Shown here: piece by piece, positions 1-64,000 of the stretch
How positions within the stretch are numbered: position 1 is the first letter of the stretch
How the letters are laid out: each line of letters opens with the position of its first letter
Assembly: GCF_000420485.1 (NCBI RefSeq)
Contig: NZ_ATVA01000013.1
Location: 1-64,000 of the forward strand
Direction of reading: 5' to 3'
DNA length: 64,000 nt
From: Paucidesulfovibrio longus DSM 6739
GTDB lineage: Bacteria > Desulfobacterota > Desulfovibrionia > Desulfovibrionales > Desulfovibrionaceae
Made by a program: the position numbers and the translations under genes
Notes under the pieces: generated by a model
What the model saw: the letters and a program-made list of their open reading frames with translations, nothing else
What the model was told of the DNA's origin: nothing
The model's database searches: none

Positions 1-266
1 TGCAAAAAATCCTTCTCCACCGTAAGCTGGCCGATCTTGGCGTGCAGTTCCTTGATCCGCGCCTCATCGCTTTGTTGGGTTTTCTGGGCCTTGCCCGCAA
101 AGCCAGCCGCGATCTGCTCCTTGGCCTGCTGCTTCCACTGGGAAACCTGATTGGGGTGCACGCCGTACTTGCTGGCGAGTTCGGACAGGGTGTGTTCCCC
201 GGACAAGGCATCCAGGGCGACTCGGGTCTTGAATTCGGCGGTGAACTTTCTTCTCTGCTTGGACAT
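1..266 (-). CDS. IS3-family transposase OrfA (partial at window edge)
   Basis: This is the N-terminal 88 residues of an IS3-type OrfA, the DNA-binding half of a two-frame transposase. It begins MSKQRRKFTAEF and contains the helix-turn-helix region (LSELASKYGVHPNQVSQWK, about residues 25-43). A leucine-zipper-like stretch follows (RIKELHAKIGQLTVEKDFL). The start at 266 is preceded by AAGGAGG-type sequence. The C-terminus and the catalytic OrfB (DDE) lie outside the window, so whether the element is intact cannot be judged. Confidence 0.88.
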   Translation of the reverse strand, partial: MSKQRRKFTAEFKTRVALDALSGEHTLSELASKYGVHPNQVSQWKQQAKEQIAAGFAGKAQKTQQSDEARIKELHAKIGQLTVEKDFL

Positions 267-327
267 CAAAAGCCTCCTTCAGGCTTCTTACGTCCACCTT
301 AGCTACTGGTCCAGTTTCCTGAACCCA
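1..327 (-). mobile_element. IS3-family insertion sequence, one end (element continues beyond the window)
   Basis: The minus-strand OrfA-type transposase starts at 266 and runs off the left edge, so only the upstream end of the element is in view. The terminal sequence probably ends near 327, where the minus strand begins TGGGTTCAGGAAACTGG. This fits the TG...CA ends of IS3 elements, but the partner repeat lies outside the window, so the exact boundary is uncertain. Directly beyond it a coding tail (328-507) begins without a start codon, as expected if the element landed inside a gene. Confidence 0.7.
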
Positions 328-507
328 CTTCTGTTCCCTGGAATTCAGCCTACCCATCACGATTCCAAAGGCAATGTCTTCTACTCACTTGGTAATGTAG
401 CCAATGAGCTGAACATCTCTGTCGAAGAGGTCGATACGTTGATTAACAAAGGCGAGATCGCGCTGATCGACGGCAGCAAGCTGTCTACTATCTCAACCAA
501 CAACTAA
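328..507 (+). pseudogene. 3' remnant of a gene interrupted by the IS element
   Basis: An open frame with protein-like composition enters directly from the IS end and stops with TAA at 505-507. It has no plausible start of its own. The readable tail includes NVFYSLGNVANELNISVEEV and ends in STNN, which resembles the helix-turn-helix of a MerR/excisionase-type regulator, but it is too short to assign. The simplest reading is a gene truncated by the neighbouring IS. The 5' part would be on the other side of the element. Confidence 0.45.
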
Positions 508-710
508 ACCCAAAGAGGGGCGAGGGCCGTTGTGTCCTCCCCCTCGTTTTCCATCCCCAGCATATTTTGCCACAAAAATCTGAGCGCCTTCACGATATAT
601 CAATTAGCGCGTTTCCCCCCATACCCCGCCTTCGCTTCTATACGGTTCCAAGACATCTCAACCTGCTGCTTTTCTGAATGCCTCCTCTTATCAATCTCAC
701 TTCGAAACTC

Positions 711-740
711 TTGACATGTGGCATTATTTTTTGTTTATCA
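711..740 (+). promoter_or_regulatory. Predicted sigma-70 promoter for the serine recombinase
   Basis: A perfect -35 box TTGACA (711-716) is followed after 17-18 bases by an AT-rich -10-like hexamer (TTTATC at 734-739 or TTATCA at 735-740). The recombinase start codon lies about 45 bases downstream. The intervening DNA is AT-rich, unlike the rest of the window. This is a motif match only. Confidence 0.5.
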
Positions 741-782
741 AATTGCCAAACGAACGTTATGCAAATTGAAAAGGAGTGAATC

Positions 783-1478
783 GTGGAAGGCAAGTTCGTA
801 TCCTACCTACGTGTCAGCACAGAAAGACAAGGAAGAAGTGGTCTTGGCATTGAAGCCCAGCGTAAGGCAGTTGAAGACTATTTGAATGGTGGTCAGTGGG
901 AACTTCTTGAAGAGTACGTCGAAGTTGAAAGCGGAAAGAATAATGACCGTCCTGAACTGAAGCAAGCTCTTGAGCATTGTGATCTGACTGGAGCAACCCT
1001 CCTCATTGCAAAGCTCGACCGCCTGTCTCGTGACGCATACTTTTTGCTCGGTCTTCAACGTTCTGGCGTCCGCTTCGTATGTGCCGATATGCCTGAAGCA
1101 AATGAACTCACCGTGGGCATTATGGCGTTAATGGCGCAGGAAGAGCGCAAACGAATTTCAGAGCGAACAAAGGCCGCTCTAGCAGCAGCAAAGGCACGTG
1201 GCGTAAAGCTAGGCAACCCAAAGGGAGTTAAACATCTCCGAGGTCTTGGAAATGATCCAGCTGTCAAAAGGATCAAGGACAATGCTAATCATCGAGCGGA
1301 AAGGCTTCGTGGTCAGATTACCAAGCTGCTCGAACAAGGGATCACAAGCGCCAATGGGATTGCGACTGAACTGAATAGAAACAGCATCAGAACTCCTCGT
1401 GGAGGCCAATGGTATGCGGCCAGTGTTCAACGCTTGATGAAGCGTCTTGAACTCGACCTGTCATCGCATATTCTATAG
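783..1478 (+). CDS. Small serine recombinase (resolvase/invertase family)
   Basis: This 231-residue site-specific DNA recombinase starts at GTG 783 with a good ribosome site (AAGGAG at 770-775). The catalytic domain (about 1-140) shows YLRVSTERQ with the nucleophilic serine (Ser12), then KLDRLSRD and the arginine-rich E-helix region ERKRISERTKAAL. A C-terminal DNA-binding segment (about 150-225) follows, with the RGGQWYAASVQRL pattern seen in Recombinase-domain proteins. Codon and base composition are AT-richer than the core genome. It sits between an IS element and a tRNA-Ser 3' remnant, so it is probably cargo or integrase of a mobile island. Most tRNA-directed integrases are tyrosine recombinases, so its role in that integration is not proven. 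Confidence 0.88.
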   Translation: MEGKFVSYLRVSTERQGRSGLGIEAQRKAVEDYLNGGQWELLEEYVEVESGKNNDRPELKQALEHCDLTGATLLIAKLDRLSRDAYFLLGLQRSGVRFVCADMPEANELTVGIMALMAQEERKRISERTKAALAAAKARGVKLGNPKGVKHLRGLGNDPAVKRIKDNANHRAERLRGQITKLLEQGITSANGIATELNRNSIRTPRGGQWYAASVQRLMKRLELDLSSHIL

Positions 1479-1547
1479 CAAGAAACAGCAACCTATGATA
1501 ACGGGATATACAAATACACTCAGGCTATTTGCAACAGGGAGAGTCAA

Positions 1548-1781
1548 ATGCCTAGAATCCCGTCTCTAAAAAAGGAATATTATTGTCATTGTCCGCTTTG
1601 TGAATCCAAAGTTGTTGCGAGCGTTGAATCGGTCACTCAGCACTACCAACTCGAACACAACACAAGTATCAGAGAAAGCTACGCTCGCCAGATAATGAAT
1701 TCAAATCCCCATGCTCATTATCCTGAGAACAATGAAACCTGGGTAACCTGTGGAGCTCCGGGCTTAGGGCGACGCAGCTAG
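1548..1781 (+). CDS. Small C2H2 zinc-finger-like protein, function unknown
   Basis: A 77-residue protein preceded by GGGAGAGTCAA, a good ribosome site. Residues about 13-37 contain HCPLCESKV followed by QHYQLEH, giving the spacing C-x2-C-x~15-H-x~4-H of a C2H2-type zinc finger. Many small phage and island proteins have this form. It lies 69 bases after the recombinase on the same strand and shares its low GC, so it is probably part of the same island. The last dozen residues (TCGAPGLGRRS) may be less conserved, because the frame runs up to the island edge. Confidence 0.55.
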   Translation: MPRIPSLKKEYYCHCPLCESKVVASVESVTQHYQLEHNTSIRESYARQIMNSNPHAHYPENNETWVTCGAPGLGRRS

Positions 1782-1930
1782 CTTTTCGCTTTTTTTCACG
1801 CGTCTATCCAAGGACGACCCGTGCTTGACTGATGTGTCACCAAGCGGGTACACAGTAAGAGAGTGTTCACCCACGACTTACATGAAGAATGCCACATAGA
1901 ATCAAGCGGTTAGGTGAGACGTAAAAACAT

Positions 1931-1949
1931 ACTCCCACCCTCTCCGCCA
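1931..1949 (+). other. tRNA-Ser 3'-end remnant, probable attachment (att) site
   Basis: The sequence ACTCCCACCCTCTCCGCCA matches the 3' strand of a tRNA-Ser gene: the T-stem strand CCCAC, acceptor strand CCTCTCC, discriminator G and encoded CCA. The rest of the tRNA is absent upstream; the T-loop is not preserved. A strong hairpin terminator follows 11 bases later. Such 3' remnants are left when an element integrates into a tRNA gene and rebuilds the intact copy at its other end. The intact tRNA-Ser would be outside the window, to the left. Confidence 0.55.
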
Positions 1950-1960
1950 CGCATTCCATA

Positions 1961-1994
1961 AGGGGTTTCAAGCCAAGGCTTGAAACCCCTTTTT
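1961..1994 (+). terminator. Rho-independent terminator after the tRNA-Ser remnant
   Basis: A 14-bp perfect stem (1961-1974 with 1977-1990) is separated by only two bases and followed by a T run (1990-1994). It is one of the strongest hairpins in the window but has no gene directly upstream now. It was probably the terminator of the original tRNA-Ser gene. The 19-bp remnant sits in the right place for that. Confidence 0.75.
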
Positions 1995-2298
1995 CATTTT
2001 CATGAAAGCCTGCCCTTTTCCCCTGTTCACAAAATCCTGCACTTCCGCACGCATCGAGCCTCCATTGCCGAGACAATCTTCGTACCGCTTCAGTTGCACT
2101 CTCGCTGCATGCTTTTTCTTCGAACACTGTGCTGGCCATCTGGATAGCAAGCGAATTCGGTATGTTTTCAAAATGGCGCGCATTGCGGCATGTCCACCTG
2201 ATTTGCTCACGATGCTCTGGAACAGAATCGATAAATGTAGTACTAAACGCCAACGACTATAGATTTACAACAGCAACGTCCGCAGCATCGGAGGTTTC

Positions 2299-3351
2299 GT
2301 GCCGAGCAAACGCAGAAACATGCAGCTTGCCGCGACGGCAATGGCCTTTTATCTGGTCGCGGTCACCATGCTCTATATGGCCGAATCCGATGCGGACAGC
2401 GGAAACATTCACAGCATCAGCGACGCCGTATGGTATTCCATCGTCACGTTGACGACCGTAGGCTACGGTGATTTCTACCCTGTCACGCTCCCCGGACGCA
2501 TTGCGGGGCTGCTCCTCGTTCTCGGCAGTCTTGGGGTTCTCAGCGTGCTCATAGGAACCCTGACCGACAATTTCATCACCATGAGGGAGAGCAGACATAT
2601 GGGCTACGGCGGCACCAAGTTCAGCAATCATATCATCGTGGTCGGCTGGGACCGTTTCGCGGAGAAAGTAACGGCGCAACTCGTCACCGCGCACAACCGG
2701 GTCTGCGTCATCACGGAGCACAAGGAAAACGTCGACCTGATCTACGAGCAGTTTCCGCGCGATTGGGTTTTCGTTCTCTACGCGGAGCTGCACAATCAGG
2801 ACGTGCTGGACAAGGTCAACATATCCGAGGCCAAGGTGCTCTTCCCCAACCTCAAGGACGACGCCCGCAATCTCGTCTACGTCATCAACGTGCGCAAAAA
2901 GCACCCGCATCTTCAGATCGTGATGACGCTCGACAATTACGACCTTCAGGAAACATTCGAGAATGCGGGCGTAAACTACACCATCTCGAAAAACGATGTC
3001 TCCTCCAAGATGCTCGCAAGCTATATCTTTGAGCCGGACGTTGCCCGGTTCAACGAGGATCTGCTGGCCTCCGCTTCGGGCAGGGAGGATTTCGACGTGC
3101 AGCAATACAGGGTGCTTCCGGATTGCTCTTATGCGGGGATGCCCTATTCCCAGGTCTTCGAGGATCTGAAACGCCGCTTCAACGTCGTTCCCATCGGCCT
3201 GAGCAAGCCGGCGGGCGAAACACGGGTTCTGCACAAGCTGCCCGACGACGACATGCTTGTGGAAGTGGGAGATTATATTCTGCTGATCACGTCCGGGCTC
3301 AAGGTGGCGGAGCTGGAATGTCTCTTCAAAATCAAGGAAGGCGTGTTCTAA
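2299..3351 (+). CDS. Potassium channel with RCK (TrkA-N/TrkA-C) domains
   Basis: A 350-residue two-helix ion channel. TM1 is about residues 9-27, the pore loop carries the K+ selectivity filter TVGYGD (53-58), and TM2 is about 66-88. A cytoplasmic TrkA-N domain begins near 108 (NHIIVVGWDRFAEKV). The glycine pattern of the nucleotide-binding loop is degenerate, so NAD binding is doubtful. A TrkA-C-like domain occupies about 260-345. The GTG start at 2299 has GGAG five bases upstream. This is the standard architecture of bacterial ligand-gated K+ channels (MthK/Kch-like). The gene stands alone, just outside the accessory island. Confidence 0.93.
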   Translation: MPSKRRNMQLAATAMAFYLVAVTMLYMAESDADSGNIHSISDAVWYSIVTLTTVGYGDFYPVTLPGRIAGLLLVLGSLGVLSVLIGTLTDNFITMRESRHMGYGGTKFSNHIIVVGWDRFAEKVTAQLVTAHNRVCVITEHKENVDLIYEQFPRDWVFVLYAELHNQDVLDKVNISEAKVLFPNLKDDARNLVYVINVRKKHPHLQIVMTLDNYDLQETFENAGVNYTISKNDVSSKMLASYIFEPDVARFNEDLLASASGREDFDVQQYRVLPDCSYAGMPYSQVFEDLKRRFNVVPIGLSKPAGETRVLHKLPDDDMLVEVGDYILLITSGLKVAELECLFKIKEGVF

Positions 3352-3440
3352 CATGCTTCTCAAATGCGCTCGCATTTTTTAGTATGCGAAGGTTGAGTCT
3401 TTATCAGGCGGCTAACCACGGCTATCGCGCAGGAGGTCGT

Positions 3441-4085
3441 ATGCATCGGCAACTCAGAGCATTCCCGCAACCGGCGCCGTTCGCATTTTCCATTCGCGCA
3501 TATGTTGCGATTCCTCTTCTGCTATTCGGCCTGCTGCTGTGCGCCGGATCGGCCCTGGGCTACGGGGGCGGCGGCGGAGGCGGCGGAGGCGGTGGTGGGG
3601 GCGCCGGAGGCGCGGCCATCGGGGGGACCGGGGGCAGCGTCGATGTCGAACCCATGAAGGGCATAGAGAACGTACCGGTCATGCCCGAAGACTTCGGATG
3701 GGGGAGCGGAACCGGGTCGAGGACCAACGTTGGAGGCAGCGTTCCCTCGGATATGACTTCGAGTTCCAAGACCAGCAGCGCGGTGAACGCGCTGACAAAG
3801 GCGATCCTGATCAACCGTCTGATCGCCGCCATCAAGCTTGCGCATCCGGGCCTCGGCCTGGCCGTGGACGTCGGCAGCAAAATCAACAGCGCGGTGTCCT
3901 TGGCCAAGGCGGTCAAAGCCAAGCTGGACAAGGCGAAAAAAGACTACGGCAAGGCCGCGGCCACGGTGGTCAATTCCAACATGAACGTGGACACCAACCA
4001 GGGATACAGCGACTACGCCAAGCTCGGATCGACCACGGGTGGCGGCGGGGCCGAACAAAATCTGCACGAACACGGGCTTTGGTAG
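3441..4085 (+). CDS. Secreted glycine-rich protein, function unknown
   Basis: A 214-residue protein starting at ATG 3441 behind a perfect AGGAGG (3431-3436). An N-terminal signal peptide (hydrophobic core about 22-38, cleavage near SALG-Y) is followed directly by a run of 13 glycines and more Gly/Ala-rich sequence up to about residue 70. The remaining part has a hydrophobic/amphipathic stretch (KAILINRLIAAIKLAHPGLGLAVDV split by Ser/Lys), then a Lys-rich helix and a Gly-rich end. It is likely exported to the periplasm or surface. The next gene follows after 9 bases, so the two are probably made together. I do not recognise a family. Confidence 0.7.
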   Translation: MHRQLRAFPQPAPFAFSIRAYVAIPLLLFGLLLCAGSALGYGGGGGGGGGGGGGAGGAAIGGTGGSVDVEPMKGIENVPVMPEDFGWGSGTGSRTNVGGSVPSDMTSSSKTSSAVNALTKAILINRLIAAIKLAHPGLGLAVDVGSKINSAVSLAKAVKAKLDKAKKDYGKAAATVVNSNMNVDTNQGYSDYAKLGSTTGGGGAEQNLHEHGLW

Positions 4086-4094
4086 GAGGATCGC

Positions 4095-4946
4095 ATGCGC
4101 AGCAAAACCAGCATCATTCTTGTGCCGCTCGTGAGTCTTTTCCTCCTTGTGGGCGTCGCGGCAGGGCAGGACGGTCAATGGCCGCAGGATGCGCGCGATG
4201 TGGCCGCGACGCTGTATCAACGCATGATCGGCCAGTACGACGGATCCGGCAACGTGCATTTCAACGCCAAAGGGGAGCAGGCTTTGGAAGGCGGCACTTC
4301 CGGCGGATTTGCGGGCTTCCGGAACGGCAACATCTTTTTCCTGCACTATGAGAACGATGCGGCCGGGAAAGCGTATAACGCCAAGGTTCTCGGCCTGTTC
4401 AACCTCAGCGACGACTACGGCAGATTTGCGGCCTTGCGTTTCACGGCCGACTACAAGGTCATGTGGCGCGACATCATGATCAATTCCAGCGCGGCGGTTA
4501 CGGTGTCCCCGCCCAAGCTCCCGGTCCAGGTCTATCTCGTCCCGGCCGAGCTTGTGGAAGGAGCGGCGCGGGATGCGGGCGTTTTCAACAGCTGGACCTC
4601 GCTCTACGAATTCGCGGCCGAAAATTCCTACAAAAAGGACCAGGAACCGGAAACACGGGTCTGGTACGTCATCAGCTTCGTGATGAGCAAGTTGCCGCCC
4701 GATGCGGACGTGGACGTGATCGTCTCCTCAAAGCGCTCTTCCAACCGCAGCAGCCAAAACGACGCGGCGGTCCGGCAGGAGGTGCTCGACTACGCGGGCT
4801 GGCGCGTGCACGCCTTCGCAACCAGGTTCAAGCCCTGCTCCACTCGCGGCAGGTTCTACATCAATTACTACTACACTCCGGGCGCGGACGTTCCGGACGA
4901 TCTGCGTGAGCGAAGGCTCGCCGCCCAGTTTGACTCCAAACAATGA
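4095..4946 (+). CDS. Exported protein of unknown function, partner of the glycine-rich protein
   Basis: A 283-residue protein with a clear Sec signal peptide (SIILVPLVSLFLLVGVAAG, cleavage near residue 24). The mature part looks like one globular domain with many aromatic and beta-type segments (NIFFLHYENDAAGKAYN; RFYINYYYT near the C-terminus) and only one Cys. The ribosome site GGAGGA overlaps the stop codon of the upstream gene, which implies coupled translation. No catalytic motif is evident. Together with the glycine-rich protein it may form a secreted or surface pair, but that rests on context only. Confidence 0.7.
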   Translation: MRSKTSIILVPLVSLFLLVGVAAGQDGQWPQDARDVAATLYQRMIGQYDGSGNVHFNAKGEQALEGGTSGGFAGFRNGNIFFLHYENDAAGKAYNAKVLGLFNLSDDYGRFAALRFTADYKVMWRDIMINSSAAVTVSPPKLPVQVYLVPAELVEGAARDAGVFNSWTSLYEFAAENSYKKDQEPETRVWYVISFVMSKLPPDADVDVIVSSKRSSNRSSQNDAAVRQEVLDYAGWRVHAFATRFKPCSTRGRFYINYYYTPGADVPDDLRERRLAAQFDSKQ

Positions 4947-4966
4947 CAGCCCTTCCCGGAAACGAC

Positions 4967-4997
4967 AAAAGGGGACCGTCCAAGGACGGTCCCCTTT
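4967..4997. terminator. Bidirectional terminator between convergent genes
   Basis: An 11-bp GC-rich stem (4971-4981 with 4984-4994) is flanked by AAAA on the left and TTT on the right. It can therefore terminate both the plus-strand secreted-protein pair and the minus-strand yajQ that ends at 5020. Confidence 0.8.
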
Positions 4998-5019
4998 GAT
5001 CTTTTCCTTGAAAAAGGCG

Positions 5020-5511
5020 CTAGCTCTTCATGTTCACGTATTGCAGCGGAAGTTCGAGCTTGGCGTCGCGCAGCAGCTGGATCACGGCCTGAAGATCATC
5101 GATCTTCTTTCCGTTGACCCGGACCTGATCGTCCTGAATGGACGCCTGGACCTTGAGCTTGCTGTCCTTGATCATCTTCACGATCATCTTGGCGGTATCC
5201 TTGTCGATGCCTTCCACGAGCTTGATGGACTGCTTGAGCTGGCCTTTGGAGGTCGGCTCGGTATCGCCGAACTCCATGACGCGATGATCGACCTTGCGCC
5301 GCGTGAAATGGCTGATCAACAGGTCACGAATGGCCTGGACCTTCATGTCGTCGCCCGTGACGAGGTCGATTTTCTTGTCTTTCTTGTTCAGGTCCAATTC
5401 CGTGGGCACATTGCGAAAATCGAAGCGGGTGGCCAGCTCCTTCTTCACGTTGTTCACGGCGTTGTCCACTTCCTGCAGGTCTATCTGGTTCACGATGTCG
5501 AAAGACGGCAT
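5020..5511 (-). CDS. yajQ: YajQ family (UPF0234) nucleotide-binding protein
   Basis: This 163-residue protein has the family's usual length. The hallmark N-terminus [18 protein letters not shown] and C-terminal [20 protein letters not shown] blocks are both present. YajQ proteins have two ferredoxin-like domains. Some relatives bind c-di-GMP and act as transcription co-factors; others bind nucleic acid. Which activity applies here cannot be told from sequence. It lies 39 bases downstream of greA on the same strand, so it is probably co-transcribed, and it ends in a strong terminator. Confidence 0.93.
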
Positions 5512-5550
5512 GAGTTCGTCCTCTATGATCGCGCTCTTGCAGCGAGCGCG

Positions 5551-6039
5551 CTAAAGAGTGATGGCAGGACCGAAAAATTCGATGGACAGGACTTCGTAGT
5601 AGATTTTGCCGCGAGGGGCATCCACAACGGCTTCATCTCCGACCTCTTTGCCGAGCAGGGCGCGCCCCACAGGAGAAAGGATCGAGATGCTGCCCTTGCA
5701 GTAGGAGGTTTCGTCCGGTCCGAGCAGAAGGTAGCGCTTGATCTCGTCCGTGTCCGTGTCCTGGATTTCCACGGTGGCGCCGAAAGCGACCTTCTCGCCG
5801 CCGAGGGTGGTCATGTCGATGACGTTGAACTTGGGGACGCGGGATTCGATGTAGGTGATCTTCGCTTCCAGCATTCCCTGGCGCTCGCGCGCGGCGTCGT
5901 AGCCGGCGTTTTCGCTCAGGTCGCCTTCTTCGCGGGCTTCCTTGATGGCCTGGATGATGGCCGGGCGTTCCGCCTTGAGGCTCGCCAGTTCGCGTTTGAC
6001 CAGTTCATAGCCTTCAACAGAAATAGGGATGCTTTCCAT
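5551..6039 (-). CDS. greA: Transcription elongation factor GreA
   Basis: A 162-residue protein beginning MESIPISVEGYELVKRELASLK. The N-terminal coiled-coil carries the acidic tip motif REEGDLSENAGYDAARE, which provides the residues that stimulate RNA cleavage by backtracked RNA polymerase. The C-terminal FKBP-like domain follows (GRALLGKEVGDEAVVDAPRG). The start at 6039 gives normal GreA length; longer in-frame extension upstream is Pro/Arg-rich and not family-like. A promoter-like sequence lies about 100 bases upstream. Confidence 0.96.
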   Translation of the reverse strand: MESIPISVEGYELVKRELASLKAERPAIIQAIKEAREEGDLSENAGYDAARERQGMLEAKITYIESRVPKFNVIDMTTLGGEKVAFGATVEIQDTDTDEIKRYLLLGPDETSYCKGSISILSPVGRALLGKEVGDEAVVDAPRGKIYYEVLSIEFFGPAITL

Positions 6040-6136
6040 TGTCTCTTGGTTCCTTGTCTTAACTTGATTGCGCCTTGGCCCGCGTGGATTTCTACGAGTG
6101 TTGGTTGGGGCCGAAGGCCGCGTCGGCTGAACTGTC

Positions 6137-6165
6137 TGGGTAGAACATAGAACGGTTTGGGTCAA
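6137..6165 (-). promoter_or_regulatory. Possible promoter for greA-yajQ
   Basis: On the minus strand TTGACC (6165-6160) is followed after 17 bases by TACCCA (6142-6137). The -35 box is good and the -10 box weak. It sits in the 257-base gap between greA and the unrelated gene that ends at 6297. Nothing else was recognised in that gap. Confidence 0.35.
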
Positions 6166-6296
6166 GACCAGAATGCCCTGAAACGGCTCAGGGGGAGTTA
6201 AATCGCGAGCAACGGCGCAGGATAACGCGGCTTGAGTCCCCCTGGCCCGGTACTCCGCCAGGTCATAAATAAATACGATTCACGTTCTGTCTGAAA

Positions 6297-7247
6297 TCAT
6301 ATCGAACAGCCTGTGCGCAATTCAAAAAGATTCAACCGTGGAACCGAGCGGTGAACCCTGAATACGCTCCCGGCATAGGGAATGCGCTGACCTGCCGCCC
6401 CGGCATTTTGTCGCACGATCACGTCTTGTTCGAGAAATTCCAATTCCATGGGCACGATTTCCCGCTCTCCGTCCCCGCAAAGGCTTTCGCGCTCTTCAGG
6501 AGTCAAGCCCATGCTCGTGCCGTCGGCAAAATCGACGCCGAGCACGGATTGTGTGGTGCGCAACCGGACGATACGCCCTTTTTTGTCGAATTGGAGCGAG
6601 TTGAGATCGCCGCTGATGCCGACTGCGTCGGAATCGTACGCCCAAACTTCGCCTACGGGGGTCTGCACGGGATACGGGCTTGCCGGTTCCAGGCTGCGGA
6701 CCGCACCGTTTTCCCAGAAGGAAACGCCGATGCGTGCGGCCAAGGGACCGAGCGGAGTCGGAACCTCCACGGTATCGCCCGGCCAGAGCGTCAGGCTGCG
6801 CCAGCGCCCCTGCGCATCGAAACAGAGACTGAGCGGCCTGATGCGCGAGCGTCCCCAGGGCAATTCCAATTCAACCCACTCCGCCAGCCCCAGTTCATCC
6901 TCCTGGGACCAATAGCCGGAAAGCCTTCCATTGAGCGGGAAGACGCGGTTGATGCAGCCCTGTTCATGGAACGTCAGCAGTTCCGCCGTGACGACGCCCG
7001 CAGGCGTATTCAACGGAGTTCCTTGCTCCAATGGGAGGTATTGCAGCATGCCGTTCTGATGGAAGCACAAGGGCTGCACTTCCTTTCTGCGCAGATCGTC
7101 CGTGGTGTGTTGCGGAATGAAGCTTCCCAGGGATGTGGCCAGCGACACGGGAGCGGCAGGAACGCAGCTGCGCGGACTGCCGTCAGGGTAACACTCCGGA
7201 TCACCCTGAACAGGAATCGGACCATAACGCGTATGCAGCATCTGCAT
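6297..7247 (-). CDS. Protein of unknown function with repeated FHxxG-type units
   Basis: A 316-residue protein starting at ATG 7247, which has AAGGAG eight bases upstream; the in-frame extension further upstream reads as a hydrophobic stretch but lacks a ribosome site. It opens MQMLHTRYGPIPVQGDPECY. Units of about 45 residues recur with the pattern PLCFHQNGMLQYLPL, LLTFHEQGCINRVFPLNG, LCFDAQGRWRSLTL, VSFWENGAVRSLEP and LQFDKKGRIVRL. These resemble short beta-hairpin repeats of the MORN/toxin_WG kind. It lies downstream of the radical-SAM gene on the same strand (165-base gap). No enzyme motif is seen. Confidence 0.7.
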   Translation of the reverse strand: MQMLHTRYGPIPVQGDPECYPDGSPRSCVPAAPVSLATSLGSFIPQHTTDDLRRKEVQPLCFHQNGMLQYLPLEQGTPLNTPAGVVTAELLTFHEQGCINRVFPLNGRLSGYWSQEDELGLAEWVELELPWGRSRIRPLSLCFDAQGRWRSLTLWPGDTVEVPTPLGPLAARIGVSFWENGAVRSLEPASPYPVQTPVGEVWAYDSDAVGISGDLNSLQFDKKGRIVRLRTTQSVLGVDFADGTSMGLTPEERESLCGDGEREIVPMELEFLEQDVIVRQNAGAAGQRIPYAGSVFRVHRSVPRLNLFELRTGCSI

Positions 7248-7412
7248 TCGGGCATCTCCTTCGTTTACCGACGATACCAGCAAGGCGGATACCAAGGCAT
7301 AACACGCTGTATTCCAATGAATTTTCAAGACTGCGGAGACTACATTCTTGCAGCAGCATACAAAAACGAAGGCAATGCAAACCAAAACGTAGCCAGCTTC
7401 GAGCTGCCGTGG

Positions 7413-9122
7413 TCAGCGTCTTCGATCCTGGGCTTCAAGGATTTTCCGGCACTCGGACAAATAGGGCTGGGCCTGCGGATATTCGGCCACGCATTCCAGT
7501 TGGGGAAGCGCTTCGCGCACCCTGCCGAGATTCATGAGCCCGATTCCGAGACAGAGCCGAAGGTTGGGATCATCCGGAAACGCGCTCAGCCCACGCGAGA
7601 GCATCTGAACGGCCTCCTCTGTTCGGGCGTTTCGGTTGAGCAGCATCCCCAGGCCGAGAAAAGCCTTGTTGTCCGGCGCATGGGCCAAGGCGCGCCGATA
7701 CAGTTTTTCGGCCACTGGATCCCGCTGCTCAGGGGCATATTGGGAAGCATAATCGCCCTGATCGAATGTCATGCCGAGTCTTGCGAAGAAATCCGCGAAT
7801 TCCGCAGAGAGGTGCGGTGCGTCTGCTGTTTCCAGCGTGTCGACAAACCCCGGAAGCGCGTCGTGATAGCCTTGTTTGAGCGATTTTCCCCAGGCATGGA
7901 CCTGTTCGAACTCCAGTTCCGGATCCATGTCGAGCCAAAGCAGATCCTCTTCGCGATTCATCCAGACTTCATCCGAGATTCCGAAGCGCTGGCGAGCCTG
8001 CTCGTACAGCTCCGTCCCCGGCAGGACGGTGAGCACATGAAACAGCGTCACGAGCGGTCGTATTTCAGTCAGCAATTGTGCGCTTTCCCGTATCGATTCG
8101 GCGGTTTCGCCGGGATTCCCGTAAATGATATACGCTCGCGCCACCATCCCGTATCGGGTGGTCAAGTCGAAGGCCCGCCGAATCTGCGCATTGTCGGTTT
8201 TCTTGCGCAGCCTTTCGCGAACGGCAGGCGAACCGCTCTCCACGCCGTAACTGATCTGGACGCACCCTGCGGACCGCATGGCCTCGAGAATTTCCTCATC
8301 GACCCGGTCCACGCGGGAAATGGCCTGCCATGCCGCCCCTGGAACCCGTTCCCGCAGAAGTCGACAGAATTCGAGCACATACTCGCGCCGAAGGGTGAAC
8401 GTATCGTCCGAAACGTAGAAAAACCCGACTCCTCGCGCCGCAAGCCTTTGCACCTGCCGCGCCAGGTATTCGGGGGAATGGAACCGCACCTTCGCCCCCC
8501 AGAACCTGGGAGAACCGCAAAAGGTGCATTTGCCGGGACAACCGCGCGACAGAATCACATGCTGGAACGTGAAATATTTGGAAGGATCAGGAAGTTCGTC
8601 CAGATTTTCAATCAGCGCGGCGCAATCATTTTCCCGCACGCCCTCCCCTTCACGCCAGGAAAGGCCGGAAACAGTAGAAAGAGGCGCGCCGCACTCCAAA
8701 GCATCCAGAAATGCCGGGAATGCCCGTTCTCCTTCTCCACGTATAATGAAATCAACATATTCGAAATTTTCTAGAAAAAATCTAGAAAGAAAAGTCGCGC
8801 CGATTCCACCGAATACGACTCGGACGTCAGGCAGAATCCGTTTGGCAGCCTTGGCCGCATCCAGCGCGCCCCAACGGTTGGCCGCGAACACGGAGACGGC
8901 GAGAACGTCCGGGGCGATCTCGCAGAGTTCCGCTTCCATGATGTCGGGTTTGCCGCGTAGGGAATGCCAATTCGCAACAACGACGTCGTGCCCCGACTCG
9001 ATGAGCGCGGCAGCGAGGTAATACAGCCCGATGGGCATGGCGGCTACGTTTTCCGCCTCGGTCCGATCATGCAGGAAGTAGGGATAGACCAGCAGTATCT
9101 TCATGGCTTTGGAACATGTCAC
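7413..9122 (-). CDS. Cobalamin-binding radical SAM protein with C-terminal TPRs
   Basis: A 569-residue protein. Residues about 7-140 are a B12-binding Rossmann-like domain (KILLVYPYF; DVLAVSVFAANR; VVFGGIGAT). The radical SAM core carries the 4Fe-4S motif CPGKCTFC (195-202) and spans to about 420 (VDRVDEEILEAMRSAGC, YGVESGSP, YIIYGNPGET). The last ~100 residues hold tetratricopeptide repeats. The GTG start at 9122 has AGGAGG six bases upstream; a downstream ATG at 9104 lacks one. B12-type radical SAM proteins methylate or rearrange varied substrates, and the target here is unknown. The domain that usually binds the B12 lower ligand, DxHxxG, is not evident, so cobalamin binding is inferred from fold only. 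Confidence 0.88.
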   Translation of the reverse strand: MTCSKAMKILLVYPYFLHDRTEAENVAAMPIGLYYLAAALIESGHDVVVANWHSLRGKPDIMEAELCEIAPDVLAVSVFAANRWGALDAAKAAKRILPDVRVVFGGIGATFLSRFFLENFEYVDFIIRGEGERAFPAFLDALECGAPLSTVSGLSWREGEGVRENDCAALIENLDELPDPSKYFTFQHVILSRGCPGKCTFCGSPRFWGAKVRFHSPEYLARQVQRLAARGVGFFYVSDDTFTLRREYVLEFCRLLRERVPGAAWQAISRVDRVDEEILEAMRSAGCVQISYGVESGSPAVRERLRKKTDNAQIRRAFDLTTRYGMVARAYIIYGNPGETAESIRESAQLLTEIRPLVTLFHVLTVLPGTELYEQARQRFGISDEVWMNREEDLLWLDMDPELEFEQVHAWGKSLKQGYHDALPGFVDTLETADAPHLSAEFADFFARLGMTFDQGDYASQYAPEQRDPVAEKLYRRALAHAPDNKAFLGLGMLLNRNARTEEAVQMLSRGLSAFPDDPNLRLCLGIGLMNLGRVREALPQLECVAEYPQAQPYLSECRKILEAQDRRR

Positions 9123-9165
9123 AAAAGCCCTCCTGGGCCAAGCCGACGGGAATGCCGGGCCAGGA

Positions 9166-9202
9166 CGGCGTAAACGCCGAAGGCCCCGCTGGGCGGGGCC
9201 TT
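9166..9202 (-). terminator. Tandem hairpins ending the GAK operon
   Basis: Reading the minus strand after the stop at 9211, a 10-bp GC stem with a 3-base loop (9202-9193 with 9189-9180) is followed at once by a second 5-bp stem with a 4-base loop (9179-9175 with 9170-9166). There is no long T run, so this is either a weak intrinsic terminator or an RNA-stabilising structure. It separates the GAK operon from the radical-SAM gene. Confidence 0.6.
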
Positions 9203-9210
9203 CGGAACAG

Positions 9211-9429
9211 CTATTGCGTCTTGATATGGGAGTCAGGACCGCAAATGCTCGACAAAAATAGTGACCGTTTTTCCGTTACGTACTGTTTCCCGAACTGACA
9301 GACCCATGCGTTGGTGTTCGTGAGGAGATAGGATTTCTCGCGTTCCGTCAGTTCGTCGGCATTGACAATGCCGAAATTCGAAACCAATTCGCTCCAAGTG
9401 AAACGATTTCTGGACGATTTATCGGACAT
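9211..9429 (-). CDS. 72-residue protein, last gene of the GAK operon, unknown function
   Basis: A small protein beginning MSDKSSRNRFTWSELV with AAGGAG about 11 bases upstream. It has a hydrophilic N-terminus, a central helix-prone segment (ADELTEREKSYLLTNTNAW), two cysteines and two tryptophans, and no signal peptide or membrane segment. It lies 58 bases after the second amphi-Trp gene and directly before the hairpins that close the operon, so it is probably a co-transcribed member of the GAK cluster. I recognise no family. It could be a further small acceptor or adaptor protein, but nothing in the sequence proves that. Confidence 0.6.
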   Translation of the reverse strand: MSDKSSRNRFTWSELVSNFGIVNADELTEREKSYLLTNTNAWVCQFGKQYVTEKRSLFLSSICGPDSHIKTQ

Positions 9430-9487
9430 GATTGACTCTCGTCTCCTTGCAAAGGCGTAATTCGTTCGGGAATGAGCCACGCTTTGC

Positions 9488-9955
9488 CTATTTTCCGCCT
9501 GCGGGTTTGGGAGCAGGCTTGGCAGCCCCTTTTGAAGCCGCGTCATTGGTCTGAGCGGGTTTGTCCTTCGCAGGCGTGCTCTTTTCTCCGGCAACAGCGG
9601 CAGGCTTCTCCTTGGCCACGGAGGTTTCCGCAGCAGGAACGGAGCCAACGGCAACGGGGGTACTGTCGCAACCCTCGGCCTTCTTGGGTTCGGGTTCCTT
9701 GTCCGAAATGACCAGGGGCTCGCCTTCGTCCTCGTACGCCAGCCAGGACAATTCCAGCGAGAATTTTTCCTTGTTTTTCTTTTGCTTGGCGGAAACCTCG
9801 ATTTCAACATTTTCCGGCGGAGTCAGCGTAAGGAACTCCTCCCCTCTGCGGACAACGATGCGCCCCTCCCGAAAGCCTTTCACCAGGGCTTCAAGATAAC
9901 CAAGGGCATCTTCGTAAGCCATCACCTGTTTGACTTCGATTTTGTTCTTATCCAT
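9488..9955 (-). CDS. Amphi-Trp domain protein with long Ala/Pro/Lys-rich tail (GAK system)
   Basis: A 155-residue protein starting at ATG 9955 behind GGAGG (5-base spacing). Residues about 1-75 are an amphi-Trp domain: VMAYEDALGYLEALVKGFREGRIVV, the strand EVSAKQKKNKEKFSLELSW with the conserved Trp, then YE. Amphi-Trp domains (TIGR04354) are small proteins named for an amphipathic pattern and a near-invariant tryptophan; their function is undetermined. From about 80 on the chain is low-complexity (Ala, Lys, Pro, Glu, Thr) and ends PAPKPAGGK, probably disordered. Such a tail is not present in the other amphi-Trp protein of the operon. It lies 39 bases after the CofD-like gene. Confidence 0.85.
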   Translation of the reverse strand: MDKNKIEVKQVMAYEDALGYLEALVKGFREGRIVVRRGEEFLTLTPPENVEIEVSAKQKKNKEKFSLELSWLAYEDEGEPLVISDKEPEPKKAEGCDSTPVAVGSVPAAETSVAKEKPAAVAGEKSTPAKDKPAQTNDAASKGAAKPAPKPAGGK

Positions 9956-9994
9956 GAGTCCTCCAAAGTAAAAGGTGGAATCCAAATGAAAATG

Positions 9995-11206
9995 TCATGT
10001 CAAAGACATCAACGCCGGGACAAGTTTTTCCGGGTCGATTCCGGCTGATCCGTCCCCCTGGACCAACGGTAAGTCGATGACCTCCACGCCAAGAGCCAAA
10101 ATCCGCTTTTTTTTCAGCCCGCCGGGGTAGTTCGCATTGCGTGAATCGACCAGCACCGCGTTAAGCAATGACCCCACGGGTGCGTCCGCTCCCGCATCGC
10201 GCCGCAACAGCGCCAGCAGCCTCTCCACGAGGTCGGCAACGCTCAAGCCCACGCATTCGGGATCAGGCAGAGTGTTCGGGACATAGACCTTGGGACAGGC
10301 ATTGGCGGCCACAGCCGACCCAACCCCCGCGACGAGCAGGTTGGCAAGCACGCTTGTGTAAAAACTACCAATGGGGAAACAGATCAGGTCAGCCTCGCCG
10401 ATCAGGCGTTTCATTTTGCGCCTGACCGTGGCCTGCACTGGCGTGGGATCGTCGAGGCTCTGCACGGTCCAGATGTCCGCGATGCTTTTCTGCAACGGCG
10501 CGGATTCCTTGCCCGTGATCATGTGTTGGCCCACGATTTCCTTGCCGTCTGCGAGGCGAACGGCAAGGTGCAGATCCTTGTTGACCACGGGGCGAACCAT
10601 GCCGAGTACCCGCACCAGCTTGGAAAAGATGAATATCACCGGATCAATATGCCGTCGGTTGGCCAGGAAGCCCGCCGTGAGCACCAGATTGCCGAGGCTG
10701 GCTCCGCGCAGATCAAAATCGTCGGGCATGCGTTCGATGAATTCGCGGAAATGGTTCCGGATGATCTTGCGCATGGGGTCATGCACGCAGGCGATCAGCC
10801 GATGCCTGCCGCGCGCCAACGACTCGAGCTCCGCGATCAGTTGCTCCCGCGTATCCGTCTTGGAAAGTCGGTGCGCGAAGAGATTGAATATTTCCGGGTT
10901 GCCTTGCAGGCTGGTGTCGGCCAGGGCCATGAGCCTGTTGCGGATGTCTCCCACGGCGGGCATTGCGAATGCCTTTCGCAAAACGGCCGAGCTGCCGCCG
11001 GAATCGAACGGCGTGATCACGTGCACGGAATTGTGCGTGTACCGCACCAATTCGGAGCAGCAGTCCCGAAGGGCCGTTCCTCCGCTGAAAAAAAGAACAC
11101 GGGGACCAAGCGCCGGGGTGTGCCTGTAGCGCTCCAGCTTGAGCCTGTCCGGCACCCGGACTTCACGCGAGACGCGTATGCGCAGCGGTTCCGAACGTGC
11201 GCTCAC
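9995..11206 (-). CDS. GAK system CofD-like protein
   Basis: A 403-residue member of the CofD/YvcK fold family (TIGR04357 type). The GTG start at 11206 overlaps the HprK stop by four bases (GTGA) and has GGAGG nearby. Shared family motifs are SGGTAL (41-46), TPFDSGGSS (65-73), GDIRNR (87-92), GASLGNLVLTAGF in the middle, and the loop GSFYTSVLANLLVAG, which corresponds to GSLYTSxxPNLLV of YvcK. CofD itself is the phospholactate transferase of F420 synthesis, while YvcK controls envelope and carbon metabolism without a known reaction. No other F420 gene is in the window, so it probably has its own role, perhaps nucleotide-sugar or nucleotidyl binding. Confidence 0.9.
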   Translation of the reverse strand: MSARSEPLRIRVSREVRVPDRLKLERYRHTPALGPRVLFFSGGTALRDCCSELVRYTHNSVHVITPFDSGGSSAVLRKAFAMPAVGDIRNRLMALADTSLQGNPEIFNLFAHRLSKTDTREQLIAELESLARGRHRLIACVHDPMRKIIRNHFREFIERMPDDFDLRGASLGNLVLTAGFLANRRHIDPVIFIFSKLVRVLGMVRPVVNKDLHLAVRLADGKEIVGQHMITGKESAPLQKSIADIWTVQSLDDPTPVQATVRRKMKRLIGEADLICFPIGSFYTSVLANLLVAGVGSAVAANACPKVYVPNTLPDPECVGLSVADLVERLLALLRRDAGADAPVGSLLNAVLVDSRNANYPGGLKKKRILALGVEVIDLPLVQGDGSAGIDPEKLVPALMSLT

Positions 11207-12303
11207 GCGCCCTCCTCCCCAATCATGCCGCCTTTCAGGAAATCGATGCAGGCGTCCGCCGCAACGTCGAAATCCACGCCGCCGGAAATCTCGAAGAGGG
11301 GACAACGAGACAACAGCTCCACGTATTGCTCAACGCCGGGATCCGCTTGCGCGGCCAAGTCCGCCGGGAGATAAAACAAGCCCGTGGGCTTCATGAACGC
11401 CGCCAGGAGATCGACCCTTTCACCGGGGTCAACGCGCCTGACTACTACGGCTCCGCGGTCGCGCTTCCAGTTGAGGATGACCAGTCCGTGGAGCGGAGCT
11501 TCGAGGACAAAGCGTCCAGGACCATAGCATACGTCGATCAGTCCGTCGTATTTGCGTTCCAGGTTCCAGAGTTCGTCCGCAGGCAGGGCCATGAACCTCA
11601 CCCTGTCTTCGTCGGAAACGATGCGGGCGAGATCGGGGTTGTGCAGCGCGGTGCCGGGATTGATGCGGGGCTGCTTGGCCACGCCGAACATCATGGGACC
11701 GTCCTCTCCCGAAGATATCATCACCCTGTCGTTGCTCACGAACGTGGTTCCCCGGCTCATGAGATGCAGCGCGAGCGTGGACTTGCCCATGCCGGAAAAG
11801 CCAGCCAGGGCCAGCCCCCGGCCATTCAGGCAGACGCCCGCGGCGTGGCCAAGAAGACATCCCTGGTTCAGTTTGCGCTCTATGAAGCGATTGTTGATGA
11901 AGTTGACGACCTGATTGTCGTTTTCCAGGCAAGGGCCCACGGCGAGGTGGTGCCCGTCGCCGAAGATGAAGACCATGCCCGTGAGGCGCTTGCGGACCAC
12001 CCGCCCATCAACGAGATCAACATACTCTTCCTTGACTTTGCTCTTGCCCGGATCGGGATCCTTGATCGCATAGGTCAATCCGAGATCGGGGGCCGAGGTA
12101 TCGTGCGTCGTGACGACGATCTGCGGCCTTTGGCTTTCCGTCAGGAATTCCTTGAAATAACCACAGAGCGAATCATGGAGAGCCTTCAGGTTGGAGCGGA
12201 CTTCAATGACGTCCTCTCCGAATCGAAGCCAAAGAGAGTGCGTCGTCGGAAATTCGCTCTGAAAATGCTCTGCAAGAGCCTTGCACGTGGGAGTTTTGTT
12301 CAT
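11203..12303 (-). CDS. GAK system HprK-related kinase B
   Basis: A 366-residue protein related to HPr kinase/phosphorylase (TIGR04355 type). The C-terminal half carries the P-loop GFSGMGKST (168-176), preceded by the HPr-kinase-like GCLLGHAAGV (His153) and followed by a Ser-Asn-Asp block (VSNDRVMI, 189-196) where HprK has its catalytic Asp pair. Classical HprK phosphorylates Ser46 of HPr. No HPr or other PTS gene lies here, so the substrate is likely a protein of this operon or a small molecule. It overlaps the ATP-grasp gene upstream (ATGA, 12300-12303) and the CofD-like gene downstream (GTGA), showing tight translational coupling of the three enzymes. Confidence 0.92.
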   Translation of the reverse strand: MNKTPTCKALAEHFQSEFPTTHSLWLRFGEDVIEVRSNLKALHDSLCGYFKEFLTESQRPQIVVTTHDTSAPDLGLTYAIKDPDPGKSKVKEEYVDLVDGRVVRKRLTGMVFIFGDGHHLAVGPCLENDNQVVNFINNRFIERKLNQGCLLGHAAGVCLNGRGLALAGFSGMGKSTLALHLMSRGTTFVSNDRVMISSGEDGPMMFGVAKQPRINPGTALHNPDLARIVSDEDRVRFMALPADELWNLERKYDGLIDVCYGPGRFVLEAPLHGLVILNWKRDRGAVVVRRVDPGERVDLLAAFMKPTGLFYLPADLAAQADPGVEQYVELLSRCPLFEISGGVDFDVAADACIDFLKGGMIGEEGA

Positions 12304-13172
12304 TTGTCCACCTTCTTGAGCACATATTCCGCATAGAGTCGTGCCGCGTCAATGTTTCTGGCCTCCAGCAGCCCGCGAAATCCGCCGAACGCCGACACCT
12401 CGAAGACAAACGGCCCTTCGTCCGTGAGCGCCACGTCCACGCAGGTGAAATCGAGATCAAAAAGGGACTGGGCTTTGCGCGCCAGTTCGATGACTTCCGC
12501 AGGCGGGTCGAACGGCGCGTATTTCCCTCCGGATTCCGTGGTGGTGTTCCAGGCGCCGTTGGTCTTGCAGCGCGCATAGGTCGTCAGGTATTCACCGCCC
12601 AGGAAAGCCAGCCCCAGATCGCTGTCCTGGAGGTCGATGGTTTTCTGGATGTACATGATCGGATTCTCGGCCTTGTATTCCTCAACGGCCTTGCGGGCTT
12701 CCGGACCGTCGCGAAGCACGAACATGCCGCGCGCCTTGGAGGTGTAGAGCGGCTTGAATACGGCCTCGCCATATTCGCGCACCGCGTCCAAAGCGTGGTC
12801 AATGCTTTCTGTAATCGTCGTGGGCGGCATCGGGATTCCCGCAAGCTGCAACGTGATCGTGCAGGAAAGGCGGTCCAGAACCCTGAGGATGCTCAACGGC
12901 GAGGAAAAGACCGGCACGCCCCTTTCGGCCACATAGCGGAGGATTTCCAAGCGATCAAGAAGGTCCGGCGAATACCTGGATCCTATTTTCTTGATTATCA
13001 ATGCGTCGAGATCCATGAGATTTACGCCGTTGCAGAGAGCCCGACCGGACGGCAGGTCCAGGCGCACTTCATCGATGGCAATAAGCAGACGCTCGCCAGC
13101 GATTTCTCCAACCGTGTCGGCAAGACGCTCCGTGGACCAGCCACCTTTCGTACCAACTACTCCGATTTTCAC
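12300..13172 (-). CDS. GAK system ATP-grasp enzyme
   Basis: A 290-residue RimK-like ATP-grasp protein (TIGR04356 type). Expected features are a nucleotide-binding lysine in AVFKPLYTSKARGM (Lys140), a glycine-rich flexible loop, the acidic pair in FTCVDVALTDEG (about 242-253) and the terminal metal site PFVFEVSAFGGFRG. In that last motif the usual metal-binding Asn after the Glu is Ser, which is unusual for the fold. ATP-grasp enzymes join a carboxylate to an amine or thiol through an acyl-phosphate. Here the acceptor is unknown; RimK relatives add amino acids to protein C-termini, so the small amphi-Trp or XXXCH proteins are candidates. It is followed by the kinase gene with a 4-base overlap. 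Confidence 0.9.
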   Translation of the reverse strand: MKIGVVGTKGGWSTERLADTVGEIAGERLLIAIDEVRLDLPSGRALCNGVNLMDLDALIIKKIGSRYSPDLLDRLEILRYVAERGVPVFSSPLSILRVLDRLSCTITLQLAGIPMPPTTITESIDHALDAVREYGEAVFKPLYTSKARGMFVLRDGPEARKAVEEYKAENPIMYIQKTIDLQDSDLGLAFLGGEYLTTYARCKTNGAWNTTTESGGKYAPFDPPAEVIELARKAQSLFDLDFTCVDVALTDEGPFVFEVSAFGGFRGLLEARNIDAARLYAEYVLKKVDK

Positions 13173-13192
13173 GACGCGAACTCCGTTTATGG

Positions 13193-14848
13193 CTAGTAGT
13201 AGAGAACCTGTGCCGGAAACTTGAAACTCCGCCAGTCGTTGCCTGCGAAATTGCTGATGCGTTCCAGCAGGAACAAGGCCCGGTTGAACATTTCCCTGGC
13301 GAATCGATGGTTCAGCTCGAACCGCGTGGATGTGTAAAAGGAACGCGCCAAGGCAAAGGCCATGCGGGCCTCAAACGTCTCGTCACCCTGCGACTGGCTG
13401 AATTCCTTTGCGAATCGGTGGAATTCGCCGATGATTCCGTTCAATCGCGCGCGCATGGCGTCCTGGAATATCGGCATCCGGAAATTGGAAACAAGAAACA
13501 CGGAAACATCCTGGACGTAGTCGTAATCGCGCGAGCGGTAGAGATCGATGAAATGGATCTGCTGGCCCGCATGGTCGTAGACCACGTTGTTGACGTTGAA
13601 GTCTCCGTGAATGAACACCGTGAACGGCGCTTCCAGTTCGGCTTCCAGCTCGGCGCAACGCGAAAGCAGCTCGTTCGAGCCGGAAATGCGCGAATCGCCG
13701 AGCCGCCTTGATTCGCGACGAAATTCCGGATGGACCTGCAGCACGTCCTCCAGGCGGGAATTGAGCTGCCGGATGAAATCGACCTTAACGGGTTCGCGGC
13801 GCATGGTCGTTTCCCAGACATTTCGGACGGTCTGCTCGAAAACGAATACCGCGTTGGAGAGGAAATCCTCGTCCGACCCCAGCACGACCTCGTCGAGCGT
13901 GCAGCCCGGCAGAAACTCGACCAGCAAGGAAGCCCGGCTTCCGTCCTCATGGTATCCGTAGACGTCCGCCACAAGGCCGGGGAAGATCGCCTTCCAGCGC
14001 TCTATGTTATCGCGTTCCTTGCGGATCTTCTCCAAGCCGCCTTCCTTGTAGATTCCGCCGTGCACATCCATCCCGTCGGTGTCGCCGCCATGCTCCCTGC
14101 GCTCCACCCGTCCGATGCGGCAACCCGACCTCGTTCCCCAGATGGACTGGAAGTCGATGTCGCTGAAGGATTCGGAAAATCCGGACTTGGAAAGGGTCTG
14201 TTGCAGGGAGTCGAACTGCTCGATCTTGATGCGCTCTCCGAGAATGGAAAAGATCAGGGCTTCCCCGATGTTCAGGAGACTGTCGCCGATGCGCTCCAGA
14301 TAGCGGAAGATGAAGAGCACCGTGACCAGGCTCTGAACGTTTCGGCCTGAACCGAGATCCACCAGCAGCCTGTCGAAGTTCTCCTTGTACATCCGGTCCA
14401 GCTCGTACTCGGCTTTGCAGATAGCCAGGGCCGCGGACATGTCCTCCTTGCGGAAGGCGTCCAGAATCCCGGCAAGGCTGGCGCTGATCAGGGCATAGAG
14501 TTCTTCGCTCGGATACTCATCCAGTTGGCGGGTGTCCTGGAGATACCCCACCTGCCGGACGATGTTCACGCAGTAGTCCGCGATGCGCTCCAGATTGACG
14601 CACATGACCTGCATGGACCGAATTTTGTTCACCTGGCGCGAGTCGAGCTGCTTGTCGGAATGAATCCGGGAGTAGCACTTGTTTTCGATGATGGTCTTGA
14701 GATTGTCGACATAGTCGTCACGGGAGACGATGCGATTGTAGAGCTGCCTCCCCGGAGCCGATACAAAGTCCGCGGTGGCGCGCACCTGCTTCTCCACTTC
14801 CAGAACGATGAACCTGAAATTCTCGTCCAGTCCTTCAAAGGCGATCAT
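13193..14848 (-). CDS. PhoU domain fused to an aminoglycoside-phosphotransferase-like kinase (GAK operon)
   Basis: A 551-residue two-domain protein. Residues 1-220 are a PhoU-type helical bundle with both metal-site repeats (NLERIADYCVNI at 85-96; RYLERIGDSLLNIGEALIF at 182-200). A linker of about 50 residues follows. Residues about 265-550 are a phosphotransferase of the APH/choline-kinase type, with the catalytic loop HGDFNVNN (414-421) and the metal Asp in HFIDLYRS (Asp435). The N-lobe lysine is not obvious (IYKEGGLEKIRKE near 267-280 is the best candidate). The fusion suggests control of a small-molecule or protein kinase by a PhoU sensor. It starts 3 bases after the amphi-Trp stop, so it is part of the operon. 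Confidence 0.85.
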   Translation of the reverse strand: MIAFEGLDENFRFIVLEVEKQVRATADFVSAPGRQLYNRIVSRDDYVDNLKTIIENKCYSRIHSDKQLDSRQVNKIRSMQVMCVNLERIADYCVNIVRQVGYLQDTRQLDEYPSEELYALISASLAGILDAFRKEDMSAALAICKAEYELDRMYKENFDRLLVDLGSGRNVQSLVTVLFIFRYLERIGDSLLNIGEALIFSILGERIKIEQFDSLQQTLSKSGFSESFSDIDFQSIWGTRSGCRIGRVERREHGGDTDGMDVHGGIYKEGGLEKIRKERDNIERWKAIFPGLVADVYGYHEDGSRASLLVEFLPGCTLDEVVLGSDEDFLSNAVFVFEQTVRNVWETTMRREPVKVDFIRQLNSRLEDVLQVHPEFRRESRRLGDSRISGSNELLSRCAELEAELEAPFTVFIHGDFNVNNVVYDHAGQQIHFIDLYRSRDYDYVQDVSVFLVSNFRMPIFQDAMRARLNGIIGEFHRFAKEFSQSQGDETFEARMAFALARSFYTSTRFELNHRFAREMFNRALFLLERISNFAGNDWRSFKFPAQVLYY

Positions 14849-14851
14849 GGC

Positions 14852-15124
14852 TTAGGATTCGACCTTGATGTCTTTGACGGACGGACCGCTGTCCAGGCCG
14901 TATTCCTTCCAGCCCACCTTGATGCTGATCTTGCTCTCGCCGCCCTTTTTCTTGGCTTTGACCTCGAAGTTCAAAAGTCCGCAGGGGGTCATGACGATTT
15001 CGTCCGCATCCGTGGAAAGGACGATGCGCCCCTTTTCAAATCCGTCCACCAGGGCGTCCAGAAAATTGCGGATGGAATTGTTGTCCTGAATGGATTCAAA
15101 CATGAATTTCTTGTCGCTGGCCAT
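14852..15124 (-). CDS. Amphi-Trp domain protein, short form (GAK system)
   Basis: A 90-residue protein that is essentially one amphi-Trp domain: NSIRNFLDALVDGFEKGRIVL, then FEVKAKKKGGESKISIKVGW with the conserved Trp, then KEYGLD. Its layout matches the domain at 9488-9955 but without the disordered tail. ATG 15124 (MASDKKF) is preferred because AGGGG lies 8 bases before it; the ATG two codons upstream at 15130 would be only 2 bases away. It sits between the PHP-like gene and the PhoU-kinase gene with a 3-base gap to the latter. Its role may be as the small substrate or effector of the neighbouring enzymes, which is inference. Confidence 0.88.
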   Translation of the reverse strand: MASDKKFMFESIQDNNSIRNFLDALVDGFEKGRIVLSTDADEIVMTPCGLLNFEVKAKKKGGESKISIKVGWKEYGLDSGPSVKDIKVES

Positions 15125-15148
15125 GTGCATTGCCCCTTTGCCGCTCGC

Positions 15149-16312
15149 CTAGCCAGCGAGCCTTGCTTTGTAGTCTGCGATGGCGGATCGCCTGCTGATT
15201 CCAGTCATGATGAGCTGCTTGCGGATGGCGAGATCGTCCCAGGCGGGCTGTATGCCGATTTCCCGCCCGGCCTTGTCCGCATCCTGCTGCTCCGGCAGCT
15301 TCGTTTTTTCTCCCATGTGGCAATCGTCGCCCATGAGCACGAGAATGGGTTTGCGGGATGCGCCCCGCCTGGCGTTCTTGTCGTTGACCACGGAGATGAG
15401 GAATTCCGTATAGCGCTGCGATTGGGGATTCCAGACCTCGTACCCGTCCACGTCGTAATCGGCCAGGAGGATGGGCCAGAACTGCTCGGGGTGCGGGATG
15501 ACGATTCCCCCGCCCAGACCGCGCGCCTCCTCGATGATCTCCGTGGCGCGATAGAAGAACTTCAGGGAAAATCCTTGCTTGACCAGTTGCTTCACCGCTT
15601 TGAGAAAGGCCTGGATCCTGTTCACCGGGGCTTCGCCCAGCTCCGGGCGCATCGAGTCGAAGTAGTTGCGGAGCATCTTGTTTTTGATGGAAATCCGCGG
15701 CAGGTCGGGCCATTGCTCGTCCAGCAACTTCGCAATCTTGCGGACATGGGCCTGAACGAACTCCACGAGATCGGTTTCCGCTCCGGTGGCGCGCATGGCT
15801 GCGCCGATGCGATCCCGGTCCGGACCGATGATCGTATCCATGAACTCGAACAGCTGAGAGGATCGATATTTGTAGGTGTGCGCAAGCATGGAGCGCAGCA
15901 CCGGGGCATCCTGCACGCGGTCCGCCTCGAAATGCAGAAGAAGCTGCACCTTCTGGTTGAATCCGCTGGCGTAGCAGTCCACTTCCACCCCTGCATATCC
16001 CCCGAAGCTCATCAGCTCGTTGTGCTGGGTTGGAATCAAGAGCTCCTCGGATTTGTTCGGGAACATCTTGTCGATGCGTTTGCGGATCAAATCCAGGGGC
16101 ACGAATTCGGGGTGCCAATGCACGCCGAGCACGGCCTCCTGGCGAGGCTGCTGCGCCGGCTCAAGAACCTGCTCCACCTGCCAGGGAGCCATTTCCACGG
16201 AGACCACCTGGGAGAATCTGACGCGGTCAGCATCCGTTATTTCCGGATCAACGGCTTCCATATCGAATTCCGGACAATCGCGAGATCCCGGTTTCACGAG
16301 CTTCATGAACAT
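15149..16312 (-). CDS. PHP-like putative metallohydrolase of the GAK operon
   Basis: A 387-residue protein starting at ATG 16312 behind GGAG. I recognise no named family, but the order of metal-ligand-like motifs resembles the PHP phosphoesterase fold: HWH (65-67), GVEVDCY (Glu110), LGGGIVIPHPEQF (His274), GYEVWNP (about 290-296) and LVLMGDDCHMG (Asp329/330, His332), like the GSDSH end of PHP enzymes. An inserted helical region (about 130-250) separates the N- and C-terminal motif groups. A hydrolase acting on a phosphorylated product would complement the kinases in the operon. It lies 10 bases downstream of the XXXCH gene and 24 bases before amphi-Trp. Assignment to PHP is by motif order only. 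Confidence 0.7.
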   Translation of the reverse strand: MFMKLVKPGSRDCPEFDMEAVDPEITDADRVRFSQVVSVEMAPWQVEQVLEPAQQPRQEAVLGVHWHPEFVPLDLIRKRIDKMFPNKSEELLIPTQHNELMSFGGYAGVEVDCYASGFNQKVQLLLHFEADRVQDAPVLRSMLAHTYKYRSSQLFEFMDTIIGPDRDRIGAAMRATGAETDLVEFVQAHVRKIAKLLDEQWPDLPRISIKNKMLRNYFDSMRPELGEAPVNRIQAFLKAVKQLVKQGFSLKFFYRATEIIEEARGLGGGIVIPHPEQFWPILLADYDVDGYEVWNPQSQRYTEFLISVVNDKNARRGASRKPILVLMGDDCHMGEKTKLPEQQDADKAGREIGIQPAWDDLAIRKQLIMTGISRRSAIADYKARLAG

Positions 16313-16322
16313 CGACTCCGAT

Positions 16323-16856
16323 TCATTTGAAACGATTGTGGCAATGGCTCTTGATTCGATCGAGTTCGTTGCAGGCCGTCTGCGTCGCGGCGAGATCACC
16401 GGATTCGTACGCGTCCGCAAAGGATTGCGTCGCCGCCGCATACTCTTCGTAGTGGGCGTCGCCGAAGCCGGGAAAACCGATCATCAGTTCGGAGTCCCGG
16501 ACAAAGGACCGGACCGCCTCGTCCGGAGGCATGACGCCTTCGCCAAGCGATGTGAAAATCAGCTTGAAGCTGTTTTTCATTCTCTTTTTAAGGGATTTGT
16601 ATTTCAAAGGTTCTTCCGCATCACCAGTCTCGGAGACGGCGCATTCCTCGCTCTTGCACTTGATCTTGATCTTGAAGAGCAGCCTGCCGAATTCCTTTTT
16701 CACGGAAATCCCTATCTTGCTGAAATCCTCGACTCCCTGAAGAGCCTCCAGACCGGATTCCACCGCTCCCTTCTCCATCACATCGGCGAGTCGCCGGAAC
16801 ATGTCCGGGAGCTTGTCCGCGGAGAGATACGATTCCATCTTGATGCTGTTGCCCAT
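16323..16856 (-). CDS. GAK system XXXCH protein
   Basis: A 177-residue protein and first gene of the operon (start ATG 16856, GAGG five bases upstream). The family (TIGR04358 type) is named for its C-terminal Cys-His; here the end reads RIKSHCHNRFK. The N-terminal third resembles an amphi-Trp domain (LPDMFRRLADVMEKGAVE, then FSKIGISVKKEFGRLLFKIKIKCK), suggesting a shared origin, but it lacks the Trp. A helical C-terminal half follows, with a Cys-x-x-x-x repeat pattern. The Cys-His end could bind metal or haem, or be a modification site. None of this is tested. Confidence 0.85.
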   Translation of the reverse strand: MGNSIKMESYLSADKLPDMFRRLADVMEKGAVESGLEALQGVEDFSKIGISVKKEFGRLLFKIKIKCKSEECAVSETGDAEEPLKYKSLKKRMKNSFKLIFTSLGEGVMPPDEAVRSFVRDSELMIGFPGFGDAHYEEYAAATQSFADAYESGDLAATQTACNELDRIKSHCHNRFK

Positions 16857-16963
16857 GCCTGCCTCAGTTGCCGTGACAAAGTGTGAGACGGGACCAACGC
16901 ATTCGCGCCCGTCCGGTCCGGATTCATGGCAGGGAAAGTAGCAACAAACGGACTCGGCAGAGT

Positions 16964-16977
16964 GTCACGGAAGTGAC
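16964..16977. promoter_or_regulatory. Inverted repeat in the leader of the GAK operon
   Basis: GTCAC-GGAA-GTGAC is a perfect 5-bp inverted repeat about 110 bases before the XXXCH start codon, in the 166-base gap after buk. A related half-site (GTGACAAAGTGTGA) occurs at about 16872-16885. No terminator is visible between buk and this gene, so the operon could be transcribed from its own promoter, from the upstream ilvN-ptb-buk promoter, or both. An operator role is a guess from symmetry and position. Confidence 0.3.
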
Positions 16978-17022
16978 CACTGCGTTACAAGCCGATGAAG
17001 GAAGAGAAGAAAAGCGGAATAA

Positions 17023-18111
17023 TCAGGAAGAATACGCGAGCGGAACGAGTTCTCCCCGCAGCACCCGCCAGGCTCCGTCGGCCATGACGCGCATTTCGTC
17101 CGTCTCCAGGGCGAAACATGGCCCCAAATGGGCAAGCCTGCCGGATACGGCTTCCACGAGCCGTACGCTGCGCGAAAGTCCACCCGTGAGCACCACGGCG
17201 TCGACGCGCGCGCCGGGTTCATAAAGAAGCGCCGGAGCGAGCGATGAAATCTGCTTGGAAATGTTGTAAGCCAGGGCGTCGAAAACAAGCGCCGCGCGCT
17301 CGTCGCCATTGTCGGCCATCTTCTGGACCTGGCGAAGATCGTTTGTTCCGAGGTGGGCGAAAAGCCCTCCCCGCGTCAAGGCGAGACGCTGCAACTCCTG
17401 GACGCTGTGCTTCTCCCGCAGGACAAGCCCCAGCGCCGTTATCAACGGCAGACTGCCGACCCGCTCCGGACTGAACGGCCCTTCGCCGTCCAGGGCGTTG
17501 ATGACGTCCACCACTCTGCCCTGGTCGTGCGCGCCGATGGAGATGCCACCGCCCATGTGGGCCACGAGGAATCTTCCCTGTTCATACGAAATGCCCATTT
17601 GCCCGGCCACGCGCCGCGCCGCGCCGCGCTGGCTGAGCGCATGAAAAACGCTCCGCCGCTGCACGTCCGGCAATCCCGTCAGTCTCGCCAGATCGCGCAT
17701 TTCGTCAGTTACCACAGGATCGACGACCAAGGCCGAGGCATTGTCCCGCGCGGCGTATTCGACGGCAAGCAGGGCGCCGAGGTTGCTGGCGTGCTCGCCG
17801 TACCGGGCCGAACGCAGATCATCGAGCATGGCCTCGTTCACGGCGTAAACTCCGCCGGGGATCGGCTTCAACAGTCCGCCCCGTCCGACCACGGCGTCAA
17901 GCCGCGGCACCACGCCGTCCGGAAAGCCCTTGCGCAGGGCGGCGCGCACGGTATCTCTGCGCATGGCAAGCTGCCCCAGCACGGTCGGATGCGCCTCGAC
18001 GTCCTCCTTGGAATGCCGGACCTCCACCTCAAGAACGCTTTCCTCGTTGCGAAAAAGGGCCACCTTGGTGGAAGTGGAGCCGGGATTGACCGTCAGGACA
18101 TGATGGATCAC
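17023..18111 (-). CDS. buk: Butyrate kinase (acetate/butyrate kinase family)
   Basis: A 362-residue member of the acetokinase family. It has the N-terminal phosphate-binding VNPGSTSTKVALF, the VVGRGGLL segment, HMGGGISIGAHDQGRVVDVINALDGEGPFSPERVG, and the C-terminal VVLTGGLSRS. The length and GEGPFSPER block match butyrate kinase rather than acetate kinase. It converts acyl-phosphate plus ADP to the acid plus ATP. It overlaps ptb by four bases, the classical ptb-buk arrangement. Branched-chain acids (isobutyrate, isovalerate) are equally likely substrates given the ilvN neighbour. Confidence 0.93.
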   Translation of the reverse strand: MIHHVLTVNPGSTSTKVALFRNEESVLEVEVRHSKEDVEAHPTVLGQLAMRRDTVRAALRKGFPDGVVPRLDAVVGRGGLLKPIPGGVYAVNEAMLDDLRSARYGEHASNLGALLAVEYAARDNASALVVDPVVTDEMRDLARLTGLPDVQRRSVFHALSQRGAARRVAGQMGISYEQGRFLVAHMGGGISIGAHDQGRVVDVINALDGEGPFSPERVGSLPLITALGLVLREKHSVQELQRLALTRGGLFAHLGTNDLRQVQKMADNGDERAALVFDALAYNISKQISSLAPALLYEPGARVDAVVLTGGLSRSVRLVEAVSGRLAHLGPCFALETDEMRVMADGAWRVLRGELVPLAYSS

Positions 18112-19049
18112 TGCTTATCTCCGACATCGGCGCTGGAATCCGCGGCGAGAAAGGCGGCCAGGGCAATGGAATGGAATTTGGATTCGGCGGAATCGCTTCT
18201 GGATGGGACGACCACGGGAACGCGGCTGCCCACGACAACGCTGGCCAGCGTCGATCCGTGCAGGATGCCCAGCGCCTTGTAGAGCATGTTGCCGCTTTCG
18301 ATGTCCGGGGTGCAGAGGATGTCGGCATGACCGGCAACAGGATGATTCACCCCTTTCGTGACCGCGGCCTGAGGTGAAATAGCCAGATCCAGCGCCAGGG
18401 GACCGTGGACGAGACATCGGCCGAACTGGCCCTGAGCCGCCATCTTGCTGATCACGTCCGCGTCGAGCGTTGCAGGCATTGCAGGATAATTGACTTTTTC
18501 CGTAGCCGCGAGCATGGCGGCACGCGGACAGTCCATGCCCAGACGGCGGGCCACGTTCAGCGCGTTGCGCAGGATGTCGGCTTTGCGTTGCAGATTGGGA
18601 CGAATGTTCACGCCCGCGTCCGTGAGCAGCATCAGGCGCCCCCCGGTCGGAGCATCGAACACCGTGACATGGCTGAGGATGCCGCTGACGGGCGGCACGC
18701 CGGTCTCCTTGTTCAGCACGGCCTTGAGCACGACCGCAGTGCTGATGAGTCCCTTCATGATGATGGAGACAGCGCCTTCGCGGTACATGCGCACCGCCCT
18801 GTTCACCGCGGCGGCTGCATCCGGCTCGTGAACCGACTCAAACCCGGAAATGTCCAGTCCATGTTCGTCCGCCACCTGCGCGGCACGCTGCATGTCTCCT
18901 ATGAGCACAGGGTCGGCGAGTCCCTGCGAGTGGGCCTCGATTCCGCCGCGAAGTATGAATTCATCGGCGCAGGGAGCTATGGCCACGCGGGGACGCCGTC
19001 CGCTGCGCAGTACCGCCTCCACTAATTCCGCAAGAGAGGTTAGGGGCAT
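18108..19049 (-). CDS. ptb: Phosphate butyryltransferase (phosphate acyltransferase family)
   Basis: A 313-residue phosphotransacylase-type protein. It shows RPRVAIAPCADEF, IIMKGLISTAVVLKAVLN, the family block PTGGRLMLLTDAGVNIRPNL split across about 143-162, and SGNMLYKALGILHGSTLA near the end. It swaps CoA for phosphate on butyryl-type CoA esters; buk then makes ATP. It overlaps buk and follows ilvN by 12 bases. The three-gene set suggests fermentation or ATP recovery from branched-chain 2-oxo acids, or the reverse, acid activation. Confidence 0.93.
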   Translation of the reverse strand: MPLTSLAELVEAVLRSGRRPRVAIAPCADEFILRGGIEAHSQGLADPVLIGDMQRAAQVADEHGLDISGFESVHEPDAAAAVNRAVRMYREGAVSIIMKGLISTAVVLKAVLNKETGVPPVSGILSHVTVFDAPTGGRLMLLTDAGVNIRPNLQRKADILRNALNVARRLGMDCPRAAMLAATEKVNYPAMPATLDADVISKMAAQGQFGRCLVHGPLALDLAISPQAAVTKGVNHPVAGHADILCTPDIESGNMLYKALGILHGSTLASVVVGSRVPVVVPSRSDSAESKFHSIALAAFLAADSSADVGDKQ

Positions 19050-19061
19050 CTCTCCTGCCGC

Positions 19062-19541
19062 CTACTCGTCGCCGCGTTTGAGCGCGATGGTTCCGGTTCG
19101 GCACATGCTCAATATTCCGTAAGGCTTGAGCATCTTGATCAAACCATCCACGCGGGCTTCGTCCCCGGTCAGCTCGACCGTGATGCTGCTCTGGCCCATG
19201 CCGACCACGTCGGCCCGGAAAACTTCGAAGACCTGCATGATCTGCGCGGTGTCTTCCGGCTTGAGGCCGACCTTGATCAAGGCGAGTTCGCGGTCCACGA
19301 ACTCTTTGCGCGACAGGTCGTCCACCTGGATCACGAAATCAAGGGCTGCCATTTGTTCGGTGATGTCGCTGACCTGCGCATCGCCTGCTTCCAGCCGGAT
19401 GACCATGCGTGAAATATCCGGATTTTCGGTCTCGCCGCAGGCAATGGATTTGATGTTCAGCTTTGCCTCGCCGAAATGGCGGGCCATGGCTGCGAGTACG
19501 CCGGGCTCGTTGCGCACCAGTGCGGAAATGGTATGTTTCAA
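19062..19541 (-). CDS. ilvN: Acetolactate synthase small subunit-like ACT protein
   Basis: A 159-residue protein that starts at TTG 19541 (GGAGG four bases upstream), giving (M)KHTISALVRNEPGVLAAMARHF. An ACT domain covers residues 1-75 and the IlvH-like C-terminal domain follows (KPEDTAQIMQVFEVFRADVVGMGQSSITVELTG). It is the regulatory subunit that gives valine feedback to the catalytic IlvB. No ilvB is next to it, which is unusual; the partner must be elsewhere, or this protein now works with another enzyme. It is the first gene of ilvN-ptb-buk. Confidence 0.88.
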   Translation of the reverse strand: MKHTISALVRNEPGVLAAMARHFGEAKLNIKSIACGETENPDISRMVIRLEAGDAQVSDITEQMAALDFVIQVDDLSRKEFVDRELALIKVGLKPEDTAQIMQVFEVFRADVVGMGQSSITVELTGDEARVDGLIKMLKPYGILSMCRTGTIALKRGDE

Positions 19542-19731
19542 GATTCCTCCCGTGGATTGCGTTCCAGCATCAATATATCCGAGGCGGCCGCTTCGCTCAA
19601 GGCGGACGACACCGAGACGCGACAACGGCGCAACCTTGCGAAAAATGCGAACGAACGCTTCCGCAGCGGATATTCGGGCCTGTTGACCCGTTCCTTGTTG
19701 ACGGCTATCCCAGAAAAAAAAGGATCTTTCA

Positions 19732-20283
19732 ATGTTTGGGAATCTCTTGAAGAAAATCACCACGCCTCCGCCCTTTCAGGTCGGCAAGCGCAATCTCGAG
19801 CGGGCCTGGCGGGCGAGCATGAACAACGACATGAAAATGGCCCGCCAATACAACGCCAAGGCGGCCCAGGCATTTCGGGAAATGCTCGAGGCCGATCTCG
19901 CCAAGGGGAAGCGCACGTTCCCGCCGCGCCTCGCAGCGGCAGGCATCGCCATCCTCCGCGACGGCGACCCGGAAACCGCCTCGCGACTGCTGGCGCAGGC
20001 CCTTGAGCGCCAGGAGACTCTTTTTCAGGCGTATTCCTGGGCCGGGCTCGCTTTCGGCCAACTCGGCGATGCGGAAAACGCCTTGCGCTACTGGAATCTG
20101 TTCCAGGGGGTGCAGGCCGGGCAGGCCGTGCTGAACAAAATCATCATGGAGCAGAAGATCGGTCTTGAAAACGGGCAAATCGAACTCAAAAGCGCTTGCG
20201 CCGAGGTGGAGCAGGGACTTCTCAAGCAGGACAAGGCCGATTTCCGTGAAGGGAAAAGCTTCTGGCTCCTGGAGCGTCTCTAA
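19732..20283 (+). CDS. TPR-like protein of unknown function
   Basis: A 183-residue soluble protein with AAGGAT seven bases before ATG 19732. It is almost all alpha-helical and contains TPR-type repeats: RAWRASMNNDMKMARQYNAKAAQAFREML, PETASRLLAQALERQETLFQAYSWAGLAFGQLGDAENALRYWNLF, and a charged helical end. TPR proteins are usually scaffolds. It is divergent from ilvN and followed by a bidirectional terminator, so it is probably a single-gene unit. No partner is evident. Confidence 0.75.
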   Translation: MFGNLLKKITTPPPFQVGKRNLERAWRASMNNDMKMARQYNAKAAQAFREMLEADLAKGKRTFPPRLAAAGIAILRDGDPETASRLLAQALERQETLFQAYSWAGLAFGQLGDAENALRYWNLFQGVQAGQAVLNKIIMEQKIGLENGQIELKSACAEVEQGLLKQDKADFREGKSFWLLERL

Positions 20284-20288
20284 AAAAG

Positions 20289-20312
20289 TTAAGGCCCCGC
20301 AAGGGGGCTTTC
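20289..20312. terminator. Bidirectional terminator
   Basis: A short GC-rich hairpin (20291-20298 with 20303-20310, one bulge) is flanked by A-rich sequence on the left (TAAAAAAGTT) and TT on the right. It serves the plus-strand TPR gene and the minus-strand AhpD-like gene ending at 20317; the T run is better for the minus strand. Confidence 0.65.
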
Positions 20313-20316
20313 TCAG

Positions 20317-20646
20317 CTAATCGTAGAGCTTGTCGATCTCTTCGTAGACATATTTCATGTGCATCATCTTGGGAGAACCACCCATGGCCACGGCCAGGAG
20401 CGCCGCGTCGATGATTTCATCCTTGGTCGCACCGTTGCTCGCGGCGTTCTGAACATGCAGGGAGATGCACATGTCGCACTGCGAAAGGATGGAACAGGCG
20501 ATCAGGATCAGGCTCTGATTCTTGCTGTCGATGGAGCTGCCTTTCTTGATGGTGGCAGTGAAATCCTGGTACGCCTTGAAAACATTGCGACGGTTCTTGT
20601 TCATCAACCGAAACAGTTCTGTCGCTTTTTCCGCAGGTTCCTGCAT
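20317..20646 (-). CDS. Carboxymuconolactone decarboxylase / AhpD-like protein
   Basis: A 109-residue single-domain protein. The redox motif is SQCDMCISLHVQNA, i.e. C-x2-C with the following His, as in AhpD-family alkylhydroperoxidases. KNQSLILIACSILSQ and the C-terminal DEIIDAALLAVAMGGSPKMMH also fit the family. ATG 20646 is chosen because GAGGG lies eight bases upstream and earlier residues are not family-like. Members reduce peroxides or act as oxidative-stress helpers; many have no known substrate. Confidence 0.88.
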   Translation of the reverse strand: MQEPAEKATELFRLMNKNRRNVFKAYQDFTATIKKGSSIDSKNQSLILIACSILSQCDMCISLHVQNAASNGATKDEIIDAALLAVAMGGSPKMMHMKYVYEEIDKLYD

Positions 20647-20710
20647 GTCTGTGCCCTCACGTTGAATAGGTTTCAAGATGTATCGATGCGATACGCCTTC
20701 GGCATCGGGG

Positions 20711-22234
20711 TCAGCGCTTGAAGCGGGTGCCGTAGAGCACGGCTTCCCGCGTCCAGAACTGGCGCAACCCCTTTCCATCAAACAAGCCCTCGGCATAAGA
20801 CAAATCTTTCGTATCCATGCCGGGAAGATATACGTCGACCCGAAGCAGCGTTCCCTGTCTCCACTCTTCCTTCCAAAGCGTGGAGCAGAAATCGCTCAAG
20901 GCGGCGGATTCCGGGACAACGTTCACGTCGAGATATATTCTCAAAATATCGAGAGGATACCGACCCTCTCTGCCTTCCTGGCGCTCCATGACCGCATACC
21001 GGAAACCGTGCCGCGTCTGATCGGCGACCGGCACCGGCCCCTTGAACGGCTCCGGAGCCTTGGCCGGATCGACGACCACACGTTCCGGACTGTCGCCATT
21101 CTTTTCGATTTTCAAGGGCTTCAGCTGAGGCGGGGTCGAGGCCCCACCCTGCTCGGACGAACCCTCAGCTTGAGCGGACCGCGGGCTGATTTCCTCCTGG
21201 AATTCCACGGGGGGTTCGTCGCTGACCTTGCCGCGCACCTGATACAGCGGGGCGTCCTCTCCCTCGGCGTCCGGAGCGCCGGCGCGGTCCTGCATATCCG
21301 GCGGAAGCGGCTGACGCCGCATCGTAGGCAGGTCGGGGAGCGCTCCGAGGTCGTCCTCGATAAGCGCCGCGTAGACATACCCCAGGGCGTGCTTCTCATC
21401 CCGTCGGGTTTCGCCGACATTGAACGCCGCAAACCAGCCCTTGCGCAAGAAATCAACGCGTACGGCTTGTCCGGGTTCCAGCGTCTTCACCAGCTTGGAT
21501 GCCGCAGTGCGCTCGGCGCGCAGATTCACACGCCTGGAGACCTTGACCAGCCGCCCCCAATGCGACGAAGAGGATTGTCCGGCGGAGGCGCTCTGAGCGG
21601 TAGCCGATGGGGCCGGATCAGGAGCCGTGCCCTGTGGTTCAGGCGAATCCGTGGCAACGGCAACACTCTTTGGTGGGGCCGCATTCTCGGATTCCGCTGA
21701 TTGCCGACCGAGAACGCCTTCGATCTGTTCCGCAGTGGCGGGATAGAGATATCTGTCGTTGGAAAAGCCGATGGCGTTCTTCAGGGAGCGGACCTTTTCG
21801 TCCGGTGCGAAGATAGCCACCCAGCCGTCTTTTTCAAAATCGACCTTGACCACATCGTCCGGTCCCAGCGTTCTGACGTGCTCGGAACCCGCGTCCCGCT
21901 TGCTGCGGACGTTGAGCATTCCGCGCGGGGAACGCAGCTCGCCCCACTCGCCCACAGGCACGAGATATCCGGCATTGACGAAACCCAGGGCCTTGGCCAC
22001 GTTCCGATCTTTATCGCCGGGCCGGAAAACAGCGTACCAGCCTTCTTCCAGGAAATCGGCTCGCACCTCTTCGCCGGGCATGATGGTGGTCACCCGGGGG
22101 GAGGAAAGCGTTCTCTGCTGTCGAACGTTCAATGGCGTCTTCGGGGTCATCAATCTGCCCCAATCCGCGGCGGACGCGCTCGCGCCGAGAAGCGACACAA
22201 GCAGAACAATGAAAAATACGATCCTCTTGAACAT
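20711..22234 (-). CDS. Exported protein with three SH3-like repeats
   Basis: A 507-residue protein with a signal peptide (IVFFIVLLVSLLGASASA). Three bacterial SH3-type repeats are visible: MTPKTPLNVRQQRTLSS (about 29-95), SPRGMLNVRSKRDAGS (about 98-170) and VKVSRRVNLRAERTAAS (about 230-295). Each carries LNVR/VNLR and a GWYAVF/GWVAIF/GWFAAF segment. Pro/Ser/Ala linkers separate them. A distinct C-terminal domain (about 410-507: YPLDILRIYLDVNVVPES, LLRVDVYLPGMDTKDLSYAEG) is of unknown function. Bacterial SH3 domains often bind peptidoglycan. The gene ends the ftsH-to-skp string, 8 bases after the skp-like gene. Confidence 0.85.
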   Translation of the reverse strand: MFKRIVFFIVLLVSLLGASASAADWGRLMTPKTPLNVRQQRTLSSPRVTTIMPGEEVRADFLEEGWYAVFRPGDKDRNVAKALGFVNAGYLVPVGEWGELRSPRGMLNVRSKRDAGSEHVRTLGPDDVVKVDFEKDGWVAIFAPDEKVRSLKNAIGFSNDRYLYPATAEQIEGVLGRQSAESENAAPPKSVAVATDSPEPQGTAPDPAPSATAQSASAGQSSSSHWGRLVKVSRRVNLRAERTAASKLVKTLEPGQAVRVDFLRKGWFAAFNVGETRRDEKHALGYVYAALIEDDLGALPDLPTMRRQPLPPDMQDRAGAPDAEGEDAPLYQVRGKVSDEPPVEFQEEISPRSAQAEGSSEQGGASTPPQLKPLKIEKNGDSPERVVVDPAKAPEPFKGPVPVADQTRHGFRYAVMERQEGREGRYPLDILRIYLDVNVVPESAALSDFCSTLWKEEWRQGTLLRVDVYLPGMDTKDLSYAEGLFDGKGLRQFWTREAVLYGTRFKR

Positions 22235-22242
22235 AATATGAA

Positions 22243-22785
22243 CTAGTACCGTTTGTTGAGATCCTGGATGACCAGGTCGGTCAGATCGGCGGAATCATCA
22301 ATGTAGCCGATGATGTCCGGATCCGTGATGACCAGGGAAAAGCCCTTCTGCCGGGCGATGTCCTTCAGGCTGCCGTCGGCGCGCTTCATGATGAACTGGA
22401 TCAGCCGGGCTTCCTCGATCTGGATGTCCTCGTTGCTTTTCTGGATCAGTCTGTCGTGCTGTTCATAAAGGATTTGCAGCTTGCTTTCCAGAGTGCGCTG
22501 CTCGGATTCGGAAAGGGTCGTATCGGCAAGACGCGCCTTCAGTTCGTTGATATCCTTCGCACTCTCTCGAATCTGGCGATCCTTTTCCTTGCCGAGCTTG
22601 GCAAGATCCTGCTGTGCGGTTTTACCGATCTCGGATTCGTCGATGAGACGTTGCGGGTTCACGAACCCCACTTTCTGCTCGGCAAGCGCCGCGGTCGGCC
22701 CGGCAAGCACGAGCAGCAGCGTCAGCCACAAGGCGGCCAGGACGAACGGGAACGAACCGCAGCGCGAACACGGATTGCGCTTCAT
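22243..22785 (-). CDS. OmpH/Skp-family periplasmic chaperone
   Basis: A 180-residue protein. ATG 22785 (MKRNPCSRCG) has GAGGG six bases upstream. A signal peptide runs to ALAEQK, followed by KVGFVNPQRLIDESEIGK, the Skp opening. The middle is a long charged helical hairpin (KEKDRQIRESAKDINELKAR...), and the end is the Skp beta segment with GFSLVITDPDIIGY. Skp proteins hold unfolded outer-membrane proteins in the periplasm. It lies just upstream of the SH3-repeat envelope protein, which fits a role in envelope assembly. Confidence 0.85.
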   Translation of the reverse strand: MKRNPCSRCGSFPFVLAALWLTLLLVLAGPTAALAEQKVGFVNPQRLIDESEIGKTAQQDLAKLGKEKDRQIRESAKDINELKARLADTTLSESEQRTLESKLQILYEQHDRLIQKSNEDIQIEEARLIQFIMKRADGSLKDIARQKGFSLVITDPDIIGYIDDSADLTDLVIQDLNKRY

Positions 22786-22896
22786 GGACACCCTCTGTTT
22801 ACCATTTGTTTTTATTGCATTAAAATTCACTCATAGAGTGTATCCACATTTCAGTCGGCTGTCGAGGCGAGCAGGCCGAGACCTGTTCAACCGATT

Positions 22897-25248
22897 TCAA
22901 AGCATGTTCACGGGATCGAGATCAAGACGAAGGCGAATGCGATTCGGATCCGGATTCCAAGCGGAAAAACGACCGAATACATCGCGCACATCACGCCAGT
23001 CCTCGGCCTTGATCAGGCAATTGTACCGCTTGCGTCCGCGCAGCACGGCCAACGGCGCAGGGGCCGGACCAAGCACCGTCACGCCCGGAGCCCTGGCCGC
23101 GCGCTGCAAGGCGGCCGCCGCATCGGACAGGAGCCGCACGTCGTCGCTGACGCTTTCAGGGCCTTCCCCCTCGACAGGAACGCTCATGCGGATCAGGCCG
23201 AGCCGAACGAACGGAGGATAACGAAATTTTTCCCGCTGGGCGATCTCACGTTCGAAAAAAGTCTCATAATCGGCTCGCAGCACATGATCCCAAAACGGAT
23301 GGCCAGGGTTGCGCGTCTGGACTAGGACCGTGCCGGGCAATGCGCCGCGCCCCGCCCGGCCCGCCACCTGAAGCAGCAGCTGATACGTCCGTTCCGCCGA
23401 ACGGTAGTCCGGCAGGTTCAGTCCCAGATCTCCGTCCGCCACAACGACCAGGGTGACATTGGGGAAATGGTGCCCCTTGGAGAGCATCTGCGTTCCCACG
23501 AGAACCTGCGCCCTCCCCTTGGCGAAATCATCCAGGATTTCCTCCAGCCTTTCCTGGCGGCGGGTGGTGTCACGGTCCATGCGCAACACGCCCGTGCCTT
23601 CGGGGAGCGCCTTTCGCAGCGTCTCTTCGAGCCGTTCCGTCCCCTCGCCCATGGGCAGGTGATTGCCGCCGCCGCATTTCCCGCAAAGCAGCGGATAGGA
23701 ATAGGATGTGCCGCAATAGTGGCAAATCAAACGTTCCCGGCTCTTGTGAAAGGTCATGGCCACATGGCAGTGCGGGCAGCGGACCACGTCGCCGCAATCG
23801 AGGCAATACATCAACGGCGCGTAGCCGCGGCGGTTGAGCATCAAAATGGCCTGACCGCCCTGCTCCACCGTGCGCGTCAGAGCGTCCAGAGTTTCCGCGG
23901 CCAGCGGCTTTTCCGGATCCTTCTGTCCGGAAATGTCCACGAGGCGGATATCGGGAAGCGTCCCTTCCCCGACCCGCTTGGTCAGGCTGACCAACGGAAG
24001 ACGTCCCTGGCGAGCGGCATGGTAGGACTTCACGTCCGGCGTTGCCGAGCCGAGCACGAGCAGGCCTCCGGACTGGCGGGTGCGGAACCACGCGATTTCC
24101 TTGGCCTGATAGGCGAGCCGCTCCTCCTGCTTGAAGCTCTCGTCGTGCTCCTCGTCCAGGATGATCAGACCGGGTCGGCGGATCGGGAGAAAAAGAGCGG
24201 AACGGGTTCCCACCACCAGCGAGGGGTGCCCGTCGGCCAGGGCCGCGAAAGCGTCGCGGCGGCGTCCCGGTGTCTGATAGCCGTGGTAAAACACGCACCT
24301 AGCCTCTGCGAAGCGCTCACGCACCGCGCGGTAAAGCCCGCAGGCCAGCGCCACCTCCGGAGCGAGCAATAGCGCGGAGCGGCCCGAAGCAAGGCATTTC
24401 TCCGCCAGCTCCAGATAAACATGCGTCTTGCCGCTTCCGGTGATGCCGTGCAGCAGCACGGTTTCTCCCTGGGGCGAATCCATGGCCTGCATGAGTTTTT
24501 GCAGTGCCGCGTCCTGCTCCTGGGAGTTGGTCAGCACATCCTCGGCGATTTCGCATGCGGGTGCGAGTTCCTCCAGCCCGGCTTCCTCCCGGCCGACGCG
24601 AATCAAGCCCGCATCCGCAAGCCGTCGCAGGACGGACCCAACATTGCCGCCGACTTCCTCGGTCAGCCGACGGCGGGTGGTCTGGCCGTTTTCCAAAAGA
24701 TACTCCAGCACTCCAAGCTGGGAAACCGCGTTGGGCCGCACTGGCCATGGCGGGTCCGCCGCAAGGCTGACAACGGTTTCTTCAGCCTCGCGTGCCGGAT
24801 TGAGATGGACGCGCATGCCGCCGTCCAGCCAGAGGGCGACCAGTTCGCGTTTTTCGTCGAGACTCAGCTTTCCAAGGGCATGGGGCGTCAGGCGCGAGGG
24901 AAAAGGCCCCTGGCTCAGGGCGAAGGTCAGCTCCGAGGTGCGCAATCCCGAAGGCAAAAGGAGGTGAAGAATGGCGCCGGGATCCGTCATCTGGCGACTG
25001 GCGAGGTTGCGCACCAGTTCCATGTAGTCTTCGTCCAGAAGCGGTTCGCGGTCCAAGGGCCAGAGAATCTGCCTTGTGGCGAACTCCGGCTTGTCGCAGG
25101 TTTGGGTGAGCACCCCGACTCGCAGCGAACGACGCACGGGAACGAGCACCCGGCAACCGGGAGCAAGGGGAGGGAACCACTCCGGGCGCTCGTAGGTGAG
25201 CACGGAATGGGGCGGTGTGGGGAGCAGAACCTGCCAATATTCAAGCAT
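22897..25248 (-). CDS. priA: Primosomal protein N' (replication restart helicase PriA)
   Basis: A 783-residue protein of normal PriA length. The N-terminal DNA-binding domain begins MLEYWQVLLPTPPHSVLTY. The helicase core has Walker A HGITGSGKTHVYLEL, Walker B LIILDEEHDESFKQE, GSATPDVKSY, and the zinc-binding cysteine cluster CLDCGDVVRCPHCH...CHYCG...CGKCGGG. The late motif QVAGRAGRG is intact. PriA restarts stalled replication forks. Its ribosome site is weak, and an 11-bp hairpin lies just ahead of the start. Confidence 0.96.
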   Translation of the reverse strand: MLEYWQVLLPTPPHSVLTYERPEWFPPLAPGCRVLVPVRRSLRVGVLTQTCDKPEFATRQILWPLDREPLLDEDYMELVRNLASRQMTDPGAILHLLLPSGLRTSELTFALSQGPFPSRLTPHALGKLSLDEKRELVALWLDGGMRVHLNPAREAEETVVSLAADPPWPVRPNAVSQLGVLEYLLENGQTTRRRLTEEVGGNVGSVLRRLADAGLIRVGREEAGLEELAPACEIAEDVLTNSQEQDAALQKLMQAMDSPQGETVLLHGITGSGKTHVYLELAEKCLASGRSALLLAPEVALACGLYRAVRERFAEARCVFYHGYQTPGRRRDAFAALADGHPSLVVGTRSALFLPIRRPGLIILDEEHDESFKQEERLAYQAKEIAWFRTRQSGGLLVLGSATPDVKSYHAARQGRLPLVSLTKRVGEGTLPDIRLVDISGQKDPEKPLAAETLDALTRTVEQGGQAILMLNRRGYAPLMYCLDCGDVVRCPHCHVAMTFHKSRERLICHYCGTSYSYPLLCGKCGGGNHLPMGEGTERLEETLRKALPEGTGVLRMDRDTTRRQERLEEILDDFAKGRAQVLVGTQMLSKGHHFPNVTLVVVADGDLGLNLPDYRSAERTYQLLLQVAGRAGRGALPGTVLVQTRNPGHPFWDHVLRADYETFFEREIAQREKFRYPPFVRLGLIRMSVPVEGEGPESVSDDVRLLSDAAAALQRAARAPGVTVLGPAPAPLAVLRGRKRYNCLIKAEDWRDVRDVFGRFSAWNPDPNRIRLRLDLDPVNML

Positions 25249-25254
25249 GATGTC

Positions 25255-25280
25255 GCGGCGGCCCGTATCCGGGCCGCCGC
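25255..25280. repeat. Perfect GC hairpin just upstream of priA
   Basis: GCGGCGGCCCG pairs perfectly with CGGGCCGCCGC over 11 bp with a 4-base loop TATC, only 6 bases before the priA ATG and 9 bases after the galU stop. It has no T run and would cover the priA ribosome-binding region. It may reduce priA translation relative to galU, or mark an RNA-processing site. Function is inferred. Confidence 0.5.
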
Positions 25281-25289
25281 TGGAAAATC

Positions 25290-26162
25290 CTATTTCAGGG
25301 GGGGGAGCAATTCGCGCAGCCGGGCCGAGATGTCCTCGTGCAGGGCATCGTCCTGGAGCGCGAAGTAGATGTTGGCCGTCAGATATTCGACCCAATCGCC
25401 CGCATCGAAACGACGCCCCTTGAGCTTGACCGCGATGAGCTTGCCGCGATCGGCAAGGCCCTGAAGCGCGTCCGTCAGCTGAATCTCGCCGCCCACGCCA
25501 GGCGTCTGATTCTCAAGAATATCGAAGATTTCCGGCAACAGAACGTAGCGCCCGATGATGGCCATGCGCGAGGGAGCCTCCGCAAGCTTGGGCTTTTCCA
25601 CGAGCTGGTTCACCCGGTACATGCCTGGGGCGAACTCTTCGCCCTGGATGATTCCGTACTTGTGGACCTTTTCATCCGGGACTTCGATAACGCCCACCAC
25701 GGCTGCGTTTTCCGCCTCGGCCGCTTCGATGAGCTGGCAGATTCCAGCGCCCTTGCCGAAGACCATGTCGTCGCCGAGCATGACGGCGAACGGCTCGTTC
25801 TTGCAGACCTCCCGCGCGCAAAGCACGGCGTGGCCGAGTCCGAGCTGCTCCTTCTGGCGCACGGCGATGACGTTGACCATGTCCGCAACGGCGCGCACTT
25901 CTGCCAGAAGCTCTGTCTTGCCGCTGCGTTCGAGAAGATTCTCCAGCAGGAAGCTGCGGTCGAAATGATCCTCGATGATCTTCTTGTTCTGGTTGGTGAC
26001 GAAGACGACGTCCTTCAGACCGGCTTCGATGCCTTCCTCGACGATATACTGAACCACGGGCTTGCGGTAGACCGGCAGCATCTCCTTGGGGATGCTCTTG
26101 GTGGCGGGCAGCGAACGCGTGCCCCAACCAGCCACGGGAATGACCACTTTTCTGACCTGCAT
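25290..26162 (-). CDS. galU: UTP-glucose-1-phosphate uridylyltransferase
   Basis: A 290-residue enzyme making UDP-glucose from glucose-1-phosphate and UTP. It shows the nucleotide-binding start VIPVAGWGTRSLPATKSIPKEMLPV, the FVTNQNKKIIEDHFD block, AVMLGDDMVFG and VGGEIQLTDAL with KGRRFDAGDWVEY. Start ATG 26162 has GGAG a few bases upstream. It sits directly after glmM, joining two sugar-nucleotide enzymes for envelope polysaccharide synthesis. Confidence 0.95.
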   Translation of the reverse strand: MQVRKVVIPVAGWGTRSLPATKSIPKEMLPVYRKPVVQYIVEEGIEAGLKDVVFVTNQNKKIIEDHFDRSFLLENLLERSGKTELLAEVRAVADMVNVIAVRQKEQLGLGHAVLCAREVCKNEPFAVMLGDDMVFGKGAGICQLIEAAEAENAAVVGVIEVPDEKVHKYGIIQGEEFAPGMYRVNQLVEKPKLAEAPSRMAIIGRYVLLPEIFDILENQTPGVGGEIQLTDALQGLADRGKLIAVKLKGRRFDAGDWVEYLTANIYFALQDDALHEDISARLRELLPPLK

Positions 26163-26192
26163 CACTCTCCTCTCCTTTTGCCGGGTGATCGG

Positions 26193-27545
26193 CTATCGCA
26201 AGCACTCCCGAAGCACTTCGCAAAGCCTGTCCGTAAGGTTCTCGACCTTGGCCTCGTCCTCTCCTTCCACCATGACGCGCGCAAGGGATTCCGTTCCGGA
26301 ATAACGCAACAGCACGCGTCCCTTGCCTTCGAGCTCCTTCTCCGCCTGGCATACCGCCTCGGCCACGGAAGGTACGGTATCAAAAGGAATCTTACGTTCC
26401 ACGCGAACATTCTTGAGCCGCTGCGGAAACAGCGTCAACAGATGCGACAGTTCGGAAAGCGGGCGCTGCTTCTCGACCATGATGCGGATGAGCTGGAGCG
26501 CCGCGAGCAGGCCGTCTCCCGTCGTGGTGTGGTTGAGGAAGATCAGATGGCCGGACTGCTCGCCGCCGAGCACCGCTCCTTCGCGGCGCATGGCCTCGAC
26601 CACGTGACGGTCGCCCACCGGAGTGCGCAGCAGACGGCAGTCGCGTTCCTCCATGAAGACTTCAAGGGCCATGTTGCTCATGACCGTGGCTACCAGGGTC
26701 TTGCTCTTGAGCTCGCCTCGGTCGAGCAGGTCTTGCGCGCATAGCGCCATGATCTGGTCGCCGTCGAGCACGTTGCCCTTTTCATCCACCACGATGAGGC
26801 GGTCCGCGTCGCCGTCCAGGGCCAGACCGATGTCCGCGCCCTCCTCGACCACGGCGGCCGCAAGCACTTCGGGATGCAACGAACCGCAATTCTCGTTGAT
26901 GTTCAGCCCGTCCGGCTCGCAGGCCAGGGTCACGACCTCGGCTCCAAGCTCGCGCAGGATGGTGGGGGCGACGTTGTACGCCGCGCCGTTGGCGCAATCC
27001 AGGACAACCTTGAGCCCGTCCAGGGTAAGATTCTGCGGAAAGCTGTTTTTCAGATAGACGATGTAGCGCCCGTTGGCGTCGACGATGCGCTTTGCCCGGC
27101 CCACGCTCTCCGGCGCGGGGAAGTCCCAGTCGGACTTGCCGGAAAGGACCATGTCCGTGATGGCCTGTTCCGCGGAGTCCGGCAGCTTGAACCCGGAACG
27201 GTCGAAGAACTTGATGCCGTTGTCGCTGAAGGGATTGTGCGAGGCCGAAATGACCACGCCGAGATCCGCACGCATGTTGCGCGTCAGAAAGGATATGGCC
27301 GGGGTCGGCAGCGGGCCGACCAGATACACGTCCATGCCCGTGGCGCAAAAGCCGGAGGTCAGCGCCGTCTCGAAGACATAGCCGGAAAGGCGCGTGTCCT
27401 TGCCGATGAGAACCTTATGCCGCTTGTTGCCGTTGCGGAAATACTGTCCTGCGGCCAGTCCGAGACGAAGGGCGATTTCCGGGGTCATGGGGAATATGTT
27501 CACCGGGCCGCGCAGGCCGTCGGTGCCGAAAAGGCGTTGATTCAT
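26193..27545 (-). CDS. glmM: Phosphoglucosamine mutase
   Basis: A 450-residue alpha-D-phosphohexomutase. It begins [16 protein letters not shown]. The active-site serine loop is [17 protein letters not shown] (phosphoserine near residue 100), the metal loop is [15 protein letters not shown], and the phosphate-binding end is [15 protein letters not shown]. It makes glucosamine-1-phosphate for peptidoglycan and LPS precursors. It follows cdaR by 28 bases. The cdaA-cdaR-glmM order is known from Gram-positives, where GlmM and CdaR modulate CdaA. Confidence 0.96.
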
Positions 27546-27572
27546 CCACAGCTCCTGCTCCGGGCGGCGCGG

Positions 27573-28490
27573 CTACTTCACTTCGCGCACGACAGCCGAA
27601 AGCTTCTCGGGGGTTTTGGATACCAGTCTGCATCCCTGAGGGAGGCTGACCCAGTAGTCCAGTTCGTGCTTGCCCGGCTTGATGTCCGGGTCGATCTTGG
27701 GGTACGCGGCGATCTCGCTGCGAAATTTGTCGTTGCGGAAAAGCGCCACCGGGCCTTCGATTTCCAGGGTGACCGTGTTGTCGGCGATCTCGACCTTGCG
27801 CCCGGTGGGCGGCTCCGCCTCGATGCTGCGGATCTTCACGGTGATCCGCTGCGTCTTGGGGCCGATCTCAAGATCCACCCGCACCAGTCCGGGCTGGGCC
27901 TTGACGGATTCAGGAAGCAGCACGGGAAGATCCTCGCTCCAGGAGCGGGGCGAATCCTCCTCGAATTGCGTGTCCATGCGCACGCGGGCCTCGTCCAGCT
28001 TCTTCAGCTCGCTGGCGGGTCCGTGCAGCTCGACGAAGGCGGGCGTGGCCCGAAGTTCGACAAGCTGAAGATCGTGATGCAGGTTGTCCGCCCCGGTCCA
28101 GTCGACGACGACCGGCACGGTTTTGACCGCCTCGCGGTCCACTGTCAAGATCAGGCGATCCGGCTTGAGCTCGACGATTTCATAGGCACGGGAGAGCGGA
28201 ACCTTGTCCGCGTCCAGGTCGATGAGATTCTCGCCGACCTTGAGCGAGCTGACGTCGAGCGGATAGGCCAGCTTTTTGAAATCCAGCGTGCCGATCATGC
28301 CCTTGGGACCGCGCACGCGCACCTCGATGTGCTTGACGAGTCCCTTTTGGATGACCAGCCCGGCCGGAGTGTTGGTCATCTCCACGGGCAGGGGAATCCA
28401 GGTCTCGACCTTTTCACGGCCCGTCACGAGATACCAGGTGGAAACGGCCAGGAGGAAGGCCACCAGCATGGTCTGCCAACGAATCGTCAT
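27573..28490 (-). CDS. cdaR: CdaR/YbbR-like regulator of the c-di-AMP synthase
   Basis: A 305-residue protein with an N-terminal membrane anchor (QTMLVAFLLAVSTWYLVTG) and an extracytoplasmic chain made of YbbR-type beta domains (WIPLPVEMTNTPAGLVIQKGLVKHIEVRVRGP; YPLDVSSLKVGENLIDLD; AQPGLVRVDLEIGPKTQRITV). YbbR proteins bind the neighbouring CdaA and tune its activity. It begins one base after the cdaA stop. Assignment rests on domain pattern plus position. Confidence 0.88.
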   Translation of the reverse strand: MTIRWQTMLVAFLLAVSTWYLVTGREKVETWIPLPVEMTNTPAGLVIQKGLVKHIEVRVRGPKGMIGTLDFKKLAYPLDVSSLKVGENLIDLDADKVPLSRAYEIVELKPDRLILTVDREAVKTVPVVVDWTGADNLHHDLQLVELRATPAFVELHGPASELKKLDEARVRMDTQFEEDSPRSWSEDLPVLLPESVKAQPGLVRVDLEIGPKTQRITVKIRSIEAEPPTGRKVEIADNTVTLEIEGPVALFRNDKFRSEIAAYPKIDPDIKPGKHELDYWVSLPQGCRLVSKTPEKLSAVVREVK

Positions 28491-28491
28491 C

Positions 28492-29241
28492 CTAGCGCTC
28501 CATCACGTTCTTGAGCACGCGCCGCAGGCGCAGCTCGTCCAGGCTGGTGGTCAGCCGACCGTTCATGGCGATGGAGACGTCGCCCGTCTCCTCGGAAACG
28601 ACCACAGAAACGGCGTCGGACTCCTCGCTGATGCCCAAGGCGGCGCGGTGGCGCGTCCCGAACACGGTCTGGCCCTTGAATTTTGTGGAAAGCGGCAGAA
28701 TGCAGGCCGCGGCGGCCAGACGGCCGGCCCGGATGACCACGGCTCCGTCATGCAGCGGAGTTTCGGTCTTGAAGATGCTCATCAGCAGTTCCTTGGATAT
28801 CCTCGCATCCACCTCGATGCCGCGCTCGACGATGTCGCCCAGGGGCACGCCGCGTTCCACGACGATGAGCGCGCCGCAACGCTTGCGGGCCATGGCTAGC
28901 ACGGCCAGCACCATTTCGTTGAGGCTCTGCTCCTCCACGGGGGTTCGCCGCCAAAACCGCCCCACGCCGATCTGGGCAAGGGCCTTGCGAATGTCGCTGC
29001 GGAAGAGAATGATGATGACCAGGAAGAACGACCCCAGGAAGTTCGTCAAAAGCCAGTTGAGCGTGAACAGCCCCAGTTCGTCCGAAACCCAATAGACCAC
29101 GAGCAGCAGCATCAGGCCATAGATGACCGCTACCGCGCGGGTGCCGCGCACAAGCAGGATCAGCTGGTAATAGACGATCGTGATGATCGCGATATCGATC
29201 ACGTCGCGCCAGGCGATCTGGAGTCCGAAAAATTCAATCAT
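28492..29241 (-). CDS. cdaA: Diadenylate cyclase CdaA
   Basis: A 249-residue membrane-bound DisA_N-domain protein. Three membrane helices occupy about residues 8-85. The catalytic domain has the essential motifs PLHDGAVVI and GTRHRAALG, which bind ATP and metal to make c-di-AMP. The gene abuts folP upstream and cdaR downstream with essentially no spacer. c-di-AMP controls K+ and osmotic balance in other bacteria; a K+ channel with RCK domain lies at 2299, though a link is speculative. Confidence 0.95.
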   Translation of the reverse strand: MIEFFGLQIAWRDVIDIAIITIVYYQLILLVRGTRAVAVIYGLMLLLVVYWVSDELGLFTLNWLLTNFLGSFFLVIIILFRSDIRKALAQIGVGRFWRRTPVEEQSLNEMVLAVLAMARKRCGALIVVERGVPLGDIVERGIEVDARISKELLMSIFKTETPLHDGAVVIRAGRLAAAACILPLSTKFKGQTVFGTRHRAALGISEESDAVSVVVSEETGDVSIAMNGRLTTSLDELRLRRVLKNVMER

Positions 29242-30114
29242 TCATGCCTGCGTCATGGCTTGAGCGAGTGTGAGGGCATGGCGGGCGGCGGCGACTTCGT
29301 GAACGCGATGCACTGCGACCCCCCGGTAACCGAGAAGAGCCGTGGCTGCCTGGGTGGCCCCGGCGCGTTGTCCCACTTCGAGTCCGAGCAGGCCCCCGAA
29401 AAGCGATTTATTGGACAACCCAATGTATACAGGTAGCCCAAACATCCCGAATCGGTCAATATCTCTTAGGATGCTCATGTTGTGCTCCAGCGTTTTGCCG
29501 AAGCCGATTCCCGGATCAAGAACGATGCGGCTTTCCGAAAGCCCGGCCTTGGTCAGGAAGTGCAGTCGTTCCTCAAAAAAAGCCAGGATTTCAGACACTA
29601 CGTCGTCGTATCGAGGCTCGATCTGCATCTCGCGCGGCAGTCCCAGGGAGTGCATGAGCACGTATCCGGGCTGCCGATCAACCAGCACGTCCAGGAGGGA
29701 CGGGTCAAAACGGCAGGCGGAAACATCGTTGATGATGGAAGCGCCTGCATCCAGACAGCGTCGGGCGACCTCGGCCTTGTTCGTATCCACGGACACGACC
29801 GGGGCCTCTCCCCCCACTCGGGGCAACTGGCTCCAGTCATGCGCCGCGAGAGCCTCCACGACCGGGACCACGCGGGATAGCTCCTCATCCAGGCTGACCA
29901 GCTCGGAAAAAGGGCGTGTGCTCTCGCCGCCCACATCCAGGATGTCTGCCCCCTCCAGGGCAAGCGAACGGCCATGGGCCACGGCCATCGCCGGATCGAA
30001 ACACTTCCCTCCGTCGTAGAACGAGTCCGGAGTAACGTTGACGATTCCGGCAACGAAAAAAGGGGCGGGTCCGAGAACCCTGCCCCTTGCGATAGTCCAT
30101 TGCTGCAATTTCAT
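29242..30114 (-). CDS. folP: Dihydropteroate synthase
   Basis: A 290-residue folate-pathway enzyme. It contains GIVNVTPDSFYDGGK (pterin site), ILDVGGESTRPF, VSVDTNKAEVARRCLDAGASIINDVSA, and the sulfonamide-type C-terminal IGLSNKSLFGGLLG...VHRVHEVAAARHAL. It condenses p-aminobenzoate with the pterin diphosphate. It lies 17 bases after ftsH and immediately before cdaA, an arrangement common in Desulfovibrionales. Confidence 0.95.
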   Translation of the reverse strand: MKLQQWTIARGRVLGPAPFFVAGIVNVTPDSFYDGGKCFDPAMAVAHGRSLALEGADILDVGGESTRPFSELVSLDEELSRVVPVVEALAAHDWSQLPRVGGEAPVVSVDTNKAEVARRCLDAGASIINDVSACRFDPSLLDVLVDRQPGYVLMHSLGLPREMQIEPRYDDVVSEILAFFEERLHFLTKAGLSESRIVLDPGIGFGKTLEHNMSILRDIDRFGMFGLPVYIGLSNKSLFGGLLGLEVGQRAGATQAATALLGYRGVAVHRVHEVAAARHALTLAQAMTQA

Positions 30115-30131
30115 CTGAGCCGAAGTCCTGA

Positions 30132-32156
30132 CTATTGCAGATTGCGTCCGCCGCCGGAGCCCTTGTCGCCCCGGCCGTCGTCCTCTTCCAGGGTGAACTC
30201 GTCGTCCTCCCCTTCCTCATCCTCGTCCTTCGGCTTTGTCTCGTCCTTGGAAGATTCCTCCACCGGAGTATACCCCGGTCCGGCATCGTCGCCGGAACCG
30301 GCATCGCCCTTCCCGTCCGAAGACTTCTTGCGCACGTCCATGGGCGGCAGCGGAGGCAAATCCTTGCCCTCCATCAGCAGGTCGATGTCCTTGCCGCTGA
30401 TGGTCTCGCGTTCGAGCAGGGCTTCGGCGATCTTGTCCAGCGATTCGCGGTTCTCGCTGATCAGCTTGCGGGCGATTTCGTGGGCCTCGTCGATGATCCG
30501 GCGCACTTCCTCGTCGATGGTTCTGGCGGTTTCCTCGCCGTAGTTGCGATTATGGACCAGCTCCTTGCCGAGGAACACGGATTCCTGGTTGTCGCCGAAG
30601 GAAAGCGGGCCGAGCTTCTCGCTCATGCCCCACTGGCAGACCATCTTGTGCGCCATTTTGGTGGCCCGCTCGATGTCGTTGGATGCTCCGGTGGTCATCT
30701 GGGCCAGGGCGATTTCCTCGGCGACGCGGCCGCCCAACAGCATGGCCAGCTGATTTTCGAGGAATTCCTTGGAGTAATTATGACGATCATCCACGGGGAG
30801 TTGCTGGGTCACGCCCAGGGCCATGCCTCGCGGAATGATGGAAACCTTGTGCACGGGATCGGTTCCGGGCAGCAGCTTGGCCACGAGGGCATGCCCCGCC
30901 TCATGGAAGGCGGTGGTGCGCTTTTCGTTCTCGCTGAGGATGACGCTGCGCCGCTCCTTGCCCATGAGAACCTTGTCCTTGGCTTCCTCGAAGTCCTTGT
31001 TTTCGACGCTGTCCTGGTTGACCTTGGCGGCGTAGAGCGCTGCCTCGTTGACGAGGTTTTCCAGGTCCGCGCCGGAAAAGCCGGGCGTTCCGCGCGCAAT
31101 GGCGCCGAGGTCCACGTCCGGAGCCAGGGGAACGCGGCGGGTGTGCACGCGAAGGATGCGCTCGCGTCCGCGCACGTCCGGAGTGGGAACCACGACCTGG
31201 CGGTCGAAGCGCCCCGGACGGAGCAGCGCCGGGTCGAGAACGTCCGGGCGGTTGGTCGCGGCGACGAGAATGACGCCCTCGTTGGACTCGAAGCCGTCCA
31301 TCTCGACAAGCAGCTGGTTCAAGGTCTGCTCGCGCTCGTCGTGGCCGCCGCCGAGCCCGGCGCCGCGCTGACGGCCCACGGCGTCGATTTCGTCGATGAA
31401 GATCAGGCAGGGAGCATTCTTCTTGCCCTGGCTGAAGAGGTCGCGCACGCGGGAAGCGCCCACGCCCACGAACATCTCCACGAAATCCGATCCGGAGATG
31501 GAAAAGAAGGGCACCCCGGCTTCGCCTGCAACGGCCCGCGCAAGAAGCGTCTTGCCCGTACCGGGAGAGCCGACAAGGAGCACGCCTTTGGGGATGCGCC
31601 CGCCGAGCCGCGTGAACTTGCGCGGTTCGCGCAGAAAATCAACGACCTCGGAGAGCTCTTCCTTGGCTTCGTCCACGCCGGCCACATCCTCGAAGGTGAC
31701 CTTGGTCATCTCCTCGTTGATCAGCCGGGCCTTGGACCTCCCGAAGGACATGGCTCCCCTGCCGCCGGAACCGCCGCCCTGCATTTGGCGCATGAAGAAA
31801 ATCCAGACGCCGATGAGCAGGAGCATGGGGAACCAGGAAACCAGCACGGTCATGTACCAGGGGGCTTCCTCGGGCGGTTCGGCGATGATCCGCACGCCGC
31901 TTTTGACCAGTTTTTCAACCAGGTTCGGATCTTCAGGGGTGAAGGTGGAGAATTTCTCTCCCTGCCCGGTGACGCCGCTGATTTCGCGGCCCTGAATCAG
32001 GACGGAATCCACGCCTCCGGCTTCGACCTTGGTCAGGAACTCGCTGTAGGGAATGCGGGTGTCCTTGACCTGGGTCTGATTCATGAGATTGAAGAGAACG
32101 ACCATCATTACTGATATGGTCGCCCAAATAAGGAGATTCTTACCGAAATTATTCAA
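30132..32156 (-). CDS. ftsH: ATP-dependent membrane protease FtsH
   Basis: A 674-residue AAA+ zinc protease. The start is TTG 32156 (GGAGG seven bases upstream), giving (M)[13 protein letters not shown], the usual N-terminus of this group; upstream codons are not conserved in type. Two membrane helices (about 7-27 and 105-130) flank a periplasmic domain. Walker [10 protein letters not shown], Walker [12 protein letters not shown], and the protease motif [11 protein letters not shown] are intact. The C-terminus is a long acidic tail (about 615-670, rich in D/E/K/S/G), typical of FtsH in this lineage but of unknown role. It degrades membrane and regulatory proteins. It is the first gene of the string down to the SH3-repeat gene. 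Confidence 0.96.
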
Positions 32157-32323
32157 GCTGGTTCCTCCGGATCGGTCCTGTGTCAAAGGCGGGTGGGGTC
32201 CCGCGCTCGTGATTCGGTCGGTGGAGAGTAATGTAACCCTCCTGCGGAAAAAGACAAGAGGGAGGTTGGAAGATTGCTGTCTTGCCGAGCCCGATTAAAA
32301 CTGATAGGCGTATTGCCCTGTCT

Positions 32324-32417
32324 GGAAGCGTATCGTCACCGGTGTGGCGCTTGGTCTTCAAAACCAATGCGTGGCAGAAATGTCACGGGCAGGTTCGACT
32401 CCTGTACGCTTCCGCCA
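32324..32417 (+). tRNA. selC: tRNA-Sec (UCA anticodon)
   Basis: A 94-base tRNA with the long acceptor/T-stem geometry of selenocysteine tRNA. The 5' strand GGAAGCG pairs with CGCTTCC before GCCA. The anticodon loop CTTCAAA gives TCA (32358-32360), which reads UGA. The long variable arm (GTGGCAG...TGTCAC) and the T-arm GCAGGTTCGACTCCTGT fit. CCA is encoded. It shows that the organism makes selenoproteins. It is convergent with the gene ending at 32435. selA and selB are not in the window. Confidence 0.95.
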
Positions 32418-32434
32418 TTCCCCTTCCGGCGCGA

Positions 32435-32977
32435 TCACCCTTCCATTCCGCTCTGGCGCAACAGGCGCATGGCCTTGTCCGAAAGCACGTAGCCGTCGCC
32501 GTGGCGCACGTTCTTGCCCTTGAGCTTGATGTGGAACACATAGCCCATGTCGTAGAGCATCCGCAACAGGGTCCGCTCGTAATCCTCCAGCATCTCGCAA
32601 GGGGCCACGCCGCAAAAGCGCGAAACCTTGGAAAGGTGGTAGATGTCGCGCAGAAGCTCGATATGTTCCTTGTCCAGCTGGTCCAGGGCCACGTAATCGT
32701 CGTTGCGAACCTTTTCCCAGCCCTTGTCCGTGAAATCGATGCCCAGGGACTCCAACTCGTGCCGAGCGCCTTCGGCAAGGCGGAACCCCTTGGGGTTGGA
32801 GCCGCAGGAAGTGATGATTATGCCTTCTTCCACGACTCCGCATTCCTTCAAATATTCCAAAACCTTGTCATCGTAAGCCAGCGCCTCGCGTTCCGGCAGC
32901 ATGCCGTGGTACCGCTTGACGTTGGTATAAGCATGGATGTGCTTGAGAATCTGAACATGCTGCTCGGTAAGAATCAT
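32435..32977 (-). CDS. Conserved-looking protein coupled to argH, unknown function
   Basis: A 180-residue soluble protein whose ATG overlaps the argH stop (TGATG), so translation is coupled. It is rich in charged helices ([52 protein letters not shown]). Cysteines occur in TSCGSNPKG and FCGVAPCEML. The tail (GKNVRHGDGYVLSDKAMRLLRQSGMEG) looks like a winged-helix beta-hairpin. The alternation of helices suggests a small DNA-binding or regulatory protein, but no family is recognised. The same-operon position suggests a link to arginine synthesis. Confidence 0.7.
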   Translation of the reverse strand: MILTEQHVQILKHIHAYTNVKRYHGMLPEREALAYDDKVLEYLKECGVVEEGIIITSCGSNPKGFRLAEGARHELESLGIDFTDKGWEKVRNDDYVALDQLDKEHIELLRDIYHLSKVSRFCGVAPCEMLEDYERTLLRMLYDMGYVFHIKLKGKNVRHGDGYVLSDKAMRLLRQSGMEG

Positions 32978-34371
32978 CAGGCTTCCTTGCGTTCGGATAT
33001 CCAGAGCCGAAGGGCTTCAAGCTGGCGGCGAACCGATTCCGGACCTGTTCCTCCCGGAGATACGCGGCGCTCCACCGCAGCCCGGTAGGACAAAATCGCA
33101 TAGACGTCGTTCTCGACATCGGCTCCGGCCTTGCACATCTGTTCCAGGCTGAGGTCCGCCAGGCCGCAGCCGAGGGATTCGGCCAGTGCGACGCAGGCTC
33201 CGGAAGCGTGGTGCGCCTGCCGGAAGGGCATGCCCCTGCCCACGAGGTAGTCGGCCAGTTCCGTCGCGTTGAGGAATCCCGCTTCCAGGGCGCGTTCCAT
33301 GGCCTCCGGCACGAAGACGATCTCGGCAAGCATGTCGGCCATGATCGCCAGGGAGGCCCGCACTGTGGCGTCCGCGTCGAAGAACGGCTCCTTGTCTTCC
33401 TGCATGTCGCGATTGTAGGTCATGGGCAGCCCCTTGATCAGGGTCAGGATGCCCACGAGGGCGCCGTAGACGCGCCCGGTCTTGCCGCGCATCAGCTCGC
33501 AGATGTCCGGGTTCTTCTTCTGCGGCATGATGGACGAGCCCGTGGAGTAGGCGTCGGGCAGGCGGATGTATCCGAACTGCGGGTTGGCCCAGAGGATCAG
33601 TTCCTCGCAGAATCGGCTCAGGTGGGCCATGATCAGGCTGCCCGCGCAGAGGGATTCCACCACATAGTCGCGGTCGGAAACCGCATCCATGCTGTTCTCG
33701 AAGGCTGCGTCGAAGCCCAGTTCCGCGGCGGCCGAAGCCGGGTCCAGCGGATAGGTCGTTCCGGACAGGGCCGCAGCGCCCAGCGGAGAAACGCGCACGC
33801 GCTTCAGGCAATCCGCGACGCGCTGATGGTCGCGCCGGAACATGCAGGCGTAGGCCAGCAGGTGCTGAGCGAGACTCACGGGCTGCGCTGGCTGCAAATG
33901 CGTGCAGCCGGGCAGGAGCGTCTCCTGGTTTTCCGCGGCGCGATTCGCGAGCACGGCCACAAGCCCGGCCAGAAGTTCGCTCCATTCACCGAGCCTGCGG
34001 GCCACGTGCAGTCGAAAATCGACGCCGACCTGATCGTTGCGGCTGCGTCCGGTGTGCAGCTTGCCGCCCACCGGGCCGACGATCCCGGTCAACCGGGCCT
34101 CGATGTTCATATGCACGTCTTCCAGCTCGGCCTTCCACTGGAACGCGCCGGACTCGATCTCGTCGCGCACCTGATCCAGGCCGCGGCAGAGGGACTCCGC
34201 CTCTTCCGAGGTCAGAACCCCCTGCCGCGCCAACATCCGCGCATGGGCCTGCGAACCGGCGATGTCCTCGCGATAGAGCCGCCAGTCAAAGGAGACGGAT
34301 TCGGTGTACGCTTCCACGGAAGCGCTGGTCCCTTCCTTGAACCGTCCTCCCCAAAGTTTCTTATCAGCCAT
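32977..34371 (-). CDS. argH: Argininosuccinate lyase
   Basis: A 464-residue member of the fumarase/aspartase superfamily. It shows [44 protein letters not shown], the active loop [24 protein letters not shown], and a family C-terminus. It splits argininosuccinate to arginine and fumarate, the last step of the pathway. ATG 34371 gives normal length. It follows argG by 13 bases. Confidence 0.97.
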
Positions 34372-34384
34372 GTCCCTGCCCGCG

Positions 34385-35608
34385 TTAGTCGTCGCTGTCC
34401 CGTCCGCCCCATTTGCTCTGCTGCATGCGGCCCTTGAGCCGCAGGCCCACGAGCTTGATGAAGCCGTCGGCATCGGACTGATCGTAGATCACGTCTTCCT
34501 CGAAGGTGGCCAGATCGGGGTTGTACATGGAATACGGAGATTTGCGCCCCATGGGAATGATGTTGCCCTTGAAGAGCTTGAGCCGCACCGTGCCCGTGAC
34601 CCGTTCCTGGGTCTTGTCGATCATGGCCTGGAGAGCCTCCCGTTCCGGCGAGAACCAGTAGCCGTAGTAGATCATCTCCGCGTATTTCGGAATCAGGCTG
34701 TCGCGCAGGTGCATGACCTCGCGGTCCAGGGTCAGCCCTTCCAGGTCGCGGTGGGCCAGATGCAGGATGGTGCCGCCGGGAGTCTCGTAGACGCCTCGGG
34801 ACTTCATGCCCACGAAGCGGTTTTCGACCATGTCCACCCGGCCGATGCCGTGCTTGCCGCCGAGGTCGTTGAGCTTCTGGAGCAGCGCGGCCGGAGAATG
34901 CTTGACCGAGTTGATGGCCACGGGATCGCCCGCCTCGAAATCGATGGTGATGATTTCCGGCTCGTCCGGGGTCTTCTCGATGGGCTGCACGAGACGGAAG
35001 CAGTCCGGTCCGGGCGCGTTCCAGGGATCTTCCAGCTCGCCGCCCTCGAAGCTGACGTGCAGCAGGTTGGCGTCGATGGACCAGGGTTTGGTGCGGCTGA
35101 CCGGGATGGGGATGCCGTTTTCCTCGGCAAAGGCCATCAGGTCGGACCGGGACTTGAGATCCCATTCGCGCCAGGGCGCGATGGTCTTCAGCCGGGGGTC
35201 GAGTCCCATGGCGGCCAGCTCGAAGCGAACCTGGTCGTTGCCCTTGCCCGTGGCGCCGTGGGCCACTGCCTGGGCGTCCTCCATGTTGGCGATCTCGACC
35301 ATGCGCTTGGCGATCAGCGGCCGGGCGATGGAGGTTCCGAGCAGGTAGCGTCCCTCGTAGATGGCGTTGGCCCGGAAGGCAGGAAAGATATAGTCGCGCA
35401 CGAACTCTTCGCGCAGGTCTTCGACAAAAGCCTTGCTCGCTCCCGTGCGCAGGGCCTTGTCCTCGATGCCGTCGAGCTCCTCGCCCTGGCCCAGGTCGGC
35501 CGTGAGGGTCACGACCTCGCAGTTGTAGTGCTTCTTTATCCATTTCAGGATGACGGACGTGTCCAATCCGCCGGAATAGGCCAGAACGACCTTCTTGATG
35601 CTGCTCAT
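34385..35608 (-). CDS. argG: Argininosuccinate synthase
   Basis: A 407-residue enzyme with the N-type ATP pyrophosphatase loop [16 protein letters not shown], the [13 protein letters not shown] block, [17 protein letters not shown] and a C-terminal [17 protein letters not shown]. It joins citrulline and aspartate. Start ATG 35608 was chosen for normal length; the longer frame upstream lacks family character. It lies between argF and argH in one operon. Confidence 0.97.
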
Positions 35609-35645
35609 TTCTTGCTGTTTCCTCAAATATATATTGTTGCGGGGC

Positions 35646-36542
35646 TTACGCGAAGACCCATTCCATGATCGCCTTCTGCATGTGCAGACGGTTTTCCGCC
35701 TGATCGAACACAACGGACGCCGGGCCTTCGAAGACCTCCTCGCTGACCTCCTCGCCCCGGTGGGCGGGCAGGCAGTGCAGGAACTTGCAGTCCGGGGCGG
35801 CCAGCGCCATGAGCGCGCCGTCCACCTGATACCCCTCGAAGGCGGCCTCGCGCAGCTTCTGCTCCTCTTCCTGACCCATGGAGGCCCAGACGTCGGTGTT
35901 CAGGTAATGCGCGCCGGAAGCGGCCTTCTTCGGATCGTCGGAAAGCTCGATTTTCGCGCCCTGCTCCACGGCTTTCGCCAGAATGGCGGGGTCGGGCTGG
36001 TAGCCCTTGGGGCAGGCCAGGGCCAGCGTAAAGGGGAACCGGGCGGCCGCATTAATGAAGGAGTGGGCCATGTTGTTCCCGTCGCCGATCCAGGCCACCT
36101 TGAGCTGCTCGAAATCGGGCGTGCGCTCGTACATGGTCAGCATGTCGCTCATGACCTGACAGGGATGGTACATGTCCGTGAGCGCGTTGATTACGGGGAT
36201 GGAACCGTACTCCACGAGGGTTTCGAGCACATTCTGACCGAACGTTCGCACCACCAGGGCATCCGCATACCGCGAAAGCACGCGGGCCGTGTCCTTGAGG
36301 GGTTCGTTGCGGCCGAGCTGCGACTCTGCGGGAGTCATCAGCAGGCTCTGCCCGCCGAGCTGGCGAATGCCGACCTCGAAGGAAATGCGGGTGCGCGTGG
36401 AAGCCTTCTCGAAGATCAGGACCACGGTCCTGCCCTCGAGCAATTTGCTGCGATGCTTCTCAACCTTCATCTGCCGGGCGCGCCGCAGGATCGCTTCGGC
36501 GTCCTTTCGGGAAAAGTCCAGAATGGACAGAACGTGTCTCAT
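35646..36542 (-). CDS. argF: Ornithine carbamoyltransferase
   Basis: A 298-residue enzyme with the carbamoyl-phosphate motif STRTRISFE, the HPCQ loop ([10 protein letters not shown]), and the ornithine-binding [13 protein letters not shown] near the C-terminus. It makes citrulline. It is the first gene of argF-argG-argH, divergent from the PIG-L gene across a 196-base gap that presumably holds both promoters. No arginine operator was recognised in that gap. Confidence 0.96.
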
Positions 36543-36738
36543 GTGCTGACTCCAAATCCTCTGTATGGAACGGTCACTGAAAAGGGATGAATAATGCCCC
36601 AGCGGGAAATGAATGTAAAGCTATGAAGCGGCGCGAATCGCGGCTCGGCGGGAGGCGCTCTTCGGCGCGGGCATTGCGTCCGCAAGACAAACGTGATTCA
36701 AGTTCGGCAACGGACAGCCGCATGCAGGGAGCAGAACC

Positions 36739-37425
36739 ATGAAATCCGAAACATTCGTCATCGCCCCGCACCCGGACGACGAAACGATCGCCTGCGCGGG
36801 CATGATCATGGAGCGCATCCGCCAGGGCCGGAGCGTCAGCGTCGTGCTCCTGACGGACGGCTCGAAATCCCATTCCGCCTGCTTCGGCATCGAGGACGAT
36901 CCCACGCCGGAGCGCCTCGCGAAGATCCGGGCCGAGGAGTTCCGCCGCGTGCTCGCCCTTCTGGGAGTGGACCAGAAAAAGGTCGCTGCCCTGGGTTTTC
37001 CCGACACGGCCCTGGCGCAGTCCACCGCCCAGGCCTCGGAAGCCCTTCAGGCCCTGCTCGACGGGAAAGACATCGCAGAGATCGTCTATCCCTCCGCCTA
37101 CGACATGCACCGGGACCATCAGGCCGCCCACTACATCGTCAACAACACCCTGTCGAGAATGAATATCTGCCCGAGGAGGATTTGCTACACGATCTGGCCG
37201 GAACCTGATCGAAAGCTCCCCGAACCCGACTTCGTGATGGACATCGCCGATCACCTGGACACGAAGCACAAAGCCATGGCGCTCTACGCGAGCCAGTTGG
37301 AGCGGATTTCGCCGAAGCAGCCCGAAGCGGTCCTGCCCGCCGCGTTTCTGGAACCGGTCTTGAACTGTCCTGTCGAACGCTTCTGGACCACGCCCCAAGC
37401 CACGGGAGCTGAAAGGAAGGATTAG
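36739..37425 (+). CDS. PIG-L family deacetylase
   Basis: A 228-residue zinc-dependent N-acetylglucosaminyl deacetylase-type protein. The metal motif is APHPDDETIACAGMI, the second histidine group is DMHRDHQAAHY, and TDGSKSHSAC follows the family substrate loop. Members act on GlcNAc lipids, bacillithiol or mycothiol precursors, or antibiotics; the substrate is not clear here. It is alone on its strand. Its stop overlaps the ybeY stop of the opposite strand (shared TTAG at 37422-37425). Confidence 0.92.
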   Translation: MKSETFVIAPHPDDETIACAGMIMERIRQGRSVSVVLLTDGSKSHSACFGIEDDPTPERLAKIRAEEFRRVLALLGVDQKKVAALGFPDTALAQSTAQASEALQALLDGKDIAEIVYPSAYDMHRDHQAAHYIVNNTLSRMNICPRRICYTIWPEPDRKLPEPDFVMDIADHLDTKHKAMALYASQLERISPKQPEAVLPAAFLEPVLNCPVERFWTTPQATGAERKD

Positions 37426-37985
37426 GCCAGCGCGTCCAGCACGGCCTCGGTCATGGCTTCCATCTCCGGCCCGTGGTCCAGTCCGGCCAGGTGCAGGGCT
37501 GCGTGTGCCAGCAGACGGACCTGATGCTCGCGCGGCTCCTGTCCGTACAGCCGGACCTCGCGGGCCAGGGTGTCCACGGAAAGCACGATTTCGCCCAGGT
37601 ATGGGCCCTGCTCCCCGTCCGCAGCTTCAGGATCATCGTCCTCGCCGTCAAGGGTCTGGTCCTCGTCCGGCTGCGAATTCGCCCCAGCTTCGAAATCCTC
37701 CCGGCCATCCTCTTCGTCTTGCTCGTCTTCCTCGTCTTGCTCGTCTTCCTCGTCTTCCTCATCATCTGCCTCGCAGGCCGGGAAGCTGAGCACGTTCGTG
37801 GGGCCGAAACAGCCCAAAAACGCTTTGTTCAGGTCGGCGATTTCCGCGTCGTCCACGAGCCGCAGGGTCAGCGACGCCTGCTCCAGTCCGAGCACGCCGA
37901 GGACATCCTCCATGAGCGGGATCAATTCGGTACGGTTCAACGGGAACGCCGGGTCCAAGCGGGTTTCCACAAGAAGCTGGATCAT
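37422..37985 (-). CDS. ybeY: Endoribonuclease YbeY with a large acidic insert
   Basis: A 187-residue zinc-dependent rRNA-processing endoribonuclease. It keeps GPTNVLSFP and the metal motif LLAHAALHLAGLDHG (His161, His165, His171). Residues about 73-126, between FPA and LGEIV, are an insert made mainly of Asp and Glu with repeats of DEEDEQ; other YbeY proteins have about 10 residues there. The insert probably forms a flexible acidic loop. It overlaps phoH by four bases (ATGA), the usual phoH-ybeY pair for ribosome maturation. Confidence 0.92.
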   Translation of the reverse strand: MIQLLVETRLDPAFPLNRTELIPLMEDVLGVLGLEQASLTLRLVDDAEIADLNKAFLGCFGPTNVLSFPACEADDEEDEEDEQDEEDEQDEEDGREDFEAGANSQPDEDQTLDGEDDDPEAADGEQGPYLGEIVLSVDTLAREVRLYGQEPREHQVRLLAHAALHLAGLDHGPEMEAMTEAVLDALA

Positions 37986-39007
37986 GCCTTGTCCTTGCCG
38001 TTGCTTTCAGGATCCTCGGCCAGACTGCCGTCGCTGCGGCGGGAGCCGCCGCCCTTGGCCTCGTGCCGGTCATAGGCGTTGACGATGCGCCCCACCAGGG
38101 GGTGCCGGATCACGTCCGCTTCGTGGAAACGCACGATCCCGATGCCCTGCACTTCGGCCAGGATGTCCACGGCCTGAACCAGCCCGGACACCTGACGGCT
38201 GGGCAGGTCGATCTGGGTCACGTCGCCCGTGACCACCGCGCGGGAGCCGAAGCCGAGCCGGGTCAGAAACATCTTCATTTGTTCCGGCGTGGTGTTCTGG
38301 GCCTCGTCCAGGATCACGAAGGAATCGTTCAGCGTGCGGCCGCGCATGAAGGCCAGGGGCGCGACCTCGATCACTCCGGTGGCGAGCAGTTCCTGGACGC
38401 GCTCGAAATCCATCATGTCGTGCAGGGCGTCGTAAAGCGGGCGCAGGTAGGGATTGACCTTTTCCACGAGATCGCCGGGGAGAAATCCGAGTTTTTCCCC
38501 GGCCTCCACCGCCGGCCGGGTCAGCACGATGCGCTTGACCTCGCGCTTGGCCAGGGCTGCGGCGGCCATGGCCACGGCCATGTACGTCTTGCCCGTGCCC
38601 GCGGGACCGATGGCGAAGACCAGGTCGTTCTTTCGGATGGCGTCCAGATATTCCCGCTGGGTCAGGGTCTTGGGGGCGATGGTCTTGCGCGGCGAAACCG
38701 CATAGACCGTGTCCTCGAACACGTCCCGGACCCTGGCCGCGGGGTCGCGGGCAAGGATGCGGCAGGCGCAGTCCACGTCCTGCGGGTGCACGCCGCGCCC
38801 GGCTCGGAGCATGCCGTAAAGCTGCCCCAGGACGTTGGCCGCGAGGTCCACGTCATGCTCGTTTTCCCCCTGGACCGAAACGTGGGAGCCGCGCGTGTCG
38901 ATGCGCACGCCCGCCTTCTCGGCCAGGAGATCCAGGTGGGCGCTGCGCGGCCCGAAAAGGCGCGAGGCCAGGTTGCCGTCGTCGAATTCCAATTTCCGTG
39001 TGGGCAT
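37982..39007 (-). CDS. PhoH-like ATPase
   Basis: A 341-residue PhoH/YbeZ-type protein. An N-terminal KH-like segment (about 1-110) precedes the ATPase domain with Walker [35 protein letters not shown], Walker [24 protein letters not shown] and GDVTQIDLP. YbeZ binds YbeY and works in RNA and ribosome processing. Overlap with ybeY shows translational coupling. The ABC permease gene lies 10 bases upstream. Confidence 0.94.
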
Positions 39008-39017
39008 GCGATCCGCC

Positions 39018-39788
39018 CTACTCCCGACGTTGAGCGGACTTCCAGCGGCAGACGCGCCGCTCCAGGAGGTTCGCCAGTTCATACAATGCCGCGCCCAATG
39101 CGCTCATGCCGAAAATGCCCGTGAACATCTCAGGATAATTCATCCGGCCCCAGGCGTCCATGATCAGATAGCCGAGGCCGCTGGACGTGGCGAAGGATTC
39201 CACGAAAAAGAGCACGGCCACGCTGGTGCCCGTGCCCAGGCGCAAGGCGGTGAAGCCGTGCGGCAGGGCCGCGGGCAGAAGCACCTCCAGGATCAGATCC
39301 TTCCTGGAGCCGCCCAAGAGCCGCACGCTGTCGAGATATTTCGGATTGATCAGCCGGACTCCGTCCCGCGTGGTCACGAGTATCTGATACCAGAGGATCA
39401 GCCCGATCATGGCGACCTTGGCCGTGTCGCCCAGGCCGAGCAGGAGCAGGAACACGGGCAGCAAGACGATCTTGGGGATCGGATAGGTCAGGAAGACGAA
39501 CGGCGAAAGCAGTCGGTCCGCCCTGTCCGAGCCGCCCATGAGCACGCCGAGGGGAAAGCCCAGTCCAAAGGCCAGGATCATGGCCGCCACGGCCCGGAAG
39601 GACGAGGCTCCGAAATGCTTCCAGAAGGACGCCCGGCCCAGGGCGCGGGCAAAGGCGGCGGCGGCCTCCTCCGGATGGGGCAGGAGCGCGTTGCCCAGGG
39701 CCACCGCCGCGAGCTTCCAGGCCAGTGCCAGAACCAGGATCACAAGCCCGTAGGACATGGCCGCCCGCAGCAGGGAACGCTTCACCAT
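39018..39788 (-). CDS. ABC transporter permease (nitrate/sulfonate/taurine type)
   Basis: A 256-residue inner-membrane protein with about six membrane segments. The EAA-type loop reads SVRLLGGSRKDLILEVLLPAALPHGFTALRLGTG, as in SsuC/TauC-like permeases. ATG 39788 overlaps the stop of the ATPase gene. The transporter operon is substrate-binding protein, ATPase, permease. The substrate is not evident from sequence. Confidence 0.9.
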   Translation of the reverse strand: MVKRSLLRAAMSYGLVILVLALAWKLAAVALGNALLPHPEEAAAAFARALGRASFWKHFGASSFRAVAAMILAFGLGFPLGVLMGGSDRADRLLSPFVFLTYPIPKIVLLPVFLLLLGLGDTAKVAMIGLILWYQILVTTRDGVRLINPKYLDSVRLLGGSRKDLILEVLLPAALPHGFTALRLGTGTSVAVLFFVESFATSSGLGYLIMDAWGRMNYPEMFTGIFGMSALGAALYELANLLERRVCRWKSAQRRE

Positions 39789-40537
39789 AAGCGCTCCACG
39801 GTGCGGCGAAGTTCGCGCAGGAGGCGAAAATACTCGTCGCTGTCCCGGTGGCCGGGAGTTCCGAAACCGGGATTGTCGAACCAAGCCGCCGCCCTGGCAG
39901 GGCGGCCCGCCAGCACGAGAATGCGGCCGCCAAGAAAGACCGCCTCCTCCAGACTGTGGGTGACGAGCAGGTACGGCGTGCGCCGACCGCTCCAGGCCAC
40001 CAGCAGGGCCTGTTGCAGCTTTTCGCGGGTCAGCGCGTCCAGGGAGGAAAACGGCTCGTCCAGCAAGAGCACCGAGGGCGAGGTCACGAAGGCCCTGGCA
40101 ATGGCCACGCGCTGCTGCTCGCCGCCACTGAGGGCCGCCGGGAAATCCTCGTCCCGGCCCACGATGCCCAGGTCGGCCAGCTGCGCACGGGCGCGTTCTT
40201 CCCGTTCCTGCTTGCCCACGCCCTGGATCTTCAGGCCCAGGGCCACGTTCTGGAGCACGGTCCGCCAGGGAAGCAGCCCGAAATCCTGAAGGATGATGGA
40301 AATATCCCGGCAGGGGCGTTCCACGGGTCGGCCGCGCAGCAGCACCCTGCCCGCTCTGGGGTGCGTCAGCCCGCTCAGGGCGTAGAGCAGCGTGGTCTTG
40401 CCGCAGCCGGACGGACCGACCACGGCCAGGGTCTGCCCCTGCTCCAGGCGGAGGCTCACGTTCTCCATGACCGGCCCATCCAGGCCATGGGCCAGGGTCA
40501 GGGCCTCGGCTTGGAGCATCGCAGGTTCCGGGTTCAT
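39782..40537 (-). CDS. ABC transporter ATP-binding protein (nitrate/sulfonate/taurine type)
   Basis: A 251-residue ATPase with Walker A VGPSGCGKTTLL, Q-loop ILQDFGLLPWRT, signature [15 protein letters not shown], Walker B VLLLDEPFSSLDALT and the H-loop LLVTHSLEEAVFLGG. The length and Q-loop context fit SsuB/TauB-type ATPases. It follows the binding-protein gene by 28 bases and overlaps the permease. Start 40537 is chosen for length; its ribosome site is weak. Confidence 0.92.
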   Translation of the reverse strand: MNPEPAMLQAEALTLAHGLDGPVMENVSLRLEQGQTLAVVGPSGCGKTTLLYALSGLTHPRAGRVLLRGRPVERPCRDISIILQDFGLLPWRTVLQNVALGLKIQGVGKQEREERARAQLADLGIVGRDEDFPAALSGGEQQRVAIARAFVTSPSVLLLDEPFSSLDALTREKLQQALLVAWSGRRTPYLLVTHSLEEAVFLGGRILVLAGRPARAAAWFDNPGFGTPGHRDSDEYFRLLRELRRTVERLW

Positions 40538-40565
40538 GTTTATGCGGCCTTGTCCGGGACCAGAG

Positions 40566-41504
40566 CTAGGGAGCCGAAGACGCGACCACTTTCGTATAGG
40601 CGAGACGAGCGCCAAGCATGTTTTTGGTGATCATCCAGTCCTGCACCTCGTCCACCTCGGCAGGGCTCGGCAAGGCCGGGTCGGGGTAGGCGTACACGGG
40701 GAAATTCGGCACGAGCGGCGCGGGAATGCGGCAGGTCTCGGCCATGAGGGACCGATACCGTTCCGGATTTTCCCGAAGCCGCTGCAGGGCGTCCCGGTAC
40801 GCCGCCACAAAGGCGCGGAATTCCCCGGCCCCATTTTCATAGTAGCGTTCGTGCAGGCAAAGCACGGTCAGGGGGATGTCCAGATTCTCGGCGGTGAGCA
40901 GCGTGTCGCCGCCCTTGAGCCGCGCCAGGGAGAGCAGCGGTTCGGGCAGCAGAGCCGCATCGATCTGCCCGGAGAGGAGCATTTGCAGGCGAATGGGAAT
41001 TTTCTTGATTTCGAGCCGGTTGAAATAATCCTCTGGAAGTCCGTTGGCGTCGGAAATCTTGTCCAGCAGGAACTCCATGATCGTGGAGCGCGAATATCCC
41101 ACGCTCGCACCGCGCAGGTCGGCGAGAGCGGCGCCGCTGCGTCCGGGAGCGAGGGCCAGTCCGAACATGGGCTGGCCGGGCAGGGTGCGGTAGGAAACCA
41201 GGCTCACCGGGAAGGGGCGTCCCTGTTCCAGAAGCATCAGGGCCGCGATGAGGTCGCCGAAATAGCCGTCGAGCCGCCCGGCCTGAATGGCCACGTCGCG
41301 CTCCATGGCGCTGGCGAACGGAACCAGTTCCACATCCAGGCCGTGCGCCGCGAACAGGCCGTCGTGGGCGGCGACCTGAAGCGGCAGCGTGTCGAGCACG
41401 CCGAGCACGCCGAAACGCAGCGGCTCCCCAGCCCGGGCGGTTTCCGCGCCGGCCAAGGCAAGACAGAGCAGACAGACCCCCAACCCCGCGATGATACGAG
41501 CCAT
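40566..41504 (-). CDS. ABC transporter substrate-binding protein (SsuA/ThiY-like)
   Basis: A 312-residue exported binding protein. ATG 41504 (MARIIAGLGVCLLCLALAGAETARA) gives a signal peptide with GGGAG upstream. The mature protein has the type-II fold pattern RFGVLGVLDTLPLQVAAHDGLFAAHGLDVELVPFASAMERD, YFGDLIAALMLLEQGRP and ASVGYSRSTIMEFLLDK. Relatives bind sulfonates, nitrate, taurine or thiamine pyrimidine. It is first in an operon that also contains phoH and ybeY. Confidence 0.88.
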   Translation of the reverse strand: MARIIAGLGVCLLCLALAGAETARAGEPLRFGVLGVLDTLPLQVAAHDGLFAAHGLDVELVPFASAMERDVAIQAGRLDGYFGDLIAALMLLEQGRPFPVSLVSYRTLPGQPMFGLALAPGRSGAALADLRGASVGYSRSTIMEFLLDKISDANGLPEDYFNRLEIKKIPIRLQMLLSGQIDAALLPEPLLSLARLKGGDTLLTAENLDIPLTVLCLHERYYENGAGEFRAFVAAYRDALQRLRENPERYRSLMAETCRIPAPLVPNFPVYAYPDPALPSPAEVDEVQDWMITKNMLGARLAYTKVVASSAP

Positions 41505-41647
41505 TCCATTCTCCCTTTTCAACAATGTCCTCCGGTCTCTTTAGAATGATACGGCCCGCGCATCAACCCCGGCGAGGCGGCAAGAAACAACGCGGGACCG
41601 CCCGATGCCCTCGGACGGCCCCTGGAAGAACTCCGCGTCCGACGCGG

Positions 41648-42733
41648 CTACTGGTTGTCCGTGGCCGCCGTGAGCATGGTCACGTTGCTCTTGGTGAAGA
41701 AGCCGTCGAACCCGCCGTAACGCTGAATATATTCGTTGACCAGCAGCGTCGTGGGAAAAGGCTTGGTAAAGGTCTGGTGCAGCCCCTCGTCCGGTCCGCC
41801 CACAAGTTCCACGAGGAATTCCATGCCGTCCCGCTTGAAGGCGGCATAGGTCTCCTCGATGTTCACCGTGCTGAAGGCCAGGTGATGCACGCGCGTGTTG
41901 TAGTTGTAGATATACTTTTCCGTGGGTCCGGATTCCTCCAGGGTGGTGAAGGGCGAGATGCCGGAGGTGAAGACCATGGCGAAATCGTCCGCCGAGAGCC
42001 TGGCCACGTTGGTGATGGAGTTCAGCGCCTCCACGTAGACGGCGAAATCAAAGGAGTAGTTGGTCCATTCCATGAATTCGAGAATGGCCCGGTCGCGCTC
42101 TTCGGCGCGCACCCGCGTGGCCGCGTGATCCAGTTCATGCACGTTCGCCAGATGCGGCTTGTCGGGCTTGTCCAGCTTCCAGTTCAGCTCCCCGCAGCCC
42201 CGGCGGAACCAGTCTCCTTCGGCCCCGAGCCACTGGATGAACCCGATGGAATTGCCCGTGTACCGCGAAGGCGGCGTCTGGATGTAGACATATTTGTCCG
42301 TGCGCAGCGGCTCGGCCGTGAGAAAGCAGTTGCCCCGCTCCATCTGCAAGGCGGCGAAGCGTTCCACGTCCGGACACTTGAATATGAAGGTTTCCAGCCG
42401 GGTTTCCGGAAGGTTCTTGGACTTGGGGGCCATGTTGAAGGCTGCGAACGGGGAGCAGGCGTCCTTGCGGCTCGTGAACAGGAAATCGGCGGAACCTTCC
42501 TGGCGCAGGACGCAGAGGTGGGCGTGTTCATGCTCGTAGGCCATGTGGAACTGGTGGCCGGTGCAGCCGAGAAACTCTTCCGCGGCCACACGCAGATTCG
42601 CGGGCTGCACATTGATTTCCACGGCTTCAAGTCCGCCGACCAAACCTTCGAGGCCGGCTTTCTTCCGCGCGTTCATCACCCTGTCCACTCCCTCGCGGAG
42701 CGCCTTGTCATCATTCTGGAACGGTAGATTCAT
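41648..42733 (-). CDS. 4-hydroxyphenylpyruvate dioxygenase-like (VOC family) protein
   Basis: A 361-residue two-domain VOC protein. ATG 42733 has GGAGG five bases upstream. The three iron ligands of HPPD are placed in order: His in NVHELDHAATRV, His in VHHLAFSTVN, Glu in VNEYIQRYGG. Length and order match HPPD, which turns 4-hydroxyphenylpyruvate into homogentisate using O2. In a sulfate reducer an O2-dependent step is unexpected; no homogentisate dioxygenase lies nearby. It may use another substrate or serve when O2 is present. It stands 143 bases downstream of the ABC operon on the minus strand. Confidence 0.75.
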   Translation of the reverse strand: MNLPFQNDDKALREGVDRVMNARKKAGLEGLVGGLEAVEINVQPANLRVAAEEFLGCTGHQFHMAYEHEHAHLCVLRQEGSADFLFTSRKDACSPFAAFNMAPKSKNLPETRLETFIFKCPDVERFAALQMERGNCFLTAEPLRTDKYVYIQTPPSRYTGNSIGFIQWLGAEGDWFRRGCGELNWKLDKPDKPHLANVHELDHAATRVRAEERDRAILEFMEWTNYSFDFAVYVEALNSITNVARLSADDFAMVFTSGISPFTTLEESGPTEKYIYNYNTRVHHLAFSTVNIEETYAAFKRDGMEFLVELVGGPDEGLHQTFTKPFPTTLLVNEYIQRYGGFDGFFTKSNVTMLTAATDNQ

Positions 42734-42880
42734 GCGTCCTCCTCGCGGTGCGCGCTGCGAATATGTATGTTTTCGTTTCTCCCGCCCCGGCCCTTGGCCG
42801 AAACTCTTTGAATGCACTACCACGTCATACTGAGAATTTGAACAATCCCGGTGGAAATCGATCCGGATTTCAGACGAAAA

Positions 42881-42908
42881 AAAGGGGGGAACCCGCAAGC
42901 TCCCCCCA
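42881..42908 (-). terminator. Rho-independent terminator of the glutamate dehydrogenase gene
   Basis: On the minus strand, directly after the stop at 42929, TTGGGGGG pairs with CCCCCC around a loop GAGCTTGCGGGTT, then a run of T (CCCCCCTTTTTTTTC) follows. This is a classical intrinsic terminator. Confidence 0.8.
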
Positions 42909-42928
42909 ACGTGTGGCTTATCTTCCCA

Positions 42929-45874
42929 TCAAGCCAGGTCCAGCCTCCGCGCTGTCAGGTGCTGGCGGCCGGAAGCCTCGATGAGCGCCGCCAGATCGTC
43001 CTTGTCCGGCAGGGAGCTTTCGCGCAGCTCGCGCGCCAGGGCGGCCACGCGCTTTTCCTCCTCGAGGTAGGCGTAGACCACGTCGCGCACCGGGCGCACC
43101 CTGGTGAGCTTGTTGATCCAGCCGAGTCCCTCGGCGTAGAGGATGCGCGAGGCGATGTAGGCGGCGAGCAGGGCGAACTGATGCCGGGTCGGGATGTCCT
43201 CGATGATCCTGTCGGCGTAGCGCTCAGCGAGCACGGCCGGGCAGTAGGAAAGCAGCAGGTCGCAAAGCGCCTTGTCCTTGGGCAGGGAGGCGACGTCCTT
43301 GGAGAGCGTCTCCACGATGGTGTCGCCCAGACCGTTGATGGCCCGGGAAACCTCGAAGGAGAGGTCCGTCACGGTCTTCAGTCCGGCCGCGTACTTGTAT
43401 TCGCGAAGCAGCAGACGCGCCTCTTCCCGCGCGCGCAGGCGCAGGATGTGCAGCAGCTGCTCCACGTATTCGTCCTTGATCTCCATGAACTCGTCGTCCG
43501 TGAGAATAAGCCCCGCCAGAATCTCGTAGGAAGAGCAGATCACGCCCGTCTTGTTGGCCGAGGGGCCGGGAACGCAGAGGACGCCGTGCTTTTCCAGCCG
43601 GGAGCGCGCGTCCGGAGCGATGAACAGGTTCGCCCCCTCCACCACGGCCTTGGCGGAAGGCGTGCCGTCCTTGAGCATGAACCGCTGCCAGTTCTTCATG
43701 TTCATGGTGTCGGGCCTGCCGCCGGCCGGGATGAAGATGTCGGCCACGGCGAGGTTGTGCAGATCGTCGCGCTGGCGAACGCCCTCCGGCGTCTCGGTGG
43801 TCGCCACGAACGCGCCTCGCCCCGTGAGCTTTGCGGCGTCGAAATGCGCGGTGCGCAGGTTGCCTTCGATGAGCCGGAAAAGCTCCTGATAATCCAGTCC
43901 GTCCGGGTCGTAGATGGCTCCGTGACCGTCGGACATGGCCACGACGCGGGCCTTGTCGCCGTATTCGCGATGCAGAATCTTGACCACGTTGGAAGCCACG
44001 TCGCCGGCCGGGCCGCCCGTGAGCTTGACCGTGAAGGGATCCTTGCACGGGTCGATGCCCAGACTGCGCAAGGCTTCCTCGGCAAAGACGATCACGCCTT
44101 CGCTGGTCACGCCGTAGCGCTTGTGGTTGATGCCCGTTCTGGCCTTGGAGCTCATGAACGCGTTGGGCCACTTGTAGCCGCGCTTGGCCGCGCGCGCCGT
44201 GATCCAGGCGATGTGCTCCGGGGTGATGTTCTCGTCCGGTCCCAGATAGATGATCTCCTCATGGTTCAGGTAATCCACGATCTGGCTGGGCAGCCTGCCC
44301 TCCTCGTCCGTGACGATGATGTCCAGAAGGGAATCGACCATGCTCTTGACGGCCAGGTCGATCTCTCCGGTGGGGCCGAGCAGGATCACGGCCTTGGAGC
44401 CGCCTTCGGGAATGTCCTTGTTCTTGTACTGCTGGGCGCGGGCGAGCTGATTGGCTTCGTCGAAAAGCCGGTTCGATTCGATCTCGAACTGCTCCTGGGT
44501 CCAGGTGCGCACCACGCGCACGCCGCCGCGAGCCATGTCCCGATAGCGGACGTGGAATCCGAAGCAGCTCGGACCGTGGAAGCAGTAGAAGGCGAAGGGT
44601 CTTTCCTCATCGGGCAGAGGCGGCAGCACCTTCGGGTCCATGCGGAAGCTGAGGCCGAAGCGGTTGGGCATGTAGTAGTTGGTGCGCAGGACATGGCGGA
44701 AGAAACGGAAGATATAACCGAGGATCTTGCGCGAGATGTCGTCGTTGACGTCGCGCAGGGCCGCATGAATGGCCTCCTGCATCTCGGCCACCAGTTCTTC
44801 GCGCCGCTCCTTGATTTCCGGATCGAAGCGGGCCTCGAAATAAGCGGCCATGCGCTCGACCAGGTCGCGGTTTTTCAGCGCGGTGCGCACGATCTTCGCC
44901 GAGGTATAGGCGTAGATATTCTTGCGGATCAGGAACTGGTGGGCGAATTCGCAGGCGGCCTGCATGAGCATGACCCTGCCGATCTCCCAGCCGTTTTCCT
45001 CGGCCAGGGTTTCGAGGCTGTGGAAGGCGAACCACTTGATGGCCCGAAGCTGGCGCTCCAGGCGGCGGTATTTCTCGCTGTCCTCGGACAGTCCGCCCTT
45101 GGTGCGGTCGAGGTAGAACGACATGACGGCCATGCGGCCGGACTCTCCCCGCTCGAATTCATCGCCGTAGGCCCGGACGACCTCGACGCCCTCTCGGTCG
45201 AACACCTTGAGCGCCTGGAGCAGCACACCCTTTTGCGGCGGATTCTCCATGGCGACCATGATCCGGTCGAAACCCAGCTCCTCGTCCGAGTCGAGCTTGA
45301 CGTGCACGCGCTCCGTGCCCTCGACGCAGCGGCACATCCTGAAATGGCGAACAGCCCGGTTCGGCTCGAATTTGTCCACGTAGTCCTCGGACGCCGTGGC
45401 CAGGAACTCGCTGAAGGCCCCCATCTCTTCGGACGGCAGATCGGTCTTCCCGGCCAGATCGAGCGCCCGCAGGAAAGGCTTGGCTTTGGTTTCGCAGAGA
45501 GGCTGCTTGCCGAGCAGGAAGGTGTCCAGGCGCAGGGCCTTGTCCTTGCTGGTGTAGAGCCGCCCGGTCTGAATCCGCTCCCCTGCGAGCAGGCTCACGG
45601 AGTGGACCAGGGAGGCCATGTCGCTTCCGGGCATGATGTGCGTGATGCGCGTCCCGCAGGGGCTCTTGAGCACGACGGCCTGCTGCTCGGTCATGACCTC
45701 CGCCGACAGGATCGCATGCAGATGCCTGATCTGCTCCTCCTCGGTGTGGGTCAGGAAGTAGTACTCGGGCATGTTCCCGTAAAACCAGGGCACCAGCGAA
45801 TCCGCTGCTCCTTGCAGGTCGCCCTTGAGCCGGTCGAGGACTGCGTCGATAGGATTGTCACCGCCAGAATGCAT
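42929..45874 (-). CDS. Large NAD-dependent glutamate dehydrogenase
   Basis: A 981-residue protein with start ATG 45874 behind GGAGG. The C-terminal catalytic part (about 430-900) has HGPSCFGFHVRYRDMARGGVRVV, EGGSKAVILLGPTG, KLTGGPAGDVASNVVKILHRE (dinucleotide-binding Gly/Pro loop) and VEGANLFIAPDARSRLEKHGV. The N-terminal about 430 residues are a regulatory domain typical of the large NAD-GDH family (between the 115-kDa fungal and 180-kDa bacterial types). It oxidises glutamate to 2-oxoglutarate plus ammonia. Pairing with the asparaginase and amino-acid transporter at 51829-56410 would suit amino-acid breakdown. Confidence 0.93.
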   Translation of the reverse strand: MHSGGDNPIDAVLDRLKGDLQGAADSLVPWFYGNMPEYYFLTHTEEEQIRHLHAILSAEVMTEQQAVVLKSPCGTRITHIMPGSDMASLVHSVSLLAGERIQTGRLYTSKDKALRLDTFLLGKQPLCETKAKPFLRALDLAGKTDLPSEEMGAFSEFLATASEDYVDKFEPNRAVRHFRMCRCVEGTERVHVKLDSDEELGFDRIMVAMENPPQKGVLLQALKVFDREGVEVVRAYGDEFERGESGRMAVMSFYLDRTKGGLSEDSEKYRRLERQLRAIKWFAFHSLETLAEENGWEIGRVMLMQAACEFAHQFLIRKNIYAYTSAKIVRTALKNRDLVERMAAYFEARFDPEIKERREELVAEMQEAIHAALRDVNDDISRKILGYIFRFFRHVLRTNYYMPNRFGLSFRMDPKVLPPLPDEERPFAFYCFHGPSCFGFHVRYRDMARGGVRVVRTWTQEQFEIESNRLFDEANQLARAQQYKNKDIPEGGSKAVILLGPTGEIDLAVKSMVDSLLDIIVTDEEGRLPSQIVDYLNHEEIIYLGPDENITPEHIAWITARAAKRGYKWPNAFMSSKARTGINHKRYGVTSEGVIVFAEEALRSLGIDPCKDPFTVKLTGGPAGDVASNVVKILHREYGDKARVVAMSDGHGAIYDPDGLDYQELFRLIEGNLRTAHFDAAKLTGRGAFVATTETPEGVRQRDDLHNLAVADIFIPAGGRPDTMNMKNWQRFMLKDGTPSAKAVVEGANLFIAPDARSRLEKHGVLCVPGPSANKTGVICSSYEILAGLILTDDEFMEIKDEYVEQLLHILRLRAREEARLLLREYKYAAGLKTVTDLSFEVSRAINGLGDTIVETLSKDVASLPKDKALCDLLLSYCPAVLAERYADRIIEDIPTRHQFALLAAYIASRILYAEGLGWINKLTRVRPVRDVVYAYLEEEKRVAALARELRESSLPDKDDLAALIEASGRQHLTARRLDLA

Positions 45875-46083
45875 TTTTCCTCCACGAATTTGCGGCAAAA
45901 GCCGATCAAAATTCGGCCAAATGGCCATTTTTTGAATCTCTGATTACGCAAATAACAAATCCCAGACAACAATCAAACGCTTTTCGCACTTGCGGAGAAA
46001 AAAATTCCGACTCTTTACAGCAATACCTCCCCCATGTAGATATCAAAGCAGGTGAAATCCGCAGTCACGGGAAAGGGGAAGCC

Positions 46084-47013
46084 ATGAGCCGCAAGGAAAT
46101 CCTGCTTGAGACAGGAACCAATGAGCTGGAGATTCTGGAATTCTTCATCGTCGAGAGAAAGGAGGATGACAGGGAGCCGGTGACAAGCCATTTCGGCATC
46201 AACGTGGCCAAGGTCATGCAGGTCATCGAGTCGCCCAATCTCGAAGCGCCGGATTCCGCTCCGCACCCCTCCTTTCTCGGCAACATCCCCCTGCGCGACC
46301 TGATCCTGCCCGTGCTCGACCTTGCCGTCTGGCTCGACATCAAGCGCGTTCCCGATGCCGCCGACATCGTCATCGTCACCGAATTCAGCCAGACCGTGAC
46401 GGGCTTTTTGGTCTCCGGCGTCACGGAAATCCACCGGGTCAACTGGGAGGAGGTCATTCCTCCGGGCAATTATCTCAATACCGTGGGCGCAGGATCCATC
46501 ATCGGCATGGTCAACATGAACGACCGCTTCATCCAGCTGCTCGACCTGGAAACGATTCTCTCCGAGGTCAACCCCATCGACCAGAACCGGGAAGCGAAGC
46601 CCGTGGGCGATGCGCGCTACACCGCGCTCGTGGCGGACGACTCCGCCACCATCCGGCTCATGCTCAAGAACAACCTCACGGCGGCGGGGTTCCACCCCAT
46701 CATCGCCGACAACGGCAAGGATGCGCTCCGGCTGCTGCGGAAGATGCTCGACGAAGCCGAGCAAGGGGTCCAGCTCCCGGACATCGTCATTTCCGACATC
46801 GAAATGCCGCTCATGGACGGATTCAGCTTGACCAAGACCATCAAAACGGATGAAAGCCTCCAGCGGTTACCCGTGATTCTCTATTCGTCGATCATCACCA
46901 AGGAATTGCGCCACAAGGGAGAGTCCGTCGGTGCGGACGCCCAGATTTCCAAGCCGGAGATGGAGCGCATTCCGGAAATCGCAACCAATCTCATTGAAGG
47001 ACGACACTCTTGA
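46084..47013 (+). CDS. cheV: CheV chemotaxis coupling protein (CheW plus receiver)
   Basis: A 309-residue CheV. Residues about 10-165 are a CheW domain (LEILEFFIV; GNIPLRDLILPVLDLAVWL; GMVNMNDRFIQLLDLETIL). Residues about 180-305 are a receiver with ALVADDSATIRLMLKNNL, the phospho-acceptor in DIVISDIEMPLMDGF, and a C-terminal SKPEMERIPEIATNLIE. CheV couples receptors to CheA and is thought to aid adaptation. A stand-alone Hpt gene follows with a 4-base overlap (TTGA). Confidence 0.95.
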   Translation: MSRKEILLETGTNELEILEFFIVERKEDDREPVTSHFGINVAKVMQVIESPNLEAPDSAPHPSFLGNIPLRDLILPVLDLAVWLDIKRVPDAADIVIVTEFSQTVTGFLVSGVTEIHRVNWEEVIPPGNYLNTVGAGSIIGMVNMNDRFIQLLDLETILSEVNPIDQNREAKPVGDARYTALVADDSATIRLMLKNNLTAAGFHPIIADNGKDALRLLRKMLDEAEQGVQLPDIVISDIEMPLMDGFSLTKTIKTDESLQRLPVILYSSIITKELRHKGESVGADAQISKPEMERIPEIATNLIEGRHS

Positions 47014-47405
47014 ACTCCATGGACCCTGAAGTACTCTCCACCTATCTGTCCGAATCCGAAGACCGGCTCATGGACATCGAGTCGGGCGTTCTCGCCCTGG
47101 AAAGCTACGGCGAGGAAATCGATGAGGAACTGATCCACAGCGTCTTCCGGGACGCCCATTCCATCAAGGCCGGAGCCAACCTGCTCGGCCTCGTGAACAT
47201 CGAGCGCCTCGCGCACGGGCTGGAGAACGTGCTCGACCTGATCCGCGAGGGGCGTCTCGTTCCGGACAAAATCGTGGCCTCGCTCCTGCTGGAAGCCGTG
47301 GACACCATCAACGAGCTGTTTGAAGATGTTCTGGTCAGCGACGAGCGGGACATCAGCGACCTGCACGAGCAGCTCTGCTACCTCGCAGAGGTGGACCCGG
47401 ACTAG
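47010..47405 (+). CDS. Stand-alone Hpt-domain protein
   Basis: A 131-residue protein with a P1/Hpt domain. The TTG start at 47010 overlaps the cheV stop, and AAGGA lies about nine bases before it; ATG 47019 is the alternative. The phospho-acceptor histidine is in FRDAHSIKAGANLLGL, with HGLENVLDLIREGRLV behind, exactly as in CheA P1 domains. No kinase core follows. It may relay phosphate among CheV and other receivers. The tail LCYLAEVDPD is short. Confidence 0.88.
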   Translation: MNSMDPEVLSTYLSESEDRLMDIESGVLALESYGEEIDEELIHSVFRDAHSIKAGANLLGLVNIERLAHGLENVLDLIREGRLVPDKIVASLLLEAVDTINELFEDVLVSDERDISDLHEQLCYLAEVDPD

Positions 47406-47425
47406 GTTCGCCCTTGCGCCGCCGC

Positions 47426-47478
47426 AAAACAGGCCGGGGCCACGCAACGTTTCCGTATGCGAGGCCCCGGCCTGTTTT
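47426..47478. terminator. Bidirectional terminator
   Basis: A 16-base perfect inverted repeat (47426-47441 with 47463-47478) opens with AAAACAGG and closes with CCTGTTTT around a 21-base loop. It separates the plus-strand cheV-hpt pair from the minus-strand gene ending at 47494, and can serve both. Confidence 0.75.
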
Positions 47479-47493
47479 CGTATCCTTCGGAAA

Positions 47494-48000
47494 TCAATTT
47501 TCGTTGAGGAGCTGGTCCACGATCTGCATTTCCTTCAGCGTGGAGAACTGAAAAACCTGGGCCTCGATCTTGGCCATGAAGGCATCGTAGTCCAGGTTTT
47601 CCACGTCGAGATCCATGCCGCGGACTTCGAAATAGGCCTGGAGAAAGACCATCAGCCGATCCTCATCCAAAACCTTGATCAGGTCTTCCGCCTTCTCCAC
47701 GCTCGTGAAGGGCGTATTCTGCCCGCCGAGATGGAACAGCTCGATGGCGCTGCTGCCGTCCGTGATGACGCCCACCATGTTGAACGTCTTGAGCTGGGCC
47801 GTGAAGTCGTCCGTCAGCCCCGGGAAAAGCTGGATGTCCGCCTTGGGGAAGAAACCGCAAAAGACCATCATGCCGTCTTCGCCCTCGTAGAGCGTGTGGC
47901 GAAACACGGTTTCGTCCCGATGCTTGCGCGCGGCGCGCACGCTTTCGTAGATGTCGGCGGCAAAGGCGGTCTTGAGAGTCTGCACTACGTTCTTGTCCAT
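47494..48000 (-). CDS. Soluble protein of unknown function, downstream of ubiD
   Basis: A 168-residue protein with GGAGACGAGAA before ATG 48000. It begins MDKNVVQTLKTAFAADIYESV and is mixed alpha-beta (MMVFCGFFPKADIQLFPG; FTAQLKTFNMVGVITDGSSAIELFHLGG) with an acidic helical C-terminus (DLDVENLDYDAFMAKIEAQVFQFSTLKEMQIVDQLLNEN). No cysteine cluster, membrane segment or enzyme motif is seen. It lies 35 bases after ubiD on the same strand and may be co-transcribed. I do not recognise a family. Confidence 0.65.
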   Translation of the reverse strand: MDKNVVQTLKTAFAADIYESVRAARKHRDETVFRHTLYEGEDGMMVFCGFFPKADIQLFPGLTDDFTAQLKTFNMVGVITDGSSAIELFHLGGQNTPFTSVEKAEDLIKVLDEDRLMVFLQAYFEVRGMDLDVENLDYDAFMAKIEAQVFQFSTLKEMQIVDQLLNEN

Positions 48001-48035
48001 TTCTCGTCTCCTGGTCTTCAGCTCGAAGCTCGTTG

Positions 48036-49901
48036 TCAGATGATGCCGTGAAGCGGGCCTCCGGGGGCGGCCAGTTCGTCCACGCGACGCTCCACATCGG
48101 GATCGGCCGCCAGGGGCGGGGCATGATAGGTCTTCAACCGGGCGTCCATGACCAGGGGCTCGACGCAGCCCCAGTGCTTGCAATGCGTGAACGCGCCGGG
48201 ACCGTACAGGTCGGTGGCCGGGTCCGAACGCGTGAACGCGGCCCAAAGGAAATTGTCCCAGCTCGCCGCGGCGAAAAGTACGTCGTCCGCCACCACCAGC
48301 AAGGGGAAGCCTTCCAGCCCCGGTTGCCCCTCGAGGCTGGCGGCCAGTGCCGAGAGCAAGGGGTCGTGCTCGTCGCGGCCCCGGTCATGCGCCGGCCCCT
48401 CGACGACGAGAATGCCCGGCGCAAAGACCTGGGGTCTGCCGAACCCGGCCGGAAGCCGCAGCTCGCCGGGCAGCTTCGTCGCCAGCTTGCGGCGCGGCGG
48501 CCCCGCCACGGTCAGGAGCAGCTTGGAGCCCTGGTTCAGGCTGATGCCGGAATAGTCGAGGGTGTCGATGGTGGTGCGGGTGATGAAGTGCAGGTCGCGG
48601 GCCAGATCAACCCGTTCGAGCACATGCCGGAAGAACGCCGGGATGTCGTGCGCCGTGAGCGCGGCATCGTCCTCGCGCGCACCGAGCAGCACATACTTGG
48701 AAAGGGAGGTCTGGGTGTTGCCCAGCAGCGCCAGTCCGTTGGTGATCAGTTCCTGGGGACGGCGCTCGGCCTCATACGGCACGTAGCGTTCGCTGCCCAC
48801 GGCCAGGAGCAGCGGATGCACTCCGGCCTGGTCCACGGCGTGGACCTCGTGCACGCCGCTGAAAACCGTGGGCACCAGCGGCTCGGTCAATTCGTGGATG
48901 AACGTGCCGAAAACAGTATCTTCCTGAGGCGGACGGCCAACGGTCGTGAACGGCCAGATCGCGCCATCGCGGTGCCAGACCTTGTCCACGCGCATGACCG
49001 GGAAATCGTGGGTCAGGCTGTAATATCCCAGATGGTCCCCGAACGGCCCTTCGGGCTTCTGGATGCCCGGAAGGATTTCGCCGCTGATGCAGAAGTCGGC
49101 CTCAGCCAGGACGGGCAACGCCTCAGGCCCCGCCCCCGGCGGGACGGCCATGCGCATGCGCCGCCCCCCCATGGCTCCCGCGAAGAACAGTTCCGGCAGT
49201 CCTTCGGGCAGGGGCATCACCGCGGCGAGGGTCATGGCCGGAGGGCCGCCCACGAAGATATTCACCCGCAACGGTTCGCCGCGCTCGATTGCCTCGCCGT
49301 GATGCGGGCCGATGCCGCGATGGATCTGATAGTGCAGCCCCACCTCCCGGTCCGGCTCAAACGCATTGCCCGTGAGCTGCACCCGGTACATGCCCAGGTT
49401 GGAACCGCCGAAGCCGCGCCGCGAGAGGCTTTCCGAATACACCTGCGGCAGGGTCACGTAGGCGCCGCCGTCCATGGGCCAGGAGACCAGATGCGGCAAC
49501 CGCGAAACGCTGGTCGTATTGGCGAAGACTGGACCGCCGGAAACCATTTTGGGGGGAATGTGCAAACCGGCCCGAACCATGCCCGGCACGCGCCAGGGAC
49601 TTTTGAGCAGTTCGCGCAGTCCACGCATGGGATCGGCTTTCAGGGCGAGCATGGCCTCCACCTGACGAAGCGTGTCCCGGAAAATCCAACGCGTCCGCTC
49701 CAGCGTGCCGAAGATGTTGCAGGCCATGGGAAACGCCGTGCCCTTGACCCGCGAGAACAGCAGGGCCGGACCGCCGGCCTGGAACACGCGACGCTGGATC
49801 ACGCCCGCCTCCAGATAGGGATCGATCTCCTGCTCCACGCGCAGGAGCATGCCGTTGCGTTCAAGATCGTTCAGGCATTCGCCCAGATTTCTATACCCCA
49901 T
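48036..49901 (-). CDS. UbiD-family decarboxylase
   Basis: A 621-residue protein with family landmarks: HYQIHRGIGPHHGEAI (prenyl-FMN region), VNIFVGGPPAMTLAAVMPLPEG, EGPFGDHLGYYSLTHDFPVMRV (the acidic catalytic segment EGPFGDH) and a C-terminal decarboxylase domain. UbiD enzymes use prenylated FMN for reversible decarboxylation of aromatic or unsaturated acids. The prenyl-FMN maker UbiX is at 60368-60940. In a menaquinone-using anaerobe this may serve quinone synthesis. It overlaps the lipoprotein gene by 11 bases. Confidence 0.9.
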   Translation of the reverse strand: MGYRNLGECLNDLERNGMLLRVEQEIDPYLEAGVIQRRVFQAGGPALLFSRVKGTAFPMACNIFGTLERTRWIFRDTLRQVEAMLALKADPMRGLRELLKSPWRVPGMVRAGLHIPPKMVSGGPVFANTTSVSRLPHLVSWPMDGGAYVTLPQVYSESLSRRGFGGSNLGMYRVQLTGNAFEPDREVGLHYQIHRGIGPHHGEAIERGEPLRVNIFVGGPPAMTLAAVMPLPEGLPELFFAGAMGGRRMRMAVPPGAGPEALPVLAEADFCISGEILPGIQKPEGPFGDHLGYYSLTHDFPVMRVDKVWHRDGAIWPFTTVGRPPQEDTVFGTFIHELTEPLVPTVFSGVHEVHAVDQAGVHPLLLAVGSERYVPYEAERRPQELITNGLALLGNTQTSLSKYVLLGAREDDAALTAHDIPAFFRHVLERVDLARDLHFITRTTIDTLDYSGISLNQGSKLLLTVAGPPRRKLATKLPGELRLPAGFGRPQVFAPGILVVEGPAHDRGRDEHDPLLSALAASLEGQPGLEGFPLLVVADDVLFAAASWDNFLWAAFTRSDPATDLYGPGAFTHCKHWGCVEPLVMDARLKTYHAPPLAADPDVERRVDELAAPGGPLHGII

Positions 49902-50568
49902 GTTCCCTCTCCGTGCTTGCGGGCCGCTCTGCTTCCTTGGCCGTCCCGGCGTCGTCTCCCGGATGCCAGCCGCGCATCCATTCGTTCAGCGGCACCATGT
50001 CGGGGGAATCGCCGTTGTTGCCGAACCAGGAATCCACGGCGAAAAACCGGGGCGTACCCTTTTCCCGAACCACGGCCGTATTATGCGGATAAAAGATGAA
50101 CGTCCCCCGCCTTTGGGGAGCCTCGACGGAATGGTAGGTCAGCAGCCCCCTGTCCTGAAGCATCAGCAGGTAGACGCTGGTGTTCACGGACTCGGCCACG
50201 CAATCGAGCTGGCCCGGCCCGGCCTGCGAATTCATGGTCACGTCCGCCGAGGTGCCGGCCAGATCTCCCGCCATGACCTCCAGCAATGCCACAGCCCGGG
50301 CGATACGCCCGCGCTCCTCGGCTGCGTCGGCCGGGCGTGGCAGAAATATCTCGACCACACGGTTCCATTCCAGCGGGTCCATCTCGACCTGGACGGTCCC
50401 GCGGCAACCGAACTGCTTGCAAATCTGAAACCTGGACGGTTCGGGCCTGTCCATCAAACCGTATTTCCGCAGGACATCGGGCGCGGAGCCGTCCTTGATG
50501 CCGCAGCCGGCAGTCAAAACGAGCATGGCGGAAAACAGGAAGCACAGTCCTCTGGAACTACGACGCAT
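49891..50568 (-). CDS. Lipoprotein, function unknown
   Basis: A 225-residue protein. ATG 50568 (MRRSSRGLCFLFSAMLVLTAGCGIK) has GGAGG nearby. The N-terminus is a lipoprotein signal with lipobox LTAGC, so it is probably membrane-anchored in the periplasm. The mature part contains CKQFGCRGTVQVEMDPLEWNRVVEIF and QLDCVAESVNTSVYLLMLQDRGLLTYHSV. Several cysteines could form disulfides. Its 3' end overlaps ubiD, suggesting coupled expression. No family is recognised. Confidence 0.72.
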   Translation of the reverse strand: MRRSSRGLCFLFSAMLVLTAGCGIKDGSAPDVLRKYGLMDRPEPSRFQICKQFGCRGTVQVEMDPLEWNRVVEIFLPRPADAAEERGRIARAVALLEVMAGDLAGTSADVTMNSQAGPGQLDCVAESVNTSVYLLMLQDRGLLTYHSVEAPQRRGTFIFYPHNTAVVREKGTPRFFAVDSWFGNNGDSPDMVPLNEWMRGWHPGDDAGTAKEAERPASTEREHGV

Positions 50569-50742
50569 GACCCCTCCAACAAAAAAATGCGCCACGCTGA
50601 AAACGTCTCAAGACGCTGCGGCGTGCGGCTTTTGTGCAGATAATCCAAGCAGGAACCTTTGTCGAGGGAGTCGTAGCCATTTGACAGAGACACGGTGCTC
50701 GGACATAACTACCTCGCATGTCACACTGAAAGGAACAACCTT

Positions 50743-50976
50743 GTGAACAGCTCCACCTATCTCATACTGCTCCTGCTGCTCCTCTTCACGGAAGTCGTGC
50801 TGCTTTTGATTCACCTCCAGACCCAGTCGGAACAGACCCGCCAGACGCGCAGTTTTCTCGACATGGAGAACGACCGGGTCAAAAAAAAGATAGAGGCTCT
50901 TCAGGTCAGCATAAAAGACATGAAGCGGGAACTCGAAAGCAAGCAATTTGAAATCGGATCCATGAGATCTTCTTGA
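50743..50976 (+). CDS. Small membrane-anchored coiled-coil protein
   Basis: A 77-residue protein from GTG 50743 (AAGGA eight bases upstream). One transmembrane segment (TYLILLLLLLFTEVVLLLIHL) is followed by a coiled coil (TRSFLDMENDRVKKKIEALQVSIKDMKRELESKQFEIG). It overlaps or abuts the next gene and shares its layout, a membrane helix plus a coiled coil, so the two may interact. No family is recognised. Confidence 0.6.
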   Translation: MNSSTYLILLLLLLFTEVVLLLIHLQTQSEQTRQTRSFLDMENDRVKKKIEALQVSIKDMKRELESKQFEIGSMRSS

Positions 50977-50978
50977 TC

Positions 50979-51440
50979 ATGATCATTTCCCTGATCATCT
51001 TCGGTCTGTCCCTGGCGGGGTTTTTCTATGTCCGCAGCGCCATCACCAGGGATCACCAGGCCCAGCGCCGTGAACTCAAGCGCCGCCATGCGGAATTATG
51101 CGCTCAATATGAATCCCTCAGCGCTGAAAAAGCAGGGCTCATGGCCGAATCGGCCAACCTGACCAAACAAATCAGCAAGCTGAAGAACATTCATGCTTCG
51201 GATTCCTTCAGCCCTCCGGCTTCCTCGCGCAAAAGCCCCAAAAAGAATTCCGAGGGCAACGATGTCGCATCCTATCTTCTCACCAATGGTCTTATCTCGC
51301 TGGAACAACACCAAAAGGCCACCACGACCATGCAAACGCTGAAGCTCGACCTGCTCAGCACCTGCTTGACGCTCGGATTCATTGACGAACAGACCGCACT
51401 GGATATCAACGATCGCTTCAAGACGAAACACGTCTCCTGA
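50979..51440 (+). CDS. Membrane-anchored coiled-coil protein with a GspE-N/MshEN-like end
   Basis: A 153-residue protein. ATG 50979 is used; an in-frame TTG at 50973 that overlaps the previous stop (TTGA) is possible. A membrane segment (ISLIIFGLSLAGFFYV) leads to a charged coiled coil (about 25-70). A Ser/Lys linker follows. The C-terminal about 50 residues, ASYLLTNGLISLEQHQKATT then LLSTCLTLGFIDEQTALDI, look like the start of a GspE N-terminal (MshEN) domain, which in other proteins can bind c-di-GMP. That likeness is by eye only. Confidence 0.6.
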   Translation: MIISLIIFGLSLAGFFYVRSAITRDHQAQRRELKRRHAELCAQYESLSAEKAGLMAESANLTKQISKLKNIHASDSFSPPASSRKSPKKNSEGNDVASYLLTNGLISLEQHQKATTTMQTLKLDLLSTCLTLGFIDEQTALDINDRFKTKHVS

Positions 51441-51828
51441 TCGTTCTGTTTGACAGCGCAAAAACAGAAGATCATTCTGGTCATCTGCTGTTGCCGTCAT
51501 GCTTCCTTCGTTTTGAGATCATCAAGCCGAGTTTTTTTCTGAATTTCCCCTCCTTCCTTTGCTCGAATTCGAACTCAGGCTCAAATCCTGTTCAATGCTT
51601 CGGACATCCTTCTGTACCGCGCTGTACCGGTTTTTTTCGTCTTATTCTGTACTGGCAATCTTTTTACTAATTTCGCAATTTCGCACCATGATATTTCTTA
51701 ATTCGACATTGACGCAGACAAAAATCCACCAACGCGAATCCATCCCCCCTCTTGCCCGAATCATCCTATTCTGGTAGTCGATCTTGTTACGACAACAATC
51801 AAGACGTTGTGATAAAGGGGCGAATTTC
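51441..51828. other. Long non-coding leader before the amino-acid ABC operon
   Basis: No gene is seen. The 388 bases are clearly lower in GC than their surroundings. The last 45 bases (TTGTTA... TGTGAT at about 51785-51813) are a weak promoter candidate for the ATPase gene. CTGTACCGCGCTGTACCGG (about 51619-51637), then a T run, resembles a weak hairpin terminator for the preceding small gene. No riboswitch was recognised. Confidence 0.4.
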
Positions 51829-52557
51829 GTGATTTCTTTCAAAAACGTACATAAATGGTACGGCGAACACCACGTACTCCAGGATATTGAACTGGAAATC
51901 AAAAAAGGTGAAGTGGTCGTTGTCTGCGGTCCTTCCGGTTCAGGGAAAAGCACCTTGATCCGCTGCATCAACCGTCTGGAACCGATACAGAAAGGGCGCA
52001 TCGTCGTGGACGGCATGGACGTCAACGACCCGCGCACCAATCTGACCCAGCTTCGTGCCGAAGTGGGATTCGTGTTTCAGCAATTCAATCTCTATCCGCA
52101 CATGACCGTTCTGGACAACATCATGCTTGCGCCGCGCATGGTCCGGTTGATGCCCAGGGCCGAGGCCGAGGACATCGCCATGCGGCTGCTCGAAAAGGTC
52201 GACATCCCGGACAAGGCGGACGCGTATCCCTGCCAGCTTTCGGGCGGCCAGCAGCAGCGCGTCGCCATTGCGCGGGGACTGGCCATGCAGCCGAAGATCA
52301 TGCTTTTCGACGAGCCCACCTCGGCGCTCGACCCGGAAATGATCAACGAGGTGCTCGACGTCATGAAACAACTGGCCCGCGAGGGCATGACCATGATCTG
52401 CGTCACCCACGAGATGGGCTTTGCCCGCGAGGTCGCCGATCGCGTCATCTTCATGGACGAAGGCGTGCTCATCGAGGAAAACACTCCGGAACAGTTCTTC
52501 CACAATCCGCAGAACGAGCGGACAAAGGACTTCCTGAGCAAAATCCTGTCCCACTAA
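51829..52557 (+). CDS. Polar amino-acid ABC transporter ATP-binding protein
   Basis: A 242-residue GlnQ-type ATPase from GTG 51829 (AAGGGG about nine bases upstream). Walker [21 protein letters not shown]-loop [17 protein letters not shown], signature [15 protein letters not shown], Walker [17 protein letters not shown] and the H-loop [15 protein letters not shown] are all intact. GlnQ-like ATPases power uptake of glutamine, glutamate or aspartate. It is the first gene of ATPase, binding protein, fused permease, and asparaginase, an unusual order because the ATPase is usually last. Confidence 0.95.
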
Positions 52558-52644
52558 GGATGTCGGGTCCGGCTTGCGACGGTCGCGGGCCGGGCCTTAT
52601 AGTTGCGCGGTTTTTCAACCCCAATCGAAAAGGAGTGTGGAGTG

Positions 52645-53472
52645 ATGAAAGCACTGAAAATCGCCGCTCTCACCGCCGTCGTGGCCATGATGGTCACTTC
52701 GCTGGCCTTTGCCGGACCGACCTATGACAAGGTCATGAAGGACAAGGTCGCCAAGGTCGGTCTGATGGCCAACGCCAAGCCCGCCGGTTTCATCAATGAA
52801 AAGGGCGAATGGATCGGCTTCGACGTCGACATCGCCACCGAGATCTGCAAGCGCCTCGGCGTCGAGATCGAAAAGGTGCAGGTCAACAACAAGACCCGCA
52901 TCACCATGGTCCAGACCGGCCAGATCGACATGTCCCTCGCGAACATGACCCACAAGCGCGAGCGCGACAAGTCCATCGACTTCTCCATCACCTACTTCTT
53001 CGACGGCCAGAAGTTCCTGGTCAAGAAGGGCACCGCCTCCTCCTGGAAGGATCTCGTCGGCAAGAAGATCGCCTCCATGCAGGGCACCACTTCCGAGCTG
53101 AACGCCCGTGAGCTGCTCAAGAAGCTGGGCGACCCCGACGCCGACAAGAACGTCATCTCCTACCAGAACGAAGCCGAGTGCTTCCAGGCCCTGAAGATGG
53201 GCCGCGTCGCCGCCTGGACCACGGACTCCACCCTGCTGATCGGCTACGCCGCCGAGGAGCCGGGACAGTTCGAGCTCATCGGCGACTTCTTCTCCGACGA
53301 GCCTTACGGCATCGGCCTGCCCCAGGACGATTCCGCCTGGCGCGACGCCGTCAACTTCGCGCTGCAGGACATGTGGCTCGACGGCACCTACAAGACCATC
53401 TACGACAAGTGGTACGGTCCTGACTCCAAGTGGGCCTTCCCGCTGACCAGCAAGATCGAAATCTGGCCGTAA
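52645..53472 (+). CDS. Polar amino-acid ABC transporter substrate-binding protein
   Basis: A 275-residue exported binding protein. ATG 52645 gives the signal peptide MKALKIAALTAVVAMMVTSLAFAG with GGAG upstream. The mature chain has AKPAGFINEKGEWIGFDVDIATEICKRLGVEIEKVQVNNKTRI, SLANMTHKRERDKSIDFSITYFFDGQKF and KKIASMQGTTSELNARELL, the type-II amino-acid fold. The ligand is likely glutamate, aspartate or related. Heavy use of C-ending codons fits high expression. A strong terminator follows before the permease. Confidence 0.93.
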   Translation: MKALKIAALTAVVAMMVTSLAFAGPTYDKVMKDKVAKVGLMANAKPAGFINEKGEWIGFDVDIATEICKRLGVEIEKVQVNNKTRITMVQTGQIDMSLANMTHKRERDKSIDFSITYFFDGQKFLVKKGTASSWKDLVGKKIASMQGTTSELNARELLKKLGDPDADKNVISYQNEAECFQALKMGRVAAWTTDSTLLIGYAAEEPGQFELIGDFFSDEPYGIGLPQDDSAWRDAVNFALQDMWLDGTYKTIYDKWYGPDSKWAFPLTSKIEIWP

Positions 53473-53489
53473 GCCCGATCGTCATTCGG

Positions 53490-53520
53490 GGGTCCGGGCC
53501 TTTGGCCCGGACCCTTTTCC
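53490..53520 (+). terminator. Terminator between the binding protein and the permease
   Basis: An 11-bp perfect stem (53490-53500 with 53504-53514) has a 3-base loop and TTTTCCTTTC behind. Sitting inside the operon, it would lower permease expression below that of the binding protein, as is common in ABC operons. Confidence 0.85.
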
Positions 53521-53546
53521 TTTCGTCACTGAAACCGGACTGAGCA

Positions 53547-55373
53547 ATGATCAAATACTGGCTCGACAAGACCTGGGTCCAATATCTTCTCCTTGCGGGC
53601 ATCCTCGGAGCGCTCATCCTTTATTGGATCTACGCCTTCGAATCTCCCTACAAGTTCCAATGGAACGTCCTGTACGAATACAACGCCACGTACGACAAAA
53701 ATTTCGGGGTGCAGCTGCTTCGCGGCTTGATGATGACCGTGATCATCTCCCTCATCAGCGCGGTCGCCGCCCTGATGCTGGGAGTGTTCTTCGGCCTTGC
53801 CCGGCTTTCGCACTTCAAGCCGCTCTATGGGCTGGCAACGGTCTACGTCGAATTCTTCCGCAACACTCCGCTGCTGATCCAGCTCTTCTTCTGGTACTAC
53901 GCGTTCCCGCAAATCCTGCCCGACGCCATGCGCGACTGGCTCTATTTCGACATCGACATGACCTGGTTCGGCATGAACGTGGCCTTCGAATTCTGGTGCG
54001 CCACGGTCGGCCTCGCCGTCTACACGGGTTCCTACATGGCCGAAGTCATCCGAGCGGGACTCCAGTCCATCCCCAAAGGCCTGCTGGAAGCGGCCTACTC
54101 TTCCGGACTGAGCTATTTCCAGGTGCTCACGAAAATCATCCTGCCCATCGCCTTCCGCAACATCATTCCGCCTCTGGGCAGCGAGTTCCTGAACAACCTC
54201 AAGAACTCCTCCCTGGCCATGGTGGTCGGCGTGGCCGAGCTGGCCTGGACCTCGCAGGACGTGGAAGCCCTCACCTTCAAAGGATTCGAGGCCGCCTGCG
54301 CCGCGTCGGGGCTCTATCTGCTGACGTGCCTCTTCACTTCCGGCGTGATGAACTCCATCAACCGCAAGCTTCAGACCTCCACGGGAATCGCCCGGACGAG
54401 CCTCGCGGACCGCTGCCTGGACTGCTGCCTCGCGCCGCTGGAAATGGGCTATGAGAACGTGACCCGCACCTTCCGCAGGGCCGAACGCAAGCGCAAGCTG
54501 AAGCGCCGGGCCCAGGCCGAGGTCGGGCTCATCCCCATCTGGCAGGTTTATGTGGAAAAGGCCTGGGCACTGATCGTCCTGGCCTTCAAGATCGTCTTCG
54601 TGCTCGGCCTGCTCTACGTCGGCTACAAGACCGTCGTCGCGGTGGCGGGCTATAATTGGGCGGGCGTGGCGGAAAACCTCCGGGTGCTCGTGCTCTACCG
54701 TTTCCCCGCTCCGGCTTCCGAAGCGATCTACTTCGGCCTGGGCGGCCTGATACTGACCCTGATCATGGCCGTTATCGTGCTGGCCGTCAGCTTTCCCATC
54801 GGCCTGCTTGTGGGCCTGGGCCGCACCTCCGACAACCAGCTCTACCGCCTGCCCAGCCTGATCTACATTGAGCTGATTCGCGGCAACCCCTTGATCATGG
54901 TCATCTTCTGGTCCTACTTCTTCATCGGCGTGGTGCGCGGCGGCAACTACCTCGACGCCATCACCTCGGCGACCATCGCCATGACCATCTTCAACGCGGC
55001 CTACATCGCGGAAATCGTGCGCTCCGGTATCCAGAACCTGCCCAAGGGACAGTTCGAGGCGGCTTTCTCCACGGGCCTCTCCTACTGGCAGACCATGCGC
55101 AAGATCGTCCTGCCCCAGTCGCTGAAGCAAATGCTCCCGGCCATTGTGGGCCAGTCCGTGGCCATGATCAAGGACACCTCCCTGGCCTACATCATCGGCG
55201 CCACGGAACTGACTCTCGCGGCCCAGATCATCATCAACCGACGCACGGACCTGATCTTCGAAATCTATACGGTCGTGGCCGTGCTCTACTTCATCATGTG
55301 CTACAGCCTGAGCCTCTGGGCACGCAGGCTTGAACAGCGCCTGAGCCCTGAAAAAGTGCGACTGGAAATGTAA
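53547..55373 (+). CDS. Amino-acid ABC transporter permease, two domains in one chain
   Basis: A 608-residue membrane protein with two HisM/GlnP-type permease units joined in one polypeptide. The first unit (about 55-280) holds LLRGLMMTVIISLISAVAALMLGVFFGLARL and the EAA-type loop SIPKGLLEAAYSSGLSYFQVLTKIILPIAFRNIIPPLGSE. A charged linker (about 300-330, RRAERKRKLKRRAQAE) follows. The second unit (about 395-600) holds LILTLIMAVIVLAVSFPIGLLVGLGR and NLPKGQFEAAFSTGLSYWQTMRKIVLPQSLKQMLPAIVGQ. Normally these are two genes. The fusion is intact with no frameshift, so it is a real single subunit. Confidence 0.93.
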   Translation: MIKYWLDKTWVQYLLLAGILGALILYWIYAFESPYKFQWNVLYEYNATYDKNFGVQLLRGLMMTVIISLISAVAALMLGVFFGLARLSHFKPLYGLATVYVEFFRNTPLLIQLFFWYYAFPQILPDAMRDWLYFDIDMTWFGMNVAFEFWCATVGLAVYTGSYMAEVIRAGLQSIPKGLLEAAYSSGLSYFQVLTKIILPIAFRNIIPPLGSEFLNNLKNSSLAMVVGVAELAWTSQDVEALTFKGFEAACAASGLYLLTCLFTSGVMNSINRKLQTSTGIARTSLADRCLDCCLAPLEMGYENVTRTFRRAERKRKLKRRAQAEVGLIPIWQVYVEKAWALIVLAFKIVFVLGLLYVGYKTVVAVAGYNWAGVAENLRVLVLYRFPAPASEAIYFGLGGLILTLIMAVIVLAVSFPIGLLVGLGRTSDNQLYRLPSLIYIELIRGNPLIMVIFWSYFFIGVVRGGNYLDAITSATIAMTIFNAAYIAEIVRSGIQNLPKGQFEAAFSTGLSYWQTMRKIVLPQSLKQMLPAIVGQSVAMIKDTSLAYIIGATELTLAAQIIINRRTDLIFEIYTVVAVLYFIMCYSLSLWARRLEQRLSPEKVRLEM

Positions 55374-55402
55374 CCAGCCGCAAGGCCTACGGAAAACAAC
55401 AC

Positions 55403-55428
55403 AAGGCCGCCTCGCGCGGCCTTTTTCT
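55403..55428 (+). terminator. Terminator after the fused permease
   Basis: AAGGCCGC pairs with GCGGCCTT around a 5-base loop and is followed by TTTTT. It separates the transporter from the asparaginase gene 29 bases downstream, which may therefore have partly separate expression. Confidence 0.8.
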
Positions 55429-55456
55429 TAACAGCAAGACAAGAGGCGACAACGTC

Positions 55457-56410
55457 ATGGCCGATTCTCCGATCTCATCCACAAAGGCTCCGGTAATCCT
55501 GGTGCACGGCGGCGCGTACGATATTCCCGAGGCTGCCCAGCCCGCGCATCTTGCCGGATGCAGCGCCGCCGCCAAAGCCGGATACGCCATTCTCGAAAAG
55601 GGAGGCACGGCGCTTGAAGCCGTGGAGGCGGCCGTTCGCGTGATGGAGGACGACCCCACCTTCGATGCCGGGTTCGGCTCCTTCCTGAACTGCGACGGCG
55701 AGGTGGAACTCGACTCCATCATCATGAACGGCGCGACCCTGGATTTCGGTTCGGTCGCTGCGGTGCAGCGCATCAAGAATCCCGTCAGCCTGGCTAGGCT
55801 GGTGATGGAAAAGAGCGGACACTGCATGCTCGCCGGGGACGGCGCATTCCGCTTCGCGGACAAGATGGGCATCAAGCCCTGCCGAACGCAGGATCTGCTG
55901 CACGGACGCGAGCGCGAACGCTGGGAAAAGGCGCGTTCCGGGGAAAAGGTCATGTACGATGAGTTCGGCAACCCGATTGAAATGCCTTCCGACACGGTGG
56001 GCGCGGTCGCGCTGGACCTGCACGGCAATATCGCGGGAGCCACGTCCACGGGCGGCACCTTCAACAAACTGCCGGGCCGGGTGGGCGATTCGCCCCTGGT
56101 CGGCTGCGGCTGCTATGCGGACAATCAACTCGGAGCGGCCTCTTCCACCGGACTGGGGGAAGCCTTCATGAAGATCGTGGCCTGCAAGGCCGCCTGCGAC
56201 TTCATGGACCAGGAAGGCAAGGCGCTCACGGCGCAACAGGCCGCGGAGGCCACCATTGCCCGGCTGGGCGAACGCACCGGCGGCAAGGGCGGGCTGATCG
56301 TGCTCTCCCCGACCGGACAAGTCGGCGTCGCCCACAACTGCCGCAACATCGCCTATGCCGTCTGCACCGGAGACGGCGAATTCAAGACCGGAATCAAGAA
56401 TACCGACTGA
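55457..56410 (+). CDS. Isoaspartyl peptidase / L-asparaginase (Ntn-hydrolase)
   Basis: A 317-residue N-terminal-nucleophile amidohydrolase. The nucleophile is the Thr in MPSDTVGAVALDLHGNIAGATSTGG; the chain is cut before it to make the active enzyme. VHGGAYDIPE, the family opening, and the RVGDSPLVGCGCYADNQLGAASSTGLGEAFMK block are present. It releases aspartate from asparagine or isoaspartyl peptides. Placement after the amino-acid transporter suggests catabolism of imported asparagine. ATG 55457 is in good context. Confidence 0.93.
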   Translation: MADSPISSTKAPVILVHGGAYDIPEAAQPAHLAGCSAAAKAGYAILEKGGTALEAVEAAVRVMEDDPTFDAGFGSFLNCDGEVELDSIIMNGATLDFGSVAAVQRIKNPVSLARLVMEKSGHCMLAGDGAFRFADKMGIKPCRTQDLLHGRERERWEKARSGEKVMYDEFGNPIEMPSDTVGAVALDLHGNIAGATSTGGTFNKLPGRVGDSPLVGCGCYADNQLGAASSTGLGEAFMKIVACKAACDFMDQEGKALTAQQAAEATIARLGERTGGKGGLIVLSPTGQVGVAHNCRNIAYAVCTGDGEFKTGIKNTD

Positions 56411-56432
56411 TCCAATCCGCGATGCGAAAACG

Positions 56433-56468
56433 AAAAAGGCCTGCGGAGCAATTCCGCAGGCCTTTTTT
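56433..56468. terminator. Bidirectional terminator
   Basis: A 15-bp stem AAAAAGGCCTGCGGA / TCCGCAGGCCTTTTT with a 5-base loop has A-runs on the left and T-runs on the right. It serves the plus-strand asparaginase and the minus-strand DEAD-box gene. Confidence 0.88.
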
Positions 56469-56496
56469 GCGCATTTGAACGATGCCGTTCCGAAAA

Positions 56497-58065
56497 TCAG
56501 CCCCTGGATGCGATGGGCTGAAGTCCGTTGCCGCGGCTGTTCAGGCAGCGCAGCACGGTTTCGCAGTCGCCCACGGGAACCGTGAACGTGGTCTGCTTGC
56601 CGCCGATCTGCACATTCTGGACCTTGAAGGGACGAATGCGTGCGTGCAGACAGACGTAATCCACGAACTTTCGGGGAGTCATGCCGTGCACACGACCGAT
56701 GGCCGCCTTGACGCGCACCCGGCCGCCGCTGGCGGCCCCGGGACGACGCATGTCGCGGATTTCGCGGTAGGAAGCCCGATCAAGCTGTTTGCCGTAGGTC
56801 TTTTCCAGCAATACGGCGAGGGCATCCTCGGGATCGCTGTCCTGGAGCAGTTCGCGCGCCAGGTCATAGTACGGCTTGGCCGGAGCGGCGTCTTCCAGAG
56901 CGACAAGCTCTTCGCGGATATGCTTGCGGCGGGCGGCGAGCACGTCGTCCACCGTGGGCAGAGGACGTTTTTCCAACTTCACGTTGGCGCCCTGTCCGAT
57001 GTAGATGAGCTTGCGGAACTCGTTCGGGGCGATCAGCGTGACGGCCACGCCCTTCTTGCCCGCGCGTCCGGTGCGTCCGGTGCGGTGCACGTAGGTTTCG
57101 GCGTTCTGCGGCGGAGCGTAGTTGACCACATGGGTCAGGTCGGGGACGTCGATGCCGCGCGCTGCCACGTCCGTAGCCACAAGAATGGTGGCGCGGCGCT
57201 TCCGGAAGCGGTTGAGAATCTCCTCGCGGCGGGGCTGGGAGAGATCCCCGTGGATAGGCTCGGCCAGGTAGCCGCGCTCCGAGAGCCACTCGGCCAGACG
57301 GTCGCATTCCATCTTGGTGCGGCAGAACACGAGACCGTAGAAGTCCGGTTCCGCGTCGATGACGCGGCAAAGCGCCTCGAAGCGGTCCGGAGCCATGACC
57401 TCGTGGAAGACCTGCCGGGTCAGGGGCGCGGCCTCGTTCTCGCTGCGAACGTTGACGACTTCGTACTCGCCCATGAACTCCGTCGCGATGGACATGACCT
57501 CGCGGGGCATGGTCGCGGAGAAAAGCAGCGTGCGGCGGTCTTCGCCGGCCTGGGAGCAGATCTCCCGGACGTCGTCGATGAAGCCCATGTTGCACATCTC
57601 GTCGGCTTCATCGAGCACGAGAAAGGATATTTGAGAAAGTTTCAGGGTTCCGCGCCGGAGATGGTCCAGAACGCGGCCCGGAGTGCCCACGACCACGTCC
57701 GCGCCGCGGCGAAGGGCCGTAAGCTGCGGAACGATGGCTTGTCCGCCGTACACGGGCACGACGCTGAGGCGCTTGCGGCCCTTGAGGGATTCAATTTCTT
57801 CCGCGACCTGGATGGCCAGCTCGCGCGTAGGGGCGAGCACGAGCGCCTGCACGTGCCCGGCGTTTTCCACGGCGCGCTCGACGATGGGCAGGCCGAAGGC
57901 GGCTGTTTTGCCCGTGCCGGTCATGGCTTGGCCGACAACGTCGGTCTCGCCGGAGAGAAGTAACGGGATGGTGCGCGCCTGGATGGGGGTCGGCGCGGTA
58001 AAGCCTTTGTTCTCCAGGGCCTGCAGCGTCTCCGCCGACAAACCCAGGGACTTGAAATCGTTCAT
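56497..58065 (-). CDS. DEAD-box RNA helicase with a DbpA-type RNA-binding end
   Basis: A 522-residue helicase. ATG 58065 is preceded by AGGATC. It shows the Q motif, Walker A AMTGTGKTAAF, PTRELAIQV, DEAD in LVLDEADEMCNM, SATMP, and the helicase-C motifs VFCRTKMECDRLAEWL, ATDVAARGIDV, YVHRTGRTGRAG. Residues about 440-520 hold the RNA-binding domain of DbpA/CsdA-like helicases (RVRVKAAIGRVHGMTPRKFVDYVCLHARIRPFKVQNVQI). Such helicases aid ribosome assembly and RNA decay in the cold. It follows infA by 31 bases. Confidence 0.94.
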   Translation of the reverse strand: MNDFKSLGLSAETLQALENKGFTAPTPIQARTIPLLLSGETDVVGQAMTGTGKTAAFGLPIVERAVENAGHVQALVLAPTRELAIQVAEEIESLKGRKRLSVVPVYGGQAIVPQLTALRRGADVVVGTPGRVLDHLRRGTLKLSQISFLVLDEADEMCNMGFIDDVREICSQAGEDRRTLLFSATMPREVMSIATEFMGEYEVVNVRSENEAAPLTRQVFHEVMAPDRFEALCRVIDAEPDFYGLVFCRTKMECDRLAEWLSERGYLAEPIHGDLSQPRREEILNRFRKRRATILVATDVAARGIDVPDLTHVVNYAPPQNAETYVHRTGRTGRAGKKGVAVTLIAPNEFRKLIYIGQGANVKLEKRPLPTVDDVLAARRKHIREELVALEDAAPAKPYYDLARELLQDSDPEDALAVLLEKTYGKQLDRASYREIRDMRRPGAASGGRVRVKAAIGRVHGMTPRKFVDYVCLHARIRPFKVQNVQIGGKQTTFTVPVGDCETVLRCLNSRGNGLQPIASRG

Positions 58066-58096
58066 GTGATCCTGCTGGAAAAACGTGACCCGTCCC

Positions 58097-58315
58097 TTAG
58101 CGGGGACGGAAAGTAATGCGGCCGCGAGTGAGATCGTACGGAGAGAGTTCGACGGTGACGGTGTCGCCGGGCATGACCCGGATGCGGAATTTGCGCATTT
58201 TGCCGGAGATGTGAGCCAGAACCTCGTGACCGTTTTCAAGCTCCACACGGAACATGGCGTTCGGTAGAGCTTCTTCCACGGTCCCTTGTACGGTGATGCC
58301 TTCCTCTTTGGACAT
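58097..58315 (-). CDS. infA: Translation initiation factor IF-1
   Basis: A 72-residue S1-fold protein of normal IF-1 length. [70 protein letters not shown] is a full match to the family, seen in short stretches. The ribosome site GGAGG lies six bases before ATG 58315. It is sandwiched between an RRM protein and a DEAD-box helicase, a layout fitting cold-responsive expression. Confidence 0.95.
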
Positions 58316-58356
58316 TGAACCTCCTTTGCCGGAGTCCGAAAATGAAGAGACGGGAA

Positions 58357-58384
58357 AGCCCGCCCCCGTCGTCGGGGGCGGGCT
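58357..58384 (-). terminator. Strong GC hairpin between the RRM gene and infA
   Basis: A 12-bp stem (58357-58368 with 58373-58384) with a 4-base loop. After the stem on the minus strand only TTTCCC follows, so it may act as an attenuator or RNA stabiliser rather than a full stop. It lies in the 101-base gap between the RRM gene and infA. Confidence 0.55.
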
Positions 58385-58416
58385 CAAAATGCCGGTAAAC
58401 GGCGAGAGTGCTGGTG

Positions 58417-58680
58417 TTACCAGCGGGGACGCTCGGCGCGGGGCCGGGCTTCGTTGACCTTGATATTGCGGCCGCCGAGATTGCTGCCGTCAAGAGCTTC
58501 GATGGCGGCCAGAGCACCCTGGTCGTCCATCTCGACAAATCCGAAGCCGCGCGGGCGTCCGGTTTCCCGGTCCTCGATCAGCTTCACGGAAAGGACCTCG
58601 CCGTAGTTGGCGAAGGAGGCACGCACGTCGTCTTCGGTGGCACTCCAGGGGAGGTTGCCGACATAAATGTTCTTGCTCAT
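58417..58680 (-). CDS. RRM-type RNA-binding protein
   Basis: An 87-residue single RNA recognition motif. RNP2 is IYVGNLPW and RNP1 is RGFGFVEM, with [22 protein letters not shown] at the end. Such small Gly-RRM proteins are abundant in cyanobacteria and Deltaproteobacteria and often respond to cold. A short direct repeat CCTAAAAAAAC (58682-58692 and about 58726-58736) lies upstream of the start codon, in the likely leader. Confidence 0.93.
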
Positions 58681-59074
58681 TCCTAAAAAAACTCCAAAAC
58701 GTAAAACGGTTCTATAGCGCCAATGCGCCTAAAAAAACAAGGAACAGTGAACAAGATGCCACACTGCTCCTTGCTAACCTCGGTCTTGATTGTACCAGCC
58801 CTGGCCGACCGTGTGCGGCCGCATCTCCTTGGACGCCTCTGGCATCAATTTCAGATTCATTACTTCAGCCGGGCAATCAAGTCAAGCGTAAAAATGATTT
58901 TCCGATTTTCTCTTCCGCTTCTATTCCAGACGGATAGAACGAAGTCCCGACGCGGAAGGATTTTTGCGCATAACAAATGCGATTATCTATTGCAAGACGA
59001 GACGGACAGGAGCAGATATCGCGCAACGGCATCGCCCGCGTCGAGGCGTGCCGTATCCCATTCCGAGGTACCCC
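58681..59074. other. Non-coding region between divergent genes
   Basis: This 394-base gap holds the promoters of the minus-strand RRM gene and the plus-strand DMT gene. An imperfect hairpin (CAAGGAACAGTG with CACTGCTCCTTG, about 58738-58776) lies in the likely long leader of the RRM mRNA. Long leaders are typical of cold-shock genes, but no defined motif was recognised. No gene was seen. Confidence 0.4.
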
Positions 59075-59425
59075 ATGAACGGATTCGGCGTTCCCGCCGC
59101 GACCATTGGCCTTCTGCTCGTCTCGAATGTCTTCATGACGTTCGCCTGGTACGGCCACCTGCGCTACAAGGCCGTGCCTCTGGCGCTGGTCGTGCTCATC
59201 AGCTGGGGAATCGCATTGTTCGAATACTGTTTTCAGGTACCCGCGAACCGCATCGGATACGGCCATTTTTCGGCAGTCGAGCTGAAAACGATTCAGGAAG
59301 TGATCTCCCTCACGGTCTTTCTCGCCTTCTCGGCGCTCTACCTCGGCGAGGGCGTGCGCTGGAACCATGCTCTCGGTTTCGCGCTCATCGTCCTCGCGAC
59401 CTTCGTCATCTTCAAGGATTGGTAA
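59075..59425 (+). CDS. DMT family protein (DUF486)
   Basis: A 116-residue inner-membrane protein with four hydrophobic segments (IGLLLVSNVFMTFAWYGHL; LALVVLISWGIALFEYCFQV; IQEVISLTVFLAFSALYL; GFALIVLATFVIFKDW). ATG 59075 has GAGG seven bases upstream. FQVPANRIGYGHFSAVELKTIQE is the DUF486 hallmark. The fold is like half of a drug/metabolite transporter; function is unknown. Confidence 0.9.
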   Translation: MNGFGVPAATIGLLLVSNVFMTFAWYGHLRYKAVPLALVVLISWGIALFEYCFQVPANRIGYGHFSAVELKTIQEVISLTVFLAFSALYLGEGVRWNHALGFALIVLATFVIFKDW

Positions 59426-59554
59426 AAAGACGTTGACGACGATGCCCGCGCGCCGGGCCGCCGACACAGGAACAGACCGCAGAAGCATTCTGCGGCTCCC
59501 TGCGGACAGAGCAGGACGGATTCCTCTCTGAACTCTCGGATATCAAGGGATATA

Positions 59555-59959
59555 TTAAACAGCCAGTCGGCGCGCCCTGATGGCAAGACGTTCCGCGCGG
59601 TTCTTCGCGGCCTTCTCGACTGCGCCGATGAGTTCCTCGATTTCAACAGGTTTGGTAAGGAATGCCTGAGCGCCCCACCGCGCGGTTTCCATCCGGCAGA
59701 GCGGGGATCCATACCCGGTAAGTATGATGACGGCCAGATCCGGATATTTCCGTTTGAGCTTGGAAGTCAGCTCAATTCCGTCCATGCCGGGCATGCGTAC
59801 GTCGAGCACGGCCACGGCGAGGTCGGGATGCATGGCGGCCAGCTCCAACGCTTCTGCGGCGCTTTGTGCCGTCAAAACCGTATATCCCCGGTGCTCGAAA
59901 CGTTTGGAATGCACCTGGCCGAGTCGGACCTCATCGTCGACAAAAAGAATCTTCAGCAT
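59555..59959 (-). CDS. Single-domain response regulator
   Basis: A 134-residue CheY-like receiver. ILFVDDEVRLG gives the acidic pocket; the phospho-acceptor Asp is in AVLDVRMPGMDGIEL; the Thr is in VIILTGYGS; the Lys is in FLTKPVEIEELI. The C-terminal Arg-rich helix has no output domain. ATG 59959 starts MLKILFVDD. A short inverted repeat (CGTATC...GATACG) overlaps its upstream region. No histidine kinase lies beside it. Confidence 0.92.
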   Translation of the reverse strand: MLKILFVDDEVRLGQVHSKRFEHRGYTVLTAQSAAEALELAAMHPDLAVAVLDVRMPGMDGIELTSKLKRKYPDLAVIILTGYGSPLCRMETARWGAQAFLTKPVEIEELIGAVEKAAKNRAERLAIRARRLAV

Positions 59960-60122
59960 CGTATCTGACTCCGATACGCCGACATCCCGGCCCGGCCCCA
60001 TGCCCGCCCGGGAGAGCGGCGACGCCTGGAAGCACTACTCCTGATGCGCGCAATGGGAAAGGGCTTTAGAATCATAGCATGAACGAATATGCGAAGAGAG
60101 ATACCAAGGCAGGCGGCATGGC

Positions 60123-60161
60123 AAAAAAAGGGGAGCCGCATCCAGCAAGGACACGGCTCCC
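60123..60161 (-). terminator. Terminator of tRNA-Arg
   Basis: On the minus strand, GGGAGCCG pairs with CGGCTCCC around a 15-base loop and is followed by a run of T (CCTTTTTTT, 60130-60123). It closes the tRNA-Arg transcript. Confidence 0.82.
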
Positions 60162-60170
60162 GAAATATCG

Positions 60171-60247
60171 TGGTGGGCAATACAGGATTCGAACCTGTGG
60201 CCTCAAGCTCCGGAGGCTTGCGCTCTATCCATCTGAGCTAATTGCCC
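60171..60247 (-). tRNA. tRNA-Arg (CCG anticodon)
   Basis: A 77-base tRNA with GGGCAAT pairing with ATTGCCC, a D-arm GCTC...GAGC, anticodon stem CAAGC/GCTTG around loop CTCCGGA (anticodon CCG), T-arm ACAGG-TTCGAAT-CCTGT and an encoded CCA. It reads the CGG arginine codon. It ends a single-gene transcript with its own terminator. Confidence 0.96.
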
Positions 60248-60367
60248 ACGAGGGAGCAATGGCTATACTCCATTGGCGTCCCTGTCAACATCTTTTACAA
60301 CACGGACGGGGTGTCCGCAAGCCGATGCGGCCTTGTCAGACGGAGTTCGGTGATGTAATTTGGTCAA

Positions 60368-60940
60368 ATGAAAAAACGTATCATCCTCGGCGTGACCGGA
60401 GCGAGCGGGTCGGCGTACGCCACGGCATTGGCCGCAGAACTCGGCGGACGGGACGACATCGAACTGCACGTGATCATCTCCGATGCCGCCCGACAGGTCA
60501 TGAAGCTCGAAACGGGCACGTCCACGGTGGACATCACCGGCCCGGCCTTCGCTTCCTATCATATCGGCGACATCGCAGCCCCTCCCGCCAGCGGCTCCTG
60601 GCGGCACCACGGCATGATCATCTGCCCTTGCAGCATGACCACGCTCGGCACCATTGCCAACGGCACGGGCAACAATCTCATCCATCGCGCTGCGGACGTG
60701 ACCCTGAAGGAGAAGCGTCCTCTCGTGCTGGTTCCCAGAGAGACGCCGCTGAACGAAATCCACCTGCGCAACATGCTGCGGGCTCACCGGGCCGGGGCCA
60801 CCATCCTGCCCGCCTGTCCGGGATTCTACAACTCCCCGCTGAGCATTTCGGATCTCTTTACGCAAATCGCCGCGCGCGTCTTGGACCAGCTGGACATCGA
60901 GCATCACCTGGCTCCCCGCTGGGGCGATGCATCCGCATAA
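60368..60940 (+). CDS. ubiX: Flavin prenyltransferase UbiX
   Basis: A 190-residue UbiX. It shows the FMN site GVTGASGSAYATALA, MIICPCSMTTLGTIANG, and RPLVLVPRETPLNEIHLRNMLR, all family hallmarks. It makes prenyl-FMN, the cofactor of UbiD. A UbiD is encoded at 48036-49901 in the same window but not in the same operon. The next gene starts 16 bases downstream with a strong ribosome site. Confidence 0.95.
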   Translation: MKKRIILGVTGASGSAYATALAAELGGRDDIELHVIISDAARQVMKLETGTSTVDITGPAFASYHIGDIAAPPASGSWRHHGMIICPCSMTTLGTIANGTGNNLIHRAADVTLKEKRPLVLVPRETPLNEIHLRNMLRAHRAGATILPACPGFYNSPLSISDLFTQIAARVLDQLDIEHHLAPRWGDASA

Positions 60941-60956
60941 TCGCAAGGAGGAAGGC

Positions 60957-61640
60957 ATGCGTCTGACCTGGTACGGCCATTCCAACTTTCTGTTGCAGCA
61001 AAACGGGGCGACCCTGCTCGTCGATCCTTTTTTCGACGGCAATCCAAACGCTCCCGTCACGCATGAAGAAATCGGAAAGATCGATGCGGTTCTCCTGACC
61101 CACGACCATCAGGACCACGTGGGACAGGCGGTGGAAATCTGTCGTTCCCGGAAAGTGCCTCTCGTGGGCGTTTTCGACACGCTCAAGAGTTTGTTCGCCC
61201 AAGGCCTGCCGCAAGATCTGGGCATCGGAATGAACATCGGCGGCACCGTCCAGGTGGCCGGAGTGAACGTGCACATGGTCCAGGCCATGCATTCTTCTGC
61301 CACTGGCGCGGCCACGGGATTCATCATCACCTTCCCGGACGGATTCTGCGTCTATCATTCCGGAGACACCGGCCTTTTTTCCAGCATGCAGCTCTTCAGC
61401 GTCTTCCACAAAATCGACCTCGCGCTGCTGCCCATCGGCGGACACTTCACCATGGACCCCCGACAAGCTGCCTATGCCTGCAAGATGCTCGGCTGCCGCA
61501 AGGTCGTGCCCATGCATTGGGGCACCTTCCCCATTTTGGAGCAGGGAACCGAAGAATTCGCGAGGCAGCTTGATGATTCTGCGCCGGACACGGAACTGGT
61601 GCACATCGCCCCCGGCCAAACCGTCGAGGTCAGGAAATAG
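60957..61640 (+). CDS. UPF0173 metal-dependent hydrolase (metallo-beta-lactamase fold)
   Basis: A 227-residue MBL-fold protein. ATG 60957 (MRLTWYGHSNFLLQ) has AAGGAGG nearby. The metal motif is LLTHDHQDHVG; YHSGDTGLFSSM and VVPMHWGTFPIL add further ligands. UPF0173 members are thought to hydrolyse small molecules, but the substrate is unclear. It probably forms a two-gene unit with ubiX. Confidence 0.92.
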   Translation: MRLTWYGHSNFLLQQNGATLLVDPFFDGNPNAPVTHEEIGKIDAVLLTHDHQDHVGQAVEICRSRKVPLVGVFDTLKSLFAQGLPQDLGIGMNIGGTVQVAGVNVHMVQAMHSSATGAATGFIITFPDGFCVYHSGDTGLFSSMQLFSVFHKIDLALLPIGGHFTMDPRQAAYACKMLGCRKVVPMHWGTFPILEQGTEEFARQLDDSAPDTELVHIAPGQTVEVRK

Positions 61641-61644
61641 CCTG

Positions 61645-61682
61645 CAAGGCCGCCTTGGCGGAAACGCGCCGGGCGGCTTTCT
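61645..61682. terminator. Weak hairpin between convergent genes
   Basis: AGGCCGCC (61646-61655 region) can pair with GGGCGGCTT (about 61671-61679) around a loop of about 15 bases, with TTTCTC following on the plus strand. It lies in the 57-base gap between the UPF0173 gene and uvrC. Confidence 0.4.
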
Positions 61683-61697
61683 CTTCGGCGCCGTTAA

Positions 61698-63521
61698 TCA
61701 GCGGCGCAAAATCTTGAGACGTCCTGCGATCTGCGCCGCACGCTGCGCACCGATGCCAGGCACCTCCCGCAGTCCTTCCTCCCCAGCTTCCAGCATGGCA
61801 TCCAGGGAACCGAACCGGTCCCAAAGCAGCCGCGCCGTCTTGGGACCGATTCCAGGGAGGGAAAGCACTTCGCTTTGCAATACGTTCGTTTTTCGCGAAC
61901 TGCGCTGACGTCCGATGACGAATCGGTGCGACTCGTCCCGCACGCGCTGCAGGAACAACAGCTCCGGACTGCCAGGCAGGAGATTCATGGGATTCTTCCT
62001 GCCCGGACGAAAAACGCGGTCCTCCAATTCCCCAGCCCTGCGCGACGGCCCCTTGGCAATGGAAGCCAGCGCCGGCTTGGGCTCGTCCGAATCGTTCGGC
62101 CAATGCTCGTTCAGCGCCCTTTCCACCGCTGCCAACTGCCCTTTGCCTCCATCGAGCAAGATCAAATCGGGCCAGGGTGCCCCGGCGTCGATGCGCCGTT
62201 TCATCCATGCGGCCAACGCCGCATAATCGTCCCCCGCCCCTTCCAATTCCGGAAACGCATACAGGCGATATTCCTCCTTGGCCGGGTGTCCCTGAACAAA
62301 ACAGACCTGCCCCACGCGGAGGCCTTCACCGCCGAGATGGGAGGCGTCCACACCTTCGATGCGCTCCACGCGAGCGTCAAGCCGCAGCCTGCCTGAAAGC
62401 AGCTCCGCGATATCCGTGTCCGTGCTGCGGGGATCATCCCGGGCGGCCACGCTGCGGGCAAGATCCACCAGACCGCGTTCCTCAACGCTGTTCGCGGTGA
62501 CGATTCGAACCGCGCCCTCGCGGCGTTCCGCAAGCACTTCCGAAAGCGTCCCGACATCGGCGTCGTACGGCAAGATGATCCGTCCGGGGATGAGCCGTCC
62601 CCCATCATAATATTGATTCAAAAAACTCTGCAGGGCTTCCGGACCTTCTTCCAGGGTCAATCCGGGCCAGAAGAAGCGCTTTTCGTCCAGCAGACGGCCC
62701 TGGCGTACGACGACCTGTCCCAAGCCCAGCCCAGTGGCGGTTTCCGCCAGGGCGAGCGCGTCCAGATCCGCCTCCCGTTGCAGCACGACCGCCTGGCGTT
62801 CCACTGTGCGGCGAACATCCCGGATTCGGTCGCGCAGGATGGCAGCTTTTTCAAACTCCAGGGATTCAGCCAGTTCGCTCATCTCCCGTTCCAACACGTC
62901 GAGAAGCTCTCCGGATCTGCCGCGCAGGAACATTTCCACCCGCCGGACCAAATCAAGATATTCATTGCGGTCCACGTCTCTGACGCAAGGCGCAAGGCAT
63001 TGGCCGATGTCATGGTAAAGGCAGGGCCGAACACGGTTCCTGAAGACGCTGTCCGCGCACTTGCGGAGCGGAAAGGCCCGCCCCAGCAGTTTCCAGGTTT
63101 GCCTCGCCGCGGCAGCCGAAGTGAAAGGACCGAAATACACCGACCCATCGCGCACGGCCTTTCGCGTGATCAGCAGCCTTGGGTATTCGCTGCGCTTTTC
63201 CAGTTTGAAGAGGACGTACTGCTTGTCGTCGCGAAGAACGATATTATAGCGGGGCCGGTGTTTCTTGATCAGGCTGGCCTCCAGCAGGAGCGCCTCCTTC
63301 TCGGTTCCCGCCAGCAAAGTATCCACACGCCTCACGCGGCGGACAAGCGACTCGTTTTTGGGAGTCAGCTTGGCCCCCGGCCTGAAGTAGGACGATAGCC
63401 TCTTCCGCAGGCTGATGGCCTTGCCTACGTAAAGGATCTTTCCCGCCGAGTCCTTCATCAAATAGACTCCGGGAGTGTCCGGGTATTCCGATGGGACAAA
63501 TTGGAAGTCGTTCGTCGTCAT
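61698..63521 (-). CDS. uvrC: Excinuclease ABC subunit C
   Basis: A 607-residue nucleotide-excision-repair nuclease. The GIY-YIG-type N-terminal domain begins near PDTPGVYLMKDSAGKILYVGKA. A cysteine cluster (RPCLYHDIGQCLAPC), the UvrB-binding UVR region (LEREMSELAESLEFEKAAILRDRI), the RNase H-like domain (DLILLDGGKGQLAAVERAL) and two C-terminal helix-hairpin-helices (LPGIGPKTARLLWDRF; VPGIGAQRAAQIAG) complete it. ATG 63521 fits; the longer frame upstream is not family-like. Confidence 0.96.
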   Translation of the reverse strand: MTTNDFQFVPSEYPDTPGVYLMKDSAGKILYVGKAISLRKRLSSYFRPGAKLTPKNESLVRRVRRVDTLLAGTEKEALLLEASLIKKHRPRYNIVLRDDKQYVLFKLEKRSEYPRLLITRKAVRDGSVYFGPFTSAAAARQTWKLLGRAFPLRKCADSVFRNRVRPCLYHDIGQCLAPCVRDVDRNEYLDLVRRVEMFLRGRSGELLDVLEREMSELAESLEFEKAAILRDRIRDVRRTVERQAVVLQREADLDALALAETATGLGLGQVVVRQGRLLDEKRFFWPGLTLEEGPEALQSFLNQYYDGGRLIPGRIILPYDADVGTLSEVLAERREGAVRIVTANSVEERGLVDLARSVAARDDPRSTDTDIAELLSGRLRLDARVERIEGVDASHLGGEGLRVGQVCFVQGHPAKEEYRLYAFPELEGAGDDYAALAAWMKRRIDAGAPWPDLILLDGGKGQLAAVERALNEHWPNDSDEPKPALASIAKGPSRRAGELEDRVFRPGRKNPMNLLPGSPELLFLQRVRDESHRFVIGRQRSSRKTNVLQSEVLSLPGIGPKTARLLWDRFGSLDAMLEAGEEGLREVPGIGAQRAAQIAGRLKILRR

Positions 63522-63625
63522 TTTTCGAGTCTGATTGTTTTTACCCTGGATGGCAATTCCCCGACGCAATTCTGCAACATTCACACAACTCGTTCTCAAT
63601 CAAGGTGTTATCGAATCCAATGCAG

Positions 63626-63655
63626 ACATCGGTCAAATAATTTGTACGGTATAAT
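63626..63655 (+). promoter_or_regulatory. Possible promoter for the porin gene
   Basis: A perfect -10 box TATAAT (63650-63655) lies about 130 bases before the porin start. No good -35 box is seen at 17 bases upstream (CATCGG). The 261-base gap is AT-rich, suiting a strong, long-leader porin mRNA. The rest of the gap shows no gene. Confidence 0.35.
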
Positions 63656-63782
63656 TTTTTAAATTTTCGTCAAAAAAATGAATGATAACCCTTGCATCCC
63701 GATCTTCCGGCAGCGTAAATTGCGCGCTGAAGGATTTGGATCGTTTCGGAAACCAACTTCTGCCAAATAAGGAAGGAATAGA

Positions 63783-64000
63783 ATGAAACGCATGATCATG
63801 ATGGCGACCTTGCTCGCCATGCTTGTCGGCACCGCCTCCGTGGCCGTTGCCGCCGAGTTGACCGCTACCGGTTCCTGGTACATCGCCGGCATCTGGAGCG
63901 ATGGCGAGTCTTTCAACGACAGAACCGCTGAAAGCGATTTCGACGTCTTTCAGCGCCTGCGCACTTCGTTCGACTTCACCGCGAACGAAAACCTGAAGGG
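63783..64000 (+). CDS. Outer-membrane porin (Desulfovibrio-type), 5' part
   Basis: The first 72 residues of a protein that runs off the window. A signal peptide MKRMIMMATLLAMLVGTASVAVAAE is followed by beta-strand-like ELTATGSWYIAGIWSDGES and DVFQRLRTSFDFTANENLKG. This FDxxQRLRTxxDFxAxENLKG style is typical of the abundant homotrimeric porins of Desulfovibrio. GGAAGGAAT lies upstream. The full-length protein would be about 450-500 residues. Confidence 0.8.
   Translation, partial: MKRMIMMATLLAMLVGTASVAVAAELTATGSWYIAGIWSDGESFNDRTAESDFDVFQRLRTSFDFTANENLK

Follow-up and report, generated by a model that had tools for sequence, protein, structure and literature searches.

The window analysed here is the whole stretch of 64,000 nucleotides from Paucidesulfovibrio longus DSM 6739, and a run of genes on its reverse strand carries the GAK cassette (Table 1). 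The gene order is the XXXCH protein, an unnamed gene (U430), an amphi-Trp protein, the PhoU-APH fusion that is our subject, the ATP-grasp enzyme, HprK-related kinase B (HprK-B), the CofD-like protein and another amphi-Trp protein. Only 3 bases separate the stop of the first amphi-Trp gene from the start of the fusion, and the end of the fusion lies 20 bases before the GTG of the ATP-grasp gene. Six matches to the NCBIfam GAK set (TIGR04354-TIGR04358) surround the fusion, which places it inside the GAK operon as the initial annotation had said. The fusion itself matches six NCBIfam families and none of them is a GAK model, in agreement with the remark that it is not a described member of the set. 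It shares an operon and a nearly complete co-occurrence with the NCBIfam GAK genes, but unlike them neither the fusion nor U430 matches any GAK model.

Table 1. Features of the GAK locus in the window, with residue numbers of the fusion protein where they apply.
Feature	Position	Strand	Basis or remark
GAK XXXCH protein	16323..16856	-	TIGR04358
Unnamed gene U430, read as a PHP-fold metallophosphoesterase	15149..16312	-	387 aa from the ATG used; AlphaFold2 and VIA
Core amphi-Trp protein with S-x-Q-D motif	14852..15130	-	TIGR04354
PhoU-APH fusion gene	13193..14848	-	551 aa, ATG start
PhoU six-helix bundle, residues 1-205	14234..14848	-	VIA Z 25.1 to 4q25, rmsd 1.9, 203 residues
PhoU motif D44-xxx-D48	14705..14719	-	D44 in 57/59, D48 in 56/59
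PhoU motif E87-xxx-D91	14576..14590	-	59/59
PhoU motif E147-xxx-D151	14396..14410	-	59/59
PhoU motif E185-xxx-D189	14282..14296	-	59/59
Kinase domain, residues ~229-551	13196..14164	-	VIA Z 20.9 to 2pyw; boundary from AlphaFold2 model
IWGTRSGCRIG, residues 236-246, start of kinase N-lobe	14111..14143	-	conserved segment
Catalytic loop HGDFNVNN, residues 414-421	13586..13609	-	H, G, D, N418, N421 in 59/59
GAK ATP-grasp enzyme	12300..13172	-	TIGR04356, 456 bits
HprK-related kinase B (HprK_rel_B)	11203..12303	-	TIGR04355, 544 bits
GAK CofD-like protein (CofD_rel_GAK), start codon uncertain	9995..11305	-	TIGR04357, 539 bits
Second amphi-Trp protein, without S-x-Q-D motif	9488..9985	-	TIGR04354

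The reading frame at 13193-14848 is confirmed to encode a helical bundle of the PhoU type that is fused to a metabolite-type kinase. Conservation was judged on 59 aligned sequences, the window protein and 58 homologues, and the same number of sequences went into an AlphaFold2 model with a mean pLDDT of 87.9 and a pTM of 0.64. At this pTM the folds of the parts can be trusted, while the placement of the two halves relative to each other cannot. When the model was searched with Foldseek, APH(3')-Ia came out at the top and PhoU proteins appeared from rank 19. The structure prediction that had been proposed for both halves thus returned a PhoU bundle and a kinase fold, each matched to known structures.

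The N-terminal half had been described as a PhoU domain with both metal-site repeats, and the Pfam match, the fold and the motifs all agree on this. Pfam PhoU (PF01895) matches with an E-value of 9.3e-25 in two stretches that correspond to the two repeats, and VIA-align of residues 1-205 gives Z-scores of 25.1 to 4q25, 24.8 to 1t72, 24.5 to 2i0m and 23.4 to 1sum. The fusion therefore has in common with these proteins the six-helix bundle, the two repeats and the four E/D-xxx-D motifs, all of which are present in the window protein. Residues 1-209 have 21 invariant columns in the alignment of 59, and six of the eight motif carboxylates are among them (hypergeometric p about 1e-5). PhoU proteins of the 1sum kind bind iron clusters, and the bundle in this lineage probably binds metal. 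However, the fusion differs from PhoU in being joined to a kinase, in having GAK genes alongside and in losing the motifs in its distant members. The NCBIfam model phoU_full (TIGR02135) covers residues 7-206 with 87 bits, below its cut-off of 130 bits, and the N-terminal half is thus better called a PhoU-fold domain than a PhoU orthologue.

The kinase half carries the HGDFNVNN loop and a following Asp (D435), just as the initial annotation had described for an APH-type kinase. Pfam finds APH (PF01636) at residues 399-461 with an E-value of 1.8e-8 and EcKL at residues 337-460 with 1.3e-7. VIA-align matches residues ~205-551 to kinases, and the closest structures are methylthioribose (MTR) kinase 2pyw (Z 20.9, rmsd 4.3 over 306 residues) and PsiK (20.5), followed by maltokinase (19.4), a putative fructosamine-3-kinase (18.8), APH(3')-Ia (18.5; 4feu, rmsd 3.6 over 247) and the lexapeptide enzyme LxmKY (18.1). 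Rows less than one Z unit apart were treated as ties, and given these ties no single substrate class is singled out. None of the 59 sequences departs from K268, E278, H414, G415, D416, N418, N421 or D435. We take K268 and E278 to be the Lys and Glu of the ATP site, HGDxxxxN to be the catalytic loop and D435 the second Asp, according to their roles in the family. The segment IWGTRSGCRIG is a possible nucleotide loop, and seven Arg residues (R365, R438, R457, R466, R495, R502 and R509) are also invariant in the 59. The fusion therefore shares with the kinases of the MTR kinase, APH, FN3K and PsiK fold (PF01636) both the fold, at Z of 17-21, and the K, E, HGDxxxxN and second Asp. It differs from them by an identity of 9-20% in the rows shown and by the PhoU bundle at its N-terminus.

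The two halves behave differently when more distant members are compared. For this we used a set of ten sequences picked for diversity, reaching down to 30% identity and including three from Rhodobacterales (the set shares three members with the 59). K268, E278, H414, D416, N421 and D435 are identical in all ten, and the PhoU motifs are less well kept. Both first-lobe pairs are broken in L118 and L120, while in L117 the first pair is broken and the second reads Asp-xxx-Glu. None of the three Rhodobacterales sequences (L129-L131) has an intact carboxylate pair in an alignment at about 30% identity; L130 keeps only D48, D151 and D189, one Asp from each of three pairs. Since the pairs are lost in all three while the kinase residues are kept, metal sensing would not be a property of the whole family. 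The initial annotation had suggested a phosphate- or metal-sensing switch on the kinase, and this suggestion is weakened, the motifs being retained in close homologues. The loss of the motifs, seen in an alignment at about 30% identity, is the chief finding against metal sensing as a general role, and only certain lineages could have a switch operated by metal or phosphate.

The fusion is a core and constant gene of the GAK system. We searched the genome itself and 58 relatives at E-values up to 1e-10, and 32 of these 59 genomes match the fusion. One of them (G006) matches by the PhoU part only, which leaves 31 with the full length. The same 31 carry the GAK ATP-grasp gene above its cut-off (31/31, the sets being compared by eye), and both genes are absent from the two further genomes of the genus. 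Across the phylum we sampled 297 genomes. Of these, 22 have the fusion, and an ATP-grasp gene above cut-off is present in 20 of the 22 and absent from the 275 genomes that lack the fusion (Fisher p about 4e-29, with kinship among the genomes ignored). Every genome with an ATP-grasp gene above cut-off thus also has the fusion (31/31 and 20/20), an observation that goes beyond the initial annotation. A partial ATP-grasp below the cut-off is found without the fusion in G135, which is 62% complete, and the fusion is present without an ATP-grasp above cut-off in G276 and G298. The two genes adjoin in 17 of the 22 genomes. They stand apart in G270 and G334, where HprK-B follows the fusion instead, and they lie on different contigs in G099.

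A closer look at the neighbourhood comes from the best 80 of 217 relatives in a scan of named genomes, all chosen for holding the fusion. Going by their titles, nearly all of the 80 come from Desulfovibrio-like or other deltaproteobacterial sources; two metagenome-assembled genomes bear the labels Zixibacteriota (L067) and Eisenbacteria (L085). The profiles came from these 80 loci and nine more, and short contigs depress the counts. In the 80 loci the profiles find amphi-Trp in 76, U430 in 76, ATP-grasp in 74, HprK-B in 71, XXXCH in 55, CofD in 53 and the second amphi-Trp in 41, so that U430 accompanies the fusion more often than XXXCH or CofD do. The corresponding tblastn counts are 76, 76, 73, 70, 51, 53 and 58. 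Counting assigned genes only, the fusion has amphi-Trp next to it upstream in 75 of the best 80 loci and ATP-grasp next to it downstream in 72, with L051 scored as having none since its fusion matched in two pieces; amphi-Trp and U430 both lie on the strand of the fusion in 73. The neighbourhood survey that had been suggested therefore finds the homologues together with GAK genes and not mostly away from them.

There are exceptions. U430 is absent from L072, L082, L084 and L088, in the case of L072 and L082 despite about 10 kb of upstream sequence, and amphi-Trp is absent from L055, L088, L108 and L111. In L088 and L120 the fusion stands without any other cassette gene. ATP-grasp and CofD are missing from L115, L117, L119 and L121, but U430, amphi-Trp and the fusion are kept there; three of these genomes (those of L115, L119 and L121) encode an ATP-grasp at another site, and that of L117 (G276) has none above cut-off. 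These loci and the profile counts make U430, amphi-Trp and the fusion the most regular trio. Of the three, amphi-Trp alone has a GAK-related model. Among the 22 commonest clusters of unassigned frames in the best 80 of 217 loci no phosphate-transport gene is conspicuous. Most of these clusters are frames that overlap known genes on either strand, and the remainder are a few widespread families at scattered positions (by reading, for example, an ABC ATPase, a response regulator and a histidine kinase).

The PHP-fold protein U430 is a further point that the initial annotation did not contain. A further in-frame ATG, at 16441, lies upstream of the start used. The window copy matches no Pfam or NCBIfam family, with scattered chance matches in other copies only, and the Pfam PHP profile matches none of 56 members at E-values up to 1. 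A search of PDB sequences gave no match, and the profile search returned two ribosomal proteins at E-values of 0.92 and 3.3. VIA matches the AlphaFold2 model (pLDDT 89.9, pTM 0.86) to 3o0f (Z 17.0), to RNase AM in 9etk (16.2) and 7ug9 (15.8) and to 2yb1 (15.3), then to a DNA polymerase III chimera (11.5), presumably by way of its PHP domain, and to 2anu (9.3), after which the Z-score falls to 4.7 with the first entry outside the PHP-type and polymerase III structures. H65, H67, H97, E110, H127, H274, D330 and H332 are invariant in 56 sequences, and we take this series of HxH, H, E, H, H and DxH to be the metal-ligand pattern of the PHP fold. From the model and these residues our best reading of U430 is a PHP-fold metallophosphoesterase that the profiles do not recognise. 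The protein has in common with the PHP phosphoesterases BAD_1165 (3o0f), RNase AM (9etk) and 2yb1 the fold and the His/Glu/Asp pattern, and unlike them it has an extended helical region, modelled at about 137-265, and no match to Pfam PHP. Given that its closest folds include RNase AM, U430 might act on nucleic acid or nucleotides.

In the phylum sample U430 occurs in 21 of 297 genomes, which are 19 of the 22 with the fusion and 2 of the 275 without it (G275 and G319). The three genomes that have the fusion and no U430 are G352, where the contig ends 470 bases upstream of the fusion, G250, where the contig ends inside the fusion, and G099, which is 67% complete (apparently the genome of L084) and has XXXCH-like pieces at the expected place of U430. 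In G298 the two genes are on separate contigs.

The amphi-Trp copy beside the fusion has a S-x-Q-D motif that could be a phosphorylation site, a contact site or a helix cap. The serine is kept in 78, the Gln in 74 and the Asp in 80 of 81 rows, and these rows were chosen by similarity to the window copy and so are biased towards it. The sequence of L071, an exception on the serine, is not the copy beside the fusion. Of the 53 other amphi-Trp copies at the same loci, 9 have the S, 9 the Q and 11 the D, and all 53 have the Trp. We considered the serine of the core protein (Ser13) as a target of HprK-B. The genome G175, apparently that of L109, has no HprK-B and yet the amphi-Trp of L109 keeps the serine, whereas L082 and L094 have HprK-B and no serine. 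With exceptions in both directions the link is not supported, and a helix cap explains the motif equally well. The divergent amphi-Trp copies of L117 and L118 lack the motif, and the genomes of these two loci, G276 and G298, lack HprK-B. A relationship of amphi-Trp to HPr was also rejected, as judged from the sequence pattern; the PDB search returned two thioredoxin reductases at an E-value of 1.6.

A separate view of the cassette is provided by plasmids. Out of 72,556 plasmid records five have the full-length fusion, at about 30-32% identity, all of them from Rhodobacterales and three from Tritonibacter mobilis, and a sixth record matches by the PhoU part only. All five carry the GAK ATP-grasp gene, adjacent to the fusion in every case. 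The three plasmids that were read share the gene order fusion, ATP-grasp, HprK-B, histidine phosphatase, metallophosphoesterase and amphi-Trp, with a divergent CofD-like gene in two of them. Pfam recognises the PhoU half above cut-off in two of these fusions, and the third scores 18.8 bits where 23.5 are needed. S-x-Q-D is kept in all three amphi-Trp copies. U430 was not found at E-values up to 0.1 in the plasmid stretches examined. Instead of the PHP gene these plasmids carry genes for a histidine phosphatase and a calcineurin-like protein: Pfam PF00300 is found in both histidine phosphatases scanned, and of the three metallophosphoesterases two exceed the cut-off of PF00149 (calcineurin-like) and one narrowly misses it. 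One of the metallophosphoesterases was compared with U430 by BLASTP and is unrelated.

Our preferred reading, which we hold tentatively, is that the fusion is a core GAK kinase with a PhoU docking and regulatory module, opposed by a phosphatase of the cassette and having amphi-Trp as its partner. The fusion would be an ATP-dependent phosphotransferase of the APH/MTR kinase fold that phosphorylates a ligand or partner protein of the cassette, and the PhoU bundle at its N-terminus would serve for docking and regulation. The cassette phosphoesterase, a PHP-fold protein in this phylum and a histidine phosphatase with a calcineurin-like protein in Rhodobacterales, would take off or further process that phosphate. 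The amphi-Trp protein encoded directly before the fusion may be the partner, adjacency by itself not being proof, and in this lineage a metal on the PhoU bundle may gate the kinase. The two folds, the intact catalytic residues, the constant neighbourhood and the PHP fold of U430 were computed directly, as were the different phosphatase genes and the broken PhoU motifs of Rhodobacterales. A kinase that is kept in everything examined, a phosphatase that is usual but varies in fold and PhoU metal motifs that are optional together suggest a working kinase with docking or regulation by PhoU. That the kinase is active, that the bundle regulates it and that kinase and phosphatase act on the same phosphate would follow from this reading, and the two enzymes could also act on different molecules. 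Since a phosphatase-like gene is nearly always nearby, a role in reversible phosphorylation is directly testable.

A close rival, in our view somewhat doubtful, is that the fusion is a biosynthetic kinase in a cassette that makes or modifies a small molecule or peptide, the PhoU bundle being a mere scaffold for oligomerisation. The set of enzymes in that case would be a CofD-like transferase, a RimK/MptN-like ATP-grasp ligase, a kinase of the MTR kinase type and a PHP phosphoesterase. The second-best NCBIfam model for the ATP-grasp enzyme is the tetrahydromethanopterin:glutamate ligase MptN, at 145 bits against a cut-off of 350, the nearest folds of the kinase half include metabolite kinases (MTR kinase, PsiK, maltokinase and FN3K), the PhoU motifs are dispensable, and the seven invariant Arg would suit an anionic substrate. 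However, the presence of HprK-B would point to regulation, and L115, L117, L119 and L121 do without ATP-grasp and CofD at the locus, even if three of these genomes have ATP-grasp elsewhere. That the kinase is switched by a ligand bound to the PhoU sites seems unlikely to us. The carboxylates conserved in the 59 sequences (the two that vary are still kept in 57 and 56) and the fold match to 1sum are what one would expect of such a switch, but the kinase residues persist in the Rhodobacterales proteins without an intact pair and the pairs are also broken in L117, L118 and L120.

Two other explanations are far less probable. The fold and motifs would also fit a second PhoU that works in ordinary control of phosphate transport with the kinase part secondary, which we consider very improbable. 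The genome already has a separate ordinary PhoU, directly after a gene read as pstB from sequence alone (L124:7736-9264), no pst or phoR gene is found among the ten window genes profiled, and no phosphate-transport gene is prominent among the common neighbour clusters. The direct neighbours in nearly all of the best 80 of 217 loci are GAK genes, and conservation is stronger for the kinase residues than for the PhoU motifs. The least credible reading follows the name given in some records and makes the protein a phosphotransferase for aminoglycoside resistance. RefSeq calls the Rhodobacterales fusion 'phosphotransferase' or, in Tritonibacter, 'aminoglycoside phosphotransferase family protein', APH(3')-Ia heads the Foldseek result and the NCBIfam model APH_3p matches residues 292-451. 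With 28.6 bits the APH_3p match falls short of its cut-off of 205, by VIA Z-score the metabolite kinases are no worse a fit, and the GAK context is constant.

Returning to the kinase and phosphatase reading, it can be extended to the cassette as a whole, although we regard the extension as speculative and on balance unlikely. GAK could be a circuit of reversible phosphorylation apart from PTS and Pho, in which the PhoU-carrying kinase and an exchangeable phosphatase control a phosphate on core amphi-Trp, perhaps at the serine of S-x-Q-D, with HprK-B as a second input. The kinase of this circuit would be of metabolite-kinase descent, and the phosphatase would be of the PHP type or of the calcineurin-like and histidine types.

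A literature search, with most subscription papers outside its scope, gave no description of the GAK system or of a PhoU-kinase fusion, and GAK was found only as a set of database family names. One table passage in PMC8879037 describes a protein of phage tail fibres as 'XXXCH domain containing', with no mention of GAK. The main text of two Desulfovibrio mutant-fitness papers (PMC10102598 and PMC4215793) has no PhoU, ATP-grasp, CofD or HPr. The protein combines known folds in a fusion for which we found no description, within a cassette that is known but unexplained.

The fusion is a case of a PhoU bundle that is retained after the loss of its metal motifs, and this bears on the roles of PhoU beyond phosphate transport. 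With a PhoU-linked kinase and a hidden PHP phosphoesterase as constant members, GAK becomes a concrete question of which phosphate is put on and taken off. The finding that the phosphatase gene is swapped in another phylum while the kinase stays sharpens this question for the GAK system.

Genes flanking the GAK cassette around the PhoU-kinase fusion were sought in the loci of the best 80 of 217 relatives, chosen as holding the fusion. The radical SAM gene has a match in only one of these 80 homologous loci and is therefore not a cassette member. On the other flank, matches were found in none of the 80 for the butyrate/acetate-kinase-like gene, in none for the phosphotransacylase-like gene and in one for the ACT-domain-like gene.

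Genes flanking the cassette, and the ordinary PhoU of the same genome (names in -like come from sequence reading)
Feature	Position	Placement
B12-binding radical SAM protein with TPR repeats	7413-9122	downstream of cassette
Butyrate/acetate-kinase-like, phosphotransacylase-like and ACT-domain-like genes	17023-19763	cassette's strand, before cassette
Ordinary PhoU and pstB-like gene	L124:7736-9264	contig C18 of P. longus genome

In Qingshengfaniella alkalisoli a NUDIX hydrolase gene (L130:11523-11981) overlaps the fusion gene's start, and elsewhere an HD-domain phosphohydrolase (L118:6943-8370) precedes amphi-Trp and the fusion. The latter genome carries U430, the predicted PHP-fold metallophosphoesterase, on a different contig, and the HD-domain protein is possibly another phosphatase in its place. 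One genome has in-frame stops in fusion and U430 alike (G103:C113:4300-7453), reflecting either decay or an assembly error.

In a genome with U430 and no fusion (G275, L125:4130-8920), a stand-alone PhoU lies close to U430, and the two are separated by a protein of EAL/GGDEF appearance. In L072 and L082, too, the cassette is followed by EAL-looking proteins; these EAL assignments come from sequence reading. Three genomes have a separate PhoU-type frame no more than about 10 kb from the fusion (L122:221-898, the start of L047, and G033:C13:70899-71438).

P. longus itself encodes an ordinary PhoU of 221 aa directly 3' of the pstB-like gene, and the fusion is therefore an additional PhoU protein.
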